A DNA stretch of 64,000 bases from assembly GCF_030372105.1 (NCBI RefSeq), contig NZ_JAUDBQ010000012.1, forward strand, positions 62,001-126,000, written 5' to 3'. Below, one piece after another: positions 1 through 64,000 of the stretch. Every line of letters begins with the position of its first letter. The stretch's first letter is position 1. A program made the translations under genes and the position numbers. The notes beneath the pieces are model-generated. The model was not told where the DNA came from, made no database searches, and saw nothing but the letters and a program-made list of their open reading frames with translations. The stretch is from Cellulomonas cellasea. Lineage in GTDB: Bacteria > Actinomycetota > Actinomycetes > Actinomycetales > Cellulomonadaceae.

Positions 1-253
1 CGACGCCGATCGGCAGGCCGAAGGCCGCGGCTATCGGGCCGGCGGTCTCTTGAGCGCGCTGCAGGGGCGACGCGGTGACGACTGTGATGTCGCGGCGCGC
101 GGTCCCGGACTCGCCGGCGAGGTGCGCGGCGACCATGTCGGCCATCGCCCGCCCGCGCTCCGAGAGCCGGAACCCGTCGAGGCGGCCGTAGAGCACGCCG
201 GTGGGGTTGTGCACTTCACCGTGACGCAGCAGGTGGACAGTGGTGGCGACCAT
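1..253 (-). CDS. Histidine phosphatase family protein (3' end outside window)
   Basis: Only the first 84 codons are inside the window; the frame stays open to base 2 and the C-terminus lies to the left. The ATG is at 251-253. The N-terminus carries the LLRHGE phosphohistidine signature (RHG at about residues 10-12), followed by a short loop and LSERG, as in cofactor-dependent phosphoglycerate mutase-like enzymes. The family removes phosphate from small phosphorylated metabolites through a covalent phospho-His. Substrate cannot be assigned from this fragment. It is the last gene of a leftward unit that may include the upstream MarR gene, 72 bases away. Confidence 0.85.
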   Translation of the reverse strand, partial: MVATTVHLLRHGEVHNPTGVLYGRLDGFRLSERGRAMADMVAAHLAGESGTARRDITVVTASPLQRAQETAGPIAAAFGLPIGV

Positions 254-325
254 AGGACCAGTGTCCCAAACCCGGACGTGTGCTCTGTGCCGTTCCGGTG
301 TGGCGGGGGCCACGGCGTGTCGGCG

Positions 326-835
326 TCAGGCGGCGGGGCTCCCGCGCAGGGCGTCGGTGACGGCCTGCATCGCCGATCCGAGGGCGTCGAGCTGGTCGGC
401 GGTGAGCACGTCGACCAGGTGCTCGCGCACCGCGCGGACGTGGCCGGGCGCCGCGGCGACGAGCCGCTGCCAGCCTGCCTCGGTCATGGTGGCGTTGACC
501 CCGCGGGCGTCCTCGCGGCAGGCCGTGCGCTCGACGAGCCCGGCGGCCTCCATGCGGCGGATGGTGTGGGTGAGCCGGCTGCGGGAGTGCGCGAGCCCGT
601 CCGCGAGCTCGGACATGCGCATGGTGCGCCCGGGCGCCTCGGAGAGCCGCACGAGCACCTCGTACTCCCCCAGCGAGAGGCCGGAGTCGGCGTCGAGCTC
701 GCGTGCGAGGACGTCGTTGAGCAGCGCGTTGCCGTCGCGGAACGCGCGCCATTGGGCCTGCTGCTCAGCCGAGAGCCAGCGCACTTCCTGCTGGTCGGCC
801 TCGGCTGGCGATGAGGTCGCCACCTGCTCTGTCAT
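326..835 (-). CDS. MarR-family transcriptional repressor
   Basis: The product has 169 residues. It shows the winged-helix pattern of MarR proteins: LSLGEYEVLVRL (helix before the HTH), MRMSELADGL and SRSRLTHTIRRMEAAGLVER (recognition helix), then a wing with REDARG. The ATG at 833-835 is chosen because a GGAGGAG ribosome site lies just upstream; an in-frame start 90 bases further up has no such site. It diverges from the yceI-like gene across 130 bases that hold two palindromes of the MarR half-site type, so it probably represses both itself and yceI. The inducing ligand is unknown. Confidence 0.9.
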   Translation of the reverse strand: MTEQVATSSPAEADQQEVRWLSAEQQAQWRAFRDGNALLNDVLARELDADSGLSLGEYEVLVRLSEAPGRTMRMSELADGLAHSRSRLTHTIRRMEAAGLVERTACREDARGVNATMTEAGWQRLVAAAPGHVRAVREHLVDVLTADQLDALGSAMQAVTDALRGSPAA

Positions 836-910
836 GTCTCCTCCGCTCCAAGAGTCGGCACCTCCGCGGCTTCGATGAGCCGTCCAGGGGTTGCGCGTCT
901 GCCGTAAGTC

Positions 911-928
911 TAGTAGAAATCTCAACTA
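911..928. promoter_or_regulatory. Probable MarR operator O1
   Basis: TAGTAGAaatcTCAACTA is a near-perfect inverted repeat with 7-base arms and a 4-base spacer; one arm position differs from symmetry. It lies between the divergent MarR and YceI genes. Its right arm TCAACTA recurs in O2, 23 bases further on. Confidence 0.6.
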
Positions 929-933
929 AACCA

Positions 934-951
934 ATGTTGATCGTTCAACTA
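934..951. promoter_or_regulatory. Probable MarR operator O2
   Basis: ATGTTGAtcgtTCAACTA has the same 7-4-7 layout as O1, with a perfect GTTGA/TCAAC core at 936-949. It sits only 15 bases before the yceI start codon, so a bound repressor would cover the yceI promoter or the start region. Confidence 0.6.
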
Positions 952-965
952 CGTAGGAGCCTCTC

Positions 966-1526
966 ATGAGCACAACCACCACCGCCCTCCCCGCCGGCCT
1001 CACCGCGGGCGTCTGGACCATCGACGCGTCGCACAGCGAGGCGGCCTTCGCCGTGCGCCACGCCGGCATCTCGAAGGTGCGCGGCACCGTCGCCATCACC
1101 GAGGGCGCCCTCACCATCGGCGACGACCTCGCCAGCAGCTCGGTGACCGCCACGCTCGACCCCGCCACCGTCAGCACCGGCGACGCGGGCCGCGACGGCC
1201 ACCTCAAGACCGCTGACTTCTTCGAGATCGAGACGTACCCGACCTGGACCTTCACGTCCACGTCCGTGCGCAGCGACGGCGGCGACTTCGTCATCGCCGG
1301 CGACCTGACGCTGCACGGCGTGACGCGCCCCGTCGAGCTCGCCACCGAGTTCAACGGCACCGCCGTCGACGCCTACGGCAACACCCGCGCCGGCTTCAGC
1401 GCCACGACGACGATCTCCCGCAAGGACTTCGGGCTGACCTGGAACGCGGCCCTCGAGGCCGGCGGCGTCCTCGTCTCCGACAAGGTCGCGATGACCATCG
1501 AGATCTCGGCGATCCGCCAGGCCTGA
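966..1526 (+). CDS. YceI-family lipocalin-like protein
   Basis: The 186-residue protein starts W-x-ID-x-SHSEAAFAVRHAGISKVRG, the classic YceI opening, and continues with the family's alternating beta pattern through FVIAGDLTLHGVTRPVEL and ISRKDFGLTWN. YceI proteins form an extended lipocalin-like beta barrel that binds a polyprenoid or similar amphiphile. There is no signal peptide, so this copy looks cytoplasmic, as is usual in actinobacteria. The ATG follows an AGGAG site by a few bases. Expression is probably controlled by the divergent MarR protein through O1/O2. A perfect terminator hairpin follows the stop codon. Confidence 0.92.
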   Translation: MSTTTTALPAGLTAGVWTIDASHSEAAFAVRHAGISKVRGTVAITEGALTIGDDLASSSVTATLDPATVSTGDAGRDGHLKTADFFEIETYPTWTFTSTSVRSDGGDFVIAGDLTLHGVTRPVELATEFNGTAVDAYGNTRAGFSATTTISRKDFGLTWNAALEAGGVLVSDKVAMTIEISAIRQA

Positions 1527-1547
1527 GCCTGAGCAGCACGCAGCACC

Positions 1548-1584
1548 CGACGGGGACCGCACGCCTGGCGTGCGGTCCCCGTCG
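1548..1584. terminator. Bidirectional hairpin between yceI-like gene and rex
   Basis: Perfect 17-base arms (1548-1564 and 1568-1584) enclose a 3-base loop. It lies between two convergent genes and can serve both. There is no strong T tract, as is common in actinobacteria. Confidence 0.85.
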
Positions 1585-1587
1585 GCG

Positions 1588-2298
1588 TCAGCGGCCGGCG
1601 CTGGACCGGCGATGGTCATGGAACGCGAGGATCTGCAGCTCCGAGCCCAGGTCCACCGAGCGCAGGTCCACACCGACGGGCACCCGCAGCGGGCGCGGCG
1701 CGAACGACAGGATGCCGCTGACCCCGGCCTCCACCAGGCGGTCGCACACATCCTGCGCGGCCTCCGCGGGCGTCGCGATGACGGCGATCGTCGCCTCCAA
1801 CCGGCGGACCACCCCCGCGAGCTCCTCGAGCGGCTCCACGACGAGGCCCGCCGTGCGCGTGCCCACCACCGCCGGGTCGGCGTCCACCAGGCCCACCACC
1901 ACGAACCCGCGGTCCGGGAACCCGGAGTAGCGCGCGAGCGCCCTGCCCAAGTTGCCCACCCCGACGATGACCACCCGGCGCTCGCGCGTCAGGCCCAGCG
2001 TCGCCTCGAGCTCGGCGCGCAGCGCCTGCACGTCGTAGCCGACCCCGCGGCGGCCATGGGCGCCCATCAGCGACAGGTCCTTGCGGAGCTGCTCGGGCCG
2101 CACGCCGGCCAAACCCGCCAGCACCCCCGACGACGCCGTCACCACGCCCCGGGCCACCAGCGTCCCCAGCGCCCGCAGATACCCCGGCAGCCTCGCGATG
2201 GTGGCGGGCGGCACTGACCGCGCCTCGCGTGCCTCCGCCGGCTCCGAGATCCCGTCCGATTCACCCGGCGCCCTGCCGCCGACCTCCCGCAACGCCAC
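1588..2298 (-). CDS. rex: Redox-sensing transcriptional repressor Rex
   Basis: A 236-residue protein. The N-terminal winged helix reads IARLPGYLRALGTL...GVRPEQLRKDLSLMGAHGRRGVGYD, diagnostic for Rex. The C-terminal Rossmann domain has VVIVGVGNLGRAL, the NADH-binding glycine loop. Rex releases its operators when the NADH/NAD+ ratio rises and so turns on fermentation and alternative respiration genes. The GTG start at 2296-2298 has a G-rich stretch upstream; a later in-frame start is possible because the first 30 residues are poorly conserved in the family. The next gene on the same strand is glutaredoxin-like. Presence of Rex fits the nrdDG genes at 56-58 kb and a facultatively anaerobic lifestyle. 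Confidence 0.93.
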   Translation of the reverse strand: MALREVGGRAPGESDGISEPAEAREARSVPPATIARLPGYLRALGTLVARGVVTASSGVLAGLAGVRPEQLRKDLSLMGAHGRRGVGYDVQALRAELEATLGLTRERRVVIVGVGNLGRALARYSGFPDRGFVVVGLVDADPAVVGTRTAGLVVEPLEELAGVVRRLEATIAVIATPAEAAQDVCDRLVEAGVSGILSFAPRPLRVPVGVDLRSVDLGSELQILAFHDHRRSSAGR

Positions 2299-2352
2299 CT
2301 GGCCCCCTCGTCCTCGAAGTCGCCCAGGCTAGGCGGTCGCCTCCGCCCGGGC

Positions 2353-2640
2353 CTAGGACCTCCGGGAGCGACCCGTCAACGCCGAGCGCACCCGGTCCTC
2401 GTCGATCCGCCAGTAGCCCTGCCGCACCCCGTCGACCTCGACCACCGGCACCAGCTCGCCGTACTCCTCGCGCAGCGACACACCGCCCGGGCCCGGCAGG
2501 TCGACGTCCACCTCGGCCCACTCGGCGCCCGCCTCGGCGCAGACCCGGCGCACCAGCTCGCGGGCGTCGTCGCACAGGTGGCATCCGGGGCGGGTGAAGA
2601 GCCGCACACGGGCAAGGGGCTGTTCGGCAAGTGGCACCAC
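2353..2640 (-). CDS. Glutaredoxin-like (DUF836-type) thiol protein
   Basis: A 95-residue protein with a thioredoxin-fold opening VRLFTRPGCHLCDDA: the CHLC motif is the redox-active CxxC pair. LVPVVEVDG provides the cis-proline strand. Proteins of this size and motif in actinobacteria are annotated as glutaredoxin family; reductant and target are unknown. Two adjacent GTG codons can start it; a TAGGCT box lies 3 to 6 bases before them, suggesting a leaderless mRNA. It diverges from the HAD phosphatase gene with only 32 bases between the starts and sits upstream of rex in the same direction. Confidence 0.85.
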   Translation of the reverse strand: MVPLAEQPLARVRLFTRPGCHLCDDARELVRRVCAEAGAEWAEVDVDLPGPGGVSLREEYGELVPVVEVDGVRQGYWRIDEDRVRSALTGRSRRS

Positions 2641-2660
2641 CCCAGCCTAGGCGCCGTCGA

Positions 2661-2675
2661 TACAGTGGCCCGGTG
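2661..2675 (+). promoter_or_regulatory. -10 box and leaderless start of the HAD gene
   Basis: TACAGT at 2661-2666 is followed after 6 bases by the GTG start at 2673. No ribosome site is present. This spacing is typical for actinobacterial leaderless transcripts. Confidence 0.55.
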
Positions 2676-3494
2676 CCCGACCAGAACACGCCCGATGCCA
2701 CGGACGACCTCGCCCCCGCCGGGAAGAGCCAGGTGGCCGCGTTCTTCGACGTCGACAACACGATCATCCGCGGGGCCAGCGCCTTCCACCTCGCCGTCGG
2801 CCTGTACCGACGCGGCTTCTTCCGCAAGTGGGACATCCTGACGTTCGCGATCCACCAGTCGCGCTACCTGATGTTCGGAGAGAACAAGGCCCAGATCGAC
2901 GAGGTCCGCTCGCGCGCGCTGGAGATCATGGCCGGCCACTCGGTCGCCGAGGTCACGGCCATCGCCGAGGACGTGTACGACGAGGTGCTGTGCCTGCGCA
3001 TCTTCCCCGGCACCCAGAAGCTCCTCGACGAGCACATCGCCGCCGGCCACCAGGTGTGGCTCGTCACCGCCACCCCCGTGGAGATCGGCGAGCTGATCGC
3101 CCGCCGGCTCGGGGTCACGGGCGCCATCGGCACCGTCGCGGAGCACCAGAACGGCTTCTACACCGGCCGGCTGGTCGGCGACATGCTGCACGGCAAGGCC
3201 AAGGCCAGCGCGGTGCAGGCCATCGCGGACCGCGACGGGATCGACCTGTCCCGCTCCTACGCGTACGGCGACTCCGCCCATGACGTGCCGATCCTGTCGA
3301 AGGTCGGCAACCCGTGCGCCATCAACCCCGACGCCCGGCTGCGCCGCCACGCGCGCGACGTGGGCTGGCCCATCCGGGAGTTCCGCGGCAAGCGCCGCGC
3401 GGCCCGGCGCGGGGTCAACGCGGCCAGCTTCGCCGGGCTGGTGTGGGTGGCGAGCCTCGTGGTGCGCGCCATCCGGCGCGGCGCGCGGCCCTGA
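2673..3494 (+). CDS. HAD-IB family phosphatase (SerB-like), possible membrane tail
   Basis: A 273-residue protein from the GTG start. Motif I is FFDVDNTII, with nucleophile Asp26 and acid Asp28. Motif II lies in LVTATPVEIG, and motif III/IV in YAYGDSAHDVPIL, all in the order expected for HAD-IB hydrolases such as phosphoserine phosphatase or the CicA-like group. The last 30 residues form a hydrophobic helix (ASFAGLVWVASLVV) followed by arginines, which suggests a C-terminal membrane anchor or amphipathic tail. The substrate is not clear. The start is chosen for the TACAGT box 6 bases upstream; an open frame upstream of it has no support. Confidence 0.9.
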   Translation: MPDQNTPDATDDLAPAGKSQVAAFFDVDNTIIRGASAFHLAVGLYRRGFFRKWDILTFAIHQSRYLMFGENKAQIDEVRSRALEIMAGHSVAEVTAIAEDVYDEVLCLRIFPGTQKLLDEHIAAGHQVWLVTATPVEIGELIARRLGVTGAIGTVAEHQNGFYTGRLVGDMLHGKAKASAVQAIADRDGIDLSRSYAYGDSAHDVPILSKVGNPCAINPDARLRRHARDVGWPIREFRGKRRAARRGVNAASFAGLVWVASLVVRAIRRGARP

Positions 3495-3524
3495 GCCACC
3501 TCCCCCGCCTGGAGCCGCGCTCCC

Positions 3525-3539
3525 TACACTGACGCGGTG
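3525..3539 (+). promoter_or_regulatory. -10 box and leaderless start of the GNAT gene
   Basis: TACACT at 3525-3530 precedes the GTG start at 3537 by 6 bases, the same arrangement as at 2661. No ribosome site is seen. Confidence 0.5.
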
Positions 3540-4076
3540 CCCGTCACCGTCCGCCCCGCCCTGCCCGCCGACGCCGAGGCGCTCGCCCACCTCGCCGCCG
3601 TGACGTTCCCGCTCGCGTGCCCGCCGGACTCGACGCCGCAGGCGCAGCAGGCCTTCATCCGCGCGGTGCTCTCCGTCGAGCGCTTCACCGACTACCTGGC
3701 CGATCCGGCCCGCACACTGCTGCTGGCCCACGACCCCGACTCCGGCGACGAGCCGCTGGGCTACACGATGCTGGTGGACGGCGACCCCGCCGACGCGGAT
3801 GTGCGCGCCGCGATCAGGCTGCTCCCCACCATCGAGCTGTCCAAGTGCTACGTGCTGCCCGGCCACCACGGCCAGGGCGTGGCGTCGGAGCTGATGGCGG
3901 CGTCACTGCGGGCCGGCCGCGAGCGCGGCGCCGTGGGCATGTGGCTCGGCGTGAACCAGCTCAACGCCCGGGCGCAGGCGTTCTACCACCGGCACGGGTT
4001 CGAGCGGGTGGGCGTCAAGCGGTTCCTCGTGGGCGACCGGCTGGACGACGACTTCGTGCTGGAGCGCGCGCTCTAA
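3537..4076 (+). CDS. GNAT-family N-acetyltransferase
   Basis: A 179-residue single-domain protein. VTVRPALPADAEALAHLA is the usual first strand and helix; ELSKCYVLPGHHGQGVASELM holds the acetyl-CoA pyrophosphate loop (Q/RxxGxG/A form); NARAQAFYHRHGFERVGVKRF is the C-terminal signature with the Tyr and the NxxAxxFY motif. It transfers an acetyl group from acetyl-CoA to an amine; the acceptor (small molecule or protein N-terminus) cannot be told. It follows the HAD gene by 42 bases but has its own leaderless promoter. Confidence 0.9.
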   Translation: MPVTVRPALPADAEALAHLAAVTFPLACPPDSTPQAQQAFIRAVLSVERFTDYLADPARTLLLAHDPDSGDEPLGYTMLVDGDPADADVRAAIRLLPTIELSKCYVLPGHHGQGVASELMAASLRAGRERGAVGMWLGVNQLNARAQAFYHRHGFERVGVKRFLVGDRLDDDFVLERAL

Positions 4077-4425
4077 CTCGTCCGGTGGAGAGCGGCCCCG
4101 AGCACCTGCCGGCTCTAGGGTGACTGGCCATGCAGGTGGGCGTGTGCCAACGACTCGCCGACCAGCAGGGCGGATCACACTGGTGGTACCAATTAGCCCC
4201 TGCGGACCCGATGGCAGCGCAGATGCCCGCCACGGTCGGAAAGCTCACGAAGCCACCAGCGTGGTGCGCACGTCCACGTCTGGGCAGAAAGAAACCCGCC
4301 CCCAGAGGGGACGGGCGGTATGCCTGCACGCTAGAACGAGATCAGGTCCCTCCTCAAGCCCACAGTCGCGTGGCGCGCTGCGGACGCACGCAAGCCGGCC
4401 ACCCGATCAAGGTGTCGCATCGGCG
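4077..4425. other. 349-base gene-free stretch
   Basis: This separates the rightward GNAT gene from the leftward arabinanase gene. It is visibly less GC-rich than its surroundings. It contains a terminator at 4295-4315 for the leftward operon. Short open frames exist on both strands, but none has a ribosome site, recognisable domain or normal codon bias. Nothing else was identified. Confidence 0.6.
4295..4315 (-). terminator. Terminator of the GH27-GH51-GH43 operon
   Basis: On the minus strand a 9-base-pair stem (one G-T pair) with loop TCT is followed by TTTCTTTCT, a rare intrinsic terminator with a T tract for this genome. It lies about 110 bases beyond the GH43 stop codon. Confidence 0.75.
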
Positions 4426-5556
4426 TCACGGTGACGCCTCGGCCCGGGCGCCAACCTCCTGCTCGCCCCTCGTCGTGGCGATGGGCCAGCCGTCGTCGTC
4501 CCACGCCAGCGTGCGGATCGCCAGCCGGAAGTCGCCGCCCGCCGCCGCGTCGTAGTAGTGGAACGCCAGGTGGCCGCCCGAGACGGACTCCCCGCCGGGC
4601 CCGATCATGTCGCCGCGGGTGGCCAGCAGCGGCTCGCCGCCGTCGGAGGTCATCGCGACGCCGGACCTGTCGACGTACGGCCCGGTGACCGCGCGGGACC
4701 TGCCGACGGCCATGTTGTAGGTCGAGTCGCTGCCGCGGCAGCACGCGTCGCGGGAGACGAGCAGGTAGAACCAGCCGTCGCGGTGGATCAGCGCCGGGGC
4801 CTCGATGGCATTCGGGGCGCCGATCCGGGAGGCGATCTGCAGGGGCGGGGCCTGCGGGTCGGCGGGCAGGCCGCTGGGCCAGGCGAGCTGGACCAGGTGG
4901 ATCCCGCCCCAGAACGAGCCGAAGGCCATCCAGGGCGTGCCGTCGGCGTCCTCGACGATCGCGGGGTCGATGGCGTTGAAGTTGTCCTCTCCGGGGGTGG
5001 AGCGCAGCACCTCGCCGTGGTCGACCCAGCCACGGGTCGGGTCCCCGGGGTCGAGCGTCGGGTTCGTCAGCAGCCCGATGGCGGAGCGGTTCGAGCCGAA
5101 CGTCGAGGCCGTGTAGTAGAGGTAGTGCGTGCCGTCGTGCTCGTAGACCTCGGGCGCCCAGAAGTTGGTGACGCCGGGCACCACGTCCCGCACCCAGGCG
5201 GGCTCGGTGGCGGCCGTCCACAGGGTGCCAGCGTCCGCCCAGTCGAGGCCGTCGGGCGAGGTGCGGACCTGGATGGCCCCGTTGCCGACGCGCTCGTCGC
5301 CGGTGGAGAACACGAGCCACGCCTCGCCGTCAGCGCCGGCGAGGAGCGCCGGGTCGTGGGTGCGGAGCTCGCCGGTGAGGTCGAGGGCGCGCGCGGCCGG
5401 GCCGTCGGGCAGGTCGGGGCCCGGGACCGCATCGGGCCCGGTGGCCACGCAGGAGGCCGCGGCCAGGGCCAGCACGAGTGCCAGCCCGGCCCCGGCGCCG
5501 CGACGCCTGACCTCCGCGATGCTGACCGGCCTCCGGGCCGCGCGCGTCGTCGGCAT
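4426..5556 (-). CDS. GH43 arabinan endo-1,5-alpha-L-arabinosidase-like lipoprotein
   Basis: A 376-residue protein. Residues 1-36 are a lipoprotein signal: an arginine-rich start, a hydrophobic core and lipobox AASC with Cys36. The catalytic five-bladed propeller shows the three GH43 acids in order: base Asp68 in THDPALL, the pKa-modulating Asp in FNAIDPAIV, and the acid Glu in NAIEAPALI. TNFWAPEVY and GPGGESVSGGH match arabinanases rather than xylosidases. It should cut arabinan backbones at the cell surface. It is the last gene of the operon, 5 bases after the cytoplasmic GH51, so one transcript makes a surface and a cytoplasmic enzyme. Exact linkage specificity is inferred. Confidence 0.88.
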   Translation of the reverse strand: MPTTRAARRPVSIAEVRRRGAGAGLALVLALAAASCVATGPDAVPGPDLPDGPAARALDLTGELRTHDPALLAGADGEAWLVFSTGDERVGNGAIQVRTSPDGLDWADAGTLWTAATEPAWVRDVVPGVTNFWAPEVYEHDGTHYLYYTASTFGSNRSAIGLLTNPTLDPGDPTRGWVDHGEVLRSTPGEDNFNAIDPAIVEDADGTPWMAFGSFWGGIHLVQLAWPSGLPADPQAPPLQIASRIGAPNAIEAPALIHRDGWFYLLVSRDACCRGSDSTYNMAVGRSRAVTGPYVDRSGVAMTSDGGEPLLATRGDMIGPGGESVSGGHLAFHYYDAAAGGDFRLAIRTLAWDDDGWPIATTRGEQEVGARAEASP

Positions 5557-5561
5557 GCCCG

Positions 5562-7070
5562 TCAGACCCCGAGCCGGATGACGTTCCACGACACCGGCGG
5601 CACCCGCACGGTGAGGCGCCCGCCGTCGACGGCGGCGCTCGCGTTGGGCTGCGGCAGCACGGACGTCGCGTCGTCGGCGGTGGCGGCCCAGGTGTGGTCG
5701 GGGTTGGCGAGCGTGGTGGCCCCGAGCAGGCGCAGGCCAGGGATGGAGCGGGTGTCGACGCTGAGCTCGACGTGCTCGGTGAGGGAGCGGTTGACGGCGA
5801 ACAGCGCCACCTGGCCGGCGTCGTCGTCGTAGGTGGCCACCGCGTCGACCACCGGCACGTCGCCGAACTGGGCGGTCGGGTAGGTGGGCGCGTCGATGGC
5901 GACGCGGAGCACGTCGCCCGTGGCGAGCTGAGAAGCTTGCGCGAACGGGTGGAAGGTCGTCTGCCGCCAGGAGCGGCCGCCAGGCTCCGTCATGATCGGG
6001 GCGATCACGTTGACGAGCTGCGCGAGGCTCGCGGAGTGCACGCGGTCCGTGTGGCGCAGCAGCGAGATGAGCAGGTTGCCGACCACCACCGCGTCGGCCA
6101 CGTTGTAGCGGTCCTCCAGCAGCACCGGGGCGACGGGCCAGTCGTGGCCGGTGGGCGGCTTGGACTCGGCGCGCTTCTGGTACCAGACGTTCCACTCGTC
6201 GAAGGAGATGTGGATGCGCTTGGACACCTTCTTGTGGGCGCGCACCGCGTCGGCGGTGGCGGTGACGGACTCCACGAAGTGGTCCATGTCCACGGCCGAG
6301 GCCAGGAACGACCCGAGGTCGCCGTCCTCCTCCCAGTAGTAGGCATGCGCCGAGATGAGGTCGACGTGCTCGTACGCCTCCCCCAGGACGATGCGCTCCC
6401 ACTCGCCGAATGTGGGCATCACGACGCCCGACGATCCGCAGGCCACGAGCTCGAGGTCCGGGTCGACCATGCGCATCGCGCGGGCCGTCTCGGCGGCGAG
6501 CCGCCCGTACTCGTGGGCGGTCTTGTGGCCGATCTGCCACGGGCCGTCCATCTCGTTGCCCAGGCACCACATGCGGATGCCGTGCGGGTCCTCGGTCCCG
6601 TTCTTGCGGCGCTGGTCGCTCAGGCGCGTGCCGCCGCGCACATTGCAGTACTCGAGCAGGTCGAGCGCCTCCTGCACGCCGCGGGTGCCGAGGTTGACGG
6701 CCATCATCGGCTCGACGTCGGCCTTGCGCGCCCAGCGCATGAACTCGTCGACGCCCACCAGGTTCGGGTCGGAGGAGTGCCAAGCCAGGTCGAGCCGCAC
6801 GGGCCGCTCGCCGATCGGGCCGACGCCGTCCTCCCAGCGGTAGCCCGAGACGAAGTTGCCGCCCGGGTAGCGCACGGTGGAGACCCCGAGCTCGCGGGTC
6901 AGCTCGAGCACGTCGCCGCGGAACCCGTCCTCGTCGGCGGTGGGGTGGCCCGGGTCATGGATGCCGGTGTACACGCACCGGCCGAGGTGCTCGACGAACG
7001 ACCCGAAGGTCCGGCGGCGCACCGGCCCGACACGGAAGGCGGGGTCGAGGGTCAGCGAGACGGGCAGCAT
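5562..7070 (-). CDS. abfA: Intracellular GH51 alpha-L-arabinofuranosidase
   Basis: A 502-residue protein with no signal peptide, the normal length of the cytoplasmic hexameric GH51 enzymes. RRTFGSFVEHLGRCVYTGI opens the barrel; the acid/base is Glu173 in CLGNEMDGPWQ and the nucleophile Glu292 in FDEWNVWY. A C-terminal beta domain ends with VSWNVIRL. It removes terminal arabinofuranosyl residues from imported arabino-oligosaccharides. The start ATG is preceded by GGAGGACG. It follows the GH27 gene by 66 bases and is probably co-transcribed with it. Confidence 0.95.
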   Translation of the reverse strand: MLPVSLTLDPAFRVGPVRRRTFGSFVEHLGRCVYTGIHDPGHPTADEDGFRGDVLELTRELGVSTVRYPGGNFVSGYRWEDGVGPIGERPVRLDLAWHSSDPNLVGVDEFMRWARKADVEPMMAVNLGTRGVQEALDLLEYCNVRGGTRLSDQRRKNGTEDPHGIRMWCLGNEMDGPWQIGHKTAHEYGRLAAETARAMRMVDPDLELVACGSSGVVMPTFGEWERIVLGEAYEHVDLISAHAYYWEEDGDLGSFLASAVDMDHFVESVTATADAVRAHKKVSKRIHISFDEWNVWYQKRAESKPPTGHDWPVAPVLLEDRYNVADAVVVGNLLISLLRHTDRVHSASLAQLVNVIAPIMTEPGGRSWRQTTFHPFAQASQLATGDVLRVAIDAPTYPTAQFGDVPVVDAVATYDDDAGQVALFAVNRSLTEHVELSVDTRSIPGLRLLGATTLANPDHTWAATADDATSVLPQPNASAAVDGGRLTVRVPPVSWNVIRLGV

Positions 7071-7109
7071 GCGTCCTCCTTGGACAACGGGGTGAGAGCA
7101 GGTCAGCGG

Positions 7110-7142
7110 GGGTGTCGGTCAGCGGATGGGTGTCGGTCAGCG
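7110..7142. repeat. Two direct copies of a 15-base unit
   Basis: GGGTGTCGGTCAGCG occurs at 7110-7124 and 7128-7142. The second copy overlaps the GH27 stop codon. It may reflect a small duplication; no function is evident. Confidence 0.6.
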
Positions 7143-8480
7143 CAGGGCGGGCGGCGGCGGAGGCGGCCCGCTGGGGGTGAGGGCGAGCCAGCGGACGCCG
7201 TGGGGCGGGACGTCGAGCAGCAGGTCGCCGTGGGCGGCCACACCGAGGCGGTCGGCGTCGTCGTCCCACAGGTCCCGTGCGGTCCAGGCGCTCGCGGCGG
7301 CCTGGTGGCCGAGGACGGAGGACAGCGGGACCCGGCATGTCCGCGCACGGTCGCCCGTCCAGAACACGGCGGTGTAGCGGGTGTCGTCGGCGGGCGAGCG
7401 CGCGCCCCACACGATGACCTCGCCCGCGTCGGCGCCGTCGCCCAGCGGCTCCCGGAGCAGCTCGCCATTGCCGGTGGAGCACCGCAGCACGTGCCCGACG
7501 GCGGGGGTGGCCAGCAGCTCGATCACGGCGGGGTCGCTGGTGGGCAGGTCGCCGCCCATCATCAGCGGGGAGCGGGACATCACCCACAACGTCAGCAGCG
7601 TGCGCTGCTCGTCGGCGGTGAGCCGGCTCTGGCGGTCCTCGCCGCGCTCGGCCCGGATGCCGATGCGCCCGAGCGGCAGCATGTCCGCGTCGGCCCAGGC
7701 TCCGGGGCGCTGATGCGGCGCCCAGCGCGCCATCCGGGTGAATTGGGCGTGCACGTCGGGCCAGCGGTCCCACAGGTCGTCGGAGACCCGCCACATCTGG
7801 GCGTGGGCCGCGAGGTGCGGGGCGTGGGCGGTGGACAGGCCCGTGCCGGGTGACAGGGACAGCACGATGTCGCGCCCACTGCGCCGGATGGCGCGCGCCA
7901 GGGCCTCGATCTCCCGCGGGTGGTACGGGGCCAGCATGTCGTCGACCTTGAGCAGGTCGACGCCCCAGGACGCGAGCTGCGCCACCTGGGAGTCGACGTA
8001 GGCCTGGGCGGCCGGGTGGTCGTGGTCGAGCCCGTGGTTGTCGGGGTTCCAGGCGCAGGCGGAGTCCAGGTCGGCGGCGTCGCGCGCGGTCCACGACGTG
8101 CCGAGCACCGGCAGGCCGCGCTGCACGGCGAGCCGGGGGATGCCGCGCAGCAGGTGCACGCCGAACTTCAGGCCCAGGGCGTGCACGCGGGCGGCCAGGG
8201 GCGCGAACCCCTGCCCGTCGGCGGCGGAGGGGAACCGGTTCGGCGCCGGGAGCTGGCGGCCGTGGTCGTCGAGCGTGAGCGGGGCGTCGGCGTTGTAGCC
8301 GTGGGCACGTGCTGTGGGGTCGTACCAGGCGATGTCGACCACCACCGTGTCCCAGCCGTGCGGGAGCAGGCGCTCGGCCATGAACTCGGCGTTGGCCAGC
8401 ACCTCCGCCTCGGTGACTGTCGTGCCGTAGCAGTCCCAGCTGTTCCAGCCCATCGGCGGGGTCGGCGCGATCGAGGCCAT
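7137..8480 (-). CDS. GH27 alpha-galactosidase / beta-L-arabinopyranosidase-like enzyme
   Basis: A 447-residue protein without a signal peptide. TPPMGWNSWDCYG is the GH27 signature; VVVDIAWYD and LLKVDDML follow, with Asp180 as probable nucleophile; LWVMSRSPLMMGGDL is the conserved strand 8. The ATG at 8478-8480 is chosen over upstream frames because GAGGAG precedes it. GH27 covers alpha-galactosidases and, in actinobacteria, beta-L-arabinopyranosidases. The arabinan context makes the latter plausible but the sequence alone does not decide. It is the first gene of the leftward operon and lies next to a palindromic operator at 8525-8542. Confidence 0.88.
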   Translation of the reverse strand: MASIAPTPPMGWNSWDCYGTTVTEAEVLANAEFMAERLLPHGWDTVVVDIAWYDPTARAHGYNADAPLTLDDHGRQLPAPNRFPSAADGQGFAPLAARVHALGLKFGVHLLRGIPRLAVQRGLPVLGTSWTARDAADLDSACAWNPDNHGLDHDHPAAQAYVDSQVAQLASWGVDLLKVDDMLAPYHPREIEALARAIRRSGRDIVLSLSPGTGLSTAHAPHLAAHAQMWRVSDDLWDRWPDVHAQFTRMARWAPHQRPGAWADADMLPLGRIGIRAERGEDRQSRLTADEQRTLLTLWVMSRSPLMMGGDLPTSDPAVIELLATPAVGHVLRCSTGNGELLREPLGDGADAGEVIVWGARSPADDTRYTAVFWTGDRARTCRVPLSSVLGHQAAASAWTARDLWDDDADRLGVAAHGDLLLDVPPHGVRWLALTPSGPPPPPPALR

Positions 8481-8524
8481 GAGCCGGCTCCTCTCCCGAC
8501 GGCGCCATCGCCAGTCGCTCGGTT

Positions 8525-8542
8525 CTCTACATCGTTGTAGAG
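8525..8542. promoter_or_regulatory. LacI-type operator before the GH27-GH51-GH43 operon
   Basis: CTCTACAtcgtTGTAGAG is a perfect palindrome with 7-base arms. Its core TACATCGTTGTA belongs to the same family as the sites at 8672, 15294 and 30270. It lies 45 bases upstream of the GH27 start. Confidence 0.7.
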
Positions 8543-8640
8543 GCATCATGCCGATGTCGCCCGATCCCGTCAACAGCCGATCCGGGGCGCGCCGGCCCGC
8601 GTCGGTTTCGCCGCGTGGATCACTGTTACCCGATCGTGGC

Positions 8641-8670
8641 TTGACCATCCCGGCACCGCCATGCCATGTT
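8641..8670 (+). promoter_or_regulatory. Candidate sigma-70-type promoter for the CUT1 operon
   Basis: TTGACC at 8641-8646 and CATGTT at 8665-8670 are 18 bases apart. The operator at 8672-8683 starts two bases downstream, a normal position for repression. The -10 match is moderate. Confidence 0.45.
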
Positions 8671-8671
8671 G

Positions 8672-8683
8672 TGCAACGTTGTA
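8672..8683. promoter_or_regulatory. LacI-type operator before the CUT1 operon
   Basis: TGCAACGTTGTA is a near-palindrome with one mismatch and a central CG, as in LacI-family sites. It matches the other members of the TACAWCGWTGTA set and overlaps the expected transcription start. Confidence 0.6.
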
Positions 8684-8851
8684 AAACAACCTCAGAGAGG
8701 TCAACGACGACCCGACGCACCTGCGCCCCCGACCCCCGTGGGCGCATCAGCGCACCACTCCCGGACGGGGCATCGCCGCCCACCCGGGACCGCGCCTGAC
8801 GGGCCGCCCCACGACCTCACAGCAGCTTCGTGACATGGGAGGCAGGCACAG

Positions 8852-10177
8852 ATGAAGAAGACGAGGCTCCTGACCTTGTCGGTGTGCGCCGCGCTAGTCG
8901 GCACACTCGCACTGACGGCATGCGGCAGCGACGGCTCCGGCGAGGAGGGCGGCGAGAAGAAGCTCACCTTCATGTTCCGCGGCGGCCCCGACGAGAAGAA
9001 GGCCTACGAGGCCGCGATCGCCAAGTTCACCGAGGACACCGGCGTCGCAGTCGAGGTCATCGTCACCGACGCCGACCAGTACGCCACCAAGCTGCAGGCC
9101 GCCGTCGCGGGCAACAAGGTCCCCGACGTGTTCTACATCGAGCAGGCCAACCTGCAGTCCTACGTGAACTCCGGCGTGCTCAAGGACATCACCGTCGACC
9201 TCGACAACCTCTGGGAGTTCGGCGTCGACTCCTACCGCTACGACGGCAAGGTGCAGGGCCAGGGCGCCCTGTACGGCCTGCCCAAGGACGTCGGCCCGTT
9301 CTCCTTCGGCTACAACAAGACGATGTTCGAGGCCGCGGGCATCCCGCTGCCCAGCGTCGACGAGCCGTACACCCTCGACGAGTTCGTCGACGTGGCCAAG
9401 AAGCTCACGCTCGACACCGACGGCGACGGCGAGCTGGACCAGTGGGGCACCGGCCTCAACGTCCAGTGGAACCTGCAGCCGTTCGTCTGGAGCAACGGCG
9501 GCGACTGGACCAACGAGGACAAGACCAAGGTCACCGTCGACACCCCCGAGTTCGCCGAGGCGCTCCAGTGGTTCGCCGACCTGCAGAACGTGCACGGCGT
9601 CACCCCGTCGGCCGAGCAGGCGCAGACGCTCGACACCTACCAGCGGTGGATGGCCGGCGAGATCGGCTTCTTCCCCGTCGGCCCCTGGGACGTCAGCACC
9701 TACGCGAAGCTCGACTTCGACTGGGACCTGATCCCCTACCCCGCGGGCAGCACCGGCAAGTCGGCCACCTGGGTCGGCAGCCTGGGCATCGGCGTCTCGA
9801 ACACCAGCAAGCACCCCGCCGACGCCGCCAAGCTCGTCACGTACCTCTCGGCGGACGAGGCCGCGCAGAAGACGCTCGTGGACGCCGGCGTGCAGATCCC
9901 CAACCTCAAGGACATGGCTGACACCTGGGCGGCAGAGGCCACCACCAAGCCCGCCAACCGCCAGGAGTTCCTGGACATCGTGCAGGACTACGGCCGCCCG
10001 ATGCCCGCCGCCGTGACCTACGGCGCCCAGTGGTACGACGACCTGTGGACGAACATCCAGCCGGTGCTCGACGGCAAGCAGACCGCCGCCGCGTACCTCA
10101 AGGAGGCGCAGCCCAAGATGCAGTCGTTCCTCGACCAGTCGATCGCGCAGGCCGAGCAGGCCGCGGCCGGCAAGTAA
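8852..10177 (+). CDS. CUT1 extracellular sugar-binding lipoprotein
   Basis: A 441-residue family 1 solute-binding protein. The signal peptide ends in lipobox LTAC with Cys24, so the mature protein is a membrane-anchored lipoprotein. [23 protein letters not shown] is the normal first lobe; the YDDLW and [21 protein letters not shown] region is the usual C-terminal motif of this family. It should capture an oligosaccharide, most likely an arabino-oligosaccharide given the neighbouring hydrolases. GGGAGG lies 9 bases before the ATG. A strong hairpin separates it from the permease genes. No ATPase gene is in the operon; such systems usually share an MsiK-type ATPase encoded elsewhere. Confidence 0.93.
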
Positions 10178-10191
10178 CCGCTCCGCACGCC

Positions 10192-10234
10192 GTCCCCGCC
10201 GCCCGGCGCCACCCCCTCGCCGGGCGGCGGGGAC
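10192..10234 (+). terminator. Intra-operon hairpin after the CUT1 binding-protein gene
   Basis: Perfect 17-base arms (10192-10208 and 10218-10234) enclose a 9-base loop. It sits between the binding protein and the first permease gene and probably acts as a partial terminator or as a 3' end stabiliser that keeps the binding protein in excess. Confidence 0.8.
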
Positions 10235-10253
10235 TCTCGGAAAGGACCACGAG

Positions 10254-11219
10254 ATGTCGCAGAGCGCGAGCCTCACGACACCCCCGGAGACCGTCCCGGG
10301 CGCCCCGCCCCGGAAGCCCGCCGCGCGGCGACGGACCGGCAGCCGCCTGCACCGGGTCGAGCAGCGCTGGGCGCTGGCCTTCGTGGCCGCCCCGGTGATC
10401 GGCTTCCTGGTGTTCACCGTGTACCCGATCGGCTTCTCGGTGTACGCGTCGCTGACCAGCTGGAACGGCCTGGGCCCGATGACGTTCATCGGCCTCGACA
10501 ACTTCGTCAACATGTGGGGCGACGAGTACTTCCGCACGTCGCTGTACAACACGTTCTTCTACATGATCGGCATCCCGATCGGCCTGGCCCTCGCGCTGGG
10601 CCTCGCGCTCGCGCTGAACCGCAAGATCCCCGGCAGGACCGCGCTGCGCACCATCTACTACATCCCGGTGATCTCCTCGCTCGCCGCCATCGCGATCCTG
10701 TGGCAGTGGGCCTACAACGGCGACTTCGGCCTGGTGAACCAGGTGCTCGGGATGGTGGGCATCGACGGCCCCAACTGGCTGATGAACACCTCGACGGTCA
10801 AGCCCGCGATCATCATCCTGGCGATCTGGAAGGGCCTGGGCTACTCGATGCTGCTGTACCTGGCGGCCATCCAGTCGGTGCCCGCCTCGCTGCTCGAGGC
10901 CGCGGCGCTCGACGGCGCGAACGCCTGGCAGCGGTTCCGCTCGATCACCCTGCCGATGGTGGCGCCCGTGACGTTCTTCCTCGTCGTCACGAACATCATC
11001 GCCGGGTCCCAGATCTTCACCGAGATCAACATCATGACCCCGACGGGCGGCCCCGAGTACGCGTCCGCCTCGATCGTGTTCTACATCTGGCAGAAGGCGT
11101 TCAAGTACCAGCAGATGGGCTACGGGACGGCGATGGCCCTGGTGCTGGGGATGCTCGTCTTCGTCATCACCCTCATCCAGTTCCGGCTCAACCGCCGCAA
11201 CAGCTTCTCGATCGACTGA
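10254..11219 (+). CDS. CUT1 ABC permease, first subunit (MalF/UgpA type)
   Basis: A 321-residue inner-membrane protein with about six hydrophobic spans. An arginine-rich cytoplasmic start (RRRTGSRLHRVEQRW) precedes the first span. The EAA coupling loop LLEAAALDGANAWQRFRSITLPMVAP contacts the ATPase. GGPEYASASIVFYIW is a typical late-loop motif of this family. It pairs with the next gene to form the import channel for the ligand of the upstream lipoprotein. The start ATG follows a GGAAAGGA site. Confidence 0.94.
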   Translation: MSQSASLTTPPETVPGAPPRKPAARRRTGSRLHRVEQRWALAFVAAPVIGFLVFTVYPIGFSVYASLTSWNGLGPMTFIGLDNFVNMWGDEYFRTSLYNTFFYMIGIPIGLALALGLALALNRKIPGRTALRTIYYIPVISSLAAIAILWQWAYNGDFGLVNQVLGMVGIDGPNWLMNTSTVKPAIIILAIWKGLGYSMLLYLAAIQSVPASLLEAAALDGANAWQRFRSITLPMVAPVTFFLVVTNIIAGSQIFTEINIMTPTGGPEYASASIVFYIWQKAFKYQQMGYGTAMALVLGMLVFVITLIQFRLNRRNSFSID

Positions 11220-11234
11220 GGGCAGGAGACGACT

Positions 11235-12095
11235 ATGAGCCGCACGAACCCCCTGGGCGCCCGGGCCCAGAACCGCCTCGTCAACACCGCGGTGCTCGCC
11301 CTGCTGATCGTGGGCGCGCTGGTGATGATCGCCCCGCTGCTGTGGATGCTGACCACGGCGCTCAAGACGAAGGCCGAGGTCTTCGCCCTGCCGCCGGTGT
11401 GGATCCCGGACCCGCCGCAGTGGGAGACCTTCACCCGGATGTGGACCGAGGCCCCGGTGCTCTCCGGCATCCGGAACAGCCTGATCGTGGCGCTGAGCGT
11501 GACGATCGTCGGGTCCATCACGTCGTCGCTGGCGGCCTTCGCGCTGGCGAAGCTGCACCTGCCGGGGAAGAACGTCATCTTCCTGGGGCTGCTCGCCGGC
11601 CTCATGGTGCCGTTCCCGGCGCTGATGATCCCGCAGTTCGTGATGTTCTCGAAGGCGGGCTGGGTGGACACCCTGCTGCCGCTGATCGTGCCCTACCTGT
11701 TCGGAAACATCATCATGATCTTCTTCCTGCGGCAGTACCTGTCCTCGGTGCCGGACTCGATGATCGAGGCCGCGAAGATCGACGGCGCGTCCTACCCGCA
11801 GATCTTCCGGGTGATCGTGCTGCCGATGATCCGCCCGGCCATCGCCGCCCAGTTCATCCTCTGGTTCATGACGATCTGGAACGACTACCTCGCGCCGATC
11901 ATCTACCTGAACACCCCGTCGCGGCAGACGCTGCAGGTGGTCATCGCGAACCTCAACGTCCAGTACGCGACGCAGCGCGACTACCCGCTGATCATGGCGG
12001 CGTCCGTGGTGGCGCTGCTGCCGATCCTCGTGGTGTTCCTCATCTTCCAGCGCCAGATCATCGAGTCTGTGGCGCTCACCGGCTCGAAGGGCTGA
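11235..12095 (+). CDS. CUT1 ABC permease, second subunit (MalG/UgpE type)
   Basis: A 286-residue membrane protein. AAFALAKLHLPGKNVIFLGLL follows the second span, and the EAA loop reads MIEAAKIDGASYPQIFRVIVLPMIRP. The segment IWNDYLAPIIYLN near the end is characteristic of MalG-type subunits. It starts 15 bases after the first permease with a GGCAGGAG site, and is followed after one base by the GH43 gene, so the three genes are clearly co-transcribed. Confidence 0.94.
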   Translation: MSRTNPLGARAQNRLVNTAVLALLIVGALVMIAPLLWMLTTALKTKAEVFALPPVWIPDPPQWETFTRMWTEAPVLSGIRNSLIVALSVTIVGSITSSLAAFALAKLHLPGKNVIFLGLLAGLMVPFPALMIPQFVMFSKAGWVDTLLPLIVPYLFGNIIMIFFLRQYLSSVPDSMIEAAKIDGASYPQIFRVIVLPMIRPAIAAQFILWFMTIWNDYLAPIIYLNTPSRQTLQVVIANLNVQYATQRDYPLIMAASVVALLPILVVFLIFQRQIIESVALTGSKG

Positions 12096-12096
12096 C

Positions 12097-13395
12097 ATGA
12101 CCAGCATCGACGACCCGGCCGACGTCACCGGCTGGGGGGCCCGTCACGCCCACGACCCGACGGCCGTGCGGGATGCGGACGGCACCCACTACCTGTTCTC
12201 CACTGACGCCTATGCGGACGGGCCGGTGCGGGCCGGGGTGCAGATACGCCGGTCCCGCGACCTGGTGGACTGGGAGTTCCACGGCTGGGCGCTGCCCGGG
12301 GTGCCGGAGGCGGGCGCGGCCTGGTCCGGCGCCGTGGGGTTGTGGGCGCCGGAGGTGGTGCGCGTCGGCGACGAGTGGCGGATGTACTGGTCCGCGTCGA
12401 CATTCGGCTCGCGCACGTCGGCCATCGGCCTGGCGGTGGCGCCCGGCCCCACCGGCCCGTGGGCCGATCGCGGCCTGGTGGTGACGAGCCTGCATGACGT
12501 GGACGGCCCCAACGCGATCGACGCGAACGCGGTGGCCGACGCCGACGGCCGGCACTGGCTGGTCTACGGGTCCTTCTTCGGCGGGATCCACGTGATCGAG
12601 CTCGACCCCGCCACCGGCCTGGCCGCGGGTGGCGAGCCCGCCGACGGGCGCCGGCCCGGCACGTGCCTGGCCCGGCGCCCCCGAGCCGTGGAGGGCGCCG
12701 TCGAGGGGGCGTTCGTGCTCCCCCGGCCCGGCGGCGGCCACGCGATGCTCATCTCCTACGACTCGCTGTTCTCCACGTACCACCTGCGCGTCGGCGTCGC
12801 CGACGAGGTCACCGGCCCGTACCGGGACCACGCCGGGCGAGCGCTCACCGAGGACGACGCCGATCCGGCGATCCTGCTCGCGAGCCATGCCCTCGCCGGG
12901 GGCCGCGTCTGGCTGGCGCCCGGCCACGCGTCGGTGCTGACGCTGCCCTCCCCCGTGGACGGCGAGGATCTCCACCTCCTGGTGCACCACGTGCGCGACG
13001 GCGCGGACCCCGCCCAGCACGAGGCGCAGGTGCGCCGCCTGCTGTGGACCCACGGGCGGTGGCCGGTGGTGTCCCCGCAGCCGTGGGCGGGCGACCGTGA
13101 GACCCATGAGCTCGCGCCGGACGCCCGGACGCTACTGGGCGTCTGGGAGGTCGTGTCCTTCGACGGCCCCACCGACAAGGTGGCCCGCCCGCGCACGGTG
13201 CTGGTCGGCGAGGACGACCTGCGCGATGTCGCCCAGCACGGCCCGGGCCGCTTCACCTGGCCTCGAGACTCGGCGGTGCTGGGCACCGTGGCGTTCATGT
13301 CCTGGGATGCCGTGCGCGAGCGCGCCGCCTGGTCGTTCTCCGGCCTCACAGCGGACGGGCGGGCCGCGTTCGGCACGCGCGTCGCCGATGCGTAG
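12097..13395 (+). CDS. Cytoplasmic GH43 glycoside hydrolase
   Basis: A 432-residue protein without a signal peptide. The GH43 acids are visible: base Asp20 in AHDPTAV, the modulating Asp in PNAIDANAV, and the acid Glu in VEGAFVL. LWAPEVVRVG and MYWSASTFG fit the propeller. The last 90 residues form an extra beta-rich domain (LLGVWEVVSFDG...FMSWDAV). Its place one base behind an importer shows that it processes the imported sugar. It resembles arabinosidase-type GH43 in the AIDAN and GGIHVIEL segments but linkage cannot be fixed. It differs from the surface GH43 at 4426-5556 in size, location and C-terminal domain. Confidence 0.88.
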   Translation: MTSIDDPADVTGWGARHAHDPTAVRDADGTHYLFSTDAYADGPVRAGVQIRRSRDLVDWEFHGWALPGVPEAGAAWSGAVGLWAPEVVRVGDEWRMYWSASTFGSRTSAIGLAVAPGPTGPWADRGLVVTSLHDVDGPNAIDANAVADADGRHWLVYGSFFGGIHVIELDPATGLAAGGEPADGRRPGTCLARRPRAVEGAVEGAFVLPRPGGGHAMLISYDSLFSTYHLRVGVADEVTGPYRDHAGRALTEDDADPAILLASHALAGGRVWLAPGHASVLTLPSPVDGEDLHLLVHHVRDGADPAQHEAQVRRLLWTHGRWPVVSPQPWAGDRETHELAPDARTLLGVWEVVSFDGPTDKVARPRTVLVGEDDLRDVAQHGPGRFTWPRDSAVLGTVAFMSWDAVRERAAWSFSGLTADGRAAFGTRVADA

Positions 13396-13421
13396 GCTGC
13401 CAGCCGAGACGAGGAGGTCCC

Positions 13422-14201
13422 GTGACGAGCGCCCCGCACAGCCCTGACCGGGCGCTGAGCCCCGCAGGCCGGGGCCCGGGCCGCGCCGCCGCCGAGGCGG
13501 CACGGGATGAGCCTGCCGTCGGTTGGACGGGCCGCGTCATGACAGTCCTGCGGGTCGTGGCACATCTCGTGGCCGTGAACCTGCTGGTGCTGGCCGGGAC
13601 TCTGCTGGGCGGCGTCCTGTTGGGCGCCTTCCCGGCGCTGGCCGCCGGCAGCGCGGCGCTCCGGGGCGTCGTCTCCGGGGCGCCCTCCGAGCGGCTGTGG
13701 CACGACTTCTGGTCGACGTACCGCGCGTCGTGGCGCCGGCTGAACCTGCTGGGAGCCCCGTTCTGGTGCGTCGGCGCGGTGCTGGCCGTGGACGCGCTCG
13801 TGCTGGCCAGCGCACAGGACGGCGCGCCCGTGGCGCTGTGGGCCGGGTTGGCGGTGATCACCGCCTACGGCGCCGTGGCGTTGGCGTTCCTGCTGCCGTC
13901 AGCGCGCCGCGGCGAGGGCGCCGTGCGCACGTGGCGGTTCGTGGCGCTGGCCCCGGTGCTGTCCCCCGCCACGTCGGCGGCGGTGCTCGTGACGCTCTGC
14001 GCACTGGCCGTCGTCGCGGCCTGGGCGACGGTGCTGCTGCCACTGATGGGAGTGAGCCTGCCGCTGCTGCTCACCGGCTGGCTCGTGGAGCACCGCCTCG
14101 ACGCGCTGGAGGCCGCTCAGGCGCCGCCGGAGCCGGAGAGCCCGGCGACCAGCGGCGCAGCGCCCACGCCCGCCGTCGACTCCCGCACGACGATCGAGTA
14201 G
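13422..14201 (+). CDS. DUF624 (YesL-like) membrane protein
   Basis: A 259-residue protein with about five hydrophobic spans, beginning LRVVAHLVAVNLLVLAGTLLGGVLLGAFPAL, the usual DUF624 opening. YesL-like proteins often accompany CUT1 sugar ABC operons, where a role in transport has been proposed but not shown. The GTG start follows a GAGGAGG site. The last 85 bases run into the 3' end of the convergent LacI gene, so the two transcripts are complementary there. The proline-rich, charged tail encoded in the overlap is not conserved-looking. Confidence 0.85.
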   Translation: MTSAPHSPDRALSPAGRGPGRAAAEAARDEPAVGWTGRVMTVLRVVAHLVAVNLLVLAGTLLGGVLLGAFPALAAGSAALRGVVSGAPSERLWHDFWSTYRASWRRLNLLGAPFWCVGAVLAVDALVLASAQDGAPVALWAGLAVITAYGAVALAFLLPSARRGEGAVRTWRFVALAPVLSPATSAAVLVTLCALAVVAAWATVLLPLMGVSLPLLLTGWLVEHRLDALEAAQAPPEPESPATSGAAPTPAVDSRTTIE

Positions 14202-15196
14202 TCGGCCACCACCTGCTGATAGGGCAGCGCCTCGCTGCCGCCCGCGATCCGCGCGACGAGCAGCTCGACGGCGGTGCGCGCGATCTCCTCACGCCCCGGG
14301 GACACGGTGGACAGCGTGGGCGAGGAGTACGCCGCGTCGTCGATGTCGTCGAAGCCGATGACGGCGATCTGCTCGGGCACGGCGACCCGGCGGGCGTGCA
14401 GCACGTGCAGGGCGCCCAGGGCCAGCGCGTCGTTGAGCGCGAAGACGGCGTCCACCTCGACGCCCGAGTCGAGCATGCGGTGCATCGCCTCGGCGCCCGT
14501 CGAGCGGTGCCACAGCCCCGCCTCGCCGATCAGCGCGGGGTCGAACGGCAGCCCGGCGGCCTCGAGCGCCTCCCGGTAGCCGCGCACGCGCAGCGCCGCC
14601 GAGCCGATGGACTCGCCCTCGTGGGCGCCGATCACGGCGATCCGCCGCCGGCCCAGGTCGATGAGGTGCTGCGTCGCCGCGCGGGCCGCCTCGACGTTGT
14701 TCATCGTCACGTGGTCGGCCGGGGCGCCGAAGACACGCTCGCCGAGCAGCACCATCGGGAAGTCCACGGCGAAGGAGTCGGTGTCCTCAGGCCCCAGGTC
14801 GAGTGGGGAGAAGATCAGCCCGTCGGTGAGGTGCCGGCGCTGGCCGGACAGCACCTCGAGCTCGCGCTCGCGCACTGCGCTGGTCTGCTCGATGAGCACG
14901 GTCAGGCCGGCGCCCTCGGCGGCGCGGATCACGGAGTCCGCGAGCTCGGCGAAGTACGGCAGGCTCAGCTCGGGCACCGCCAGGCCGATCATCCCGGTGC
15001 GCCCCTGGCGCAGGTTCCGCGCGGAGATGTTCACCTGGTAGCCGAGTTGCGCGATCGCGTCCTCGACGCGGGCGCGGGTGGCCGGGCGGATGTGGGGGTA
15101 CCCGTTGACCACGTTCGAGACGGTCTTGATCGATACCCCGGCCAGCTCGGCGACATCGTGCATCGTCGCCCCGCTGCCGCGCCTGGTGCTGCTCAC
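14117..15196 (-). CDS. LacI-family repressor, candidate arabinan-regulon regulator
   Basis: A 359-residue protein. The N-terminal HTH is TMHDVAELAGVSIKTVSNVVNGYPHIRPATRARV, followed by the hinge IAQLGYQVNISARNLRQGRTG. The rest is a periplasmic-binding-protein fold with VFALNDALALGALHVLHARRV and IAVIGFDDIDDAAYSSPTLSTV. The GTG start at 15194-15196 follows GGGAGGC by a few bases. It converges on the CUT1/GH43/DUF624 operon. A TACATCGATGGA site about 100 bases upstream suggests autoregulation and matches the sites before the GH27 and CUT1 operons and before the large GH51 gene. The effector is probably arabinose or an arabino-oligosaccharide (inference). Confidence 0.9.
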   Translation of the reverse strand: MSSTRRGSGATMHDVAELAGVSIKTVSNVVNGYPHIRPATRARVEDAIAQLGYQVNISARNLRQGRTGMIGLAVPELSLPYFAELADSVIRAAEGAGLTVLIEQTSAVRERELEVLSGQRRHLTDGLIFSPLDLGPEDTDSFAVDFPMVLLGERVFGAPADHVTMNNVEAARAATQHLIDLGRRRIAVIGAHEGESIGSAALRVRGYREALEAAGLPFDPALIGEAGLWHRSTGAEAMHRMLDSGVEVDAVFALNDALALGALHVLHARRVAVPEQIAVIGFDDIDDAAYSSPTLSTVSPGREEIARTAVELLVARIAGGSEALPYQQVVADYSIVVRESTAGVGAAPLVAGLSGSGGA

Positions 15197-15293
15197 GCTG
15201 CCTCCCGTGGACCCGCCCGTGCGGGCGCTGACTCACTGTGCCAGAGCGGGGCGGCGCGGAACGGCCGAATGGAGCGATCTGGCGGGCCAACAG

Positions 15294-15307
15294 TACATCG
15301 ATGGAGA
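15294..15307. promoter_or_regulatory. LacI-type operator before its own repressor gene
   Basis: TACATCGATGGAGA here is identical over 14 bases to the site at 30270-30283. The core TACATCGATGGA differs at two positions from the perfect palindrome core at 8528-8539. It is 98 bases upstream of the repressor start. Confidence 0.6.
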
Positions 15308-15344
15308 ACAGCGTTGCCCCCACGATCACCCCACCAACGACTCA

Positions 15345-15366
15345 GGCCCGGCATGAGAGCCGGGCC
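15345..15366 (-). terminator. Terminator of the bS22 gene
   Basis: Perfect 8-base arms GGCCCGGC/GCCGGGCC with a 6-base loop lie 35 bases downstream of the bS22 stop codon, on the way to the LacI promoter. Confidence 0.7.
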
Positions 15367-15400
15367 CGAGTACGTGCTGCCTACCGCGTGAGCGGAAGGA

Positions 15401-15499
15401 TCACTTCTTGTTGCGACGCTGGTGACGCGTCTTGCGCAGCAGCTTGCGGTGCTTCTTCTTAGCCATCCGCTTGCGGCGCTTCTTGATGACGGAGCCCAT
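15401..15499 (-). CDS. Ribosomal protein bS22 (AURKAIP1/COX24-like), 32 residues
   Basis: The frame from the ATG at 15497-15499 to the stop at 15401 encodes 32 residues, beginning MGSVIKKRRKRMAKKKHRK and ending QRRNKK. Half are Lys or Arg. This exact type of tiny basic protein is the actinobacterial bS22 seen in mycobacterial small-subunit structures; it matches the mitochondrial AURKAIP1/COX24 domain. GAGGACCT precedes the start. It is easily missed by length cut-offs. A terminator follows, so it is probably a single-gene transcript or is read with the upstream HTH gene. Confidence 0.92.
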   Translation of the reverse strand: MGSVIKKRRKRMAKKKHRKLLRKTRHQRRNKK

Positions 15500-15653
15500 A
15501 GGTCCTCGCTAACTGAAGGTGGTCGGGCGCTCGGCGCCCTGCCAGGTGATGGTCGATCGACGCGCGGCACGGTCGAACGCCCACGCACGGGAAAGTCCGC
15601 TCATACATTACGCGATCCGAGGGCACTGATGCGACGCGCGGGCGCCCGAGGGC

Positions 15654-15863
15654 TCAGGAGGTCATCCTGTCCCGCTCGACGACAGCCGTGCGCAGGTAGT
15701 GGTCCAGCGCGTCCTGCGGCACCCGGAACGAGCGCCCCACCCGCACCGCGGGCATCTCGCCAGAGTGCAGCAGCCGGTACACGGTCATCTTCGACACGCG
15801 CATGACGTCGGCGACCTCGGCGACGGTGAGGAACCGCACGCGTGGAGGGTGTTCGTTCGCCAT
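15654..15863 (-). CDS. Small HTH protein, excisionase/BldC-like
   Basis: A 69-residue protein made of one MerR-like winged helix: FLTVAEVADVMRVSKMTVYRLLHSGEMPAVRVGRSFRVPQDAL. This is the 'excisionase family DNA-binding' group that includes BldC. There is no phage or integrase gene nearby, so a chromosomal regulator is far more likely than an excisionase. It lies 154 bases upstream of bS22 on the same strand, a pairing often seen in actinobacteria. Its target is unknown. Confidence 0.88.
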   Translation of the reverse strand: MANEHPPRVRFLTVAEVADVMRVSKMTVYRLLHSGEMPAVRVGRSFRVPQDALDHYLRTAVVERDRMTS

Positions 15864-15996
15864 CGTCGCTCTTCCCGCGGGGCCGGCCTACGCGCCGGCA
15901 TCGTCGCGGCCGTGCCCTGGCCGCTGGTCCACCCTAGGCCCTGGCCCGGGCGGGCGAAAGCGGCGACGAGGCAGATCACCCGACCGAGTCAGCGGG

Positions 15997-17181
15997 TCAG
16001 TCGAGCTCCGGATCGAGCCCCAGCAGCGGGAACACCGCTGCCCGGGTCGCGCGCACCGCCCGGTCCACGTCGTCCGCCGGGTCGTACCCCGCCGACCAGG
16101 GCCGGAACTCGGCGTCCACCCCGTCGGTCATCCGCGCGGGGGCCCGGCGGCCATACCGGGCGACCACCTCCGCCTGCCACGCCTCGGGCAGTCGCAACCC
16201 CGGGTCCACCGGGCGGTGCACCGCCTCGGCGATCACATGCGCCCACGCGCGCGGCACCACGTCCACCACCGCGTACCCGCCGCCGCCCAGGGCCACCCAC
16301 CGGCCGTCCGCCACCTCATGCGCCAGCGCGTGCACCATCTCCACCGCGCGGCGCCCCGCGTCGATGCTCACGTCGAGGTTGGTGATCGGGTCCTCGACAT
16401 GGGCGTCGCAGCCGTGCTGGCTCACCACCACCTGCGGCCGGAACGCCCGCAGCACCGGGGGCACCACGGCGTCGATGGCCCGCAGCCAGCCGGCGTCGCT
16501 CGTGCGGGCGGGGAGCGCGACGTTCACGGCGGATCCCTCGGCACCCGGCCCGCCCGTCTCGCGCGGGTGCCCGGTGCCGGGGAAGAGCGTGTGGCCGCTC
16601 TCATGGACCGACACGGTCAGCACCCGCGGGTCGTCCCAGAACACCGCCTGCACGCCGTCGCCGTGGTGCGCGTCGACGTCCACATAGGCCACCCGCTCGG
16701 CGCCCGCGGCGAGCAGCGCCCGGATGGCCACCGCGGCGTCGTTGTACACGCAGAAGCCCGAGGCGGCCCCCGGCATCGCGTGGTGCATCCCGCCGGTGAG
16801 GTTCACCCCGTGCTCCGCCTCGCCGCTCCACACCGCCATCGCGACGTCCACGCTGCCGCCGACCACCCTCGCGGCAGCCTCGTGCATGCCCGGGAAGACG
16901 GGATCGTCGGCGGTGCCCAAGCCGCGCAGCGCGTCACCCGCCCCGCCGGGCTCGGACGCGGCCCGCACCGCGGCGACATACGCGGCCTCATGGACCGTCT
17001 CCAACACCGCGTCGGTGACCGGCTCGGCGCCCACCACCCGCATGCCCGGGCCGTCCAACAGGCCCAGCGCGTCGGCCAGCCGCATCGTCAGGTCCAGCCG
17101 CAACGGCGCCATCGGGTGGCCGTCGCCGAAGTCGTAGCCGAGCAGTGCGGGCGACCACACGACCTGCACGTCCGCTGACAT
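15997..17181 (-). CDS. acuC: Acetoin utilisation protein AcuC (histone deacetylase family)
   Basis: A 394-residue arginase/deacetylase-fold protein. The zinc site and catalytic histidines lie in LTGGMHHAM, YVDVDAHHGDGVQAVFWDDP and TVSVHESG; VVSQHGCDAHVEDP and LGGGGYAVVDV complete the HDAC core. AcuC removes acetyl groups from lysine, classically on acetyl-CoA synthetase, and so activates acetate assimilation. No acuA or acs gene is in the window. The start region diverges from ktrB. The last residues follow the fold closely, so the gene is complete. Confidence 0.92.
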   Translation of the reverse strand: MSADVQVVWSPALLGYDFGDGHPMAPLRLDLTMRLADALGLLDGPGMRVVGAEPVTDAVLETVHEAAYVAAVRAASEPGGAGDALRGLGTADDPVFPGMHEAAARVVGGSVDVAMAVWSGEAEHGVNLTGGMHHAMPGAASGFCVYNDAAVAIRALLAAGAERVAYVDVDAHHGDGVQAVFWDDPRVLTVSVHESGHTLFPGTGHPRETGGPGAEGSAVNVALPARTSDAGWLRAIDAVVPPVLRAFRPQVVVSQHGCDAHVEDPITNLDVSIDAGRRAVEMVHALAHEVADGRWVALGGGGYAVVDVVPRAWAHVIAEAVHRPVDPGLRLPEAWQAEVVARYGRRAPARMTDGVDAEFRPWSAGYDPADDVDRAVRATRAAVFPLLGLDPELD

Positions 17182-17259
17182 GGGGCCACGCTAGCGTCCT
17201 GCGGCGGGGCCGACGTGACAGAGTTGCCCCTGTCCACGCGTGCGCGTACGGGAGGTGCG

Positions 17260-18636
17260 ATGGCTCGGGGCCTCCCCGGGGCGATGTGGTCGGGACGGGA
17301 GCTGGTCGACAGGCTCGCCCGACAGTCGCCCGCACGACTGGCGATCGGCGTCTTCGGCGGTGTCGTCGCGCTGTTCACCGTGTTGCTCTCCATGCCCTGG
17401 GCCACCGCCACCGGTGAGCGGGCGCCCTTCGTCGACGCGCTGTTCACCGCGACGTCGGCGGTGTGCGTCACCGGGCTGGTGACGGTGCCGACCGGCTCGT
17501 ACTGGTCCGGCGCCGGGCTGGTGGTCATCGCGGTGGCCATCAAGGTGGGCGGGCTCGGCGTCATGACCCTCGCGTCGATCCTCGGGCTGGCGGTGTCGCG
17601 CCGCATCGGGCTCACGCAGCGCCTGCTGACCGCGTCCGAGACGAAGACCACCCGGTTGGGCGAAGTCGGCTCCCTGGTGCGCACCGTCATCGTCACGTCC
17701 TCGGTGCTCGAGATCGCCATCGCGCTGGCCCTGTTCCCGCGCTTCGCGATGCTCGGCGAGGACATGGGCGAGGCCGCCTGGCATGCCGCGTTCTACGCCG
17801 TCTCCTCGTTCAACAACGCGGGATTCGTGCCCACCGTGGACGGCCTCACCCCCTACGCCACCGACTGGTGGGTGCTGCTGCCCATCATGATCGGCGTGTT
17901 CGTCGGCGCGCTGGGCTTCCCCGTGCTGCTCAACATCGGCCGACGGCTGCGCACACCGCGCCGGTGGAACCTGCACGCCAAGCTGACGCTCACCACCAGC
18001 GCGATCCTCGTCGTCGTGGGCGCCGTGTTGATCGGCGCCTTCGAGTGGACCAACCCCGGCACGCTCGGGCCGCTCAGCGTCGGCAACAAGCTGCTGACGG
18101 CGCTGTTCTCCGGCGTGATGCCCCGCTCGGGCGGGTTCTCCACAGCGCCCGTCGGCGAGATGCACGAGGCGACGTGGCTCATCAACGACGCGCTGATGTT
18201 CGTGGGCGGCGGCTCCGCCTCCACGGCCGGCGGCATCAAGGTCAGCACGCTCGCGGTGATGCTCCTGGCGATCGTCGCGGAGGCGCGCGGCGACGAGGAC
18301 GTCGAGGCGTTCGGGCGGCGCATCCCCCGCGCCGCGCTGCAGGTCGCCATCGCGGTCTCGCTGGTCAGCGCGTCGCTGGTGCTCGTGGCGAGCCTCTTGC
18401 TGCTGGAGATCACCGGGTGGACGCTGGACGTGGTGCTGTTCGAGGTCATCTCCGCGTTCGCCACCTGCGGGCTGTCCACAGGCGTCACGGAGCAACTGCC
18501 CGAGGCCGGCAAGTACGTGCTCACCGTTCTCATGTTCATCGGCCGCACCGGCACGATGACGCTCGCCGCGGCGCTCGCGCTGCGGAACCGCCGCCGGGTC
18601 ATCCGGTTCCCCGAAGAGAGGCCGATCATTGGTTGA
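17260..18636 (+). CDS. ktrB: Potassium uptake membrane subunit KtrB/TrkH
   Basis: A 458-residue membrane protein from the ATG at 17260, which follows GGGAGGTG at 17250-17257; a GTG 45 bases earlier is in frame but has no ribosome site. The four pore loops of the SKT family can be seen: LFTATSAVCVTGL, AVSSFNNAGFVP, GVMPRSGGFSTAP, and SAFATCGLSTG. Each holds the filter glycine. It forms the K+ channel, gated by the cytoplasmic KtrA ring encoded by the overlapping next gene. Counter-ion is probably Na+ or H+. Confidence 0.94.
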   Translation: MARGLPGAMWSGRELVDRLARQSPARLAIGVFGGVVALFTVLLSMPWATATGERAPFVDALFTATSAVCVTGLVTVPTGSYWSGAGLVVIAVAIKVGGLGVMTLASILGLAVSRRIGLTQRLLTASETKTTRLGEVGSLVRTVIVTSSVLEIAIALALFPRFAMLGEDMGEAAWHAAFYAVSSFNNAGFVPTVDGLTPYATDWWVLLPIMIGVFVGALGFPVLLNIGRRLRTPRRWNLHAKLTLTTSAILVVVGAVLIGAFEWTNPGTLGPLSVGNKLLTALFSGVMPRSGGFSTAPVGEMHEATWLINDALMFVGGGSASTAGGIKVSTLAVMLLAIVAEARGDEDVEAFGRRIPRAALQVAIAVSLVSASLVLVASLLLLEITGWTLDVVLFEVISAFATCGLSTGVTEQLPEAGKYVLTVLMFIGRTGTMTLAAALALRNRRRVIRFPEERPIIG

Positions 18637-19333
18637 CACCGAGCTCACGGGCGCCACGGCGCACGGACGCGGGCGGTCCGCGAAGAAGGACGCGGGTGTG
18701 CTCGTCATCGGGCTGGGACGCTTCGGCTCGTCCATCGCCACCACCCTGGACCGCCTGGGCCAGGACGTGCTCGCCGTCGAGCGCAGCCCCGAGCTGGTGG
18801 CGCAGTGGGCCGGGCGCATCCCCCTCGTGGAGGCGGACGCGGCGAACCCGGACGCCCTCGACCAGCTCGGCGCCCGCGACTTCGGGGTGGCGGTGGTCGG
18901 CGTCGGCTCCTACCTCGAGGCCAGTGTGCTGATCACCGGCAACCTGGTGGACCTGGGCACCCCGCAGATCTGGGCCAAGGCGATCTCCACCGAGCACGCG
19001 CGCATCCTGCAGCGCATCGGCGCGCACCACGTGGTGCTGCCCGAGGCGGACGCGGGCTCGCGGGTCGCGCACCTCGTCTCCGGCAAGATGCTCGACTACA
19101 TCGAGGTCGAGGACGGCTTCACGATCGTCAAGATGCGGCCCCCGCGCGAGACCCAGGGGTTCACCATCGAGCAGTCGAAGATCCGCGACAGGTACGGCGT
19201 GACGGTCATCGGCGTGAAGAGCCCGGGCCGGGAGTTCGTCTACGCGCAGCCCGACACCCGCATCGCCGCGAACGACCTGCTCATCGTGTCCGGCCACGCG
19301 GACCTGCTGGAGCGGTTCGCCGCGCGGCCCTGA
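18629..19333 (+). CDS. ktrA: Potassium uptake regulatory subunit KtrA/TrkA
   Basis: A 234-residue cytoplasmic protein. The RCK_N Rossmann domain begins VLVIGLGRFGSSIATTLDRLG with an acidic ribose contact after DVLAVE; the RCK_C domain occupies the last 90 residues (FTIVKMRPPRETQGFTIEQ...). It binds ATP/ADP or NAD(H) and gates KtrB. Translation starts at TTG (18629) inside the ktrB reading frame, an 8-base overlap that suggests translational coupling. The first 25 residues are a non-conserved polar lead. Confidence 0.93.
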   Translation: MVDTELTGATAHGRGRSAKKDAGVLVIGLGRFGSSIATTLDRLGQDVLAVERSPELVAQWAGRIPLVEADAANPDALDQLGARDFGVAVVGVGSYLEASVLITGNLVDLGTPQIWAKAISTEHARILQRIGAHHVVLPEADAGSRVAHLVSGKMLDYIEVEDGFTIVKMRPPRETQGFTIEQSKIRDRYGVTVIGVKSPGREFVYAQPDTRIAANDLLIVSGHADLLERFAARP

Positions 19334-19365
19334 GCGAGCGCCCGGGCATCCGGGCCATGGGACAC

Positions 19366-19401
19366 GAGAGGCCCGGCAGGAGTGCTCCTGCCGGGCCTCT
19401 C
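19366..19401. terminator. Bidirectional terminator between ktrA and the alpha-galactoside operon
   Basis: Perfect 17-base arms (19366-19382 and 19385-19401) with a 2-base centre lie between two convergent units and can end both. Confidence 0.85.
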
Positions 19402-19415
19402 CGCGTCGAGGGCGG

Positions 19416-20273
19416 CTACTTCACCGCGCCCGAGGTCACACCCGAGATGATCTTGCGCTGCATGAACATGAACACGAGCAGCAGCGGCAGGCTCATGAGG
19501 ATGATGTACGCGAAGATCAGGTGCCAGTTGTTCAGGTACAGCCCCGCGCTGGCCACGTTGTAGAGGTTCAGCGGCAGGGTGTCGAGCGACCCGCTGAGCA
19601 CGAAGAACGCGTAGAACACGTCGTTCCACACGTACAGGCAGATGAGGATCGTCGCTGTCGAGAGCACCGGCACCAGCAGCGGCAGGATGATCCGGGCGAA
19701 GACCTTGACCGGCCCGGCGCCGTCGACGCGGGCGGCCTCCTCGAGCTCCACCGGGATGGTCCGCACGAAGCCCGTGACGAAGAAGATGACGACCGACATG
19801 TAGATGCCCGCGTAGACGCAGATCATGCCGATGGCGCTGCCGGACATGCCGATCTGCCGCAGCAGCAGCACGATCGTCACGACGGCCGGCGGCAGCACGA
19901 CGCCGGAGATCGCGGCGCCGTAGGCCACGGTCATCGCGCGGCTCGCGCGGCGGGCGAGCACCCAGGCGGCCATCGAGCCGAACAGCAGCACGGTGAGCAC
20001 CGACGGCACCATGACGAGCAGGCTGCCGACGAAGCCGGCGGTGATGTTGCCCCGCGTGAAGATCTCGGTGATGTTCTCCCAGAGCTGCCAGTCGCTGGGC
20101 AGCGACAGGTTCGGGGACAGCGCCTCGGCCTGGCTCTTGCCGGCGGTGACGACCATCATCCACAGCGGCAGGCCCAGCAGGAGCAGGACCAGCAGCACCA
20201 CGAACGTCGGCTGCACGCGCGACCAGAGGCTGCGCGGCGCGACGGCCTTGCGTGACACGCTTGCAGTGCTCAC
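19416..20273 (-). CDS. CUT1 ABC permease, second subunit, alpha-galactoside operon
   Basis: A 285-residue membrane protein. Six hydrophobic spans are seen, and the EAA loop reads LEEAARVDGAGPVKVFARIILPLLVP. YVWNDVFYAFFVL is the MalG-type late motif. The GTG start at 20271-20273 overlaps the stop of the preceding permease by 4 bases (GTGA), which indicates coupling and excludes the longer upstream frame. It is the last gene of the GH36-binding protein-permease operon. Confidence 0.93.
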   Translation of the reverse strand: MSTASVSRKAVAPRSLWSRVQPTFVVLLVLLLLGLPLWMMVVTAGKSQAEALSPNLSLPSDWQLWENITEIFTRGNITAGFVGSLLVMVPSVLTVLLFGSMAAWVLARRASRAMTVAYGAAISGVVLPPAVVTIVLLLRQIGMSGSAIGMICVYAGIYMSVVIFFVTGFVRTIPVELEEAARVDGAGPVKVFARIILPLLVPVLSTATILICLYVWNDVFYAFFVLSGSLDTLPLNLYNVASAGLYLNNWHLIFAYIILMSLPLLLVFMFMQRKIISGVTSGAVK

Positions 20274-21217
20274 AGCACGTTCTCCCGTCGACGGAGCATC
20301 CCGATCACCGGGAACGCGAGGGCCGCAACCACCACGAAGAGCACCAGGCTCATCGTCGTCGCCTGGGCGAACAGGCCCTGGCCGAAGGTGCGGAAGATGA
20401 AGATGTTGAGGATCTCGGTGGTGCGCGCCGGGCCGCCGCCGGTGGTCGCCTGCACGATGTCGAAGCCGTTCATCGACCCCAGCAGCGCCGTGGCCACGTT
20501 GAAGGTGAGCGCGGGGGCCAGCAGCGGGAACCGGATCTTCCAGAACGTGGTCCAGGTGCTCGAGCCGTCGAGGCGCGCGGCCTCCAGGACGTCCTCGTTG
20601 ATGGTCTTGAGGCCGGACAAGTAGATGAGCATCGACAGGCCCATCCACTTCCAGGCGTGGATCACGGCGACCACCACGATGGTCCAGGTGGTGCTGCCCA
20701 GCCACGCGATCTCCACGTCGCCGCCGGTGAAGAAGCCGATCACCTGGTTGAGCGGGCCCGTGGTCTTCAGCAGCGCCTGGAAGATGTACCCGACGGCCAG
20801 CGCGGACATGATCACGGGGATGAAGAACATCACCCGGGCGGCGCGGTTGAGCCGGTTGTCCTTCTCCAGCAGCAGCGCGAGGAGCAGGCCGAACACGTTC
20901 TGGAACACCGCGACGAGGATCGCGTAGATCAGCGTGATCTTCAGCGAGGACAGCAGCGTGCCGTTCGACACCAGGCCCTGGAAGTTGTCGAGGCCCACGA
21001 ACGAGATCTCCGACTTGAAGCTCGACCAGTTCGTGAACGCGTAGACGAAGTTGTAGATCGTCGGGACGAAGAAGAAGATCCCGAGGACGGCGAACGCGGG
21101 GATGAGGAACCACAACGGGTGCGTGCCCCGGGGCTTCCTCCCAGCGGGCGGGAGGTCCTGGCGTCGGCGCCGTCGGACCCTGGGGGCCTCGACCTGCGCG
21201 TCCTGCATGGTCACCAT
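20270..21217 (-). CDS. CUT1 ABC permease, first subunit, alpha-galactoside operon
   Basis: A 315-residue membrane protein with an arginine-rich cytoplasmic lead and about six spans. The EAA loop is VLEAARLDGSSTWTTFWKIRFPLLAP; GGGPARTTEILNIFIFRTF follows. It forms the channel with the overlapping next gene. It starts 76 bases after the binding-protein gene, across a perfect hairpin. No ATPase is encoded in the operon, so a shared MsiK-like ATPase is expected. Confidence 0.93.
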   Translation of the reverse strand: MVTMQDAQVEAPRVRRRRRQDLPPAGRKPRGTHPLWFLIPAFAVLGIFFFVPTIYNFVYAFTNWSSFKSEISFVGLDNFQGLVSNGTLLSSLKITLIYAILVAVFQNVFGLLLALLLEKDNRLNRAARVMFFIPVIMSALAVGYIFQALLKTTGPLNQVIGFFTGGDVEIAWLGSTTWTIVVVAVIHAWKWMGLSMLIYLSGLKTINEDVLEAARLDGSSTWTTFWKIRFPLLAPALTFNVATALLGSMNGFDIVQATTGGGPARTTEILNIFIFRTFGQGLFAQATTMSLVLFVVVAALAFPVIGMLRRRENVL

Positions 21218-21240
21218 GTCGTGATGTCCTCACCCCGGGC

Positions 21241-21273
21241 TGATGGGGCCGGGCTCGCGGCCCGGCCCCATCA
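21241..21273 (-). terminator. Intra-operon hairpin after the alpha-galactoside binding-protein gene
   Basis: Perfect 14-base arms (21241-21254 and 21260-21273) enclose a 5-base loop, between the binding-protein stop and the first permease start. It has the same position as the hairpin at 10192-10234. Confidence 0.8.
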
Positions 21274-21293
21274 CGCGGACTTGTGTGTGTGGG

Positions 21294-22613
21294 TCAGAAG
21301 CCGTCGATGCCGGAGGCCTTGGCGAGCTCCACGAACTGCTGCTGGGTCGCCTCCGCCGCCTGCTTGGGCGTCTTGACGTTGTTGATGACGTCGACGACGT
21401 TCATCCACAGGTCCGGGTTGGCCACTGCCTGCGCCTGCATCGAGCCCACCGAGTCGGACAGCGACGCGTGCACGTCGAGCAGCGCCTGCGGCACCGACGA
21501 CGGCGACTCGACGCCGGTCATCAGGGAGACGGTGTTCTGCTCCTCGATGAAGGTCGGGTAGTACTCCGTCATCCAGAACGTGAGGAACTGGCGGGCGGCT
21601 GCCTCACGCTGGGCGTCGCCGGTCTTGAACGCGACGATCGCGTTGGACTGGTCGGGGTGCGAGGTGGCGACGTTGCCCGAGGGCGAGATCGGGAAGTAGC
21701 CGATCGTCTCGTTGAGCGTGGCGGTGTCGGCCTTGGCCTGGAGCTGGCCGAAGAGCGCGTTGATCTGGACGGCCATGGCGGCCTTCCCGTTCAGCAGCGC
21801 GTCGCCCTGGTCCTCGAAGGTGGCGGTGACGATGTCCGAGTTGAACAGGCCCTCGTCGATGAGGTCCTTGAGCGTCTGGATCGCGTCGACCATCACGTCG
21901 TCGGCGAGGGACGCCTCATTGGCGTTGACCTTGTCCCAGTACCCGTCGGCGGCGGCGTCCGCGAGGAGCACCTGCGGCCACCACTGCGTGGACCAGCCGG
22001 CGCTGGCCTGCTCGAAGAACGGCGTGACGCCGGTGGTCTCCTTGATGGTGCGCGCCTTGGCGACCATGTCCTCGAAGCTGGTCGGCAGCTCGGTGATGCC
22101 GGCGTCGGCGAACACCTGCTTGTTGTAGTAGACGCCCTGCACGCTGGGGCTCGAGATGAGCGCCGCGTAGCGGGTGTCGTTGAGGATGCCCGTGAGGTCC
22201 TGCAGGTCCGGGTCCATGTCCTCGATCCACGGCGCGTCATCGAGCACCTGGAGGTTGTTCGCGGCGTTGATCGCCGTGAGCATCGAGGAGGTGGGCTGCC
22301 AGAACGCCAGGTCGGGCTTGTCGCCGGTGGCGACCTTGGTCTGGATGCCGTTCTCGTACGGGTCGGGGATCGTGACGATCTCGACCTTCGCGCCGGTGGC
22401 GTCCTCGAACGCCGCGACGACGCCCTCGGGGATCGCGTTGCTCGCCTGGGCCGCCCACAGCGTGAGCTCGACCCCCTCGAGCGAGGCGGTGGCCTCCGGC
22501 CAGGTGATGTCGCCCGTGTCCGCCGTGCCGCCCCCGGCGCCCGGGTCGCTGCACCCTGCCACCAGGAGCCCCGCTGCTGCCAGCGTGGCCGTGGTCATCA
22601 ACAACCTCTTCAT
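21294..22613 (-). CDS. CUT1 extracellular sugar-binding lipoprotein, alpha-galactoside operon
   Basis: A 439-residue solute-binding protein with lipobox LVAGC (Cys21). LTLWAAQASNAIPEGVVAAFEDATGAKVEIV is the usual first-lobe pattern; GVYYNKQVFADAGI is the conserved hinge motif of family 1 binding proteins. It probably binds a galactoside such as raffinose or melibiose-type sugars, inferred from the adjacent GH36 gene. An AAGGAGC site lies 5 bases before the ATG. It is separated from the GH36 gene by 89 bases. Confidence 0.92.
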   Translation of the reverse strand: MKRLLMTTATLAAAGLLVAGCSDPGAGGGTADTGDITWPEATASLEGVELTLWAAQASNAIPEGVVAAFEDATGAKVEIVTIPDPYENGIQTKVATGDKPDLAFWQPTSSMLTAINAANNLQVLDDAPWIEDMDPDLQDLTGILNDTRYAALISSPSVQGVYYNKQVFADAGITELPTSFEDMVAKARTIKETTGVTPFFEQASAGWSTQWWPQVLLADAAADGYWDKVNANEASLADDVMVDAIQTLKDLIDEGLFNSDIVTATFEDQGDALLNGKAAMAVQINALFGQLQAKADTATLNETIGYFPISPSGNVATSHPDQSNAIVAFKTGDAQREAAARQFLTFWMTEYYPTFIEEQNTVSLMTGVESPSSVPQALLDVHASLSDSVGSMQAQAVANPDLWMNVVDVINNVKTPKQAAEATQQQFVELAKASGIDGF

Positions 22614-22702
22614 TGAAGCTCCTTGAACTGGGTCGACGTCCCGGAGGATGTCAGCCATATCTGTGTGCGTTCTGCCTCTTCCGCCCCGCGGGACGGCTGA
22701 GG

Positions 22703-24829
22703 TCAGGACTGTGGGCGGATGCGCAGCACCCGCGCGGTCCGTGTGGCGCTGGGCGTCACGTGCAGCACGCCGTCCGCGCGCGACCAGCGCGTGGCCCAGC
22801 TGCTGGTGGGGGGGAACAGCGCCTCGACCTGGACGTCCTGGCCCGCGAGGTGCGCAAGCGGGAGGTCGATCTCCCCCGCCTCGTCGCCGCGCGTCCAGAC
22901 CGTCAGGTACGTGGCGTCCTCGCCGGCCAGGCCGAGGGCCACCTCGGGGGCGTCCCAGGCCGGCAGCCCGAGCGGCCACACGGGCAGCGACCGGGCCAGG
23001 TCCTCGCGGATCCCCTGGTGCGTGCGCACGGCCTGCCGCACGGTGGCGAGCTGCTCGGGCGTCATGAGGTCCAGGCGGCCGGAGAGGTAGAGGCGGCCGA
23101 GCATGCCGGTGGCGAGCGTGAAGAGGATCTCCTCGTCGCTCATGTCGGGCTGCGGGTAGGCCCAGTTGCCGGCCTGCTCGGGCAGCAGCGACGCGGGGGC
23201 TGCGGCGGCGACCGGCGGGTAGAGCAGCAACTCCTGCTGGTCGGAGGTGGACTGCAGGTGCAGCCGGGTGAGCATCGCGTAGTCCATGCGCTGGGCGCCG
23301 GACGCGCAGTTCTCGATGACCAGGCCGGGGTGGCGCTCGAGCACGCCCTCGAGCCACGCCAGGTGCGCGCGGTTGTGGGCGAGCAGCCCGGCGCCGAGGC
23401 TGGGGGCGTCGAGGTCGGTGCCCGGGCCCGCGGTGATGTTGTAGTCGAGCTTGAAATACCGCACGCCCAGGTCCAGCACCAGCGAGTCGACCACGCGGTC
23501 CAGGTGGGCGCGGGCCTCGGGGCTGCGCAGGTCCAGGTGGAAGCGGTCGTGCTCCACGACCCGGTGCCCCTCACGCTGGAGGAACGCCGAGTCGGGCAGC
23601 TTCTGGGCCATGGGGCTGCGCACCCCGATGACCTCGGGCTCGAGCCACAGGCCCGGCGCCATGCCCGCCGCGCGGATGTGGTCCAGCACCGCGGCCAGGC
23701 CCCCGTCGGGGAACCGCACGGTGGACGGCTCCCACTCGCCGACGCTGTCCCACCAGTCGGTGAGCGAGTCGTCGTACCAGCCGGCGTCGATGCAGAAGTA
23801 CTCGGCGCCGGCCGCGGCGGCCGCGTCGATCAGCGGCAGCAGCTTGGCGGTGGTCGGGTCGCCCATGAGGGTGTTCATGTAGTCGTTGAAGATGACCGGC
23901 AGGCCCTCGGGCTGGGGGCGCTCGGCGCGCAGTGCGCGGCGGTGCCCGGTGAGCGCCTGCAGGGCGCCCTGCCAGCCGTCGCCGACGGCCACCGAGACGG
24001 GCACGGTGGTGAACGACTCCCCCGGCGCGATGGGCTGGGTCCAGTGGTGCTCGGTGTCGCAGGGGCCCATGAGCACGAGCGCCAGCTCGCCGTCGCGGCC
24101 GCGCAGGCGCTCGCCGAGCTCGGCGTGCCAGGCGCCGTTGTGCTCGACCTGCCAGGCCCATGCGGCGCCGGTGGCGCGGTTCTCCAGCACGCCGGTGGGC
24201 ATGCGCTCACTCGACGACCAGGTGCTGCGGCTGGTGAGGCCCAGCGCGCCGCGCGCGTCCTGGTTCTGGTGCGAGGGCAGGCCCATCTGGACGAGTCCGC
24301 GCTGGCTGCGCACGGGCACCCGCTCCCAGCGGCTCTCGCCCAGCCAGTCGCCGTAGCCGGTGTGCAGGTCGACGTCGTCGATGCTGTCGCCGTCGGCGCT
24401 GAAGGCGCCGGTGGCGAGGGAGGTCACCGCGAGCAGCACGAGCGGGTCGGAGCCCTCGTTGACGACCTCGGTCCAGGCCTGGACGGCGGCGGCGCCCTCG
24501 GCGGCGCGGAGCGTGGAGCGCACGCGCAGCCCGCTGACCGCGTCGAGCTGCTCGACGACCAGGCTGTGCCAGCCCGCCGACTGCTGCGTCGTGTGGGTGG
24601 CGTAGCGCAGGCGATCGCCGATGGCGGAGGCGGTGTGGCGCAGGTTGGCGCGCGCGTGGCCGTGGCCGAGGGCGAAGACCTCCACCAGGGGCTGCGCCGG
24701 GACGAGGGTGGGCTCCGCGCTCTGCGAGGGGCCGGCCTGCAGGCTGGCGAGACGCACCGGGGCGTCGTCGTCGGAGACGAGCACAGCGCTGACGGCGCCA
24801 GTTCCCCAGTGCAGGATGGTCCGGTTCAT
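22703..24829 (-). CDS. GH36 alpha-galactosidase
   Basis: A 708-residue cytoplasmic protein, the usual length of bacterial GH36 enzymes. The N-terminal beta supersandwich covers about residues 1-310. The barrel shows CIDAGWYDD, GLWLEPEVIG, nucleophile Asp462 in KLDYN, and the acid/base Asp near residue 516 in ENCASGAQRMDYAM. It hydrolyses terminal alpha-galactosyl residues from raffinose-type sugars. The ATG at 24827-24829 is preferred because the fold begins at once ([13 protein letters not shown]); two upstream in-frame ATGs (24847, 24865 side) cannot be excluded, and the GAGGAG site lies about 10 bases away. It is first in the operon and has paired operators upstream. Confidence 0.93.
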   Translation of the reverse strand: MNRTILHWGTGAVSAVLVSDDDAPVRLASLQAGPSQSAEPTLVPAQPLVEVFALGHGHARANLRHTASAIGDRLRYATHTTQQSAGWHSLVVEQLDAVSGLRVRSTLRAAEGAAAVQAWTEVVNEGSDPLVLLAVTSLATGAFSADGDSIDDVDLHTGYGDWLGESRWERVPVRSQRGLVQMGLPSHQNQDARGALGLTSRSTWSSSERMPTGVLENRATGAAWAWQVEHNGAWHAELGERLRGRDGELALVLMGPCDTEHHWTQPIAPGESFTTVPVSVAVGDGWQGALQALTGHRRALRAERPQPEGLPVIFNDYMNTLMGDPTTAKLLPLIDAAAAAGAEYFCIDAGWYDDSLTDWWDSVGEWEPSTVRFPDGGLAAVLDHIRAAGMAPGLWLEPEVIGVRSPMAQKLPDSAFLQREGHRVVEHDRFHLDLRSPEARAHLDRVVDSLVLDLGVRYFKLDYNITAGPGTDLDAPSLGAGLLAHNRAHLAWLEGVLERHPGLVIENCASGAQRMDYAMLTRLHLQSTSDQQELLLYPPVAAAAPASLLPEQAGNWAYPQPDMSDEEILFTLATGMLGRLYLSGRLDLMTPEQLATVRQAVRTHQGIREDLARSLPVWPLGLPAWDAPEVALGLAGEDATYLTVWTRGDEAGEIDLPLAHLAGQDVQVEALFPPTSSWATRWSRADGVLHVTPSATRTARVLRIRPQS

Positions 24830-24881
24830 CAGGGCCGAGCTCCTCATCGTCGAGCGGTCGCTGCGGTGCGACACGCCCTCA

Positions 24882-24896
24882 TGAAAGCGTTGATCA
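24882..24896. promoter_or_regulatory. LacI-type half of paired operator, proximal to GH36
   Basis: TGAAAGCGTTGATCA faces an inverted near-copy at 24928-24941. The TGAAAGCGTT core is identical in both. It lies about 55 bases upstream of the GH36 start. Confidence 0.6.
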
Positions 24897-24927
24897 GAAA
24901 CGTTGGCAAGCCTGTGCCATCACAGCC

Positions 24928-24941
24928 TGATAACGCTTTCA
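24928..24941. promoter_or_regulatory. LacI-type half of paired operator, distal to GH36
   Basis: TGATAACGCTTTCA is the reverse complement of TGAAAGCGTTATCA. Together with the site at 24882-24896 it brackets the probable GH36 promoter, about 46 bases centre to centre, suitable for cooperative binding or a small loop. Confidence 0.6.
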
Positions 24942-25038
24942 TGACGATCGACTCTCAGCCCCGCATGGACCTGCGGAAACACGCGGGCGCGCGCAGGCGG
25001 AGACTCCACCCGCTCAGGCGCCCAGCATGTGAGACGGG

Positions 25039-26067
25039 CTAGTCGCGGGCTCCCGCGGGCGGCGCCGCGCTGCCACGCACCAGGAGCTCCGGCACAGCCG
25101 TCGAGCGCGCCGTCGACGTGCCGGTCAGCATCAAGTCGGACAGCATCCCGAAGGCCCGTCGGCCCAGGCCCACGAAGTCCTGCGCCACAGTCGTCAACGG
25201 AGGCGACCACATCGCCGCGAACGGCTCGTCGTCGAAGCCCACCACGCTCACATCGCCCGGCACCGCGCGCCCCGCGTCCGCGAACGCGCGCATCAGCCCG
25301 ATCGCGAGCTGGTCGTTGCCCGCGAGCACCGCCGTGACCCCCGGGTCGCGCGCGAGCAGCATCCCCGCCTCATAACCCGACGACGGCTCCCACCCGGCCG
25401 CCACGGGCTCCGGCACCGGGGCGCCAGCCGCCTCCAACGCCTCCCGCCAGCCGATCGTGCGGCCGACCTCCGGGCCCGTCGACGGGATCGACACATGGTG
25501 GACCGTGCGATGCCCCAGCCCCAGCAAGTAGCGCACCGCGTCGCCGGCCGCCGAGCGGTCGTCCACCTCCGCATGCGGGCGGGCACGCTCCCCCGGCGTC
25601 GCCGACGACACCGTCACCACCGGCACCGACGACGGCAGCGCACGCGACGCCGCCAACGCCGCAGAGTCGAACTCCAACACCACGGCGCCCGCCACGGCCT
25701 GCCCCAGCACCAGGCTCACCGCCGCGTCGACCACCACCGGGTCATCCGACTCCACCACAGTGATCACCACGAGGTACCCGGCGGCGCGCGCGGCCTCCTC
25801 CACCCCCTGCAACGTCGCCGCGTAGCCGTACCGCATCGTGTTGCCCGCGAGCACCGAGATCATCGACTGGCGTCCGCTCACCAACGCCCGGGCCGCCGCG
25901 TTCGGGCGGTAGCCGAGCGTCTCGATGGCGGCCATCACCTGCGCGCGCTTCGCGTCCGACACCGGTGTGGAACCCGTCAGCACCCGCGACACCGTCGGCA
26001 CGGACACCCCCGCCACCCGAGCGACGTCGGCGATCACGGGGGGCTTGCGGCGGGCGGGCACAGTCAC
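25039..26067 (-). CDS. LacI-family repressor of the alpha-galactoside operon
   Basis: A 342-residue protein. The HTH is VIADVARVAGVSVPTVSRVLTGSTPVSDAKRAQV and the hinge is TLGYRPNAAARALVSGRQS. The ligand domain has VTAVLAGNDQLAIGLMRAFADAGRAVP and VSVVGFDDEPFAAMWSPPLTTV. It is directly upstream of the GH36 operon on the same strand, so control of that operon through the TGAAAGCGTT sites is the simplest reading. The start codon (ATG at 26065-26067) lies soon after the large GH51 gene's terminator. Confidence 0.9.
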   Translation of the reverse strand: MTVPARRKPPVIADVARVAGVSVPTVSRVLTGSTPVSDAKRAQVMAAIETLGYRPNAAARALVSGRQSMISVLAGNTMRYGYAATLQGVEEAARAAGYLVVITVVESDDPVVVDAAVSLVLGQAVAGAVVLEFDSAALAASRALPSSVPVVTVSSATPGERARPHAEVDDRSAAGDAVRYLLGLGHRTVHHVSIPSTGPEVGRTIGWREALEAAGAPVPEPVAAGWEPSSGYEAGMLLARDPGVTAVLAGNDQLAIGLMRAFADAGRAVPGDVSVVGFDDEPFAAMWSPPLTTVAQDFVGLGRRAFGMLSDLMLTGTSTARSTAVPELLVRGSAAPPAGARD

Positions 26068-26113
26068 ACGCGAACCTTAGCGAGGCGCCGCGGCACGGGC
26101 TTCGTCTGAGTAC

Positions 26114-26154
26114 GGATCCGGGCGCCGGCGCACGCGACGCCGGCGCCCGGGTCC
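26114..26154 (-). terminator. Terminator of the large GH51 gene
   Basis: 17-base arms (26114-26130 and 26138-26154) with one G-T pair and a 7-base loop. It follows the GH51 stop and precedes the LacI start, so it separates the two leftward units. Confidence 0.8.
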
Positions 26155-26161
26155 TCCCGCC

Positions 26162-29100
26162 TCAGCGTGGCCGCGGGCCTCCCCCCTGACCCGGCGCCGG
26201 CCCGTCGGCGCGGCCCTTCGGGAGCACCGTCAGCGCGTCCGAGCCTGTCGACCCGGCCACTGTCGCCGAGCCCAGGTAGGCGGCCGTGACGGTGTGCGAG
26301 CCCACTGGGAGGTCGCGTGGCAGGGGCACGATCGCCAGGCCGAGCCAGAGCGGGACCTCGCCGACGAGCCGGTCGCCGATCTGGACCCGCACCCGGCCGG
26401 TGGCCTTCGGCGCCGGGCCCCCGCCAGCGGGCCGTGCGGCGCGCACGTGCACGGTCGCCAGTGCCGGTTGGCCGCTGCGCACACGGTCGGGGAGGACGAG
26501 CACCGTCGTGGTCGACGCCGCTGGCTGCGGCTCCACCGTGCCGGGCGCGAGCCGGATGAACGTGATCGACTGCGCCGGGAAGTCGTAGGCGAACGCCTGT
26601 GAGATCCCCTCGACGGTGCGCGCCACCGGGACCACCCGATCGGGGTCGGCCATGGTGTTGCGGTCGCTGAGCGAGGTCGCCGTCATCTCGGTGACCGTCG
26701 CCGTGGAGGCCACGGGCGCCCCGTCGACGCGCACGTCCGAGCGGATCGTCTCGGGCGAGGAGTTCACCACCTTGAGGATCGTGTCCCCGGAGGCCTGGTC
26801 GCGGGTGACGACGTGGTGCAGGTCCTCGTCGGTGGTGGTGTCGGTGAACGTGGTGACCAGCGTCCCGTCGAGGTAGGTCCGCACCGTGGTGCCCGCGACC
26901 TCGATCTTCACGCGGTACGTGCGACCGGTCTCGATGGTGGTGGTGCTGCCCGCCACCTCGACGGCGGCGCCACCGGTGGCCTGCTGGATCGCCGACCGGG
27001 TGTTGTTCCAGCCGCCGAGGTTCCACCAGTAGTAGTGCCCGGAGTCCTGGACGCCGAACATCACCAGGAAGCCCTCGTCCCCGGCGATCTTCCGGGCGTC
27101 GAGCTCGAGGGTGTAGTCCGTCCAGGCCGCCGCCGGGCCGGTGCTGCGCGCGTCCTCCACGGCGACGTTCGTCTGCCGGTACTCGCCGTCGGTGACGGCC
27201 CAGGTCCCGCCGGTGGGCGTCCACCCGGCCGCGTCTGAGGCGAAGTCCTCGGAGTAGAGGACGTCGCCCGTGGCGGTGTCGGTCACCCGCAGGTTGTCGT
27301 AGGCGGCCTGCGTGCGCCACGTCGACAGGCCCACCCCGCCGCTGACCTCTGCCGGGCCGGAGCCGCCCGCGCCGGTGAGGGTGCTGGACAGCACCTGGTC
27401 GCCCTGGTTCGTGGCGAACAGCTTCTGCACGTGATAGTTCGCCGAGCCGTACGCCCGGACGTTGTCGAACCAGATCGCGTCGGGCGACCACTGCACGTAG
27501 TCCTCGTTGGCGAGCAGCGGCGCGTACGACGCGAGGTCGATGACGTCGGAGTTCCGCTCGATGCCGGTCATGAACGCGGCCTCGGCGAGCGCGTTGCGGA
27601 ACGTGTTGCCGCGTGAGGCGTACTCGCCGATGAACACCTGCGGCCCGGCGCGGTCGTAGTCGTCGTAGCGGTGGGTGTTGGCGAGGAACCACTCCGGGGA
27701 GTTGTAGTAGTGCTCGTCGACCAGGTCGGCGCCTTGGTCGCGGGCGAAGTCCCACAGCTCCTCGAACCAGGCGCCCGCGGAGGTCTGGCCGGAGTTGGAG
27801 ATGATCTTCAGGTCCGGGTAGGCGGCCTTGAGCGCGTCGGCGAACTGCGGGTAGTAGTCGAGGAACTCGCGTTGCACCTCCTCGTTGCCCAGGCCCAGGT
27901 ACTCGAGCCCGAACGGCTCGGGGTGGCCCAGCGACGCGCGCACGGCGCCCCATTCGGTGTCCACGCCGCCGTTGGCGAACTCGACGAGGTCGAGCGTGTC
28001 GTCGATCCACTCCTGGAGCTGCTCGGGGTCGCTGATGGGCGGCGGCCCCCCGCAGCCGTTGACGCCGACGGACACCACGGGCAGCGGCTCGGCGCCCAGG
28101 TCCTCGGCGAGCTGGAAGTACTCGAGGTAGCCGAGCCCGTAGGACTGGTTGTAGCCCCAGAAGTTGTAGTTGGTGGGCCGCTCCTCCACCGGGCCGATGG
28201 TCTCCTTCCAGCGGTAGGTGCGGCGGCGGTCGTAGTTCGGCGCCTCGTACGGGTCGAAGGTGCCCACGTTGGTGACGCAGCCGCCGGGGAACCGCACGAA
28301 CTGCGGACTCATGTCCTCGATGAGCTCGGCGAGGTCTTTGCGCAGGCCGTTCTCCCGGCCGCGGAAGGTGTCGACGGGGAACAGCGACACCATGTCGAGG
28401 CGCACCGTCCCCGTGCCGTCCGCGAGCACGGCGAGGCGCCCCGCGTCGGTGGTGGCCGTCGCGGTGATCTCGGCGGTGACCTTCGTCCAGGTGTCGGAGG
28501 CGGCGACGACCTGGGCCTCGCCGAGCACCTGGGTCCCGGCCACGTCCTCGATCCGGACGGTCAGCGGCCGGTCGTGGTCGGCGGTGCGCCGCACGAATGC
28601 GGAGAACCGGTAGGCCTTGCCCTGCTCGACGTGCACGCCGGAGTTGTATCCCGCGTTGCGGACCCCGACCCCGGCGCCCGCGCCCGTGCCCGGCGCCGTG
28701 AGGTCCATCTGCAGGTAGACGCGGTTGTCCTCGTTGAGCCGCTCGGCGTCGTCGACTGTGCGCACCGTCCCGGCGGCGCCGCCCCGCTGCACCGTCTGCC
28801 AGGAGGTCAGCGGTGTGTACGAGGCGTTGTCGGCGGTGGAGTACTCGAAGGACCGGTTCTGCACCAGCTCGGCGTACAGGCCGCCGTCGGCCGCCCGGTT
28901 GATGTCCTCGTAGAAGACCCCGTACAGGTCGTCGCTCATGTCGAGCGTGGGCCCGGTCGCGTCCACGGCGAGGCCGGCCCGCTCGGCGCGGATCGCCTCG
29001 AACGTGAGCTTCACGGCCTGGTCGCGGCCGCCGACGACGAGCACGCCGTCCGGCCCGACGCCCACGTAGGCGGGCTCGGGCCCGACGACCTCGAGGACGA

Positions 29101-30190
29101 GGCGCCCACCTCCGGCGTCCAAGAAGCGCAGATCGGCGGGTGTCGCGCCCGCCGCGCCCAGCACCAGCGCGCCGTCGGCCACCACCACCGGCCGCGGCGC
29201 GCCCGCGCCGCCCGACGCCCCATCCGAGGCGGCGAGCCGCACCACGCCGTCGGCGGCCGTCCCGGTCACCGTCAGCCCCGTCACCGTCGTCCCGCGGCTC
29301 GCCGCGAGGGCCAGCCCGTGCCCGCCGGCGACCACGAGGTTCCGCAGGTCACCGGGCCCCCGCAGCGTGATCTCGCCAGCCGGGACCACCGGCTCCCCCT
29401 CCGGCGCCACCAGTGCGAACCAGTCGAAGACCGCCTGGTGCCGGGTGCCGTCCTGCGCGGCCAGCGCGTACAGGCCGATCTGCGCCACCGGGAACGATGC
29501 CTCCACGGTGGCGGCCGTCGCCCAGGCGCCGTCGGCCCAGTAGCTCGTGGTGATCGTGTCGCCGACGCGCTCGAGCCGCAGGATCTCCGAGGTGGAGCCC
29601 GGTCGCGCGGTGAATGACGACGAGTACACGGCCGCCGTCTCGAAGCCGTTCTCGACCACCACCGGCCCGCCCGCGGCGAAGCCCACGTGGGACAGCCCGG
29701 CCCGCACGTAGTTGTCCTGGTCCTGCCAGGCGATCAGCCCGGCGCCTTGGAAGTCCTTCACCACCGGGGCCGTGACCTGCGTGATCGCGGTGAAGTCACC
29801 CGCCGGGACGTCCACGAGCACGATGTTGCGGGCCGTGTTGGTGGTCTGCCAGGTGTCCCCGGTCAGCGAGTTGAGGGTGAGCGCGCCGGGGTTCGAGGTG
29901 AGCGACAGCGCGTCGGGCTCCTCGTCGTGCACGGACCAGTCGGTCCCGAGCGTGGTCGCGGAGAAGTCGTCCACCCAGGCGCCGGCGGGTATGACGCCGC
30001 TGGGCGGGGCCTCGGCGGCGCGCATGGCTCCGGGCTGCTGGCCCTGGGCGCGTGCGCCACCGCCGGCAGCCGCGGCGTCGAGGCCGAGTGTGAGGGCGAG
30101 GACGGTGGCCGCTGTGGCGGCCGTGAGGGTGAACGCCGATCGGGACAACGCTGTCCGGACCGGACGGGAGTCGGTTCTTGGCATGATCAT
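26162..30190 (-). CDS. Secreted multidomain GH51 alpha-L-arabinofuranosidase
   Basis: A 1342-residue protein. Residues 1-45 are a signal peptide. About 70-258 is a concanavalin-like beta sandwich (WVDDFSATTLGTDWS...). About 270-410 is a beta-rich stretch without clear family. About 445-610 has a CBM4/9-like domain set into the N-terminal part of the GH51 region, which continues with PQFVRFPGGCV. Acid/base is Glu770 in GLGNEEVQ and nucleophile Glu856 in FIGEYAS. About 960-1130 is a second sandwich domain (DUF1080-like). The C-terminal GH51 sandwich ends with PAQSITFIRLAPG, then an Ig-like domain to about 1325. No sorting signal is seen. It should release arabinose from arabinoxylan or arabinan outside the cell. 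It lies downstream of the YtfQRT-YjfF-type importer but has its own operator region. Confidence 0.9.
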   Translation of the reverse strand: MIMPRTDSRPVRTALSRSAFTLTAATAATVLALTLGLDAAAAGGGARAQGQQPGAMRAAEAPPSGVIPAGAWVDDFSATTLGTDWSVHDEEPDALSLTSNPGALTLNSLTGDTWQTTNTARNIVLVDVPAGDFTAITQVTAPVVKDFQGAGLIAWQDQDNYVRAGLSHVGFAAGGPVVVENGFETAAVYSSSFTARPGSTSEILRLERVGDTITTSYWADGAWATAATVEASFPVAQIGLYALAAQDGTRHQAVFDWFALVAPEGEPVVPAGEITLRGPGDLRNLVVAGGHGLALAASRGTTVTGLTVTGTAADGVVRLAASDGASGGAGAPRPVVVADGALVLGAAGATPADLRFLDAGGGRLVLEVVGPEPAYVGVGPDGVLVVGGRDQAVKLTFEAIRAERAGLAVDATGPTLDMSDDLYGVFYEDINRAADGGLYAELVQNRSFEYSTADNASYTPLTSWQTVQRGGAAGTVRTVDDAERLNEDNRVYLQMDLTAPGTGAGAGVGVRNAGYNSGVHVEQGKAYRFSAFVRRTADHDRPLTVRIEDVAGTQVLGEAQVVAASDTWTKVTAEITATATTDAGRLAVLADGTGTVRLDMVSLFPVDTFRGRENGLRKDLAELIEDMSPQFVRFPGGCVTNVGTFDPYEAPNYDRRRTYRWKETIGPVEERPTNYNFWGYNQSYGLGYLEYFQLAEDLGAEPLPVVSVGVNGCGGPPPISDPEQLQEWIDDTLDLVEFANGGVDTEWGAVRASLGHPEPFGLEYLGLGNEEVQREFLDYYPQFADALKAAYPDLKIISNSGQTSAGAWFEELWDFARDQGADLVDEHYYNSPEWFLANTHRYDDYDRAGPQVFIGEYASRGNTFRNALAEAAFMTGIERNSDVIDLASYAPLLANEDYVQWSPDAIWFDNVRAYGSANYHVQKLFATNQGDQVLSSTLTGAGGSGPAEVSGGVGLSTWRTQAAYDNLRVTDTATGDVLYSEDFASDAAGWTPTGGTWAVTDGEYRQTNVAVEDARSTGPAAAWTDYTLELDARKIAGDEGFLVMFGVQDSGHYYWWNLGGWNNTRSAIQQATGGAAVEVAGSTTTIETGRTYRVKIEVAGTTVRTYLDGTLVTTFTDTTTDEDLHHVVTRDQASGDTILKVVNSSPETIRSDVRVDGAPVASTATVTEMTATSLSDRNTMADPDRVVPVARTVEGISQAFAYDFPAQSITFIRLAPGTVEPQPAASTTTVLVLPDRVRSGQPALATVHVRAARPAGGGPAPKATGRVRVQIGDRLVGEVPLWLGLAIVPLPRDLPVGSHTVTAAYLGSATVAGSTGSDALTVLPKGRADGPAPGQGGGPRPR

Positions 30191-30269
30191 CGTGCTCCAA
30201 CCACTCGGCGAGGGTGTTCCTGGAGCCCAGAGATGGGCCGGTGCGGGAGGTCCTCCTTCCGTCGGCGGC

Positions 30270-30283
30270 TACATCGATGGAGA
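30270..30283. promoter_or_regulatory. LacI-type operator before the large GH51 gene
   Basis: TACATCGATGGAGA, identical over 14 bases to the site before the LacI gene at 15294-15307. It lies 80 bases upstream of the GH51 start and 2 bases from the terminator of the preceding operon. This links the secreted enzyme to the repressor 15 kb away. Confidence 0.6.
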
Positions 30284-30284
30284 G

Positions 30285-30318
30285 CCCGCGCGGGGGAGGT
30301 CGCACTCCCCCGCGCGGG
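30285..30318 (-). terminator. Terminator of the YtfQRT-YjfF-type operon
   Basis: Perfect 14-base arms (30285-30298 and 30305-30318) with a 6-base loop, 9 bases beyond the last permease stop codon. Confidence 0.85.
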
Positions 30319-30326
30319 TGTCCGCG

Positions 30327-31370
30327 CTAGGTGCGGCGACGGATGATCAGGAGCCGCTGGAGGACCACGAAGACCAGCAGCAGCGCGCCGATCACGATCT
30401 TGGTCCACCACGAGCTGAGGGTGCCCTCGAAGCTGATGATGGTCTGGATGGTGCCGAGCACCAGCACGCCCAGCAGCGAGCCGATGACGAACCCCGAGCC
30501 GCCGGTGAGCAGCGTCCCGCCGATCACCACCGCCGAGATCGCGTCCAGCTCGACTCCCACCCCGGTGAGGGCGTAGCCGGACAGCGAGTACATCGCGAAG
30601 ATCAGCCCGCCGATGGCCGAGCAGACCCCGCTGACCACGTACACCAGCACCTGGGTGCGGGCCACGGGCAGCCCCATGAGCTCGGCGGAGCCCTGGTTCC
30701 CACCGATGGCGTACACCGTGCGGCCGAACCGGGTGGAGTGGAGCACCCACGCCGCGATGGCCACGATCACCAGCGCCACGATGACGCTCGGGGAGATGAA
30801 CGCGTACAGCGTGCGCCCGTCGAACGCCGTCCCGGTGGGCCATAGCCGGATGCGGCTCTGCGACAGGGACACGAAGAACGGGTCCGTGATGGACAGCGAG
30901 TTCGGGCTCACCACGAAGCACAGCCCGCGGGCCAGGAACATGGCGGCCAGCGTCGCGATGAACGGCTGCACCTCGAAGACCCGGATGAACAGCCCCACGC
31001 CGACCCCGAACACGCAGCCCAGCAGCAGCACCGCCGCGATCACCGGCCCTGGCGCCCACCCGGCGATGAGCAGCCGCGCGGTGACCATCGTGGACAGGGC
31101 CATCACCGCGCCCATGGACAGGTCGATGCCCCCGGTGAGGATCACGAACGTCATGCCCACCGCGAGCACGATGAGGAACGCGTTGTCGATGAACAGGTTG
31201 AGGATCGTCTGGCTGTCGAGGAACCCGGTGTACCGGGTCGAGCCGATGACGAAGACCAGCACCAGCGTGACCAGCGTCGCGAGCACCGACCCGTAGCGGG
31301 CCAGCGGAGACGTCCCACGGGTGCGCGACGTGCGGGTCTGGGAGCCCGTCCGCACCTCCGTCGCGGCCAT
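30327..31370 (-). CDS. yjfF: CUT2 ABC permease YjfF-like
   Basis: A 347-residue membrane protein of the BPD_transp_2 family. VGMTFVILTGGIDLSMGAVMALS is the signature loop; TVYAIGGNQGSAELMGLPV and LDAISAVVIGGTLLTGG follow. In Escherichia coli YjfF forms a heterodimer with YtfT in the galactofuranose importer. The ATG at 31368-31370 overlaps the ytfT stop by 4 bases. The specificity here could be arabinofuranose-type sugars, given the surrounding ara genes; this is inference. Confidence 0.9.
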   Translation of the reverse strand: MAATEVRTGSQTRTSRTRGTSPLARYGSVLATLVTLVLVFVIGSTRYTGFLDSQTILNLFIDNAFLIVLAVGMTFVILTGGIDLSMGAVMALSTMVTARLLIAGWAPGPVIAAVLLLGCVFGVGVGLFIRVFEVQPFIATLAAMFLARGLCFVVSPNSLSITDPFFVSLSQSRIRLWPTGTAFDGRTLYAFISPSVIVALVIVAIAAWVLHSTRFGRTVYAIGGNQGSAELMGLPVARTQVLVYVVSGVCSAIGGLIFAMYSLSGYALTGVGVELDAISAVVIGGTLLTGGSGFVIGSLLGVLVLGTIQTIISFEGTLSSWWTKIVIGALLLVFVVLQRLLIIRRRT

Positions 31371-32410
31371 CAGGCCACCACCTCGACGGCCTCGCCGTGC
31401 TCCTGGGCGACGGCTCTGCGCCGGGCCCGGAACTTGCGTTGCACCACAGGCGACTGCAGCAGGCAGACCAAGATCACCACGATGGCCTTGAACACCAGGT
31501 TGACCTCCGGGGCGATGCCGAGCGAGATCACCGTGATGCGCAGCGTCTCGATGATGAACGCCCCGATCAGGGTGCCGGTGAGCGAGAACTTGCCGCCCAT
31601 GAGCGAGGTCCCGCCGATGACCACGGCGAGGATCGCGTCGAGCTCGATCCACAGGCCGTTGTTGTTCGCGTCGGCGGCTGTCACGTTCGAGCTGATAAGG
31701 ATCCCGGCGATGGCGGCGCACAGGGCGCTGAAGACGTAGACCGTCCAGATGATGCTGCGGGCGCGCACCCCGGCGAGGCGGCTGGCCTCGGGGTTGATGC
31801 CCACCGACTCGACCAGCGTGCCGAGCGCCGTGCGCCGCGTCAGCAGCGCCGTGGCCGCCAGCACCACCCCGGCGATGATCGCCGAGACCGGCAGCGTCAG
31901 CAGGTAGCCGGCCCCGATCGACTTGTACAGCGGGCTGTTCACCGTGGTGATCTGCCCGCCGGTGACGAGCATCGCGATGCCGCGCCCCGCGGTCATGAGG
32001 ATCAGCGTGGCGATGATCGGCTGGATGCCCACCACCGACACCAGGAACCCGTTCCACGCCCCGAGCACCAGGCACACGAGCACCGCCGTGCCGATGGCGA
32101 TCAGCACTGTCGACGCCGCGCCCGGGGTGGGCGACGCGGCGATCTGCGTGCACGCCACGGCGCCCGCGATGGCGACCAGCGCCCCCACGGACAGGTCGAT
32201 GCCGCGCGTCGCGATCACCAGCGTCATGCCGATGGCCACCAGCAGGATCGGCGAGGTGTTGCGCAGGATGTCGATGAGCGACCCGTACAGGTGCCCGTCC
32301 TGCATGCGGACGCCCAGGAAGCCGGGCCGCGCCACCACGTTCACCGCGAGCAGCGCCACCAGGGCCACTAGCGGCCAGAACACGTTCGACCGGATGAGGC
32401 TGCGCATCAC
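31370..32410 (-). CDS. ytfT: CUT2 ABC permease YtfT-like
   Basis: A 346-residue membrane protein. IGMTLVIATRGIDLSVGALVAIAGAVAC is the family signature, and LDAILAVVIGGTSLMGGKFSLTGTLIG the conserved late segment. It pairs with the YjfF-like subunit. It overlaps the ATPase gene by 4 bases upstream and the YjfF gene by one base downstream, so the operon is tightly coupled. Confidence 0.9.
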   Translation of the reverse strand: MMRSLIRSNVFWPLVALVALLAVNVVARPGFLGVRMQDGHLYGSLIDILRNTSPILLVAIGMTLVIATRGIDLSVGALVAIAGAVACTQIAASPTPGAASTVLIAIGTAVLVCLVLGAWNGFLVSVVGIQPIIATLILMTAGRGIAMLVTGGQITTVNSPLYKSIGAGYLLTLPVSAIIAGVVLAATALLTRRTALGTLVESVGINPEASRLAGVRARSIIWTVYVFSALCAAIAGILISSNVTAADANNNGLWIELDAILAVVIGGTSLMGGKFSLTGTLIGAFIIETLRITVISLGIAPEVNLVFKAIVVILVCLLQSPVVQRKFRARRRAVAQEHGEAVEVVA

Positions 32411-34014
32411 TCCTGCCCTCCGCTCGCGATGAGCTCGAGGACGTCACGCGCTGTGACGTCCGGGCCGTTGGCGATCTCGGCGACTTTGCGGCGGTCGCGC
32501 AGCACCGCGATGCGGTGGCTGAGCCGCAGCACCTCGTCGAGCTCGGCGGAGATGAACACCACCGACATGCCCTGTGTCGCGAGGTCGTGCACGAGCTTCT
32601 GGATCTCGGCCTTCGCGCCCACGTCGATGCCGCGGGTCGGCTCGTCGAGGATCAGCAGCCGGGGGGCGGTAGCGAGCCACCGGGCCAGCAGCACCTTCTG
32701 TTGGTTCCCGCCGGAGAGGTTCCGCACCAGGGCCTCGGGGTTGGCGGGCCGGATGCCGAGCGCCTCGATGTAGTGCGCTGTCAGCTCGTCCTGGGTGCGC
32801 TGCGGCACCCGGCGGGCCCAGCCGCGCGCGGCCTGCAGCCCGAGCACGATGTTCTCCCGCACTGTGAGGTCCTCCACGAGCCCCTCGGCCTTGCGGTTCT
32901 CGGAGGAGAACGCGATGCGCTCGGCGATGGCCGCGCGGGGGTTGCGCAGCCGCGCGGGCGCCCCGTCGACCTCCAACGTGCCGGTGTCGGCGTGGTCCGC
33001 GCCGTACAGCAAGCGCGCCATCTCGCTGCGGCCCGATCCCAGCAGGCCCGCGAGCCCCACCACCTCGCCGGGGTACACGTCCAGGTCGAAGGCCTCGATG
33101 GACCCGCGCCGGCCCAGCCCGATGGCCCGCAGGAACGGGGTGGGGGCGGTGTCCGCGCCGACTGGCGCCGCGGACTCGTCACGGGCCTCGGTGTCCTGCG
33201 CGATGTCCTCGAGCACCGCGAGCTCGCGGCCGATCATCATCGAGACCAGCTCGATCCGCGTCAGGTCGCCGGTGCGCCGCTCCCCCACCCGGGCGCCGTT
33301 GCGCAGCACGGTGATCCGGTCGGCGATCTCGTCGACCTGCTCGAGGAAGTGGGTCACGAACAGGATCGCGACCCCGTCGTCGCGCAGGCCGCGCATGACG
33401 CGGAACAGCTCGGCGACCTCGTCGGCGTCCAGGCTCGATGTGGGCTCGTCGAGGATCAGCACCCGGGCGTCCACCTGCATGGCGCGGGCGATGGCCACGA
33501 GCTGCTGCACCGCGATCGAGTGGGCCGACAGCGGGGACGCGGGGTCGATGTCCACGTTCAGGCGGCCCAGCACCTCGGCGGCCTGGCGGCGCATGCCGCG
33601 CCAGTCGATGCCGCCGGCCCGGCGCGGCTCCCGGCCCAGCATGATGTTCTCCGCCACGGTCAGGTTGGGGCAGAGGTTCACCTCTTGGTAGACGGTGCTG
33701 ATGCCCAGGTCCTGCGCCTGTGCGGGCCCGTGGATGGCGACGGGCTGCCCGCCGACGCGGATCTCGCCCGCGTCGGGTGGCCGCACCCCGGTGAGCGCGC
33801 GGATCAGCGTGGACTTCCCCGCGCCGTTCTCGCCGAGCAGCGCGTGCACCTCGCCCGCGTAGAGGGCCAGGTCCACGTCGTGCAGCGCCCGGACGCCGGG
33901 GAACTCCACCCCGATGCCCGTCATCTGCACCACCGCCTCGGGTGGTCGCTCGGGGAGCCCGGCTCCGGGCGGGGTGGCGGGGTCGGCGGGCTCGGCGTGG
34001 TCGGCCTGGTCCAT
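32407..34014 (-). CDS. ytfR: CUT2 ABC ATPase YtfR-like
   Basis: A 535-residue protein with two fused nucleotide-binding domains. In the first, Walker A is GENGAGKST, Walker B LILDEPTSS; the signature is degenerate (HSIAVQQLVAIARAM). In the second, Walker A is weakened to LLGSGRSE, while the signature [14 protein letters not shown] and Walker [13 protein letters not shown] are intact. This asymmetry is normal for the monosaccharide CUT2 ATPases. It powers the YtfT/YjfF channel. It starts 142 bases after the binding-protein gene, across a hairpin. Confidence 0.93.
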   Translation of the reverse strand: MDQADHAEPADPATPPGAGLPERPPEAVVQMTGIGVEFPGVRALHDVDLALYAGEVHALLGENGAGKSTLIRALTGVRPPDAGEIRVGGQPVAIHGPAQAQDLGISTVYQEVNLCPNLTVAENIMLGREPRRAGGIDWRGMRRQAAEVLGRLNVDIDPASPLSAHSIAVQQLVAIARAMQVDARVLILDEPTSSLDADEVAELFRVMRGLRDDGVAILFVTHFLEQVDEIADRITVLRNGARVGERRTGDLTRIELVSMMIGRELAVLEDIAQDTEARDESAAPVGADTAPTPFLRAIGLGRRGSIEAFDLDVYPGEVVGLAGLLGSGRSEMARLLYGADHADTGTLEVDGAPARLRNPRAAIAERIAFSSENRKAEGLVEDLTVRENIVLGLQAARGWARRVPQRTQDELTAHYIEALGIRPANPEALVRNLSGGNQQKVLLARWLATAPRLLILDEPTRGIDVGAKAEIQKLVHDLATQGMSVVFISAELDEVLRLSHRIAVLRDRRKVAEIANGPDVTARDVLELIASGGQE

Positions 34015-34069
34015 GGCGCGGGTGCCTTCCGGTGGCGCGGGTCGGGGTGCGCGTCCGCGGGCCGGGACA

Positions 34070-34120
34070 GGACCCGTGCGGGATCGGCCGGAGGGGATCC
34101 GGTCGGGCCCGCACGGGTCC
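34070..34120 (-). terminator. Intra-operon stem-loop after the YtfQ-like gene
   Basis: Perfect 13-base outer arms (34070-34082 and 34108-34120) enclose a 25-base loop that can form a smaller stem (GGCCGG/CCGGTC region). It lies between the binding-protein stop and the ATPase start. Confidence 0.7.
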
Positions 34121-34156
34121 TCCCATCCCAGGCGCCTGTGGCGCGCGGGACAGCGG

Positions 34157-35158
34157 TCAGTACTGCCGCGTGGGCAGGGCCTCGATGGCCTGCTCCTGCG
34201 TGAACGTGGTCTCCTCGGTGACGATGCGCGGCTCGACCTCCTCGCCGGCGAGCACCTGCTGGGTGATCTCCATGAGCTGCGGGCCGAGCAGCGGCGAGCA
34301 CTCGACGATGAAGTTGATCTTCCCGTCGGCGAGCGCCTGCATCCCGTCCTTCACGGCGTCGACCGTGACGATCTTGATGTCCTGTCCGGGCACCTTGCCG
34401 GCTGCCTCGATCGCCTCGATGGCGCCCAGCCCCATGTCGTCGTTGTGCGCGTAGACCAGGTCGATGTCGGGGTGCTGCTGCAGGAACGCCTCCATGACCT
34501 TCTTGCCGCCGTCACGGGTGAAGTCGCCGGTCTGCGAGGCGATGACGGTGAAGTTCGGCGAGCCGGAGAGGACTTCCTCGAACCCCTCCTTGCGGTCGAT
34601 CGCGGGGGCGGAGCCGGTGGTGCCCTGCAACTCCACGATGTTGGTGGGCGCCGTGCCGAACTCCTCGACGACCCAGTCGCCGGCCTTCTTGCCCTCCTCG
34701 ACGAAGTCGGAGCCGAGGAATGTCACGTACAGCGACGTGTCCTCGGAGTCGACGGCGCGGTCGGTGAGGATCACCGGGATGCCGGCGTCCTGGGCCTCTT
34801 TGAGCACCGTGTCCCAGCCGGTCTCCACCACGGGCGAGAAGGCGATCACGTCGACCTTCTGCTGGATGTAGGAGCGGATGGCCTTGATCTGGTTCTCCTG
34901 CTTCTGCTGCGCGTCGGAGAACTTCAGCTCGATGCCGGCCTCCTCGGCGGCGTCCTGGATGGACTTCGTGTTGGCGGTGCGCCACCCGCTCTCGGCGCCG
35001 ACCTGCGCGAAGCCCATCACGATCTGCTCGTCGCCCCCGCCGCCATCCGCGGTCGATCCGGAGCCGGAGTCCGAGTCGTTGGCGCAGGCCGTGAGCCCGA
35101 GGGCCAGGACTGCTGCGGCGCCTGCCGCCAGGGCGCGCCGCCCGTGCTTGCTGACCAT
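34157..35158 (-). CDS. ytfQ: CUT2 sugar-binding lipoprotein YtfQ-like
   Basis: A 333-residue periplasmic-binding-protein-like lipoprotein with lipobox LTAC (Cys25) and a Ser/Gly/Asp-rich linker. IVMGFAQVGAESGWRTANTKSIQDAAE closely follows YtfQ; VDVIAFSPVVETGWDTVLKEAQDAGIPVILTDR and YAHNDDMGLGAIEAIE are the ligand-cleft segments. YtfQ binds galactofuranose in E. coli, and actinobacterial relatives bind arabinofuranose or other pentoses. The ATG at 35156-35158 follows AAGGAGGAGA. An AraR-type palindrome lies 53 bases upstream, tying it to the araBDA operon. Confidence 0.92.
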   Translation of the reverse strand: MVSKHGRRALAAGAAAVLALGLTACANDSDSGSGSTADGGGGDEQIVMGFAQVGAESGWRTANTKSIQDAAEEAGIELKFSDAQQKQENQIKAIRSYIQQKVDVIAFSPVVETGWDTVLKEAQDAGIPVILTDRAVDSEDTSLYVTFLGSDFVEEGKKAGDWVVEEFGTAPTNIVELQGTTGSAPAIDRKEGFEEVLSGSPNFTVIASQTGDFTRDGGKKVMEAFLQQHPDIDLVYAHNDDMGLGAIEAIEAAGKVPGQDIKIVTVDAVKDGMQALADGKINFIVECSPLLGPQLMEITQQVLAGEEVEPRIVTEETTFTQEQAIEALPTRQY

Positions 35159-35210
35159 GCTTCTCCTCCTTGAGTCGCACCGGTGCGGGTCCCCTTCGAC
35201 CCAGGACTCG

Positions 35211-35226
35211 ATGTTAACGCTCACAT
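35211..35226. promoter_or_regulatory. AraR-like operator before ytfQ
   Basis: ATGTTAACGCTCACAT is one base short of the perfect palindrome found at 43954-43969 before araB. The central CG and the TGTTAACG half-site are of LacI/GalR type. Confidence 0.75.
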
Positions 35227-35330
35227 CAGACAAGTGGGGCAATCAGGAGATTACGGATCGATAACGGGCGCCGCTCACAGCCGCATTCGAGCGCGACCCA
35301 CCCGACCGACGCAGCCGCCCGGGCGCACAA

Positions 35331-35364
35331 CAGGACAGGGCGCCGATGACGGCGCCCTGTCCTG
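35331..35364 (-). terminator. Terminator of the ChvE-GguA-GguB-type operon
   Basis: Perfect 14-base arms CAGGACAGGGCGCC (35331-35344) and its complement (35351-35364) with a 6-base loop, 21 bases beyond the permease stop codon. Confidence 0.85.
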
Positions 35365-35385
35365 TGTCCCTACCTGTCAGTCAGC

Positions 35386-36639
35386 TCATCGACTGGCGCC
35401 CACCGGCTCTCCCTCGACGGGAGCCGCCTTCGGCGTCTTCGCCTTCACCGAGCGGTCAGCCGGGGCTGTGGACGCCCGGCGCTTGTTGTAGACGTCGAAC
35501 GCCACGGCGAGCAGCAGCACCAAGCCCTTGACCATCTGCTGGATGGACTGGTCCACCCCCAGCAGCTGCATGCCGTTGCTCATCACGGCCATGACCAGGC
35601 CACCGACCATCGCGCCCATCACGGTGCCCACGCCGCCGGTGACGGCCGCGCCGCCGATGAAGCCGGCCGCGATCGCGTCGAGCTCGAACATGTTGCCCGC
35701 CGCGGGCTGCGCGCCGTTGGACCGCGAGGAGTAGACGACGCCGGCCACCGAGGCCAGGAAGCCCATGTTGACGAAGATCCAGAAGTTGACGCGCTTGACC
35801 TTCACACCGGAGAGCTGCGCGGCGTTCAGGTTCCCGCCGATCGCGTACACGTGCCGGCCGAAGACCGTGCGCGTGGTGACGACCGTGTAGATCATGATGA
35901 GCGCGCCGAGGATGACCAGCACGATCGGCAGGCCACGGCTGCGGGAGAGCTGGAAGGCGAACGCCATCACGAGCGCCCCGATGAGCACCAGGCGCAGCAC
36001 GAACAGCGGCATGCTCTCCACGGCCTGCTGGTAGGCGATGCGGCCCCGGCGCGAGCGGTAGGCGCTGAACGCGTAGCCGCCGACGCCGATCGCGGCGACG
36101 ACCAGCGTGAACACGTCGAACCCTTGGCCGCCCAGGAACCCGTTGAGGAACCCGCCGGCGATGACCTTGTACTGGTCCGGGAACGGCGACAGCGAGATGT
36201 TGTCGAGCACCTGCAGCGTCATGCCGCGGAACAGGAGCATGCCGGCCAGCGTGACGATGAACGCCGGGATGCCCACGTAGGCGACCCAGAAGCCCTGCCA
36301 CGCCCCGACCGCCAGGCCCACGGCCAGCGCCGCGAGCACGCCCACCCACCACGGCTGCCCGCCGCGGATGACCAGCACCGCGGACACGGCCCCCGTCAGC
36401 GCCACCACCGAGCCCACCGACAGGTCGATGTGGCCGCCGATGATGACGATGACCATGCCGATCGCCAGGATCAGGATGTAGGAGTACTGCAGGACGATGT
36501 TCGTCAGGTTGCCCGGGTTCAGGAGCACGCCGTCGGTGAGGATCGCGAACAGGCCCACAATGGCCGCGAACGCGATGAAGATGCCGGACTGCCGCAGGTT
36601 CCTGGTGAACATCTGCTGCAGGGATGCCAAAGCGTTCAT
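35386..36639 (-). CDS. gguB: CUT2 ABC permease GguB/XylH-like
   Basis: A 417-residue membrane protein, longer than YtfT-type subunits because of extra spans, as in GguB/XylH which work as homodimers. [25 protein letters not shown] is the signature; [19 protein letters not shown] and [21 protein letters not shown] follow. The charged tail after residue 385 is cytoplasmic. It starts inside the last codons of the ATPase gene (4-base overlap). It forms the channel for the ChvE-like protein's ligand, probably xylose, arabinose or glucose. Confidence 0.93.
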
Positions 36640-38174
36640 CGGACCTGCTCCCTTTCCTTGGTCATAAGCTCCATGAGGCTCTCTTGGGTGGCCTCGGCGC
36701 TGGGCAGCACACCGGTGATGCGCCCGGCGGAGAGCGTGTAGATGCGGTCGCAGATGCCGAGCAGCTCGGGCAGCTCGGAGGAGATGACGATGACCGCCTT
36801 CCCCTCGTCCGCGAGGCGGTTGATGATCGTGTAGATCTCGTACTTCGCGCCGACGTCGATGCCGCGCGTGGGCTCGTCGAGGATCAGCACGTCAGGGTCG
36901 GTGTGGATCCACTTGCTGAGGACGACCTTCTGCTGGTTGCCGCCGGACAGCTTGCCCGCGAGGGCCATGACCGTGGGCGCCTTGATGTTCATCTCGCGCC
37001 GGTAGTCCTCGGCGACCTTGACCTCTTCGTTGCCGTTGACCCAGCCGCCCTGGGACAGCTTGTCCAGGCTCGCGGCGGACACATTCCGGCGGATGTCCTC
37101 GATGAGGTTGAGGCCGTACTTCTTGCGGTCCTCTGTGGCGTACGCGATGCCGTGCCCGATGGCCTCGCTGACCGTGCGGGTGCGGATCTCCTTGCCGCGC
37201 AGGAAGACCTTCCCGCTGATGTCGCGGCCGTAGCTGCGCCCGAACAGGCTCATCGCCAGCTCGGTGCGCCCGGCGCCCATCAGGCCCGCGATGCCGACGA
37301 TCTCGCCGGCGCGCACGTTCAGGCTGGCGCCGTCCACCACGACGCGGCCCGGCTGGGTCGGGTGGTGCACGGTCCAGTCCTCGACACGCAGCACCTCGTC
37401 GCCCACGTTCGAGACGTGGTCGGGGTAGCGCTGGTCGAGCTCACGGCCGACCATCCCCTTGATGATGCGCTCCTGCGTGACGTCGCCGCCGCGCATGTCC
37501 AGGGTCTCGATGGTGCGCCCATCGCGGATGATCGTGGTCGAATCCGCGATGGACGCGATCTCCCCGAGCTTGTGGGAGATCATGATCGAGGTGATGCCCT
37601 GCTCCTTGAGCTGGCGCAGCAGGCCGAGCAGGTGCTCGGAGTCGGAGTCGTTGAGCGCGGCGGTCGGCTCGTCCAGGATCAGCAGCTTGACGCGCTTGGA
37701 CAGCGCCTTGGCGATCTCGACGAGCTGCTGCTTGCCCACGCCGAGCTGGCCGACGGGCGTCACGGGGAGCTCGTCGAGGCCCACGCGCGCGAGCAGCTCG
37801 GCCGCGTCGGCATTGGCCTTGTTCCAGTCGATGAGGCCGCGTGCCGAGCGCTCGTTGCCGAGGAAGATGTTCTCGGCGACGGAGAGGAAGGGGACCAGGG
37901 CGAGCTCCTGGTGGATGATGACGATCCCCTTGTCCTCGGAGTCGTTGATCGAGCCGAACTCGACCTTCTCCCCGTCGAACACGATGTCGCCGTCGTAGGT
38001 GCCCGCGGGGTAGACCCCGGACAGCACCTTCATCAGAGTGGACTTGCCGGCCCCGTTCTCGCCGCAGATGGCGTGGATCTCGCCGCGCTCGACGTTCAGG
38101 GTGACGTCCTGCAGGGCTTTGACCCCGGGGAACGTCTTGGTGATGGAGTGCATCTCAAGAATGTGGTCGCTCAT
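36636..38174 (-). CDS. gguA: CUT2 ABC ATPase GguA/XylG-like
   Basis: A 512-residue double ATPase. First Walker A is GENGAGKST, then the Q-loop region [19 protein letters not shown]; first Walker [12 protein letters not shown]. In the second half Walker A is degenerate ([15 protein letters not shown]), the signature is [14 protein letters not shown], and Walker [35 protein letters not shown] is the modified first signature. It drives the GguB-like channel. It lies 105 bases after the chvE-like gene, across a long imperfect hairpin. Confidence 0.94.
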
Positions 38175-38220
38175 GCGGCCTCGACCGTCCTAGCTCGTGC
38201 GGAGTGGGGACCTCGCGGGC

Positions 38221-38254
38221 GGGCCGGGAGCACGGTGTTCCGTGCCCCCGACCC
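38221..38254 (-). terminator. Intra-operon hairpin after the chvE-like gene
   Basis: A 15-position stem (38221-38235 with 38240-38254) has two mismatches and a 4-base loop TGTT. It sits between the binding-protein stop and the ATPase start, as in the other three sugar operons. Confidence 0.65.
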
Positions 38255-38279
38255 GCCTGCGGGACGCGCCTGCCTGGTG

Positions 38280-39431
38280 TCAGGCCTGGCCGCTGGCGAC
38301 CTGGGCGTCGGTCCAGTAGCCCGAGTCCACGAGGAGCGACTTGATGTTGCCGGCGTAGACGATGTCCGACTCGAGGAGGTAGGACGGGACGATCTTCACC
38401 TTGTTGTCGTACGTCTCGGTGTCGTTCGCCTCGGGCTCCTCGCCCTTGAGGTAGGACTGAGCCGCCGTGACCGCCTGGTCGGCGAGCTTGCGGGTGTCCT
38501 TGAAGATCGTCGAGAACTGCACGCCGTCGTTGATGAGCTTGATCGAGGCGATCTCCGCGTCCTGGCCGGTCACGATCGGCAGGCCGGCGTCCTGGCCCGG
38601 GCCGTAGCCCGCGTTCTGGAGCGCCGTGATGATGCCGCGCGAGATGCCGTCGTACGGGGACAGCACGCCGTCGAGCTTGCTGCCGTCCGAGTAGGTGGAC
38701 GTGAGCAGGTCCTCCATGCGCTTCTGCGCGGTCTCCTGGAGCCAGCGCAGCGTGGCGGCCTTCTCGATGTCCGTCTGGCCGGACTTCACGACGATCTTGC
38801 CGTCGTCCATGAAGGGCTTCAGCGTGTCGATGGCGCCCTTCCAGAAGAAGTGGGCGTTGTTGTCGTCCAGCGAGCCGGCGAAGAGCTCGACGTTGAACGG
38901 GCCGGACTCGGCGCCCGCCGCCTTGCCGTCCTCGGCGAGCAGGCCGAGGCCCACGAGCAGCGACGTGGCCTGCTGCACGCCCACGTTGTAGTTGTCGAAC
39001 GTGACGTAGAAGTCGACGTTCTCCGTGCCGTTGATGAGGCGGTCATACGCGATGACCGGGATCCCCTTCTCGGCGGCGGCGTCGAGCTGGTTGGCCAGCG
39101 CGGTGCCGTCGATCGACGCGACGATGAGCAGGTCGACGCCCTTGGTGATCATCTGGTCGATCTGCTGCTGCTGCGTGGGGATGTCGTCGTTCCCGAACTG
39201 CAGGTTGACCTCGTAGCCGGCGGCCTTGAGGCCATCCTCCACGGCCTTGCCGTCGGCGATCCAGCGCTCCGACGTCTGGGTCGGCATCGCGACGCCGACG
39301 GTCTTCGTGCCGCCGTCGGCTGCGGGGGCGCCGCTCGACTCGCCGCTGCCGCCACCGGCGCCGTCGCCGGCACATGCGGCGAGGGAGAGCGCGAGGGCCG
39401 CGCCCAGCGCCACGATCTTGAGGCTCTTCAT
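38280..39431 (-). CDS. chvE: ChvE-like multiple-sugar-binding lipoprotein
   Basis: A 383-residue lipoprotein: lipobox LAAC with Cys20, then a Gly/Ser linker. TVGVAMPTQTSERWIADGKAVEDGLKAAGYEVNLQFGNDDIPTQQQQIDQMI matches ChvE; YDRLINGTENVDFYVTFDNYNVGVQQ is the hinge motif, and DGVLSPYDGISRGIITALQNAGY and VTGQDAEIASI contact ligand. ChvE-type proteins bind glucose, galactose, xylose and arabinose. A GGAGGAGAC stretch precedes the ATG. It leads the gguA-gguB operon and lies downstream of araA with a terminator in between. Confidence 0.93.
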   Translation of the reverse strand: MKSLKIVALGAALALSLAACAGDGAGGGSGESSGAPAADGGTKTVGVAMPTQTSERWIADGKAVEDGLKAAGYEVNLQFGNDDIPTQQQQIDQMITKGVDLLIVASIDGTALANQLDAAAEKGIPVIAYDRLINGTENVDFYVTFDNYNVGVQQATSLLVGLGLLAEDGKAAGAESGPFNVELFAGSLDDNNAHFFWKGAIDTLKPFMDDGKIVVKSGQTDIEKAATLRWLQETAQKRMEDLLTSTYSDGSKLDGVLSPYDGISRGIITALQNAGYGPGQDAGLPIVTGQDAEIASIKLINDGVQFSTIFKDTRKLADQAVTAAQSYLKGEEPEANDTETYDNKVKIVPSYLLESDIVYAGNIKSLLVDSGYWTDAQVASGQA

Positions 39432-39841
39432 GTCCGTCTCCTCCTTGAGAGGTGCTGCTGATCGAGCTGGTCAGGGACCGACCGCCCCGGGATGCCCGGG
39501 GTGGCGACCGGCTGTTCTGTGTGCGCGGAGGGTGGGCGTCATCGCGCCGGACGAGGCTGGGCTGCGATGCCTGGCCATCCGGCTCGGTCGTGGACCGATG
39601 AGTTCGACTCTTCTTCGAGCACGTCGTCAGACTCCCGTTCTTGAGTTCACTTCGTCAAGCCAACAACCGGCTTTCCAGGTTGCAGATGCGTAACAACGGG
39701 AGACATGGGACGACTATGCCGTCAAGAGGCGAAGAATTCACCCTCTCAGGGGGATGACAAACGCCCCGACCTCCACGAGGGAGGCCGGGGCGTCAGGCTT
39801 TATTCACTTGTCGAACGATCAGCGCCGTTCGTCACTCCATG
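39432..39841. other. 410-base gene-free stretch between araA and chvE-like gene
   Basis: It contains the araA terminator at 39761-39793 and must hold the chvE promoter between about 39470 and 39760. No convincing copy of the ATGTTAACGCTAACAT operator was found here. The region is less GC-rich than the genes. No small gene was recognised. Confidence 0.6.
39761..39793 (-). terminator. Terminator of the araBDA operon
   Basis: 14-base arms (39761-39774 and 39780-39793) with one mismatch and a 5-base loop, followed on the minus strand by TTTGTC. It lies 49 bases beyond the araA stop. Confidence 0.8.
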
Positions 39842-41350
39842 TCAGATACCTTGCGCGAGGCGGTAGTACGCCGCGTTCCAGCGGATGGCGTCCTTGAACC
39901 CGCGCCGCGTCGTGTCCTTGTCGATCACCAGCAGCTCGGTGCGGGCGATCTCCGCGAAGTCCTCCCACACCTCCAGGCCCACAGCCGTCGTGAGCACCGT
40001 GTGATGCGCCGCGCCAGCAGTCAGCCAGGCCTCCGCCGACGTCGCGAAGTCAGGCTCCGGCACCCACACCGCACGCGCCACCGGCAGGTTCGGCAGCTCC
40101 TCGTCGGGCTCCACGACATCGACCACATTGGCCGTGAGGCGGAAGCGGTCGCGCATGTCGGACAGCGCCACGACGACGCCCTTGCCCGGGTCGGTGTCGA
40201 AGACCAGGCGGACCGGGTCCTCCTTGCCGCCGATGCCCAGCGGGTGGATCTCCAGCCTCGGCTTGGACGTGGTCAGCGTCGGGCAGATCTCCAGCATGTG
40301 CGCGCCGAGGATCTTCTCCGCGCCGGGCACCATGTTGTAGGTGTAGTCCTCCATGAGCGACGCGCCGCCGGGCAGCCCCTCGCCCATGACCTTCGCGGCC
40401 CGCACCAGCAGCGCCGTCTTCCAGTCGCCCTCGGCGCCGAAGCCGTAGCCCTGCGCCATCAGCCGCTGCACGGCCAGGCCCGGCAGCTGGCGAAGCGCGC
40501 CCAAGTCCTCGAAGTTGGTCGTGAACGCCGTGGCGCCCAGCTCGCCCAAGAACGCCAGCAGCGCGAGCTCCTGACGGGCGCCGTAGCGCAGCGACTCATG
40601 CCGCTCACCGCCCTTGCGCAGCTCGGGGACGACGTCGTACAGCTCCTCGTACTCCGCCACGAGCGCGTCGACATCCGCGTCGGCGACAGCCTCGACGGCC
40701 TCCACCAGCTCGTTGACGGCCCACGTGTTCACCGAGACGCCGAACCGCAGCTCGGCCTCGGTCTTGTCGCCCTCGGTCACCGCGACGTTGCGCATGTTGT
40801 CGCCGAACCGCGCCAGGCGGGTGTCGTGCATCGTGGCCCAGCCCGCGGCAGCCCGCACCCACGTGCCGATCGACTGCGCGACCACCGGGTTCGAGTGGTG
40901 CCCCACCACCGTCTTGCGGGCCACGCCCAGGCGCGACTGGATGTACCCGAACTCACGGTCGCCGTGCGCCGCCTGGTTGAGGTTCATGAAGTCCATGTCG
41001 ATGCTGTCCCACGGCAGCTCGACGTTGGCCTGCGTGTGCAGGTGCAGCAGCGGGGTGCGCAGCGCGTCCAGGCCCGCGATCCACATCTTCGCCGGGGAGA
41101 ACGTGTGCATCCACGCGATGACGCCGATGACCTTGTCGTCGGAGTTCGCGTCGAGCGCCGCGCGGCGGATCGACGCCGAGTCCTTGAGCACGGGCTTCCA
41201 CACGATGTTCACCGGCACGTCCGATGACGCGTCCAGCGCGCGGGCGATCTCCTGCGACTGCTCGGCGACCTGGCGGAGGGTCTCCTCGCCGTACAGGTCC
41301 TGGCTGCCGGTGAGGAACCAGACCTCGCGGTCTGCGTACGGCTTGCTCAT
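39842..41350 (-). CDS. araA: L-arabinose isomerase
   Basis: A 502-residue protein of standard AraA length. [24 protein letters not shown] is the universal AraA opening; [18 protein letters not shown] and [35 protein letters not shown] are the conserved core; the metal-binding glutamates lie in [15 protein letters not shown] and SLMEDYTY, histidines in [11 protein letters not shown] and [17 protein letters not shown]. It converts L-arabinose to L-ribulose with Mn2+. It is third in the operon after araB and araD, separated from araD by a strong hairpin. Confidence 0.97.
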
Positions 41351-41396
41351 GCGGATGCTCCTGGTCTCGTGGTGCGGGGTCCAGCTAGGTGGTGCT

Positions 41397-41423
41397 GGGG
41401 CGCCCGGCCAAGCCGGGCGCCCC
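41397..41423 (-). terminator. Intra-operon hairpin between araD and araA
   Basis: Perfect 12-base arms (41397-41408 and 41412-41423) with a 3-base loop, no T tract. It lies in the 81-base araD-araA gap and may set the ratio of AraA to AraBD or protect the 3' end of a processed transcript. Confidence 0.75.
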
Positions 41424-41431
41424 GTGCGGGC

Positions 41432-42118
41432 TCAGCGCCCGTAGACGTTCTGGTACCTGTCGTACAGCGAGTCGATGTGCTCCTGGGCGATGGGCAGCGG
41501 CTCGCCGAGCTGGCGCGAGATGTGCACCGTGCGGGCCACCTCCTCGACCATGACAGCCGCCTTGACCGCCGCCTTGGCGTCCTTGCCGATGGTGAACGGC
41601 CCGTGGTTGCGCATCAGCACGGCCGGGCTGCGGGAGCCCTGGAGCGTCTCGACGATGCCCTGGCCGATCGAGTCGTCGCCGATCAGCGCGAACGGGCCGA
41701 TGGGGATGTCCCCGCCGAACTCGTCGGCCATCATCGTCAGCACGCACGGCACCGGCTCGGCGCGCGCGGCCCACGCCGTGGCGTAGGTCGAGTGCGTGTG
41801 CACGACACCGCCCACCTCGGGCATGTGCCGGTACACGTAGGCGTGCGCCGCGGTGTCCGACGACGGCGAGCGGTCCCCGTCCACCAGGTTCCCGTCGAGG
41901 TCGCACACGACCATCGACTCCGGCGTCAGCTCGTCATACGTCACGCCCGAGGGCTTGATGACGAACAGGTCGGCGCCGGCCACCCGCTGGGAGACGTTGC
42001 CCGCGGTCCACACCACCAGGCCCCAGCGGGGCAGCTCGGCGTGCAGCGCCGAGACGACCTCGCGGACCCGCGCGACCTCGGCCTGCACCTCGGCGGAGAA
42101 CTCCGTCAGCCCGCTCAC
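41432..42118 (-). CDS. araD: L-ribulose-5-phosphate 4-epimerase
   Basis: A 228-residue class II aldolase-fold protein. WTAGNVSQRVAGADLFVIKPSGVTYDELTPESMVV is the substrate/phosphate site; zinc ligands lie in VVHTHSTYATAWA and the later LMRNHGPFTIGKD. It converts L-ribulose 5-phosphate to D-xylulose 5-phosphate, the exit to the pentose phosphate pathway. The ATG at 42116-42118 overlaps the araB stop by 4 bases, so the two are translationally coupled. Confidence 0.96.
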   Translation of the reverse strand: MSGLTEFSAEVQAEVARVREVVSALHAELPRWGLVVWTAGNVSQRVAGADLFVIKPSGVTYDELTPESMVVCDLDGNLVDGDRSPSSDTAAHAYVYRHMPEVGGVVHTHSTYATAWAARAEPVPCVLTMMADEFGGDIPIGPFALIGDDSIGQGIVETLQGSRSPAVLMRNHGPFTIGKDAKAAVKAAVMVEEVARTVHISRQLGEPLPIAQEHIDSLYDRYQNVYGR

Positions 42119-43836
42119 GCGTCAGCCCCCAGACGGTCGGCGCGCGCCTCGCGGCGGATGCCCTTGAGCCGGTGCATGACCTCGTTGGCGCCACGGCCGA
42201 AGTAGTCGTGCAGCAGCGTGTACTCGGCGAACAGCGCGTCGTAGCGCTGCGCGTTCTCCTCGATCGGCGTGTAGGCCGCGACGGTGCGCTTGCCCATCGA
42301 CTTGGCGGCGGTGCGCACATCCGGGTAGGCGCCGGCGGCGACGGCCGCGTGGATCGCGGAGCCGAGCGCGGGGCCCTGGTCGGAGGCGATGGTGCTGAGC
42401 GGCAGGCGCGTCACGTCGGCGTAGATCTGCATGAGCAGCGCGTTCTTCAGCAGGCCGCCCGCCACGACCAACTCGGTGACCGGGACGCCGGAGGAGTTGA
42501 ACGCCTCGACGATGGTGCGGGTGCCGAAGGCCGTGGCCTCGAGCAGCGCGCGATAGGTGTCCTCGGGCTTGGTGGCGAGGGTCTGCCCGACGACGACGCC
42601 GGACAGCTCGTGGTCCACCAGCACCGAGCGGTTGCCCGAGTGCCAGTCGAGGGCCACCAGGCCGTGCTCGCCGATCTGCTGCTCGGCGGCGAGCTCGGTG
42701 AGGTACTGGTGCACGGACAGCCCGCGCTCGGCGGCGGCCGAGACGTAGGCCGGCGGCACGCCGTTGTCGACGAACCAGCCGAAGATGTCGCCGACGCCGC
42801 TCTGGCCGGCCTCGTAGCCCCACAGCCCGTCGACGATGCCGCCGTCCACGGCGCCGCACATCCCGGGGACCTCGTGCAGCTCGTCGCCGTTCATCACGTG
42901 GCACGTCGAGGTGCCCATGATCGCGACCATCTGGCCGGGCTCGACGGCGTTCGCGGCCGGGGCCGTGACGTGCGCGTCCACGTTGCCGACGGCGACGGCG
43001 ATGCCCTCGGGCAGGCCGGTCCAGGCGGCGGCCTCGGCGGTGAGCCGCCCGGCCTCGGCGCCGAGCTGGCCGATCTCGTGCTCGAGCTTCTCGGAGACGA
43101 AGCCGGTGAACTCGGGGTTCAGCGCGGCGAGGAAGTCAGTGCTCGGGTACTCGCCGTCCTGGTAGATGCCCTTGTAGCCGGCGGTGCAGGCGTTGCGCAC
43201 GTAACGGCCGCCGAGCTGCCAGACGATCCAGTCCGCCGCCTCGACCCAGTGCTCCATCGCGTCGTAGACCTCGCGGTCCTCCTCGAGGAGCTGCAGGCCC
43301 TTGGCGAACTCCCACTCGGAGGAGATGAGGCCGCCGTAGCGGTTGATCCAGGCCTCGCCGCGCTCGTGGGCGAGGGCGTTGATGCGGTCGGCGTGGGACT
43401 GCGCGGCGTGGTGCTTCCACAGCTTGACGTAGGCGTGCGGCCGGTCGGCGAAGGCCGGGAGCTCGCACAGCGGGGTGCCGTCGGCGGTGGTGGGGACCAT
43501 CGTGCAGGCGGTGAAGTCGGTGCCGATGCCGATCACGTCGTTGACGTCGATGCCGTGCTCGGCCTGCGCGGCGGCGATGGCCGCGGGGACAGCCGTCTTG
43601 AGCACGTCCACGTAGTCGGCCGGGACCTGCAGGGCCCACTCGGGCGCGAGCGCCACGGGGGTTCCGGCTGCGGCGGCGGGGCCGGCCGTCAGCTCCTGGT
43701 CCATGACCGCGTGGGGGTAGGCGTGCACTCCTGAGCCGAGCTCGGCGCCGTCGTGCACGCGCACGACCACCGCGCGGCCCGAGAGAGTTCCGTAATCCAC
43801 GCCCACCACGAGGGCTCGCTGCGGGTCCACCGTCAT
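42115..43836 (-). CDS. araB: Ribulokinase
   Basis: A 573-residue FGGY kinase. The N-terminal domain starts ALVVGVDYGTLSGRAVVV, the AraB-specific form of the phosphate loop; VIGIGTDFTACTMVP and VNVDAHVTAPAAN-type segments (AVGNVDAHVTAP) follow; MVAIMGTSTCHVMNGDELHEVPGMCG and VALDWHSGNRSVL are typical. VVAGGLLKNALLMQIYADVT near the end is the ATP-site glycine loop. It phosphorylates L-ribulose. The ATG at 43834-43836 follows AGGACAG; the longer upstream frame lacks conservation. An AraR-type palindrome is 118 bases upstream. Confidence 0.96.
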   Translation of the reverse strand: MTVDPQRALVVGVDYGTLSGRAVVVRVHDGAELGSGVHAYPHAVMDQELTAGPAAAAGTPVALAPEWALQVPADYVDVLKTAVPAAIAAAQAEHGIDVNDVIGIGTDFTACTMVPTTADGTPLCELPAFADRPHAYVKLWKHHAAQSHADRINALAHERGEAWINRYGGLISSEWEFAKGLQLLEEDREVYDAMEHWVEAADWIVWQLGGRYVRNACTAGYKGIYQDGEYPSTDFLAALNPEFTGFVSEKLEHEIGQLGAEAGRLTAEAAAWTGLPEGIAVAVGNVDAHVTAPAANAVEPGQMVAIMGTSTCHVMNGDELHEVPGMCGAVDGGIVDGLWGYEAGQSGVGDIFGWFVDNGVPPAYVSAAAERGLSVHQYLTELAAEQQIGEHGLVALDWHSGNRSVLVDHELSGVVVGQTLATKPEDTYRALLEATAFGTRTIVEAFNSSGVPVTELVVAGGLLKNALLMQIYADVTRLPLSTIASDQGPALGSAIHAAVAAGAYPDVRTAAKSMGKRTVAAYTPIEENAQRYDALFAEYTLLHDYFGRGANEVMHRLKGIRREARADRLGADA

Positions 43837-43953
43837 GTTGCTGTCCTTACCGTCGGGCTTCGGCGCCTCGCCCGGGGGACCGGTCTTCCACGTGGAAAGC
43901 CGCTGGCGTCCGCCGGGCATCGTGGCCACCAGCGGACGCCGGCGGCCGAGGCT

Positions 43954-43969
43954 ATGTTAACGCTAACAT
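43954..43969. promoter_or_regulatory. AraR-like operator before araB
   Basis: ATGTTAACGCTAACAT is an almost perfect 16-base palindrome (even-length arms ATGTTA and TAACAT around ACGC). Its near-copy precedes ytfQ. It lies between the repressor gene and araB. Confidence 0.8.
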
Positions 43970-43995
43970 CCGGGTGGTCGTCAAGGGACCGCAGG

Positions 43996-45087
43996 TCAGC
44001 CAGGGCCGGCGCCGGACGTGTCGGGCAGCCACGAGCTGGCCCGCACCACCAACTGCGCCGGCAGCGTGTGCCGCGTCACCGAGCGGCCCTCGAGCGCCGC
44101 CGTCAGCGCCTCGATGGTGAGCCGGCCCAACGCCGCGAAGTCCTGCCGCACAGTGGTCAGCGGCGGCACGAAGAACCCCGAGCCCGTCACGTCGTCGAAG
44201 CCCACCACCGCCACATCCTGAGGCAGCCGCAGACCGCCCTCCCAGAAGGCCCGCAACAGGCCCAGCGCGAGCTGGTCATTCGCCGCGAACACCGCCGACG
44301 GGGCGCCCTCGCGCACCATCGCCCGGCCCACCGCGTAGCCGCGCTCAGCCGTCCAGTCCGCCTCGATCGGATCCGGCGCCGCCACCCCGGCCGCCGCGCA
44401 CTCCGCACGCCAGCCCGCCAACCGGTCCTGCGCGTCGAACCAGTCCTGCGGGCCCGCCACATGCGCCACATCCCCGCGCCCCACCGCCAGCAGATGCCGC
44501 GTGGCCTGACGCGCCCCATCCACCTGGTCCACCGAGACCGTGTGCAGGCGCACCGCCTCCGGCTGGTCCCCCGAGCTGATCATCACCACGGGCACCGGCG
44601 CGTCGAACTCCTGCACCGCCTGCATCACCTCGACCTGCGGGGCGATGATGACGATGCCCTCCACCCCCTGGCCCATGAAGTGCTCCAAGGCGCTGTGCAT
44701 CGTCGCCGCGTCGAACCCGCTGATCGTCGCCACGCTGACGAAGTAGCCCGCGTCGCGCGCCGCCTCCTCCAACCCCACCAGCGTGCTCGTCGGCCCGTAC
44801 AGCAACGAGCCCGTCGTCACCACGCCGATCGTGCCCGAGCGGCGCGTCACCAACGCCCGCGCGGCGCTGTTGCGGCGGTACCCCAGCTCGCTGATCGCCG
44901 CCAAGACCCGCTCGCGGGTCTCCGGGCGCACGCTCGGGTGGTCGTTGAGCACCCGCGACACGGTCTGGTGCGAGACGCCGGCGACCTCCGCGACGTCGCT
45001 CATCGCCGGAGGGCGGCGGCGCGCGGCGGAGTGCCCGGCGGACGACGTGCTTCCCGACGACGCTGGGGGCAGGCGATCCGGTGCCAT
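43996..45087 (-). CDS. LacI-family repressor, AraR-like
   Basis: A 363-residue protein. The HTH is AMSDVAEVAGVSHQTVSRVLNDHPSVRPETRERV with hinge ELGYRRNSAARALVTRRSG. The sensor domain has AVFAANDQLALGLLRAFWEGGLRLP and VAVVGFDDVTGSGFFVPPLTTV. The ATG at 45085-45087 is the only start that leaves a short, polar lead of about 30 residues before the HTH. It sits directly upstream of the araB operator, so control of araBDA and of ytfQRT-yjfF is likely; it is closely packed behind proC (7-base gap) and may be co-transcribed with it. Confidence 0.9.
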   Translation of the reverse strand: MAPDRLPPASSGSTSSAGHSAARRRPPAMSDVAEVAGVSHQTVSRVLNDHPSVRPETRERVLAAISELGYRRNSAARALVTRRSGTIGVVTTGSLLYGPTSTLVGLEEAARDAGYFVSVATISGFDAATMHSALEHFMGQGVEGIVIIAPQVEVMQAVQEFDAPVPVVMISSGDQPEAVRLHTVSVDQVDGARQATRHLLAVGRGDVAHVAGPQDWFDAQDRLAGWRAECAAAGVAAPDPIEADWTAERGYAVGRAMVREGAPSAVFAANDQLALGLLRAFWEGGLRLPQDVAVVGFDDVTGSGFFVPPLTTVRQDFAALGRLTIEALTAALEGRSVTRHTLPAQLVVRASSWLPDTSGAGPG

Positions 45088-45094
45088 CAGGCGA

Positions 45095-45934
45095 CTAGCC
45101 CGCGTACTCGGCGCCGAGCTCGCGCGAGCGGTCCCGCGCGGCCTCGGCGGCGGCCACCACAGCGGCCCGCACCCCATGCGCGTCCAGCTCGCGCACTGCC
45201 GCGACAGTCGTCCCGCCCGGGGACGAGACCCGCTCCCGCAGGATGGCCGGGTGCTCGCCGCCCTGCTGCGCGAGGGTCGCGGCGCCCTGCACGGTGCCCA
45301 CCGCGAGCGTCGTCGCGAGGTCCCGCGACAAGCCGAGCAGCACGCCCGCCTCGGCCATCGCGTCGATCAGGTAGAACGCGTACGCCGGCCCCGAGCCGGA
45401 GATCGCGGTGACGGCGTCGAGGTCCTTCTCGGGCGCCTCGACCACGAGGCCCGTGGCGGACAGGATCCGCCGCACCAGGGCCAGGTCGTCCGCGCCGGCA
45501 TGCGTGCCCGCGGAGATCGCGCTGACGCCGCGGCCCACGACGGCCGGGGTGTTCGGCATGACCCGCACCACGGCGGTGCCCTCGGGCAGCCGCTGCTCGT
45601 AGAAGCTGATCGGCAGGCCCGCGGCGATCGTCACCACGAGCGTGCCGGGGCGCAGCACCGGCGCCACCTCGTCGAGCACGTCGCCGACCACATTCGGCTT
45701 GACCGCCACGACCAGCACGTCAGCGCCGCGCGCGACCTTCGCGTTCGAGTCGCACGACCGCACGCCGTGCCGCTCGGACAGCTCGTTGGCCCGCAGCGCC
45801 GAGCGCTCGGTCACATCGACGTCCTCGGGCGCCCACCCGGCCTGGAGCAGCGCCGAGACGATCGTCTCGCCCATCACCCCGCCGCCGAGCACCGCCACCT
45901 GCGGACGCTGCGCGCCCGTCGTCCCGTCCGACAT
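45095..45934 (-). CDS. proC: Pyrroline-5-carboxylate reductase
   Basis: A 279-residue protein. VAVLGGGVMGETIVSALLQAG is the NAD(P)H loop; VVAVKPNVVGDVLDEV, VRVMPNTPAVVGRGVSAIS and the C-terminal signature AISGSGPAYAFYLIDAMAEAGVLLGL...SSPGGTTVAAVRELD are diagnostic of ProC. It makes the last step of proline synthesis. The ATG at 45932-45934 follows GAGAGG; an upstream in-frame start adds 15 non-conserved residues. Confidence 0.95.
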   Translation of the reverse strand: MSDGTTGAQRPQVAVLGGGVMGETIVSALLQAGWAPEDVDVTERSALRANELSERHGVRSCDSNAKVARGADVLVVAVKPNVVGDVLDEVAPVLRPGTLVVTIAAGLPISFYEQRLPEGTAVVRVMPNTPAVVGRGVSAISAGTHAGADDLALVRRILSATGLVVEAPEKDLDAVTAISGSGPAYAFYLIDAMAEAGVLLGLSRDLATTLAVGTVQGAATLAQQGGEHPAILRERVSSPGGTTVAAVRELDAHGVRAAVVAAAEAARDRSRELGAEYAG

Positions 45935-46037
45935 CGTCAGCCTCTCCGTGCCCACCGCGTGCCCGCCGGCTGGCGCCACCCGACGAGCGTAGCCATGCGC
46001 GCGTCGTCACCCGCGCAGGGCGCACGCCGCGTGGCCG

Positions 46038-46769
46038 CTACGGGGTCCGGCGGCGCAACGTCGTCGCGCCCACCACGACCGCCGCCACAATGAAGCCCGC
46101 GATCACCAGCACATCGCCGCGCACATCGGCGAACCCCTCCCCCGCGGCCAACCGCTGCAACGCGTCCACGCCGTAGGTCAACGGCAGCACCCGGGAGATC
46201 GCCTCCAGCACCGCGGGCATCTGGTCCCGTGGCATGAACAGGCCACAGGTGATGAGTTGCGGGAAGACGAAGAGCGGCATGAGCTGCACGGCCTGGAACT
46301 CGGTGCGGGCCAACGCGGACGCGGCCAACCCCAACGTGGCGCCGAGCACCGCGTCCAGCACCGCCACCAGCATCACCACCCACAGCGGCCCGGCGATGTC
46401 CATGCCCAGCAGCCCGACGGCGACCCCGGTGAGCACCAGGCCCTGCACCACGGCCAGCAGGCCGAAGCCGAGCGCGTACCCGCCGATCACGTCGCCACGC
46501 CCGATCGGCGAGGCCATCAACCGTTCCAGGGTCCCCGAGGTCCGCTCGCGCAGCGTCGCGACGCTCGTGACCAGGAACATCACGATCAACGGGAACAAGC
46601 CCAGCAACAGGGGGCCGAACTGGTCGAGCACATCGGAGCCCTCGAACATCCACGCGACCAGCCACAGCAGCAGGCACGGCAGCGCGATCACCAGGGCGAG
46701 CGTGCGCCGATCGCCGCGCACCTGCTCGAGCACCCGGCGCGCGGTCGCGAAGGTCAGCGCCGCGCTCAT
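46038..46769 (-). CDS. ABC-2 type exporter permease
   Basis: A 243-residue membrane protein with about six spans. TSVATLRERTSGTLERLMASPIGRGDVIGGYALGF is the conserved coupling segment of ABC-2 permeases (YhhJ/YadH type). FPQLITCGLFMPRDQMPAVLEAISRVLPLTYGVDAL is the second signature. It forms an exporter with the preceding ATPase gene, whose stop overlaps its ATG by 4 bases. Substrate is unknown; drug or lipid export are common in the family. Confidence 0.92.
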   Translation of the reverse strand: MSAALTFATARRVLEQVRGDRRTLALVIALPCLLLWLVAWMFEGSDVLDQFGPLLLGLFPLIVMFLVTSVATLRERTSGTLERLMASPIGRGDVIGGYALGFGLLAVVQGLVLTGVAVGLLGMDIAGPLWVVMLVAVLDAVLGATLGLAASALARTEFQAVQLMPLFVFPQLITCGLFMPRDQMPAVLEAISRVLPLTYGVDALQRLAAGEGFADVRGDVLVIAGFIVAAVVVGATTLRRRTP

Positions 46770-47551
46770 CGTGCGCCTCCCCGGCCCGCCGCGGGCTCGT
46801 CCTCGACCAGCGCCAAGAAGGCCGCATCCGCGTCGCTCGTGCCGGTGCGCGCCAGCAGGCCCGGCAGCGTGTCGTCGGCGATCACCCGGCCGTCCCGGAG
46901 CAGCAGCAGCCGGTCGCACCGCGTGGCCTCGTCCATCACATGGCTCGACACCAGCAGCGTCGTGCCCCGCTCGCGCAACCGCCCGAACAAGTCCCACAGG
47001 TCCCGCCGCAGCACCGGGTCCAGCCCGACGGTGGGCTCGTCCAGCACCAACAACTCGGGGGTGCCGAGCAACGCCGCCGCGAGGGACACCCGCGAGCGCT
47101 GCCCTCCGGAGAGCGTGTCGACCCGGCGGTCGGCGCAATCGACCAGGTCCACCTCGGCCAGCACCCTGCTCACGTCGCTGGCCGGGGCGCCCACCACGGC
47201 GCCGAGGTACCGCAGGTTCCGCACCACTGTCAGGTCGCCGTACACGCTGGGCGCCTGCGTGACGTAGCCGAGGCGACGGCGCAGGTCAGCGCTGCCCGCC
47301 GGGCGCCCCAGCACCTCGATCGAGCCCGATGTGATCATCTGCACCCCGACGACGGCGCGCAGCAGCGTCGACTTGCCGCTGCCGCTGGGGCCGAGCACCC
47401 CGACGAGCGCGCCAGTGGGCACCGTCAGGCTCACGCCGTCGAGGGCCAACGTCCCCCGACGCCCGCCGCGGACCACCCGCAGGTCGGTCGCCCGCACTGC
47501 TGGCCCGGATGCGGTGAGCCCTGGCCCGCCGCGCTGACCCGTCTCCGCCAT
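46766..47551 (-). CDS. ABC exporter ATPase (multidrug/Nod-factor type)
   Basis: A 261-residue ATPase. Walker A is GPSGSGKST, Q-loop in GYVTQAPSVYGDLTV, signature LSGGQRSRV, Walker B LLVLDEPTVGLD, and the switch histidine in LLVSSHVMDEA. It energises the ABC-2 permease encoded by the overlapping next gene. The ATG at 47549-47551 is chosen because upstream codons read into a Ser/Asp repeat region belonging to the neighbouring gene's opposite frame. Confidence 0.93.
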   Translation of the reverse strand: MAETGQRGGPGLTASGPAVRATDLRVVRGGRRGTLALDGVSLTVPTGALVGVLGPSGSGKSTLLRAVVGVQMITSGSIEVLGRPAGSADLRRRLGYVTQAPSVYGDLTVVRNLRYLGAVVGAPASDVSRVLAEVDLVDCADRRVDTLSGGQRSRVSLAAALLGTPELLVLDEPTVGLDPVLRRDLWDLFGRLRERGTTLLVSSHVMDEATRCDRLLLLRDGRVIADDTLPGLLARTGTSDADAAFLALVEDEPAAGRGGAR

Positions 47552-47598
47552 ACGACGAACACTGGCCGCGCGGCGGGCGTCGTGCAAGGGACCTGCGA

Positions 47599-48063
47599 CT
47601 ACGTGCTCGTGGCGTCGGTCGAGCCGTCCGTCGAGCCGCCGGTCGAGCCGTCGTCGTCCTGGCTCTGGCCGCCGCGCTGCTGGCCTGGGGCCTGGCGCTG
47701 CTCGCTGTCGCCGCCCCCGGGCCCGCCCCACCGGTCCGGTGCGGAACCGCCGCCGAGCATCTGCTGGCCGCTCATGCCGGACTCGCCGCGCGGGCCGTCG
47801 CCCGGCGCCGTCACGTGGCCGACGAGCACGCCGCCGAAGAACAGCGCCAGCGCGCCCAGCGCGCCGCCGCCGGCGATGAGGATGCGGCGGGTCCGGCTGG
47901 GGCCGGCCGGCTCCGGAGTCGGAGCCGCTGTCTGCGGGCTCTGCGAGCTCTGCGCGGACTGCGGGGTCTGCGCGGTCTGCGGGGTCTGCGAGGTCAGAGG
48001 CGTCTGCGGGGTCTCCGGCGTGGAGGACGCCGGCGGGATCCCCGGGTTCGGGGTGTTCTCCAT
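47599..48063 (-). CDS. Low-complexity single-span membrane protein, function unknown
   Basis: A 154-residue protein. Residues 1-55 are Pro/Thr/Gln/Ser-rich with a TPQT/SQTPQ repeat. A cluster SRTRR precedes one transmembrane helix (ILIAGGGALGALALFFGGVLVGHV). The outer tail is Gly/Gln-rich (QRQAPGQQRGGQSQ) and ends in a GSTDGSTDATST repeat. No enzyme fold is visible. The ATG follows AGAGGAAG. It lies 47 bases upstream of the exporter ATPase on the same strand, so it may be co-expressed. Such proteins are often spacer-type cell-envelope proteins, but no function can be claimed. Confidence 0.75.
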   Translation of the reverse strand: MENTPNPGIPPASSTPETPQTPLTSQTPQTAQTPQSAQSSQSPQTAAPTPEPAGPSRTRRILIAGGGALGALALFFGGVLVGHVTAPGDGPRGESGMSGQQMLGGGSAPDRWGGPGGGDSEQRQAPGQQRGGQSQDDDGSTGGSTDGSTDATST

Positions 48064-48268
48064 GGTGCTTCCTCTCAGGGGGACGTGCGACGACTCATCA
48101 AGGGACGCGGCCAAGCCCCGAGCGGCCAAGGGCGACCACCCGTCTGGCCTGGTCCGCGCATCGATCGTCACGCCGCCGCCTGGACTGGCGCCCGGCACAG
48201 CCTGTGCCCCGCCTGAGAGTCCTCCCCCAGTCCCGGCCGGCGGTCCTGGCCAGCGGGCCCCGACCGGA

Positions 48269-49888
48269 TCAGGCCGGCAGCAGGAGCCCGTCCCGCACGA
48301 GCCCTCGCACGCCGGGCAGCACGTCGGCGGCGACCTCCGAGGCCGGGACCTCCAGCAGCGCGGCCAGCGCCCCCACGATCTGCCCGAGGCTCAGCTCGCC
48401 GTCGCAGGCGCCCACGAGCCCTGCCAGCGCGGCGCCGGTGCGGACGGTGCGCCCCAGGCCCCCGCCCTGCCGCAGCAGGACGATCGACGGGTCGACGTCG
48501 CCGGGCGTGAGGTACCGCTCCTCGGTGACGTCGCCGGCGACGACGAGGCGCTCGCGGGCCAGGGCTGCGTCGTCACGGGCCGCGAGCCAGTCGTGGGCGG
48601 CGAGGCTCGACTCGATCCAGGGGCCGAGCGGCTGGCGCACGGTCCCGGTGACCTCCTCGAGGCGGCGCAGCGTGGGGGCGCCGTGCTCGGGGCGGCGCAG
48701 CGTGACGATCCCGAAGCCGATGGCCTCGACGTCGCGCGACGCGAAGTCGTCGAGCCAGGCGCCGTAGCGCTCCGTCCAGGCCGCGCGGTCGCGGTCCGGG
48801 GTGGTGCCGCCGTCGCGGATCCAGGTCTCGGCGTACTGCGCCGGGTCCTGCAGCTCGCGCTGCACCACCCAGCCGTCCAGGCCGGACTCGTCGAGCCACT
48901 GGCCCACGCGCTCATGCCATTCCTCGCCGCGCCGCACCTCCCAGTTGCCCAGGAGCTGGGCGACGCCGCCGGGGGCCAGCACGGAGCCGACGCCTGTGAT
49001 GAGGTCGCGCACGATGGCGTCGCCGGTGCGGCCCCCGTCGCGGTACTCGTAGAGCGGCACGGCGCCACCGTCGGCGCCGGCCTGCGGGGCACGCGGGGTG
49101 ATGACGAACGGCGGGTTGGACACGACCAGGTCGAACAGCGGCTCGTCGGGCCCCTGCACCGGTTCGAGCATGGACCCGAGGCGGAGCTCGAGCCGGTCCT
49201 CCCCCAGCCCGGCGAGGCTCGCGTTGAACCGGGCGAAGGCGAGCGCCCGGCGGGAGATGTCGGTGCCGACCACGTGCTGCGCATGCCGGCTGGCGTGCAG
49301 CGCCTGGATGCCGCAGCCGGCGCCCAGGTCGAGCACGCGCCCACGGGGGCCGCGCACGGTGACCTGCGCGAGCGTGGTGGAGGCCCCGCCCACCCCCAGG
49401 ACGTGGTCGGTGCGCAGCGCGGAGCCGGTGGCGAGCTCGCCCAGGTCCGAGGCGATCCACCAGTCCACGACGCCCGCCGTGCCCGGGCCGCCGTGGCGCG
49501 GCGCGTCGTCGTCCAGGCCGTCGACGGCCTCGTACGGGCGCAGGTCCACGCGCGCCCGCACGCCGTCGTCCGGGCCCGCGCCCGCCGCGTCCACCAAGCT
49601 GAGGCGCCGGGCCCCGTCAACCGTCAGCGTGCCCAGTGCCCGCTCCGCCTGCGCGCGGGGCACATCCACGCCCAGCACGAACAGGCGCATGAGCGTCGAG
49701 CGGGCATCCGCGCGTCCGGCGGTGGCCCGGAGCGCGGGCAGTGCCTCCTCGCGGTGCAGCGCCGCCGAGGCCACCGGGCCCAACAGCTCCTCGACACCGT
49801 CCACGGTGTACTGGGCGGCGCCCAGGTCGTGGCGCAGCGCGTCGAGGAGCGCGGGGTCGCCGCCGGGCGTGTCAGTCGCGTCGTTCAC
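48269..49888 (-). CDS. Class I SAM-dependent methyltransferase, HemK-like core
   Basis: A 539-residue protein. About residues 1-170 are an N-terminal domain with a winged-helix flavour. The Rossmann core follows: motif I VLDLGAGCGIQALHAS, then VVGTDISRRALAFARFN, and the catalytic NPPF in FDLVVSNPPFVIT. NPPF indicates N-methylation of an amide or adenine, as in PrmC/HemK. The C-terminal 160 residues are another helical domain. This three-part layout is a known actinobacterial group without an assigned substrate. The gene is complete and ends 30 bases before the endonuclease-type gene's strand partner. Confidence 0.88.
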   Translation of the reverse strand: MNDATDTPGGDPALLDALRHDLGAAQYTVDGVEELLGPVASAALHREEALPALRATAGRADARSTLMRLFVLGVDVPRAQAERALGTLTVDGARRLSLVDAAGAGPDDGVRARVDLRPYEAVDGLDDDAPRHGGPGTAGVVDWWIASDLGELATGSALRTDHVLGVGGASTTLAQVTVRGPRGRVLDLGAGCGIQALHASRHAQHVVGTDISRRALAFARFNASLAGLGEDRLELRLGSMLEPVQGPDEPLFDLVVSNPPFVITPRAPQAGADGGAVPLYEYRDGGRTGDAIVRDLITGVGSVLAPGGVAQLLGNWEVRRGEEWHERVGQWLDESGLDGWVVQRELQDPAQYAETWIRDGGTTPDRDRAAWTERYGAWLDDFASRDVEAIGFGIVTLRRPEHGAPTLRRLEEVTGTVRQPLGPWIESSLAAHDWLAARDDAALARERLVVAGDVTEERYLTPGDVDPSIVLLRQGGGLGRTVRTGAALAGLVGACDGELSLGQIVGALAALLEVPASEVAADVLPGVRGLVRDGLLLPA

Positions 49889-49918
49889 CCGACCATCCTC
49901 CCGTGTCCCGCGGCGGCC

Positions 49919-50584
49919 TCAGGCCGAGGTCGCCCGCACCGGCTCCAGGTCCACCACGAGCGGCAGGTGGTCGCTGGCCCGGCGGGCGGCGGCGTCCCGC
50001 AGCACCCGGGACCTGCTGGCCGCCAGCTCGGGTGACGCCAGCACCACGTCGATGCGGTGCCGTGGGCTCGGCGCGCGGAACGTCGGCGCGGCGCCATCCC
50101 CCGCCGTGTCCTGCGCGTAGCGGGCCAGTCGCTGCCAGGCGGGGCCGCCCGGCGGCTCGTTGAGGTCGCCGACCACCACGATCGGGCCGTCGACCCGGTC
50201 GAGATGCGCCTCGACCAGGTCGAGGTGCCGGGCGCGCTCGTCGGGGTGCAACGACAGGTGCAGCACCACCACCTCGACCCCGTCGACGCGCGCGGTCACG
50301 AAGCCCCGACGCGTCCACCCCATCCGCCACGGCAGCCGGTGCGCCCGAGGGCGCTCCACGACGCTGTCGGGCCGTGCCAGCAGCGCTGTGGTGCGTGACG
50401 CGAAGTCGTCCACCACGACCCGCAGCCCGGTCCGGGCCGCCCACCTGCGCAGCCGCACCCGGCGCAGCGGCCCGCGCGGGGGCTCTTGCACGCCGAGCAC
50501 GTCCACCTGGGCCAGCCGCACCACCGCCACGGCGGCGGCGTCGTCGAGCCGCAGGCCCTTGAGGTTGTACGACATGACACGCAT
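49919..50584 (-). CDS. Endonuclease/exonuclease/phosphatase family protein
   Basis: A 221-residue single-domain protein. MRVMSYNLKGLRLDD (Asn metal ligand), VLGVQEPP (Glu), VVLHLSLHPD, VVVGDLNEPPGG (Asp-x-Asn) and ASDHLPLVVDL (Asp-His) are the five EEP motifs in order. The family cuts phosphodiesters in DNA, RNA or lipids using Mg2+; no further domain points to a substrate. The ATG at 50582-50584 begins directly at the fold. It starts 11 bases after the hppA stop, so it is read as the second gene of the hppA transcript. Confidence 0.9.
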   Translation of the reverse strand: MRVMSYNLKGLRLDDAAAVAVVRLAQVDVLGVQEPPRGPLRRVRLRRWAARTGLRVVVDDFASRTTALLARPDSVVERPRAHRLPWRMGWTRRGFVTARVDGVEVVVLHLSLHPDERARHLDLVEAHLDRVDGPIVVVGDLNEPPGGPAWQRLARYAQDTAGDGAAPTFRAPSPRHRIDVVLASPELAASRSRVLRDAAARRASDHLPLVVDLEPVRATSA

Positions 50585-50595
50585 GGCAGTGGGGC

Positions 50596-52935
50596 TCAGT
50601 CCCGCACCCTCTCCTCGACTCGGGCGGCGCTGGCTATCGGCGCCGGGGCGATCACCCCGGACCCTGCCTCTAACATCCCCTCGCGGTCCACTCGGGCCGC
50701 CCGCAGGCGGGACATGATCACGGCGCCGAACGCGATGGCCGTGGCCGTGGACGCGATGGCGATGCGCGCCGGGTGATTCGCCCCGTCGCCCACGCTGATC
50801 GCGACGATCGCCGGGGCGATGAGCAGCGCCACCAGGTTCATCACCTTGATCAGCGGGTTGATGGCGGGGCCGGCGGTGTCCTTGAACGGGTCGCCCACGG
50901 TGTCCCCGATGACCACTGCGGCGTGCGCGTCGGAGTTCTTGCCGCCGTAGTGGCCGTCCTCGACGATCTTCTTCGCGTTGTCCCACGCGCCGCCCGCGTT
51001 GGCCAGGAACACGGCCATCAGCACACCGGTGGCGATGGCCCCGGCGAGGAACCCGGCGAGCGGCCCCACCCCGAGGCCGAAGCCCACGGCGATCGGGGCG
51101 AACGCGGCGAGCAGCCCGGGCGTCGCGAGCTCCCGCAGCGAGTCGCGCGTGCAGATGTCCACCACGCGCCCGTACTCGGGCCGCACCTCGCCCGTCATGA
51201 TCCCGGGGTTCTCGCGGAACTGGCGGCGCACCTCGAAGACGATGGCGCCCGCGGCACGGGTCACGGCGTCGATCGCCAGGCCAGAGAACAGGAAGACGGT
51301 GGCGCCGCCGAGGATCACCCCGACCAGCGTGATCGGCGAGATGATCGAGTAGCTGAGCATCGACGCCACGACGTCGGAGGTCACGGGCGCCAGGCCCGCG
51401 AGCGACCGGCTCACCGACTCCGCGTAGGCGCCGAACAGCGCGGTGGCGGCGAGCACCGCCGTGGCGATCGCGATCCCCTTGGTCACGGCCTTGGTGGTGT
51501 TCCCGACGGCGTCCAGGTCGGTGAGGATCTTCGCGCCCTCCTCGGTGACGTCGCCCGACATCTCCGCGATGCCCTGCGCGTTGTCGCTCACCGGGCCGAA
51601 CGTGTCCATCGCGACGATCACGCCGACGGTGGTGAGCAGGCCGCAGCCCGCGAGCGCGATGAGGAACAGCGCCAACGGGATGGAGCCCCCGGCCAGCAGG
51701 AACACCCCGCAGATCGCGGCGGCGATGATGCCGGCGGTGTACACGGCCGACTCGAATCCGACGCCGATGCCGGAGAGCACCACCGTCGCGGCGCCGGTGA
51801 GGGAGGTGCGGGCCACATGCAGCGTCGGCTTCGACGTGGTGCCCGTGAAGTACCCGGTGACCCACAGGATGACGCCCGCGAGCAGCACCCCGATGGCCAC
51901 GGCCACCGCCGCGATCAGCCGCGGGTCCCCGGCGTGGCCCTCGAGCCCCGCGGTGCCGCCGACCAGCTCGGTGAAGGTGCTGGGCAAGTAGGCGAACGCG
52001 GCGACGGCAGCGAGCGCCACGCCCGCCAGAGCCGCGGTGTAGAAGCCGCGGTTGATGGCCGCGAGGCCGCCCTCCTCGCCGCGCACCCGGGTGACCAGCA
52101 CGCCCAACACCGCCACGAGGGCGCCGATGGCCGTGACGATCAGCGGGAACACCAGGCCGTGCTCCCCGAAGGCCGCCTTGCCCAGGATGAGCGCCGCGAC
52201 CAGCGTCACGGCGTAGGACTCGAAGAGGTCGGCGGCCATCCCGGCGCAGTCGCCGACGTTGTCGCCCACGTTGTCCGCGATGGTCGCCGCGTTGCGCGCG
52301 TCGTCCTCGGGGATGCCCTGCTCGACCTTGCCGACCAGGTCCGCGCCGACGTCGGCGGCCTTGGTGAAGATGCCGCCGCCCACCCGCATGAACATCGCGA
52401 GCAGGGCCGCCCCGAAGCCGAAGCCCTCCAGCACCGCCGGCGCCTCGCCCCGGTAGATCAGCACCACCGACGCCGCGCCCAGCAGCCCGAGCCCCACCAC
52501 GCACATGCCCACGACGCCGCCGGTGCGGAACGCGATGCGCGCGCCCTCCGCGCGGCCGCCCGGCAGCGACGCCGCCGCGGCGACCCGCACGTTCGCGCGG
52601 GTGGCCAACCACATGCCCAGGAACCCGATGGCCGCCGAGAATCCCGCCCCGAGCAGGAAGAACAGCGACCGGCCGACCTTGACCCCCGCGTCCCCCGGCA
52701 ACAGGAACAGCAGCCCGAACACGACAGCCGCGAACAGCACCAGCGTGCGGAACTGCCGGGACAGGTACGCCGACGCGCCCTCCTGCACGGCCGTCGCGAT
52801 CTGCTGCATCGACGCGGTCCCCTCGTCCGCGGCGAGCACCTGACGGCGCAGCACCACCGCGTAGAGCAACGCGGCGACGGCGACGGCGGCGATGACACTG
52901 ACGATGGTGAGGCTCGTCGGTCCGAGCGTGAGCAT
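50596..52935 (-). CDS. hppA: Membrane proton-pumping pyrophosphatase, K+-independent type
   Basis: A 779-residue protein with about 16 spans. DVGADLVGKVEQGIPEDDARN and DNVGDNVGDCAGMAADL are the pyrophosphate/Mg2+ site; DNAQGIAEMSG and the late DNAKKIVEDG with GDTVGDPFKDTAGPAINPLIK complete it. VGNTTKAVTKG has Lys where K+-dependent enzymes have Ala, which marks the K+-insensitive group. It couples hydrolysis of pyrophosphate to proton export. The ATG at 52933-52935 follows GGGAGGT; an upstream frame is unsupported. Confidence 0.95.
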   Translation of the reverse strand: MLTLGPTSLTIVSVIAAVAVAALLYAVVLRRQVLAADEGTASMQQIATAVQEGASAYLSRQFRTLVLFAAVVFGLLFLLPGDAGVKVGRSLFFLLGAGFSAAIGFLGMWLATRANVRVAAAASLPGGRAEGARIAFRTGGVVGMCVVGLGLLGAASVVLIYRGEAPAVLEGFGFGAALLAMFMRVGGGIFTKAADVGADLVGKVEQGIPEDDARNAATIADNVGDNVGDCAGMAADLFESYAVTLVAALILGKAAFGEHGLVFPLIVTAIGALVAVLGVLVTRVRGEEGGLAAINRGFYTAALAGVALAAVAAFAYLPSTFTELVGGTAGLEGHAGDPRLIAAVAVAIGVLLAGVILWVTGYFTGTTSKPTLHVARTSLTGAATVVLSGIGVGFESAVYTAGIIAAAICGVFLLAGGSIPLALFLIALAGCGLLTTVGVIVAMDTFGPVSDNAQGIAEMSGDVTEEGAKILTDLDAVGNTTKAVTKGIAIATAVLAATALFGAYAESVSRSLAGLAPVTSDVVASMLSYSIISPITLVGVILGGATVFLFSGLAIDAVTRAAGAIVFEVRRQFRENPGIMTGEVRPEYGRVVDICTRDSLRELATPGLLAAFAPIAVGFGLGVGPLAGFLAGAIATGVLMAVFLANAGGAWDNAKKIVEDGHYGGKNSDAHAAVVIGDTVGDPFKDTAGPAINPLIKVMNLVALLIAPAIVAISVGDGANHPARIAIASTATAIAFGAVIMSRLRAARVDREGMLEAGSGVIAPAPIASAARVEERVRD

Positions 52936-53190
52936 GCGACCTCCCCGGGCACAGGCGCAGCCCCCCTGACCACACCCTCGCCGCACGGCCCCGTTGCCGT
53001 GCAGACCCGCGAAGTCTAGTCAGACATATCGGCCGAGGCCGGGCGGACCGGTCGGCTTCCACCGGACGGCCCAGACCGGAAAGATGCGCCAGGCGCCCCA
53101 ACGTTTCCGGCTCGCCGTTCGTGAAAGGGGATGACGGGACAGGTCTAGGCCAGAGTGCGACAGAGCGCGGACAGCGGGGACGGAGGACGG

Positions 53191-53733
53191 ATGGCGGATT
53201 GGGAGCGCATGCTCGACGAGCTCGTGCGCCAGCGCGGCGTCGCCCTGACCCGGTACGCCTATCTGTTGTGCGGCGACGCACGCGAAGCCGAGGACCTGGT
53301 GCAGGACGCGCTGGTGAAGACGTTCAGCCGTCGCCGCGCCCTGCGCGAGTCCGGGTCCATCGAGGCCTACGTCCGCCAAGCCATCCTCACCACCCACGTC
53401 GACGGCGTCCGGCGCCGCCAGCGCTGGGCGGCGATCCGCCATCTCGCAGCGCGCGCCGAGACCCGGCACGGGCCCGAGCAGACGTCGTCCGATCGGATCG
53501 ACATCGAGGCGGCGCTCGACCTCCTGGCCCCGCGTGAGCGCGCCTGCGTGGTGCTCCGCTACTACGAGGACCTCACCGTCCCGGAGATCGCCCGGCAACT
53601 GTCCCTGGCGAACGGGACCGTCAAGCGCTACCTCAGCGACGCCGTCCGCCGCCTCGAGGGGCGCCTGGAACCCCCCGCCGACCCCCACGAGCAGGACGTC
53701 GTGCTCGTCTCCGCCGCAAGGAGCACCAGATGA
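53191..53733 (+). CDS. SigE-family ECF sigma factor, copy 1
   Basis: A 180-residue protein. Region 2 reads RYAYLLCGDAREAEDLVQDALVKTFSR (core-binding helix and -10 recognition), and region 4 ERACVVLRYYEDLTVPEIARQLSLANGTVKRYLSDAVRRLEGRL (HTH for the -35). This is the actinobacterial SigE-like 'SigE family' of about 170 residues. The ATG at 53191 has GGAGG 5 bases upstream. The next gene, overlapping by 4 bases, encodes a single-span membrane protein in the place of an anti-sigma factor. A near copy lies 1.7 kb downstream. Confidence 0.9.
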   Translation: MADWERMLDELVRQRGVALTRYAYLLCGDAREAEDLVQDALVKTFSRRRALRESGSIEAYVRQAILTTHVDGVRRRQRWAAIRHLAARAETRHGPEQTSSDRIDIEAALDLLAPRERACVVLRYYEDLTVPEIARQLSLANGTVKRYLSDAVRRLEGRLEPPADPHEQDVVLVSAARSTR

Positions 53734-54890
53734 CCAGGGACCTCTCACACGAGCTGCGCCTGCTCGCGGAGGCCGCCCCCGTGGACGATCACGCCACGGG
53801 GCTGCTGGGCGCCCGCGCCCACGGCATGGTGGCCCGGATCCGGCGGCGCCGGGCAGCCCGCCGAGGCGCCACCGCCGCCCTGTCCGTGGCCGCTGCCGCC
53901 GCCGTCATCCTGGGCCTCCCGCCCACGCACGGGCATGAGGCGCCGCCCGCGCACGCCCCCCTGGAGACATCCAGCCTGTCCACCTCGCTCGGCTCCGACG
54001 CGTGCGGGCGCACCCTCGAGGAGATCGGGTGGACGAGCGTCGGCCCCGCCCGGCTCGCCGTCCGCGAGATCGGGGCCTACACGTCAGCCCCCACCGGGGT
54101 GGGCCTGCGGTACGCGCTCGCCTCCACCGCGGGCGACACCGCCGACGCCCGCCCAGGGGGCCGCGTCGGTCCCGTCACCCTGACCGCCCTCGACCGCCCC
54201 GAGGCCGTCGTGGTCTCCGACGACGGGCGCGTCGTGGGAGTGCCCGCCGGCGTCGCCGACTACGTGCGGGCGGAGCCCAACACGGTCGGCGGAGCCCTCC
54301 TCGCCACGGGCAAGATCGCCCTCGAGATGCGCTCCTGCGACGGCCCCGACACCCCGATCCCCGCCGGGACGCACTCCGTCCAACTCCGGCAGACCGCCAC
54401 CCTCCACATCGACGGCGAGGGCGTCACCGTGGTGTCCGCCGTCAGCCGGCCGGTCGCTGTCACGTTCCCCGAGGTGGTGGCCACCGCCTTCGCCACCTGC
54501 GGGGACGCGTTCACCCCGGAGCCGGATGACGCCCTCGCGGTCTCCCTCGTCTCGGCGCTGCCGAGCACCGTGGGCGCCGGTGAGATCCTCGACTTCGAGT
54601 TGGCCCTCACCGCCGACTCCGAGCTCGCCTACGTCCAGGTCCGGGGGTTCGCCGCGAGCCTCGTCTTCGTGCAGGACGGCATCGTCGTCGGCGGCGGCGC
54701 CACGCCGATCGTCGCCGACTACTCCGGCGACGGGCCCAGCGGGGCCATCTCCTACGGGCAGGGCGCGGCTGTGGGCTGCGACGACCAACCGCTGCCACCC
54801 GGCGAGTACAGCGCCTATCCGGTGCTCGACGTGGTCGCCGCCCAGACCATCACCCTCGTCGCCGCCCCGCAGGCCCTCAGCGTCCGATGA
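53730..54890 (+). CDS. Single-span membrane protein, probable partner of sigma copy 1
   Basis: A 386-residue protein. Residues 1-45 are cytoplasmic and rich in Arg (RIRRRRAARRG), one span follows (ALSVAAAAAVILGL), and about 320 residues are outside, with four cysteines (DACGR, RSCDG, TCGDA, VGCDD). The outer part has two repeats of a beta-rich pattern. It starts inside the sigma gene (ATGA overlap). This position and topology fit an anti-sigma-type regulator, but the zinc-binding ZAS motif is absent, so the role is inference only. No homologous family is recognised. Confidence 0.75.
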   Translation: MTRDLSHELRLLAEAAPVDDHATGLLGARAHGMVARIRRRRAARRGATAALSVAAAAAVILGLPPTHGHEAPPAHAPLETSSLSTSLGSDACGRTLEEIGWTSVGPARLAVREIGAYTSAPTGVGLRYALASTAGDTADARPGGRVGPVTLTALDRPEAVVVSDDGRVVGVPAGVADYVRAEPNTVGGALLATGKIALEMRSCDGPDTPIPAGTHSVQLRQTATLHIDGEGVTVVSAVSRPVAVTFPEVVATAFATCGDAFTPEPDDALAVSLVSALPSTVGAGEILDFELALTADSELAYVQVRGFAASLVFVQDGIVVGGGATPIVADYSGDGPSGAISYGQGAAVGCDDQPLPPGEYSAYPVLDVVAAQTITLVAAPQALSVR

Positions 54891-54932
54891 CCGCACACGG
54901 CATCAGCGCCACCACTGGCATCAGGGCTGTCG

Positions 54933-55466
54933 ATGGCTGAGTGGGCGGGCGCCCTCGACACCCTCGTCCGCGAGCGGGGGACGGCGTTGACGCGCTACGC
55001 GTACCTGCTGTGCTCCGACGCGCGCGAGGCCGAGGACCTGGTGCAGGACGCCCTGGTCAAGACCTTCAGCAGGAGCCGCTCGCTCCGCGACCCCGGGGCC
55101 ATCGAGGGGTACGTCCGGCAAGCCATCCTCACCACCTACCTCGACGGCTTCCGCCGCCGGCGCCGCTGGGCCGCCATCCGCCACCTCACCGCACGCGACG
55201 AGGCCAGATCCGGGCCAGAGCGCACCACGCCACAGCGCCTCGACATGATGGCCGCGCTCGACGAGCTGCCGCCACGCGAGCGGGCCTGCGTGGTGCTGCG
55301 CTTCTACGAGGACCTCACCGTGCCGGAGATCGCGACCCGGCTCGACCTCGCCGCCGGCACCGTCAAGCGGTACCTGAGCGACGCGATGCGGCGACTCGAG
55401 ACCCACCTGGGGCCGCTCGACGGCGCGTTGGACGGTGACGTGGTGCTGACCGTCACGCGGTCCTGA
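54933..55466 (+). CDS. SigE-family ECF sigma factor, copy 2
   Basis: A 177-residue protein. RYAYLLCSDAREAEDLVQDALVKTFSR in region 2 is nearly identical to copy 1, and region 4 again reads ERACVVLRFYEDLTVPEIATRLDLAAGTVKRYLSDAMRRLE. The loop between the regions keeps RWAAIRHL. It is therefore a tandem paralogue. Unlike copy 1 it is not followed by a membrane partner; a leftward STAS gene comes next. The start codon ATG at 54933 lies 42 bases after the partner gene. The likely -35 recognition helix differs at a few positions, so promoter choice may have diverged. Confidence 0.88.
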   Translation: MAEWAGALDTLVRERGTALTRYAYLLCSDAREAEDLVQDALVKTFSRSRSLRDPGAIEGYVRQAILTTYLDGFRRRRRWAAIRHLTARDEARSGPERTTPQRLDMMAALDELPPRERACVVLRFYEDLTVPEIATRLDLAAGTVKRYLSDAMRRLETHLGPLDGALDGDVVLTVTRS

Positions 55467-55575
55467 CCGCGACAGACCACCGGATGGCCCGGCAGGGGGC
55501 GGGCGCACCCGGTGCTGACGGGCCTCGGGCCGGCCCTGGCGGCCGCCCGGGGCGCCGTCGCGAGCGGCGCGCCGC

Positions 55576-55911
55576 TCACGCGTCGAGCGCGGCCTCGACC
55601 GTCTCGTGGATGGTGAAGACCTGCGTGAGCGCCGTGATGTGGAAGACCTTCAGCAGCCGCTCGGAGTCGATCACCAGCTGCAGCCGTCCGCCCACCCCGC
55701 GCACCTTCTTCAGCACGCCGAGCAGCACGCCCAACCCCGTGGAGTCCATGAAGCGCACCGCCGTGAGGTCCACCACCAGGTCCGCGCGGCCCGCGTCGAC
55801 GAGCGCCGCGAGGCGTTCGCGGAGCACCGACGCGGTGTAGACGTCGATCTCGCCAGTGACCTCGACGACCGTCTGGTCGTCCACGTCCCGGCTGGTCACG
55901 CCCACATCCAT
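55576..55911 (-). CDS. STAS-domain anti-sigma factor antagonist
   Basis: A 111-residue protein made of one STAS domain: VVEVTGEIDVYTASVLRERL, then VVDLTAVRFMDSTGLGVLLG, where Ser57 is the conserved phosphorylation site. In SpoIIAA/RsbV-type systems the unphosphorylated form binds an anti-sigma kinase and frees a sigma factor. No kinase gene is in the window. It is leftward, converging on sigma copy 2, and its start ATG (55909-55911) follows GGGAGCG. A mechanistic link to the neighbouring ECF genes is not established, because ECF factors rarely use this switch. Confidence 0.9.
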   Translation of the reverse strand: MDVGVTSRDVDDQTVVEVTGEIDVYTASVLRERLAALVDAGRADLVVDLTAVRFMDSTGLGVLLGVLKKVRGVGGRLQLVIDSERLLKVFHITALTQVFTIHETVEAALDA

Positions 55912-55988
55912 GCTCGCTCCCGGGTTCGGCCTTGTGCTGGGAGCATTCAAACAGACCGGCGCCCGCGCGCGGCCCGACGGCGCGGCGA

Positions 55989-56684
55989 TCAGCCCTCGGA
56001 GCGCACCGCCGCGAGCGCCGCGCGGTACTCCGGGGTCGTCCCGTCGGGGCGGACCTGCTGCAGCACGTGGTTGCGCACTCCGAGCCGGCGCAGGGTCACC
56101 TGCAGCTCCTCGACGTCGGACGGGCTCAGCACTGTGGGGTCCACAGTGGTGCGGACCTGGACGTCGACACCCGAGTCCAGCACCATCCGCAGCGACGTGA
56201 ACGCCGCGTCGGCTGCGGCGCCCACTCCGGTGATCGCCCGGTAGAGCGCGGCGGGGGCCTTGACGTCGAACCCGATCCAGTCGACCAGCGGGAGCATCTC
56301 CTCGAGTCGGCGCGGGTAGGCGCCCGAGGTGTGCAGGCCGACGCCGTATCCCGCCTCGCGGATCTCCCGCGCGGCCGCCGGCAGGCCCTGCTGGCGGGTG
56401 GGCTCGCCGCCGGAGAGCACCACGCCGTCGAGCAGGCCGTGTCGTCGCCGCAGCAGCCCGCGCACCCGCGACCAGGGGATCTCGCCGGGGGTGCGGGGGT
56501 CGATGAGGCCGGGGTTGTGGCAGTACGTGCACTCCCACGGGCAGCCTTGGAGGAACAGCGTCGCGACGAGCTGGTCCGGCCAGTCGCAGGTGGACAGCGG
56601 GCTCATGCCCGCGATCTGGAGCGCGTCAGCCGAGGCGGGGTCGATGCCCGCCTCAGCCGACGCGCTCCGAGTGGGCTCGCTCAT
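55989..56684 (-). CDS. nrdG: Anaerobic ribonucleotide reductase activating protein
   Basis: A 231-residue radical-SAM enzyme. The CPWECTYC cluster (CxxxCxxC) binds the 4Fe-4S; VVLSGGEPTRQ is the SAM-binding GGE motif. QLVATLFLQG precedes the cluster. It generates the glycyl radical on NrdD. Its ATG at 56682-56684 overlaps the nrdD stop by 4 bases, so the pair is coupled. The sequence matches the class of NrdG annotated as 'anaerobic ribonucleoside-triphosphate reductase activating protein' in actinobacteria. Confidence 0.94.
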   Translation of the reverse strand: MSEPTRSASAEAGIDPASADALQIAGMSPLSTCDWPDQLVATLFLQGCPWECTYCHNPGLIDPRTPGEIPWSRVRGLLRRRHGLLDGVVLSGGEPTRQQGLPAAAREIREAGYGVGLHTSGAYPRRLEEMLPLVDWIGFDVKAPAALYRAITGVGAAADAAFTSLRMVLDSGVDVQVRTTVDPTVLSPSDVEELQVTLRRLGVRNHVLQQVRPDGTTPEYRAALAAVRSEG

Positions 56685-58498
56685 ACGAGGATCGCCGACT
56701 CCTGGAACGGGGTCCGCTCGGCGTGCTCGCCCTTCTTGCCCACGTTGAACGAGCTCACGGGGCGGTGGTAGCCCATGACGCGCGTCCAGACCTCGCACAC
56801 GACGGGCTCGGCGCCGGGGTTGGCGTCAGCGCAGCGCTCGCACGTCGGGTGCTCCCCGGCCAGGTAGCCGTGGCTCGGGCAGATGGAGAACGTCGGCGTG
56901 ACGGTGATGTACGGCAGGCGGTACGTCGACAGCGACCGGCGCACCAGCTCGCGGCAGGCCGACGCGCTCGAGACCCGCTCGGACATGTACAGGTGCAGCA
57001 CGGTGCCGCCGGTGTACTTGCCCTGCAGCTCCTCCTGGCGCTCGAGCGCCTCGAACGGGTCGTCGGTGAAGCCGACGGGGAGCTGCGAGGAGTTCGTGTA
57101 GTACGGGTTCTGCTCGGTGCCGGCCTGGAGGATGTCGGGGAACCGCTTCTTGTCCTCCTTGGCGAACCGGTAGGTGGTCCCCTCGGCGGGCGTGGCCTCC
57201 AGGTTGTACATGTGGCCGGTGGACTCCTGGAACTCGACCATCCGCGCGCGCACGTGGTCCAGCAGCCGCACGGCCATGGCGTGCCCGGCCTCGGTGGTGA
57301 TGTCCTCCGCGTCGTCGGTGAAGTTGCGGATCATCTCGTTGATCCCGTTCACGCCGATCGTCGAGAAGTGGCTGTCGAGCGTGCCCAGGTACCGCTTGGT
57401 GTACGGGAACAGGCCCTCGTCGATGTACTTCTGGATGACTGTCCGCTTGACCTCCAGCGAGTCGCGCGAGAGGTCGAGCAGGCGGTCGAGCTCCTTGAGC
57501 AGCACCGCCTCGTCGCCGCGGTGCGTGTAGCCCAGCCGTGCGCAGTTGATGGTGACGACGCCGAGCGAGCCGGTCTGCTCCGCGGAGCCGAACAGGCCGT
57601 TGCCGCGCTTGAGCAGCTCGCGCAGGTCGAGCTGGAGGCGGCAGCACATGGAGCGGACGTCGCCGGGCTTGAGCTCGGAGTTGAGGAAGTTCTGGAAGTA
57701 CGGCAGCCCGTACTTGGCCGTCATCTCGAACAGCCGCTCGGCGTTCTCCGACTCCCACGGGAAGTCGTGGGTGATGTTGTACGTCGGGATCGGGAACGTG
57801 AACACGCGGCCCGACGCGTCGCCCTCCGTCATGACCTCGATGTACGCGCGGTTGATGAGGTCCATCTCGGCCTGCAGGTCGCCGTAGGTGAAGTCCATCG
57901 GCTCGTCGCCGATCAGCGGCGCCTGGTCGCGCAGGTCCTCGGGGCAGGTCCAGTCGAACGTGAGGTTCGTGAACGGCGTCTGGGTGCCCCAGCGCGAGGG
58001 CACGTTGAGGTTGTAGACGAGCTCCTGGATGCCCTGGCGGATCTCCTTGTACGACAGGTTGTCGACGCGCACGAAGGGCGCCATGTACGTGTCGAACGAG
58101 CTGAACGCCTGCGCGCCGGCCCACTCGTTCTGCATCGTCCCGAGGAAGTTGACGATCTGGCCGATCGCGGAGCTGAAGTGCTTGGGCGCGCGGGCCTCGA
58201 CCTTGCCGGGGACCCCGTTGAGCCCCTCCTGGAGGAGGGTGCGCAGCGACCAGCCCGCGCAGTAGCCCGCGAACATGTCGAGGTCGTGGATGTGCAGGTC
58301 GCCCTCGCGGTGCGCGCGGCCGATCTCCGGGGAGTAGACGTGGCTCAGCCAGTAGTTGGCGATCACCTTGCCGGAGGTGTTGAGGATCATCCCCCCGAGT
58401 GAGTAGCCCTGGTTCGCGTTGGCGTTCACACGCCAGTCGCTGCGGTCCAGATACTCGTCGATGGACGATCCGACCTCGACGACGGGGTTCTGGTCCAT
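56681..58498 (-). CDS. nrdD: Anaerobic ribonucleoside-triphosphate reductase, class III
   Basis: A 605-residue protein. GDLHIHDLDMFAGYCAGWSL begins the barrel; NCARLGYTHRGDEAVL is the conserved loop; the zinc site is in ICPSHGYLAGEHPTCERC; the glycyl radical site is Gly576 in RVMGY. It reduces ribonucleotides to deoxyribonucleotides without oxygen. The N-terminal ATP-cone found in many NrdD proteins is absent. The ATG at 58496-58498 follows AGGAGT, and two NrdR boxes lie in the next 80 bases upstream, which rules out an earlier start. Confidence 0.95.
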   Translation of the reverse strand: MDQNPVVEVGSSIDEYLDRSDWRVNANANQGYSLGGMILNTSGKVIANYWLSHVYSPEIGRAHREGDLHIHDLDMFAGYCAGWSLRTLLQEGLNGVPGKVEARAPKHFSSAIGQIVNFLGTMQNEWAGAQAFSSFDTYMAPFVRVDNLSYKEIRQGIQELVYNLNVPSRWGTQTPFTNLTFDWTCPEDLRDQAPLIGDEPMDFTYGDLQAEMDLINRAYIEVMTEGDASGRVFTFPIPTYNITHDFPWESENAERLFEMTAKYGLPYFQNFLNSELKPGDVRSMCCRLQLDLRELLKRGNGLFGSAEQTGSLGVVTINCARLGYTHRGDEAVLLKELDRLLDLSRDSLEVKRTVIQKYIDEGLFPYTKRYLGTLDSHFSTIGVNGINEMIRNFTDDAEDITTEAGHAMAVRLLDHVRARMVEFQESTGHMYNLEATPAEGTTYRFAKEDKKRFPDILQAGTEQNPYYTNSSQLPVGFTDDPFEALERQEELQGKYTGGTVLHLYMSERVSSASACRELVRRSLSTYRLPYITVTPTFSICPSHGYLAGEHPTCERCADANPGAEPVVCEVWTRVMGYHRPVSSFNVGKKGEHAERTPFQESAILV

Positions 58499-58530
58499 GG
58501 GGCGACTCCTCGGTGGGCATCTGCGCCAAC

Positions 58531-58546
58531 CCACTACATGTGGTGG
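58531..58546. promoter_or_regulatory. NrdR box 1 before nrdD
   Basis: CCACTACATGTGGTGG matches the NrdR palindrome (acaCwAtATaTwGtgt) in its core CTACATGTGG. It lies 33 bases upstream of the start codon. Confidence 0.65.
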
Positions 58547-58562
58547 CGTGCACGGCTTCGGG

Positions 58563-58578
58563 CAACTAGATGTGCCAT
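58563..58578. promoter_or_regulatory. NrdR box 2 before nrdD
   Basis: CAACTAGATGTGCCAT keeps the CTAGATGTG core of the NrdR motif, less symmetric than box 1. It is exactly 32 bases, three helix turns, from box 1, the normal spacing of paired NrdR boxes. Confidence 0.6.
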
Positions 58579-58772
58579 CTTTGGGCGGCCCACCCTCCGC
58601 CAGGGGGGACCTAAGTCCCGGCCTCGGGGGCCGCGTGCGGCGTGAGCCGCGCACATGCCCCGCACATTCCTCCGATCGCTCGGCGTGTCGTTCCACGGGC
58701 CTGCGCCGACACCCGCGCGCCACCCCGTTCGGCCGCCCGGGAGGCCCAGTCGCGGGTGGGAGGATGGGCGCC

Positions 58773-61310
58773 ATGGTCCAGACCGGCGAGCTGCTCGACG
58801 TGCTGCTCGCGGGGGGCCGCCGCAGCGACCGGCTGACGCATCTGCGCCACCTGCCCGAGCGGGCGGGCGAGCAGGCGGACTGGCCCGCGTGGGCGGACGC
58901 CGACCTGGTGCGCGGCTACCGTGCGCTGGGCGTCGAGCGCCCGTGGCGGCACCAGGTCGAGGCCGCCGACGCGGCATGGTCGGGGCGCCACACCGTCCTG
59001 GCGACGTCCACCGGCTCCGGCAAGTCCCTCGCATTCTGGCTGCCGTCGCTCACCTCCGTGCGGGCCGACGTCGCCGCCGGGACGCTCGACCCCGGGCGTA
59101 TCGAGTCGGTCGCCCGCCGTGGGTCGGTGCTCTACCTGTCCCCCACCAAGGCCCTCGCCGCCGACCAGCTCGGCTCGGTGCAGCGCGTGCTCACCGCCTC
59201 CGGGGTCCGCGATGTTCGTGTTGCGACGTGCGACGGGGACACGGGACGCGATGAGCGCCGATGGGTGCAGGAGCACGCCGACGTCGTCCTGACCAACCCG
59301 GACTTCCTGCACTTCGCGCTGCTGCCGAACCACCGCCGCTGGGCGCGGTTCCTCGGGTCGCTGCGCTATGTGGTGGTCGACGAGTGCCATGCCTTCCGCG
59401 GGGTGTTCGGCGCGCACGTCTCCGCCGTGCTCCGCCGGCTGCACCGCGTCAGCGCGTCGTACGCGCCGCAGGCCCCGCGCCTGCCTGGCGACTCCGGCGC
59501 CGCCCGGCGGCCGTCGGGCCCGGGGCCGGTGTTCCTGCTCGCGTCGGCCACCACCTCCGACCCGGCCGCGAGCGCCGCCCGGCTGGTCGGCGCGGACGGC
59601 CGCGAGATCGTGGCGGTCACCCACGACACCTCTCCTGCCGGGCGCAAGACCTTCGCGTTGTGGCAGCCGCCCGAGCTGCCCGGCGTCGGCGGCCCCTGGT
59701 CGGACCTCGTGCCCGAGGACGACCCGTGGGCCACGCCACTGCCCGTGGACGTCCCGGACGCTCCTGGGCCCGAGGGCTCCGGCCCGGTCGGCACCGGCCA
59801 GCACCAGGTCGCAGAGGAGCCGGACCGCCCCCGCCGATCGGCCACCGTCGAGACCGCCGACCTGCTCGCCGACCTCACCGCCGCAGGCGCCCGGACGCTC
59901 GCGTTCACGCGCTCCCGCCGGTCGGCCGAGTCGGTGGCGACCATCGCGCAGGAGCACCTGGACGCGGTGGACCCGGGCCTGCGCGGCGTGGTCGCGGCCT
60001 ACCGTGGCGGATACCTGCCGGAGGAGCGCCGCGCGCTGGAGCAGGCGATCCGGGACGGCAGGCTCCGCGCGCTGGCCACGACCAACGCCCTGGAACTGGG
60101 CGTGGACATCTCCGGGCTGGACGTCGTGCTCATCTCCGGCTGGCCCGGGACCCGCGTCTCGATGTGGCAGCAGGCCGGCCGGGCCGGGCGCGCGGGGGCC
60201 GAGGGGCTCGTCGCGCTCATCGCGCGGGAGGACCCGCTCGACACCTACCTGGTCCACCACCCCGAGGCGATCTTCGACACCCCCGTCGAGGCTACGGTGT
60301 TCGACCCCGCGAACCCCTACGTCCTCGCGCCGCACCTGTGCGCCGCCGCCGCCGAGCTGCCGCTGCGCGAGGAGGACCTCCCGCTGTTCGGACCCCGCTC
60401 CCGCGAGCTGCTGGACTCCCTGGTGGCCCGAGGGGCGCTGCGCCGCCGCGCGTCCGGCTGGTACTGGACCCACAACGAGTCGGCCGCCCGGCTCACCGAC
60501 CTGCGCGGCTCCGGCGGCGACCCCGTGCGGGTCGTGGAGCTGTCCACGGGTCGCATGCTCGGCACCGTCGACGCGGCCGCCGCCGACTCCACCGTGCACC
60601 CCGGCGCCGTCTACGTGCACCAGGGCGCGACGTTCGTGGTGGACGAGCTGCACCTCGCCGACTCCGTGGCACTGGTCTCGCGACGAGATGTCGACTACGG
60701 CACCTGGGCGAAGTGGGTCACCACCACCGAGATCCGCTCCGTGGACCAGGAGCGGCAGTGGGGGCCGGTGGCGTGGGGCTTCGGGGCCGTCGACGTCACG
60801 ACCCAGGTGGTCAGCTACCAGCGCAAGCGCATCCCCGACATGCAGCCTCTCGGCACCGAGGTGCTCGACCTGCCGGCCCGCACCCTGCAGACGTCCTCGG
60901 TGTGGTGGACGGCGCCCGCCGAGGTGCTGGAGGCCGCCGGCGTCACCGCCGAGACCGCGCCCGGCGCGCTGCACGCCGCCGAGCACGCGTCGATCGGCCT
61001 GCTCCCCCTGTTGGCGACCTGTGACCGCTGGGACCTGGGCGGGGTCTCCACTGCCCTGCACGTCGACACCGAGCAGGCGACGGTCTTCGTGCATGACGCC
61101 TACCCCGGCGGCGCTGGCTTCGCCGAGCGCGGGTACGAGCTGGCCGAGACGTGGCTGCGCGCCACCCGGGAGGCCATCGCCACCTGCCGGTGCGCGCACG
61201 GCTGCCCGGCGTGCGTGCAGTCGCCCAAGTGCGGCAACGCGAACAACCCGCTAGAGAAGGCCGCCGCCGTCCGGCTGCTCGACGCCGTCCTCGCGCACGC
61301 GCCGCGCTGA
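58773..61310 (+). CDS. DEAD/DEAH helicase with DUF1998 domain (MrfA/YprA-like)
   Basis: An 845-residue protein. Helicase domain 1 has Q-motif RPWRHQVEA, Walker A STGSGKS, DECH in VVVDECHAFRG and SATTSDP; domain 2 has TLAFTRSRRSAE, TNALELGVDISGLDVVLISGWPG and QQAGRAGRAG. The C-terminal DUF1998 region ends in the cysteine cluster CRCAHGCPACVQSPKC, the metal site of MrfA. In Bacillus subtilis MrfA acts in repair of mitomycin C lesions. The start ATG at 58773 is 9 bases after GGGAGG. It diverges from nrdD. Confidence 0.93.
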   Translation: MVQTGELLDVLLAGGRRSDRLTHLRHLPERAGEQADWPAWADADLVRGYRALGVERPWRHQVEAADAAWSGRHTVLATSTGSGKSLAFWLPSLTSVRADVAAGTLDPGRIESVARRGSVLYLSPTKALAADQLGSVQRVLTASGVRDVRVATCDGDTGRDERRWVQEHADVVLTNPDFLHFALLPNHRRWARFLGSLRYVVVDECHAFRGVFGAHVSAVLRRLHRVSASYAPQAPRLPGDSGAARRPSGPGPVFLLASATTSDPAASAARLVGADGREIVAVTHDTSPAGRKTFALWQPPELPGVGGPWSDLVPEDDPWATPLPVDVPDAPGPEGSGPVGTGQHQVAEEPDRPRRSATVETADLLADLTAAGARTLAFTRSRRSAESVATIAQEHLDAVDPGLRGVVAAYRGGYLPEERRALEQAIRDGRLRALATTNALELGVDISGLDVVLISGWPGTRVSMWQQAGRAGRAGAEGLVALIAREDPLDTYLVHHPEAIFDTPVEATVFDPANPYVLAPHLCAAAAELPLREEDLPLFGPRSRELLDSLVARGALRRRASGWYWTHNESAARLTDLRGSGGDPVRVVELSTGRMLGTVDAAAADSTVHPGAVYVHQGATFVVDELHLADSVALVSRRDVDYGTWAKWVTTTEIRSVDQERQWGPVAWGFGAVDVTTQVVSYQRKRIPDMQPLGTEVLDLPARTLQTSSVWWTAPAEVLEAAGVTAETAPGALHAAEHASIGLLPLLATCDRWDLGGVSTALHVDTEQATVFVHDAYPGGAGFAERGYELAETWLRATREAIATCRCAHGCPACVQSPKCGNANNPLEKAAAVRLLDAVLAHAPR

Positions 61311-61346
61311 CCCCGATCGCATCTCGTCGGGGCACTTCCTAGCGCG

Positions 61347-61378
61347 CTATACACACGGTGTATACCTCGTGTGTATAG
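61347..61378. promoter_or_regulatory. PadR-family operator overlapping the padR promoter
   Basis: CTATACACAC (61347-61356) and its exact complement GTGTGTATAG (61369-61378) flank 12 bases. An inner palindrome TATACACACGGTGTATA is nested. The right arm contains the TATAGT -10 box, so the PadR protein would block its own transcription. Confidence 0.8.
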
Positions 61379-61389
61379 TGGCGGTCATG
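61374..61389 (+). promoter_or_regulatory. -10 box and leaderless start of padR
   Basis: TATAGT at 61374-61379 precedes the ATG at 61387-61389 by 7 bases with no ribosome site, typical of a leaderless transcript. Confidence 0.6.
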
Positions 61390-61908
61390 TCAGTCGGACT
61401 CACGCTCCTCGGCCTCCTGCAATCCGGCCCTCGCCATGGATACGACTTGAAGCGCGCCTACGACGAGCGCTTCGGCCACGACCGCCCGCTGCACTACGGC
61501 CAGGTCTACTCGACGCTCGCGCGCCTGCTCAAGAACGGCCTCGTCGAGGTCGAGTCGGAGCCGGGAGACGGGCCCGAGCGCAAGCGCTACGCCATCACCT
61601 CGGCCGGGGTCAGCGACGTCGCCGCCTGGCTCGGCGAGCCCGAGAAGCCCGAGCCGTACCTGCAGAGCACCCTCTACGCCAAGGTCGTCCTGGCGCTGCT
61701 CACCGGCCGTGACGCGACAGACGTGCTCGACACCCAGCGGGCCGAACACCTGCGGTCCATGCGCGAGCTGACCCGGCGCAAGAGCGAGGGCGACCTGGCC
61801 GACCAGCTCATCTGCGACCACGCCCTCTTCCACCTCGAGGCCGACCTCCGGTGGCTCGAGCTCACCGCGGCCCGACTCGACCAACTCGCCACCCACGTCA
61901 CGCCCTGA
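61387..61908 (+). CDS. PadR-family transcriptional repressor
   Basis: A 173-residue protein. The winged helix is LTLLGLLQSGPRHGYDLKRAYDERFGHDRPLHYGQVYSTLARLLKNGLVEVE with the wing YAITSAGV; the second part is the family's helical dimer domain (residues 95-170). It is the first gene of an operon with an ABC ATPase and FtsX permease, a common pairing where PadR responds to an antimicrobial or other toxic ligand. The ATG at 61387 is chosen over the GTG at 61369, because the latter lies inside the operator. Confidence 0.93.
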   Translation: MSVGLTLLGLLQSGPRHGYDLKRAYDERFGHDRPLHYGQVYSTLARLLKNGLVEVESEPGDGPERKRYAITSAGVSDVAAWLGEPEKPEPYLQSTLYAKVVLALLTGRDATDVLDTQRAEHLRSMRELTRRKSEGDLADQLICDHALFHLEADLRWLELTAARLDQLATHVTP

Positions 61909-61948
61909 CCCGGCCCACTCCACCGCTCGACACCCACCAGGGGGCACG

Positions 61949-62632
61949 ATGCTCGACGCACCGCTCTTGACCGCCGACGGCCTGCACCTGAGGTTCGGCG
62001 AGACCCAGGCTTTGAACGACGCCTCCCTGCAGGTCTACGCCGGTGAGGTGGTCGCCCTGATGGGCCCCTCGGGCTCCGGCAAGTCCACACTGCTGCACTG
62101 CCTCGCCGGGATCCTCACCCCGGACTCCGGCCATGTGACCTACGACGGGCGCCTCCTGTCGCAGATGCCCGACGTCGAGCGCAGCGCCCTGCGGCGCGAG
62201 GAGTTCGGCTTCGTGTTCCAGTTCGGGCAGCTCGTCCCCGAGTTGACCTGCCTCGAGAACGTGGCGCTGCCGCTGCGCCTGGCCGGAACGTCGCGGCGCG
62301 CCGCCGAACGGACCGCCAGGGACTGGCTGCAACGCCTCGAGGTCACCGATGTCGCGGACAAGCGGCCCGGCCAGGCATCAGGCGGCCAGGGGCAGCGCGT
62401 CGCCGTCGCACGGGCGCTGGTCACGAGCCCGCGCGTCGTCTTCGCCGACGAGCCGACCGGCGCCCTGGACTCGCTCAACGGGGAGCGGGTGATGCAGCTG
62501 CTCATCGCCGCCGCCCGCGACACCGGCGCGGCCGTCGTGCTGGTGACCCATGAGGCACGGGTCGCCGCCTACTCCGACCGCGAGGCAGTGGTCCGCGACG
62601 GCCGCGTGCGCGAGCAGGAGCCCGTGCGATGA
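61949..62632 (+). CDS. ABC ATPase, MacB/LolD-like
   Basis: A 227-residue protein. Walker A is GPSGSGKST, the Q-loop lies in FVFQFGQLVPELTCLENV, the signature ASGGQGQRV, Walker B VVFADEPTGALD and the switch His in VLVTHEARVA. The ENVALPLRL and GALDSLNGE segments are typical of MacB/LolD/FtsE-type ATPases. It energises the overlapping FtsX-type permease. The gene follows padR by 40 bases. Confidence 0.94.
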   Translation: MLDAPLLTADGLHLRFGETQALNDASLQVYAGEVVALMGPSGSGKSTLLHCLAGILTPDSGHVTYDGRLLSQMPDVERSALRREEFGFVFQFGQLVPELTCLENVALPLRLAGTSRRAAERTARDWLQRLEVTDVADKRPGQASGGQGQRVAVARALVTSPRVVFADEPTGALDSLNGERVMQLLIAAARDTGAAVVLVTHEARVAAYSDREAVVRDGRVREQEPVR

Positions 62633-64000
62633 CCACCACGGCGCCCCCTGCCGCCCCGCCGACCACCAGGCCGCGGCGCCGCGTCGGCCCGAGGCGATGG
62701 GCCGCGGACCTGGCCCTCGGCATCCGGCTCAGCATCGGGGGCGGAGCCTCCGGCTGGACCCGGCTCGCCCTGATCTCCACCGGCATCGGGATCGGCGTCA
62801 CGATGCTGCTCGTCGCCACGACGATCCCGGCGGTGATGGGAGCGCGCAGCGACCGGATCGCCGACCGCCAGGCCGACGGGATATGGGCGGCAGGCGACGA
62901 CGCGCCGCCCGCGACCGAGCAGTCGATCCTGGTCGACCACGTGCGCTCCGACTTCCGCGATCGGGCGATCGAGGGCCTGGTGATCCAGGCCGAGGGCAGC
63001 GACCCCGTCCGGCCTCCCGGCGTCAGCCAGGCGCTGGCGCCCGGCGACCTGGTGGTGTCGCCCGCCCTCGCCAGGTTGATGGAGTCCGACGAGGGCGCCC
63101 CGCTGCGCGGCAGGTGGAGCGACCAGGTGACCGGCGAGATCGGGCCCTCCGGCCTGGCAGGTCCCGAAGAGCTCACCTACTACCTGGGCGTCGAACAGGT
63201 CAACAGCGACTTCGCAATGCGCGTCACCGGCTTCGGCGCGTCGGGGACGGGTTCCTCGCACTCGGATCCCACCGGGCAGCTCCTCGGCGCGGTCGGGCTG
63301 GCGCTCTTGCTGGCGCCTGTGGCGATCTTCGTGTCGACTGCCGTCCGCTTCGGCGGGGAGGCGCGCGACCGCCGGCTCGCGGCGCTGCGGCTCGTGGGCG
63401 CCGACACCGCCATGACCCGACGGATCGCCGCTGGTGAGACCCTCGCCGGCGCAGTGCTCGGACTCGGCCTGGGCGGCCTCCTCTTCGTGGGACTCCGGCA
63501 GATCGCTCATCGCCTGGTCCCGGCCGACCTCAGCTTCTACCCGGCCGATTTCCAGCCGACGCCTGTCCTCGCCGCGCTCGTCGTGGTGCTCGTCCCGCTC
63601 GCGGCAGTGCTGGTCACCATCTCGGCGATGCAGCGGGTGGTCGTCGAGCCACTCGGCGTCGTGCGCCGCGCAGCGATCCGGCGGCGCCGGCTCTGGTGGC
63701 GGCTCGTGCTGCTCATCGGTGGCCTGGCCCTGCTGAGCCCCCTCCGCTCGGGCGGGGACGCCGTCAGCGCGAACGCCCCCGCCATCGTGGCGGGCGTCGT
63801 CGTCCTGCTCGTCGGCATGGCCGTGCTGCTGCCGTGGCTCGTGGAGGCGGTGGTCCGCCGCATGGGCGCCGGCCCCGTCGCCTGGCAGCTCGCCGTGCGC
63901 CGCCTCCAGCTCGACAGCGGCACCGCTGTGCGTTCCGTCTCCGGTGTCGCCGTCGCCGTCACCGGCCTCATCGCCATGCACGGGATGACTGCCGCGTGGA
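62629..64000 (+). CDS. FtsX-like ABC permease (3' end outside window)
   Basis: The first 457 codons are present; the frame is open at the window end. A cytoplasmic Pro/Arg lead is followed by a first span (LALISTGIGIGVTMLLVATTI), a large extracytoplasmic domain of about 135 residues, and spans with the FtsX motif RFGGEARDRRLAALRLVGAD. A second repeat begins near residue 365 (LWWRLVLLIGGLALLSPL), so the protein should have 8-10 spans as in MacB-like or BceB-like exporters. The ATG overlaps the ATPase stop by 4 bases (ATGA). Confidence 0.9.
   Translation, partial: MTTTAPPAAPPTTRPRRRVGPRRWAADLALGIRLSIGGGASGWTRLALISTGIGIGVTMLLVATTIPAVMGARSDRIADRQADGIWAAGDDAPPATEQSILVDHVRSDFRDRAIEGLVIQAEGSDPVRPPGVSQALAPGDLVVSPALARLMESDEGAPLRGRWSDQVTGEIGPSGLAGPEELTYYLGVEQVNSDFAMRVTGFGASGTGSSHSDPTGQLLGAVGLALLLAPVAIFVSTAVRFGGEARDRRLAALRLVGADTAMTRRIAAGETLAGAVLGLGLGGLLFVGLRQIAHRLVPADLSFYPADFQPTPVLAALVVVLVPLAAVLVTISAMQRVVVEPLGVVRRAAIRRRRLWWRLVLLIGGLALLSPLRSGGDAVSANAPAIVAGVVVLLVGMAVLLPWLVEAVVRRMGAGPVAWQLAVRRLQLDSGTAVRSVSGVAVAVTGLIAMHGMTAAW

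Follow-up and report, generated by a model that had tools for sequence, protein, structure and literature searches.

How are two closely similar sigma factors held in check when a single candidate regulator is encoded between their genes? ECF sigma factors are usually insulated by a pairing of one sigma factor with one anti-sigma factor, and the locus considered here, which lies in a 64,000-nucleotide stretch (the window) of the 3.8 Mb genome of Cellulomonas cellasea, departs from that rule. Three genes follow one another on the + strand: s1 (53191–53733; 180 residues), the gene of a membrane protein of 386 residues (the partner, a putative anti-sigma factor; 53730–54890) and s2 (54933–55466; 177 residues). 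The start codon of the partner lies inside the s1 stop codon (an ATGA overlap), and 42 bases separate the partner from s2. The trio occupies a slot, recognizable by synteny, between two genes on the − strand that stand outside the mechanism proposed below: the divergent landmark hppA (50596–52935; membrane pyrophosphatase, Pfam H_PPase, E = 8.1e-234), beside which s1 is the first unit, and a STAS-domain gene (55576–55911; Pfam STAS, E = 5e-21). The initial annotation had described two sigma genes flanking one overlapping, single-span gene, with s2 lacking a partner of its own, and the coordinates and frames bear this out; behind s2 there are 109 bases and then the opposite-strand gene, and inspection by eye of the three forward frames of this gap revealed no remnant of a partner. 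A GC-rich block in the gap (55476–55540) is non-coding yet well conserved in three species, and could be a terminator common to the s2 side and the STAS gene. In folding, the gap has no advantage over shuffled sequences (z = −0.80), and no Rfam family reached its gathering score in 52500–56200.

The products of s1 and s2 share 72% identity over 174 residues; any other sigma factor of the genome matches at 37% or less. Both exceed the curated cut-off of TIGR02937 (sigma70-ECF; 69.4 bits for s1 and 72.3 bits for s2 vs 42.9) and those of PF04542 and PF08281, the Pfam models for regions 2 and 4. “ECF sigma” is consequently a safe label for both, whereas “SigE family”, as they had been called at first, names only the nearest group: TIGR02983 is the best-scoring curated model for each, but their scores (127.7 and 132.2 bits) stay below its cut-off of 141.55. 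We also considered ECF122, a Cellulomonas-typed group with no known anti-sigma factor, and set it aside because its neighbors, in the accessible sections of a review (PMC8999054), are methyltransferases; an existing group number in the 2021 ECF classification may nonetheless apply to these sigma factors.

Is the second sigma gene without a partner peculiar to this genome? A sigma factor matching s2 at E = 1e-30 or better is encoded in 147 of the 200 genomes of the family, own genome included, and we read 136 stretches of such loci (the window, 100 fetched by handle and 35 named, partly overlapping), which yielded 153 distinct sigma genes. At first count 142 of these had a partner with a predicted span directly behind them on the same strand, with a 4-base overlap in 129. 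The 11 flagged genes comprised five in which the span of the partner fell just under the threshold, two at contig ends, one 88-residue fragment, and the s2 genes of the window, of its nearest named relative, Cellulomonas timonensis SN7 (G055, a 91% match), and of one more congener (G038). After this re-check, 147 of the 153 genes conform to the one-to-one rule, and the only complete, contig-internal sigma genes without a partner are the three s2 copies, a small clade that appears to have broken the rule by copying the sigma gene alone. The search for the three-gene order in relatives that had been suggested for this locus therefore found it in two other species, and the two-sigma, one-partner form is present in three of seven genomes of the genus, own genome included. 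(In G038 a simple gene caller replaced s1 by a spurious long frame; that s1 gene is outside the counts of 153 above and 152 below, and was added by its coordinates for the tree, promoter and covariation analyses.)

A partner encoded elsewhere, which the initial annotation had listed (for relatives with one sigma copy) among the findings that would count against its reading, was looked for in the own genome. With a profile of the partner domain, scored on 150 of 437 first-look candidates, the only clear match in the genome was the partner of the window itself (4.6e-16; the next was 0.18). Among the candidates scored, G055 and G038 each gave one further match below 0.01, at 1.6e-5 over part of the profile and at 0.0012, respectively.

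What, then, is the partner? Hydropathy predicts one span, beginning at about residue 46 (residues 46–64; 53865–53921), preceded by a cytoplasmic domain of 45 residues that is the putative sigma-binding part (53730–53864). An alignment of 142 partners reveals that a cytoplasmic domain of about 45 residues is family-wide, with the consensus DL..aL ... RRRRaxR. That the partner has four cysteines beyond its span and no ZAS motif (HxxxCxxC) had been noted from the start and was confirmed: the cysteines are residues 92, 203, 257 and 350. The same holds more widely, as the cytoplasmic part is free of cysteine in 142 of 142 partners and HxxxCxxC occurs in none of them, which sets the family apart from zinc-type (ZAS) class I. 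Outside the membrane, 76 of the 142 partners have four cysteines, 43 have two and nine have six, and only six have an odd number; because these counts are mostly even, they suggest disulfides. In the window's partner there are two cysteines for each of two predicted β-sandwich domains (about residues 96–250 and 260–386; 54015–54887), if Cys92 and Cys257, which lie just before the domains, are counted with them.

The picture of two similar β-sandwich parts outside and two helices inside comes from the alignment and from a weak AlphaFold2 model (mean pLDDT 59.5), in which the inside helices are residues 5–14 and 23–60 and confidence in that part is low. Foldseek and VIA-align gave generic Ig-like matches to the model, with a best Z of 7.4, and the tool warns that values under 8 may reflect mere arrangement. 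No anti-sigma factor was among these matches, which says little as the rows cover residues 96–386 only. A ligand could not be read from such generic matches to a model of this quality, and RsgI-like carbohydrate sensing was dismissed as a candidate, since 33 partners gave one Pfam match, in one member, that looked like chance.

The partner was thought at first to be undescribed, and for its own sequence this stands: it has no match in Pfam or NCBIfam at E up to 1, and a profile of 25 partner domains found one chance-level match among PDB sequences (E = 2; the domain is short and a relative may be missed), with neither CnrY nor RsbN matched. In the wider family, a few relatives weakly match anti-sigma models. 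When 33 of 46 partners were scanned against NCBIfam at E up to 1, three matched the CU044_5270 family (best 0.00024), three the putative anti-sigmaE PRK13920 (best 0.016) and one the NF052375 anti-sigma (0.0098). These scattered matches lean weakly towards an anti-sigma factor; they are too weak to name the partner by, and none is to the window's own.

Could the membrane protein instead be a positive cofactor, or an unrelated sensor that is simply co-expressed? The lack of Pfam, NCBIfam and PDB sequence matches and of a ZAS motif would be in keeping with that, but we regard it as quite improbable. The anatomy of the partner fits a membrane anti-sigma factor because the overlap with the sigma gene is near-universal, there is one span, and a short, basic and conserved part inside is combined with a diverging part outside; the weak anti-sigma matches of a few relatives argue in the same direction.

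When did the second sigma gene arise? In a tree of 153 sigma sequences made by a quick method, the three species contribute six copies that group together in a single clade (SH-aLRT 99). Within it the s1 copies (94) separate from the s2 copies (93), which points to a single duplication, confined to the sigma gene, before the three species split; loss of a former second partner behind s2 is also possible. To call the duplication recent, as had been proposed, is too strong, as the copies parted before the species did and dS between them is 0.65–0.76. Identity to G055 is 91.0% for s2 and 88.3% for s1, and to G038 it is 79.7% for s2 and 82.2% for s1. By a counting method applied to the three species, dN/dS is 0.14–0.24 for s2 and 0.26–0.29 for s1, and in the partner it is 0.05–0.33 inside (0.05 for the cytoplasmic domain vs G055) and 0.56–0.77 outside; the neighboring genes have values of 0.035–0.11 (STAS) and 0.027 (hppA, one pair). 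By these ratios s2 is under purifying selection and the outside part of the partner changes fast. Is s2 nevertheless a decaying leftover? It has neither a partner nor, as described below, a promoter site, but its frame is intact in three species and its dN/dS is low, and we consider this reading barely credible. As a separate observation, dS vs G055 is 0.25–0.37 for s1, the partner and s2 and 0.12 for hppA and the STAS gene, which may hint at recombination or at relaxed codon use in the slot.

Have the copies come to do different things? They agree at 55 of 68 positions in region 2 and 42 of 52 in region 4, and only eight differences between them are fixed across the three species. Because these are so few and are split evenly by nearness to the outgroup, with four nearer to it in each copy, they favor two near-equivalent copies, and as wholes s1 and s2 are about equally near the outgroup sigma factors. 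A new role for s2, such as the initial annotation had entertained, would have it act at other promoters and leave the partner to serve s1 only. Three of the eight fixed differences (positions 97, 101 and 152) are in the linker or region 4, as such a role might require, but the putative recognition part of region 4 is the same at 24 of 29 positions, and together with the small number and even split of the fixed differences this makes a new role unlikely.

The motif CAAC-N17-CGTC occurs within 150 bases upstream of 114 of 152 sigma genes vs 7 of 1372 other genes in these stretches, and three of those seven begin, by eye, like further sigma genes; on the opposite strand the counts are 0 of 152 and 26 of 1372, and genes divergent from a sigma gene, such as hppA, have its leader in common. 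The sequences that bear the motif are related, so that the 114 sites are not independent events. The usual distance from site to gene is about 50–100 bases, and 92 bases 5′ of s1 we find CAACGTTTCCGGCTCGCCGTTCGTG at 53099–53123 (+ strand), a predicted autoregulatory ECF promoter with CAAC at 53099–53102 and CGTG at 53120–53123 as −35 and −10 boxes. It is a variant, CAAC-N17-CGTG, of the usual form ending in CGTC, and its boxes are identical in the three species, in which parts of the leader vary. Before s2 there is no site in any of the three species, even with relaxed boxes. Such a lack is not unique to s2: under these relaxed boxes eight of 153 upstream stretches have no site, and three of them are those of s2 (the others being 5 of the remaining 150). 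From this we infer that s1, the partner and s2 form one operon.

Our best explanation, to which we give somewhat better than even confidence, is a single autoregulated operon in which one anti-sigma factor restrains two near-equivalent sigma factors, much as FpvR does FpvI and PvdS. The promoter at 53099–53123 would be read by the very sigma factors encoded downstream, and s1, the membrane protein and s2 would be made from a single transcript. As long as no signal arrives, the 45 cytoplasmic residues of the partner would tether both s1 and s2 to the membrane; an extracellular signal, felt by the two predicted, disulfide-stabilized β-sandwich domains, would free both, and their release would result in positive feedback. 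Having arisen by a sigma-only duplication in the ancestor of three Cellulomonas-group species, s2 would give two sigma genes per anti-sigma gene and hence a lower threshold or a stronger response, rather than a new pathway. Co-transcription, binding of each sigma factor and signal-driven release are the inferred steps of this scheme. The two-sigma, one-sensor unit that had been suggested for this locus is accordingly still the best reading of it, and its gene order recurs in two other species, with the binding itself a prediction from sequence.

Would the partner truly hold both? Two points suggest that it does: among the candidates scored, the genome revealed no further protein of this kind, and a free autoregulating sigma factor in that operon would, logically, be difficult to silence. 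Alternatively, s2 may have escaped the anti-sigma factor at the duplication, so that transcription from the s1 promoter is the only limit on it and it amplifies the response once s1 is free. That s2 is without a partner of its own in three species, with no second one detected in the genome (150 of 437 candidates scored), can be taken to favor such an escape, and of the six best covariation couples between sigma factor and partner, three (sigma positions 91, 106 and 152) involve residues at which s2 differs from s1. However, an unrestrained s2 would, we reason, hold the operon's promoter on, it is as near the outgroup sigma factors as s1 with only the eight fixed differences, and the covariation signal barely exceeds its control. 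In that analysis (mutual information over 143 sigma-partner pairs, effectively 93) the top score was 0.178 and the maxima of ten permutations, which keep relatedness, were 0.106–0.174, and an attempt to locate specificity residues or an interface was abandoned for this reason. We therefore view an unrestrained s2 as a possible but doubtful alternative.

Some observations count against a partner that restrains both sigma factors. The covariation just described is one; the partner domain resembles no anti-sigma factor of known structure in sequence; other arrays keep one partner per sigma factor, as if each sigma factor needed its own; the s1 promoter has the CGTG end; five sigma genes other than s2 also lack a promoter site; and towards G038 the identity of s2 is below that of s1. 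The search for a second partner, moreover, covered 150 of 437 candidates.

How does this compare with known systems? In Pseudomonas aeruginosa FpvR binds and inhibits both FpvI and PvdS (as given in the available parts of PMC4256889), and this is a two-sigma, one-anti-sigma case (PMC4598750, likewise in part). The likeness is that of one membrane-spanning anti-sigma factor for two ECF sigma factors, proven there and proposed here; FpvI and PvdS, however, have low identity and different targets and receive their signal via the outer-membrane receptor FpvA, whereas here the copies are 72% identical and the host is an actinobacterium. Of the anti-sigma classes I to III, as set out in the accessible portions of PMC8103513 and PMC7406223, class I has a four-helix domain, and the 2020 survey (PMC7406223) kept domains of 50 residues or more, a floor that is a curation limit and above the 45 residues that precede the span in our partner. 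Class II, in the same accessible portions, is of the CnrY type, whose two helices wrap around sigma 2 and sigma 4, and the short two-helix anti-sigma part of CnrY, which pairs with CnrH of Cupriavidus, may resemble that of our weak model; its signal comes from the separate sensor CnrX, whereas the presumed sensor part here is in the same protein. RsbN of Streptomyces (class III, with BldN) is likewise an actinobacterial membrane-anchored anti-sigma factor of an ECF sigma factor (PMC8103513, in the part available), but showed no sequence match to the present domain in the PDB search. Finally, Clostridium thermocellum has several parallel membrane anti-sigma factors of the Sigma-I/RsgI kind with differing inputs (from the accessible text of PMC12203970); Sigma-I is, however, another sigma type, and no substrate-binding domain was found in 33 partners here.

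The two-sigma form is real and well conserved, and it is an unusual variation on a widespread series of sigma/sensor gene pairs. A divergent sigma gene of this kind accompanies hppA in 66 of 101 stretches (the window and those fetched by handle). In 62 stretches the arrays, defined by a first sigma gene within three genes of hppA and at most four genes between neighboring sigma genes, contain one sigma gene in 29, two in 24, three in five, four in two and five in two; three of the single-sigma arrays reach the end of a contig, G038 has two sigma genes and is counted with one, and as the stretches were picked for holding the sigma gene the numbers describe arrays and not frequency. The longest arrays next to hppA, with four or five sigma/partner units, are seen at L047 (G099), L056 (G153), L179 (G196) and L192 (G183), and many of their sigma genes have a CAAC-N17-CGTC site of their own. 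Nor is the arrangement confined to the family. At order level a match at 1e-30 occurs in 45 of 248 genomes, of which 35 belong to other families, and 18 loci from 18 of these 35 establish that it is wider: hppA is within the short stretch in 13, CAAC-N17-CGTC precedes the sigma gene in 18, and the partner has a span near its start in 15 (two with a second predicted span), with three that looked miscalled. As an aside, nrdD- and nrdG-like genes lie just past the slot in the window, and in another family of the order (L265 and L267) related sigma/partner units adjoin a gene that resembles, by eye, the nrdD-like gene of the window.

These arrays, more than the two-sigma form, are in our opinion the more interesting part. 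Tentatively, we speculate that the hppA slot is an expandable array of extracellular sensors, with fast-diverging outside parts and one promoter type, CAAC-N17-CGTC, in which one triggered sensor could switch on others (an OR gate); the anti-sigma factors would constitute a new class, marked by a cytoplasmic stretch of some 45 residues, and the extra sigma gene of the window's group a built-in amplifier. We recognized no papers describing the slot, the partner domain or the promoter, nor a function for this widespread actinobacterial system, in the literature searched, which was mostly without subscription journals. For the field, the family offers a clear promoter type and what is probably an anti-sigma domain on which little has been written, and the clade that doubled its sigma gene is a natural setting in which to ask how a response depends on the dose of sigma factor relative to anti-sigma factor.

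Which other genes might such sigma factors read? The pattern CAACGNTY-N13-CGTB matches 11 times each in the window's genome and in G055 and five times in G038, where the reversed controls give 6, 2 and 1 matches, respectively. The s1 site is among the matches in all three genomes; there is some excess over the controls, and it is insufficient to name a regulon. Two sites are leads only, as candidates for one. At L280:1590 (G000:C1:36089) a promoter-like CAACGTTC-N13-CGTC precedes an operon for two large permease-like proteins, the first of which has an FtsX domain, and two ATPase-like proteins. G055 has this site as well, in a leader that is largely conserved; the G038 orthologue has no site at the same place and a looser CAAC-N17-CGTT elsewhere, 102 bases before the start, there is none in G069, G081 or G016, and shuffled leaders yield a site of this type in 2–4%. 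The other lead, at L252:1501 and L249:1501 (G000 and G055), is a promoter-like CAACGATC-N13-CGTT 147 bases before an RDD-family gene. A similar promoter-like stretch occurs near lipoprotein-like genes (G000:C18:5922, G055:C9:300777 and 313762, and G038:C1:2815588), where it points away from them and is perhaps another regulatory element.
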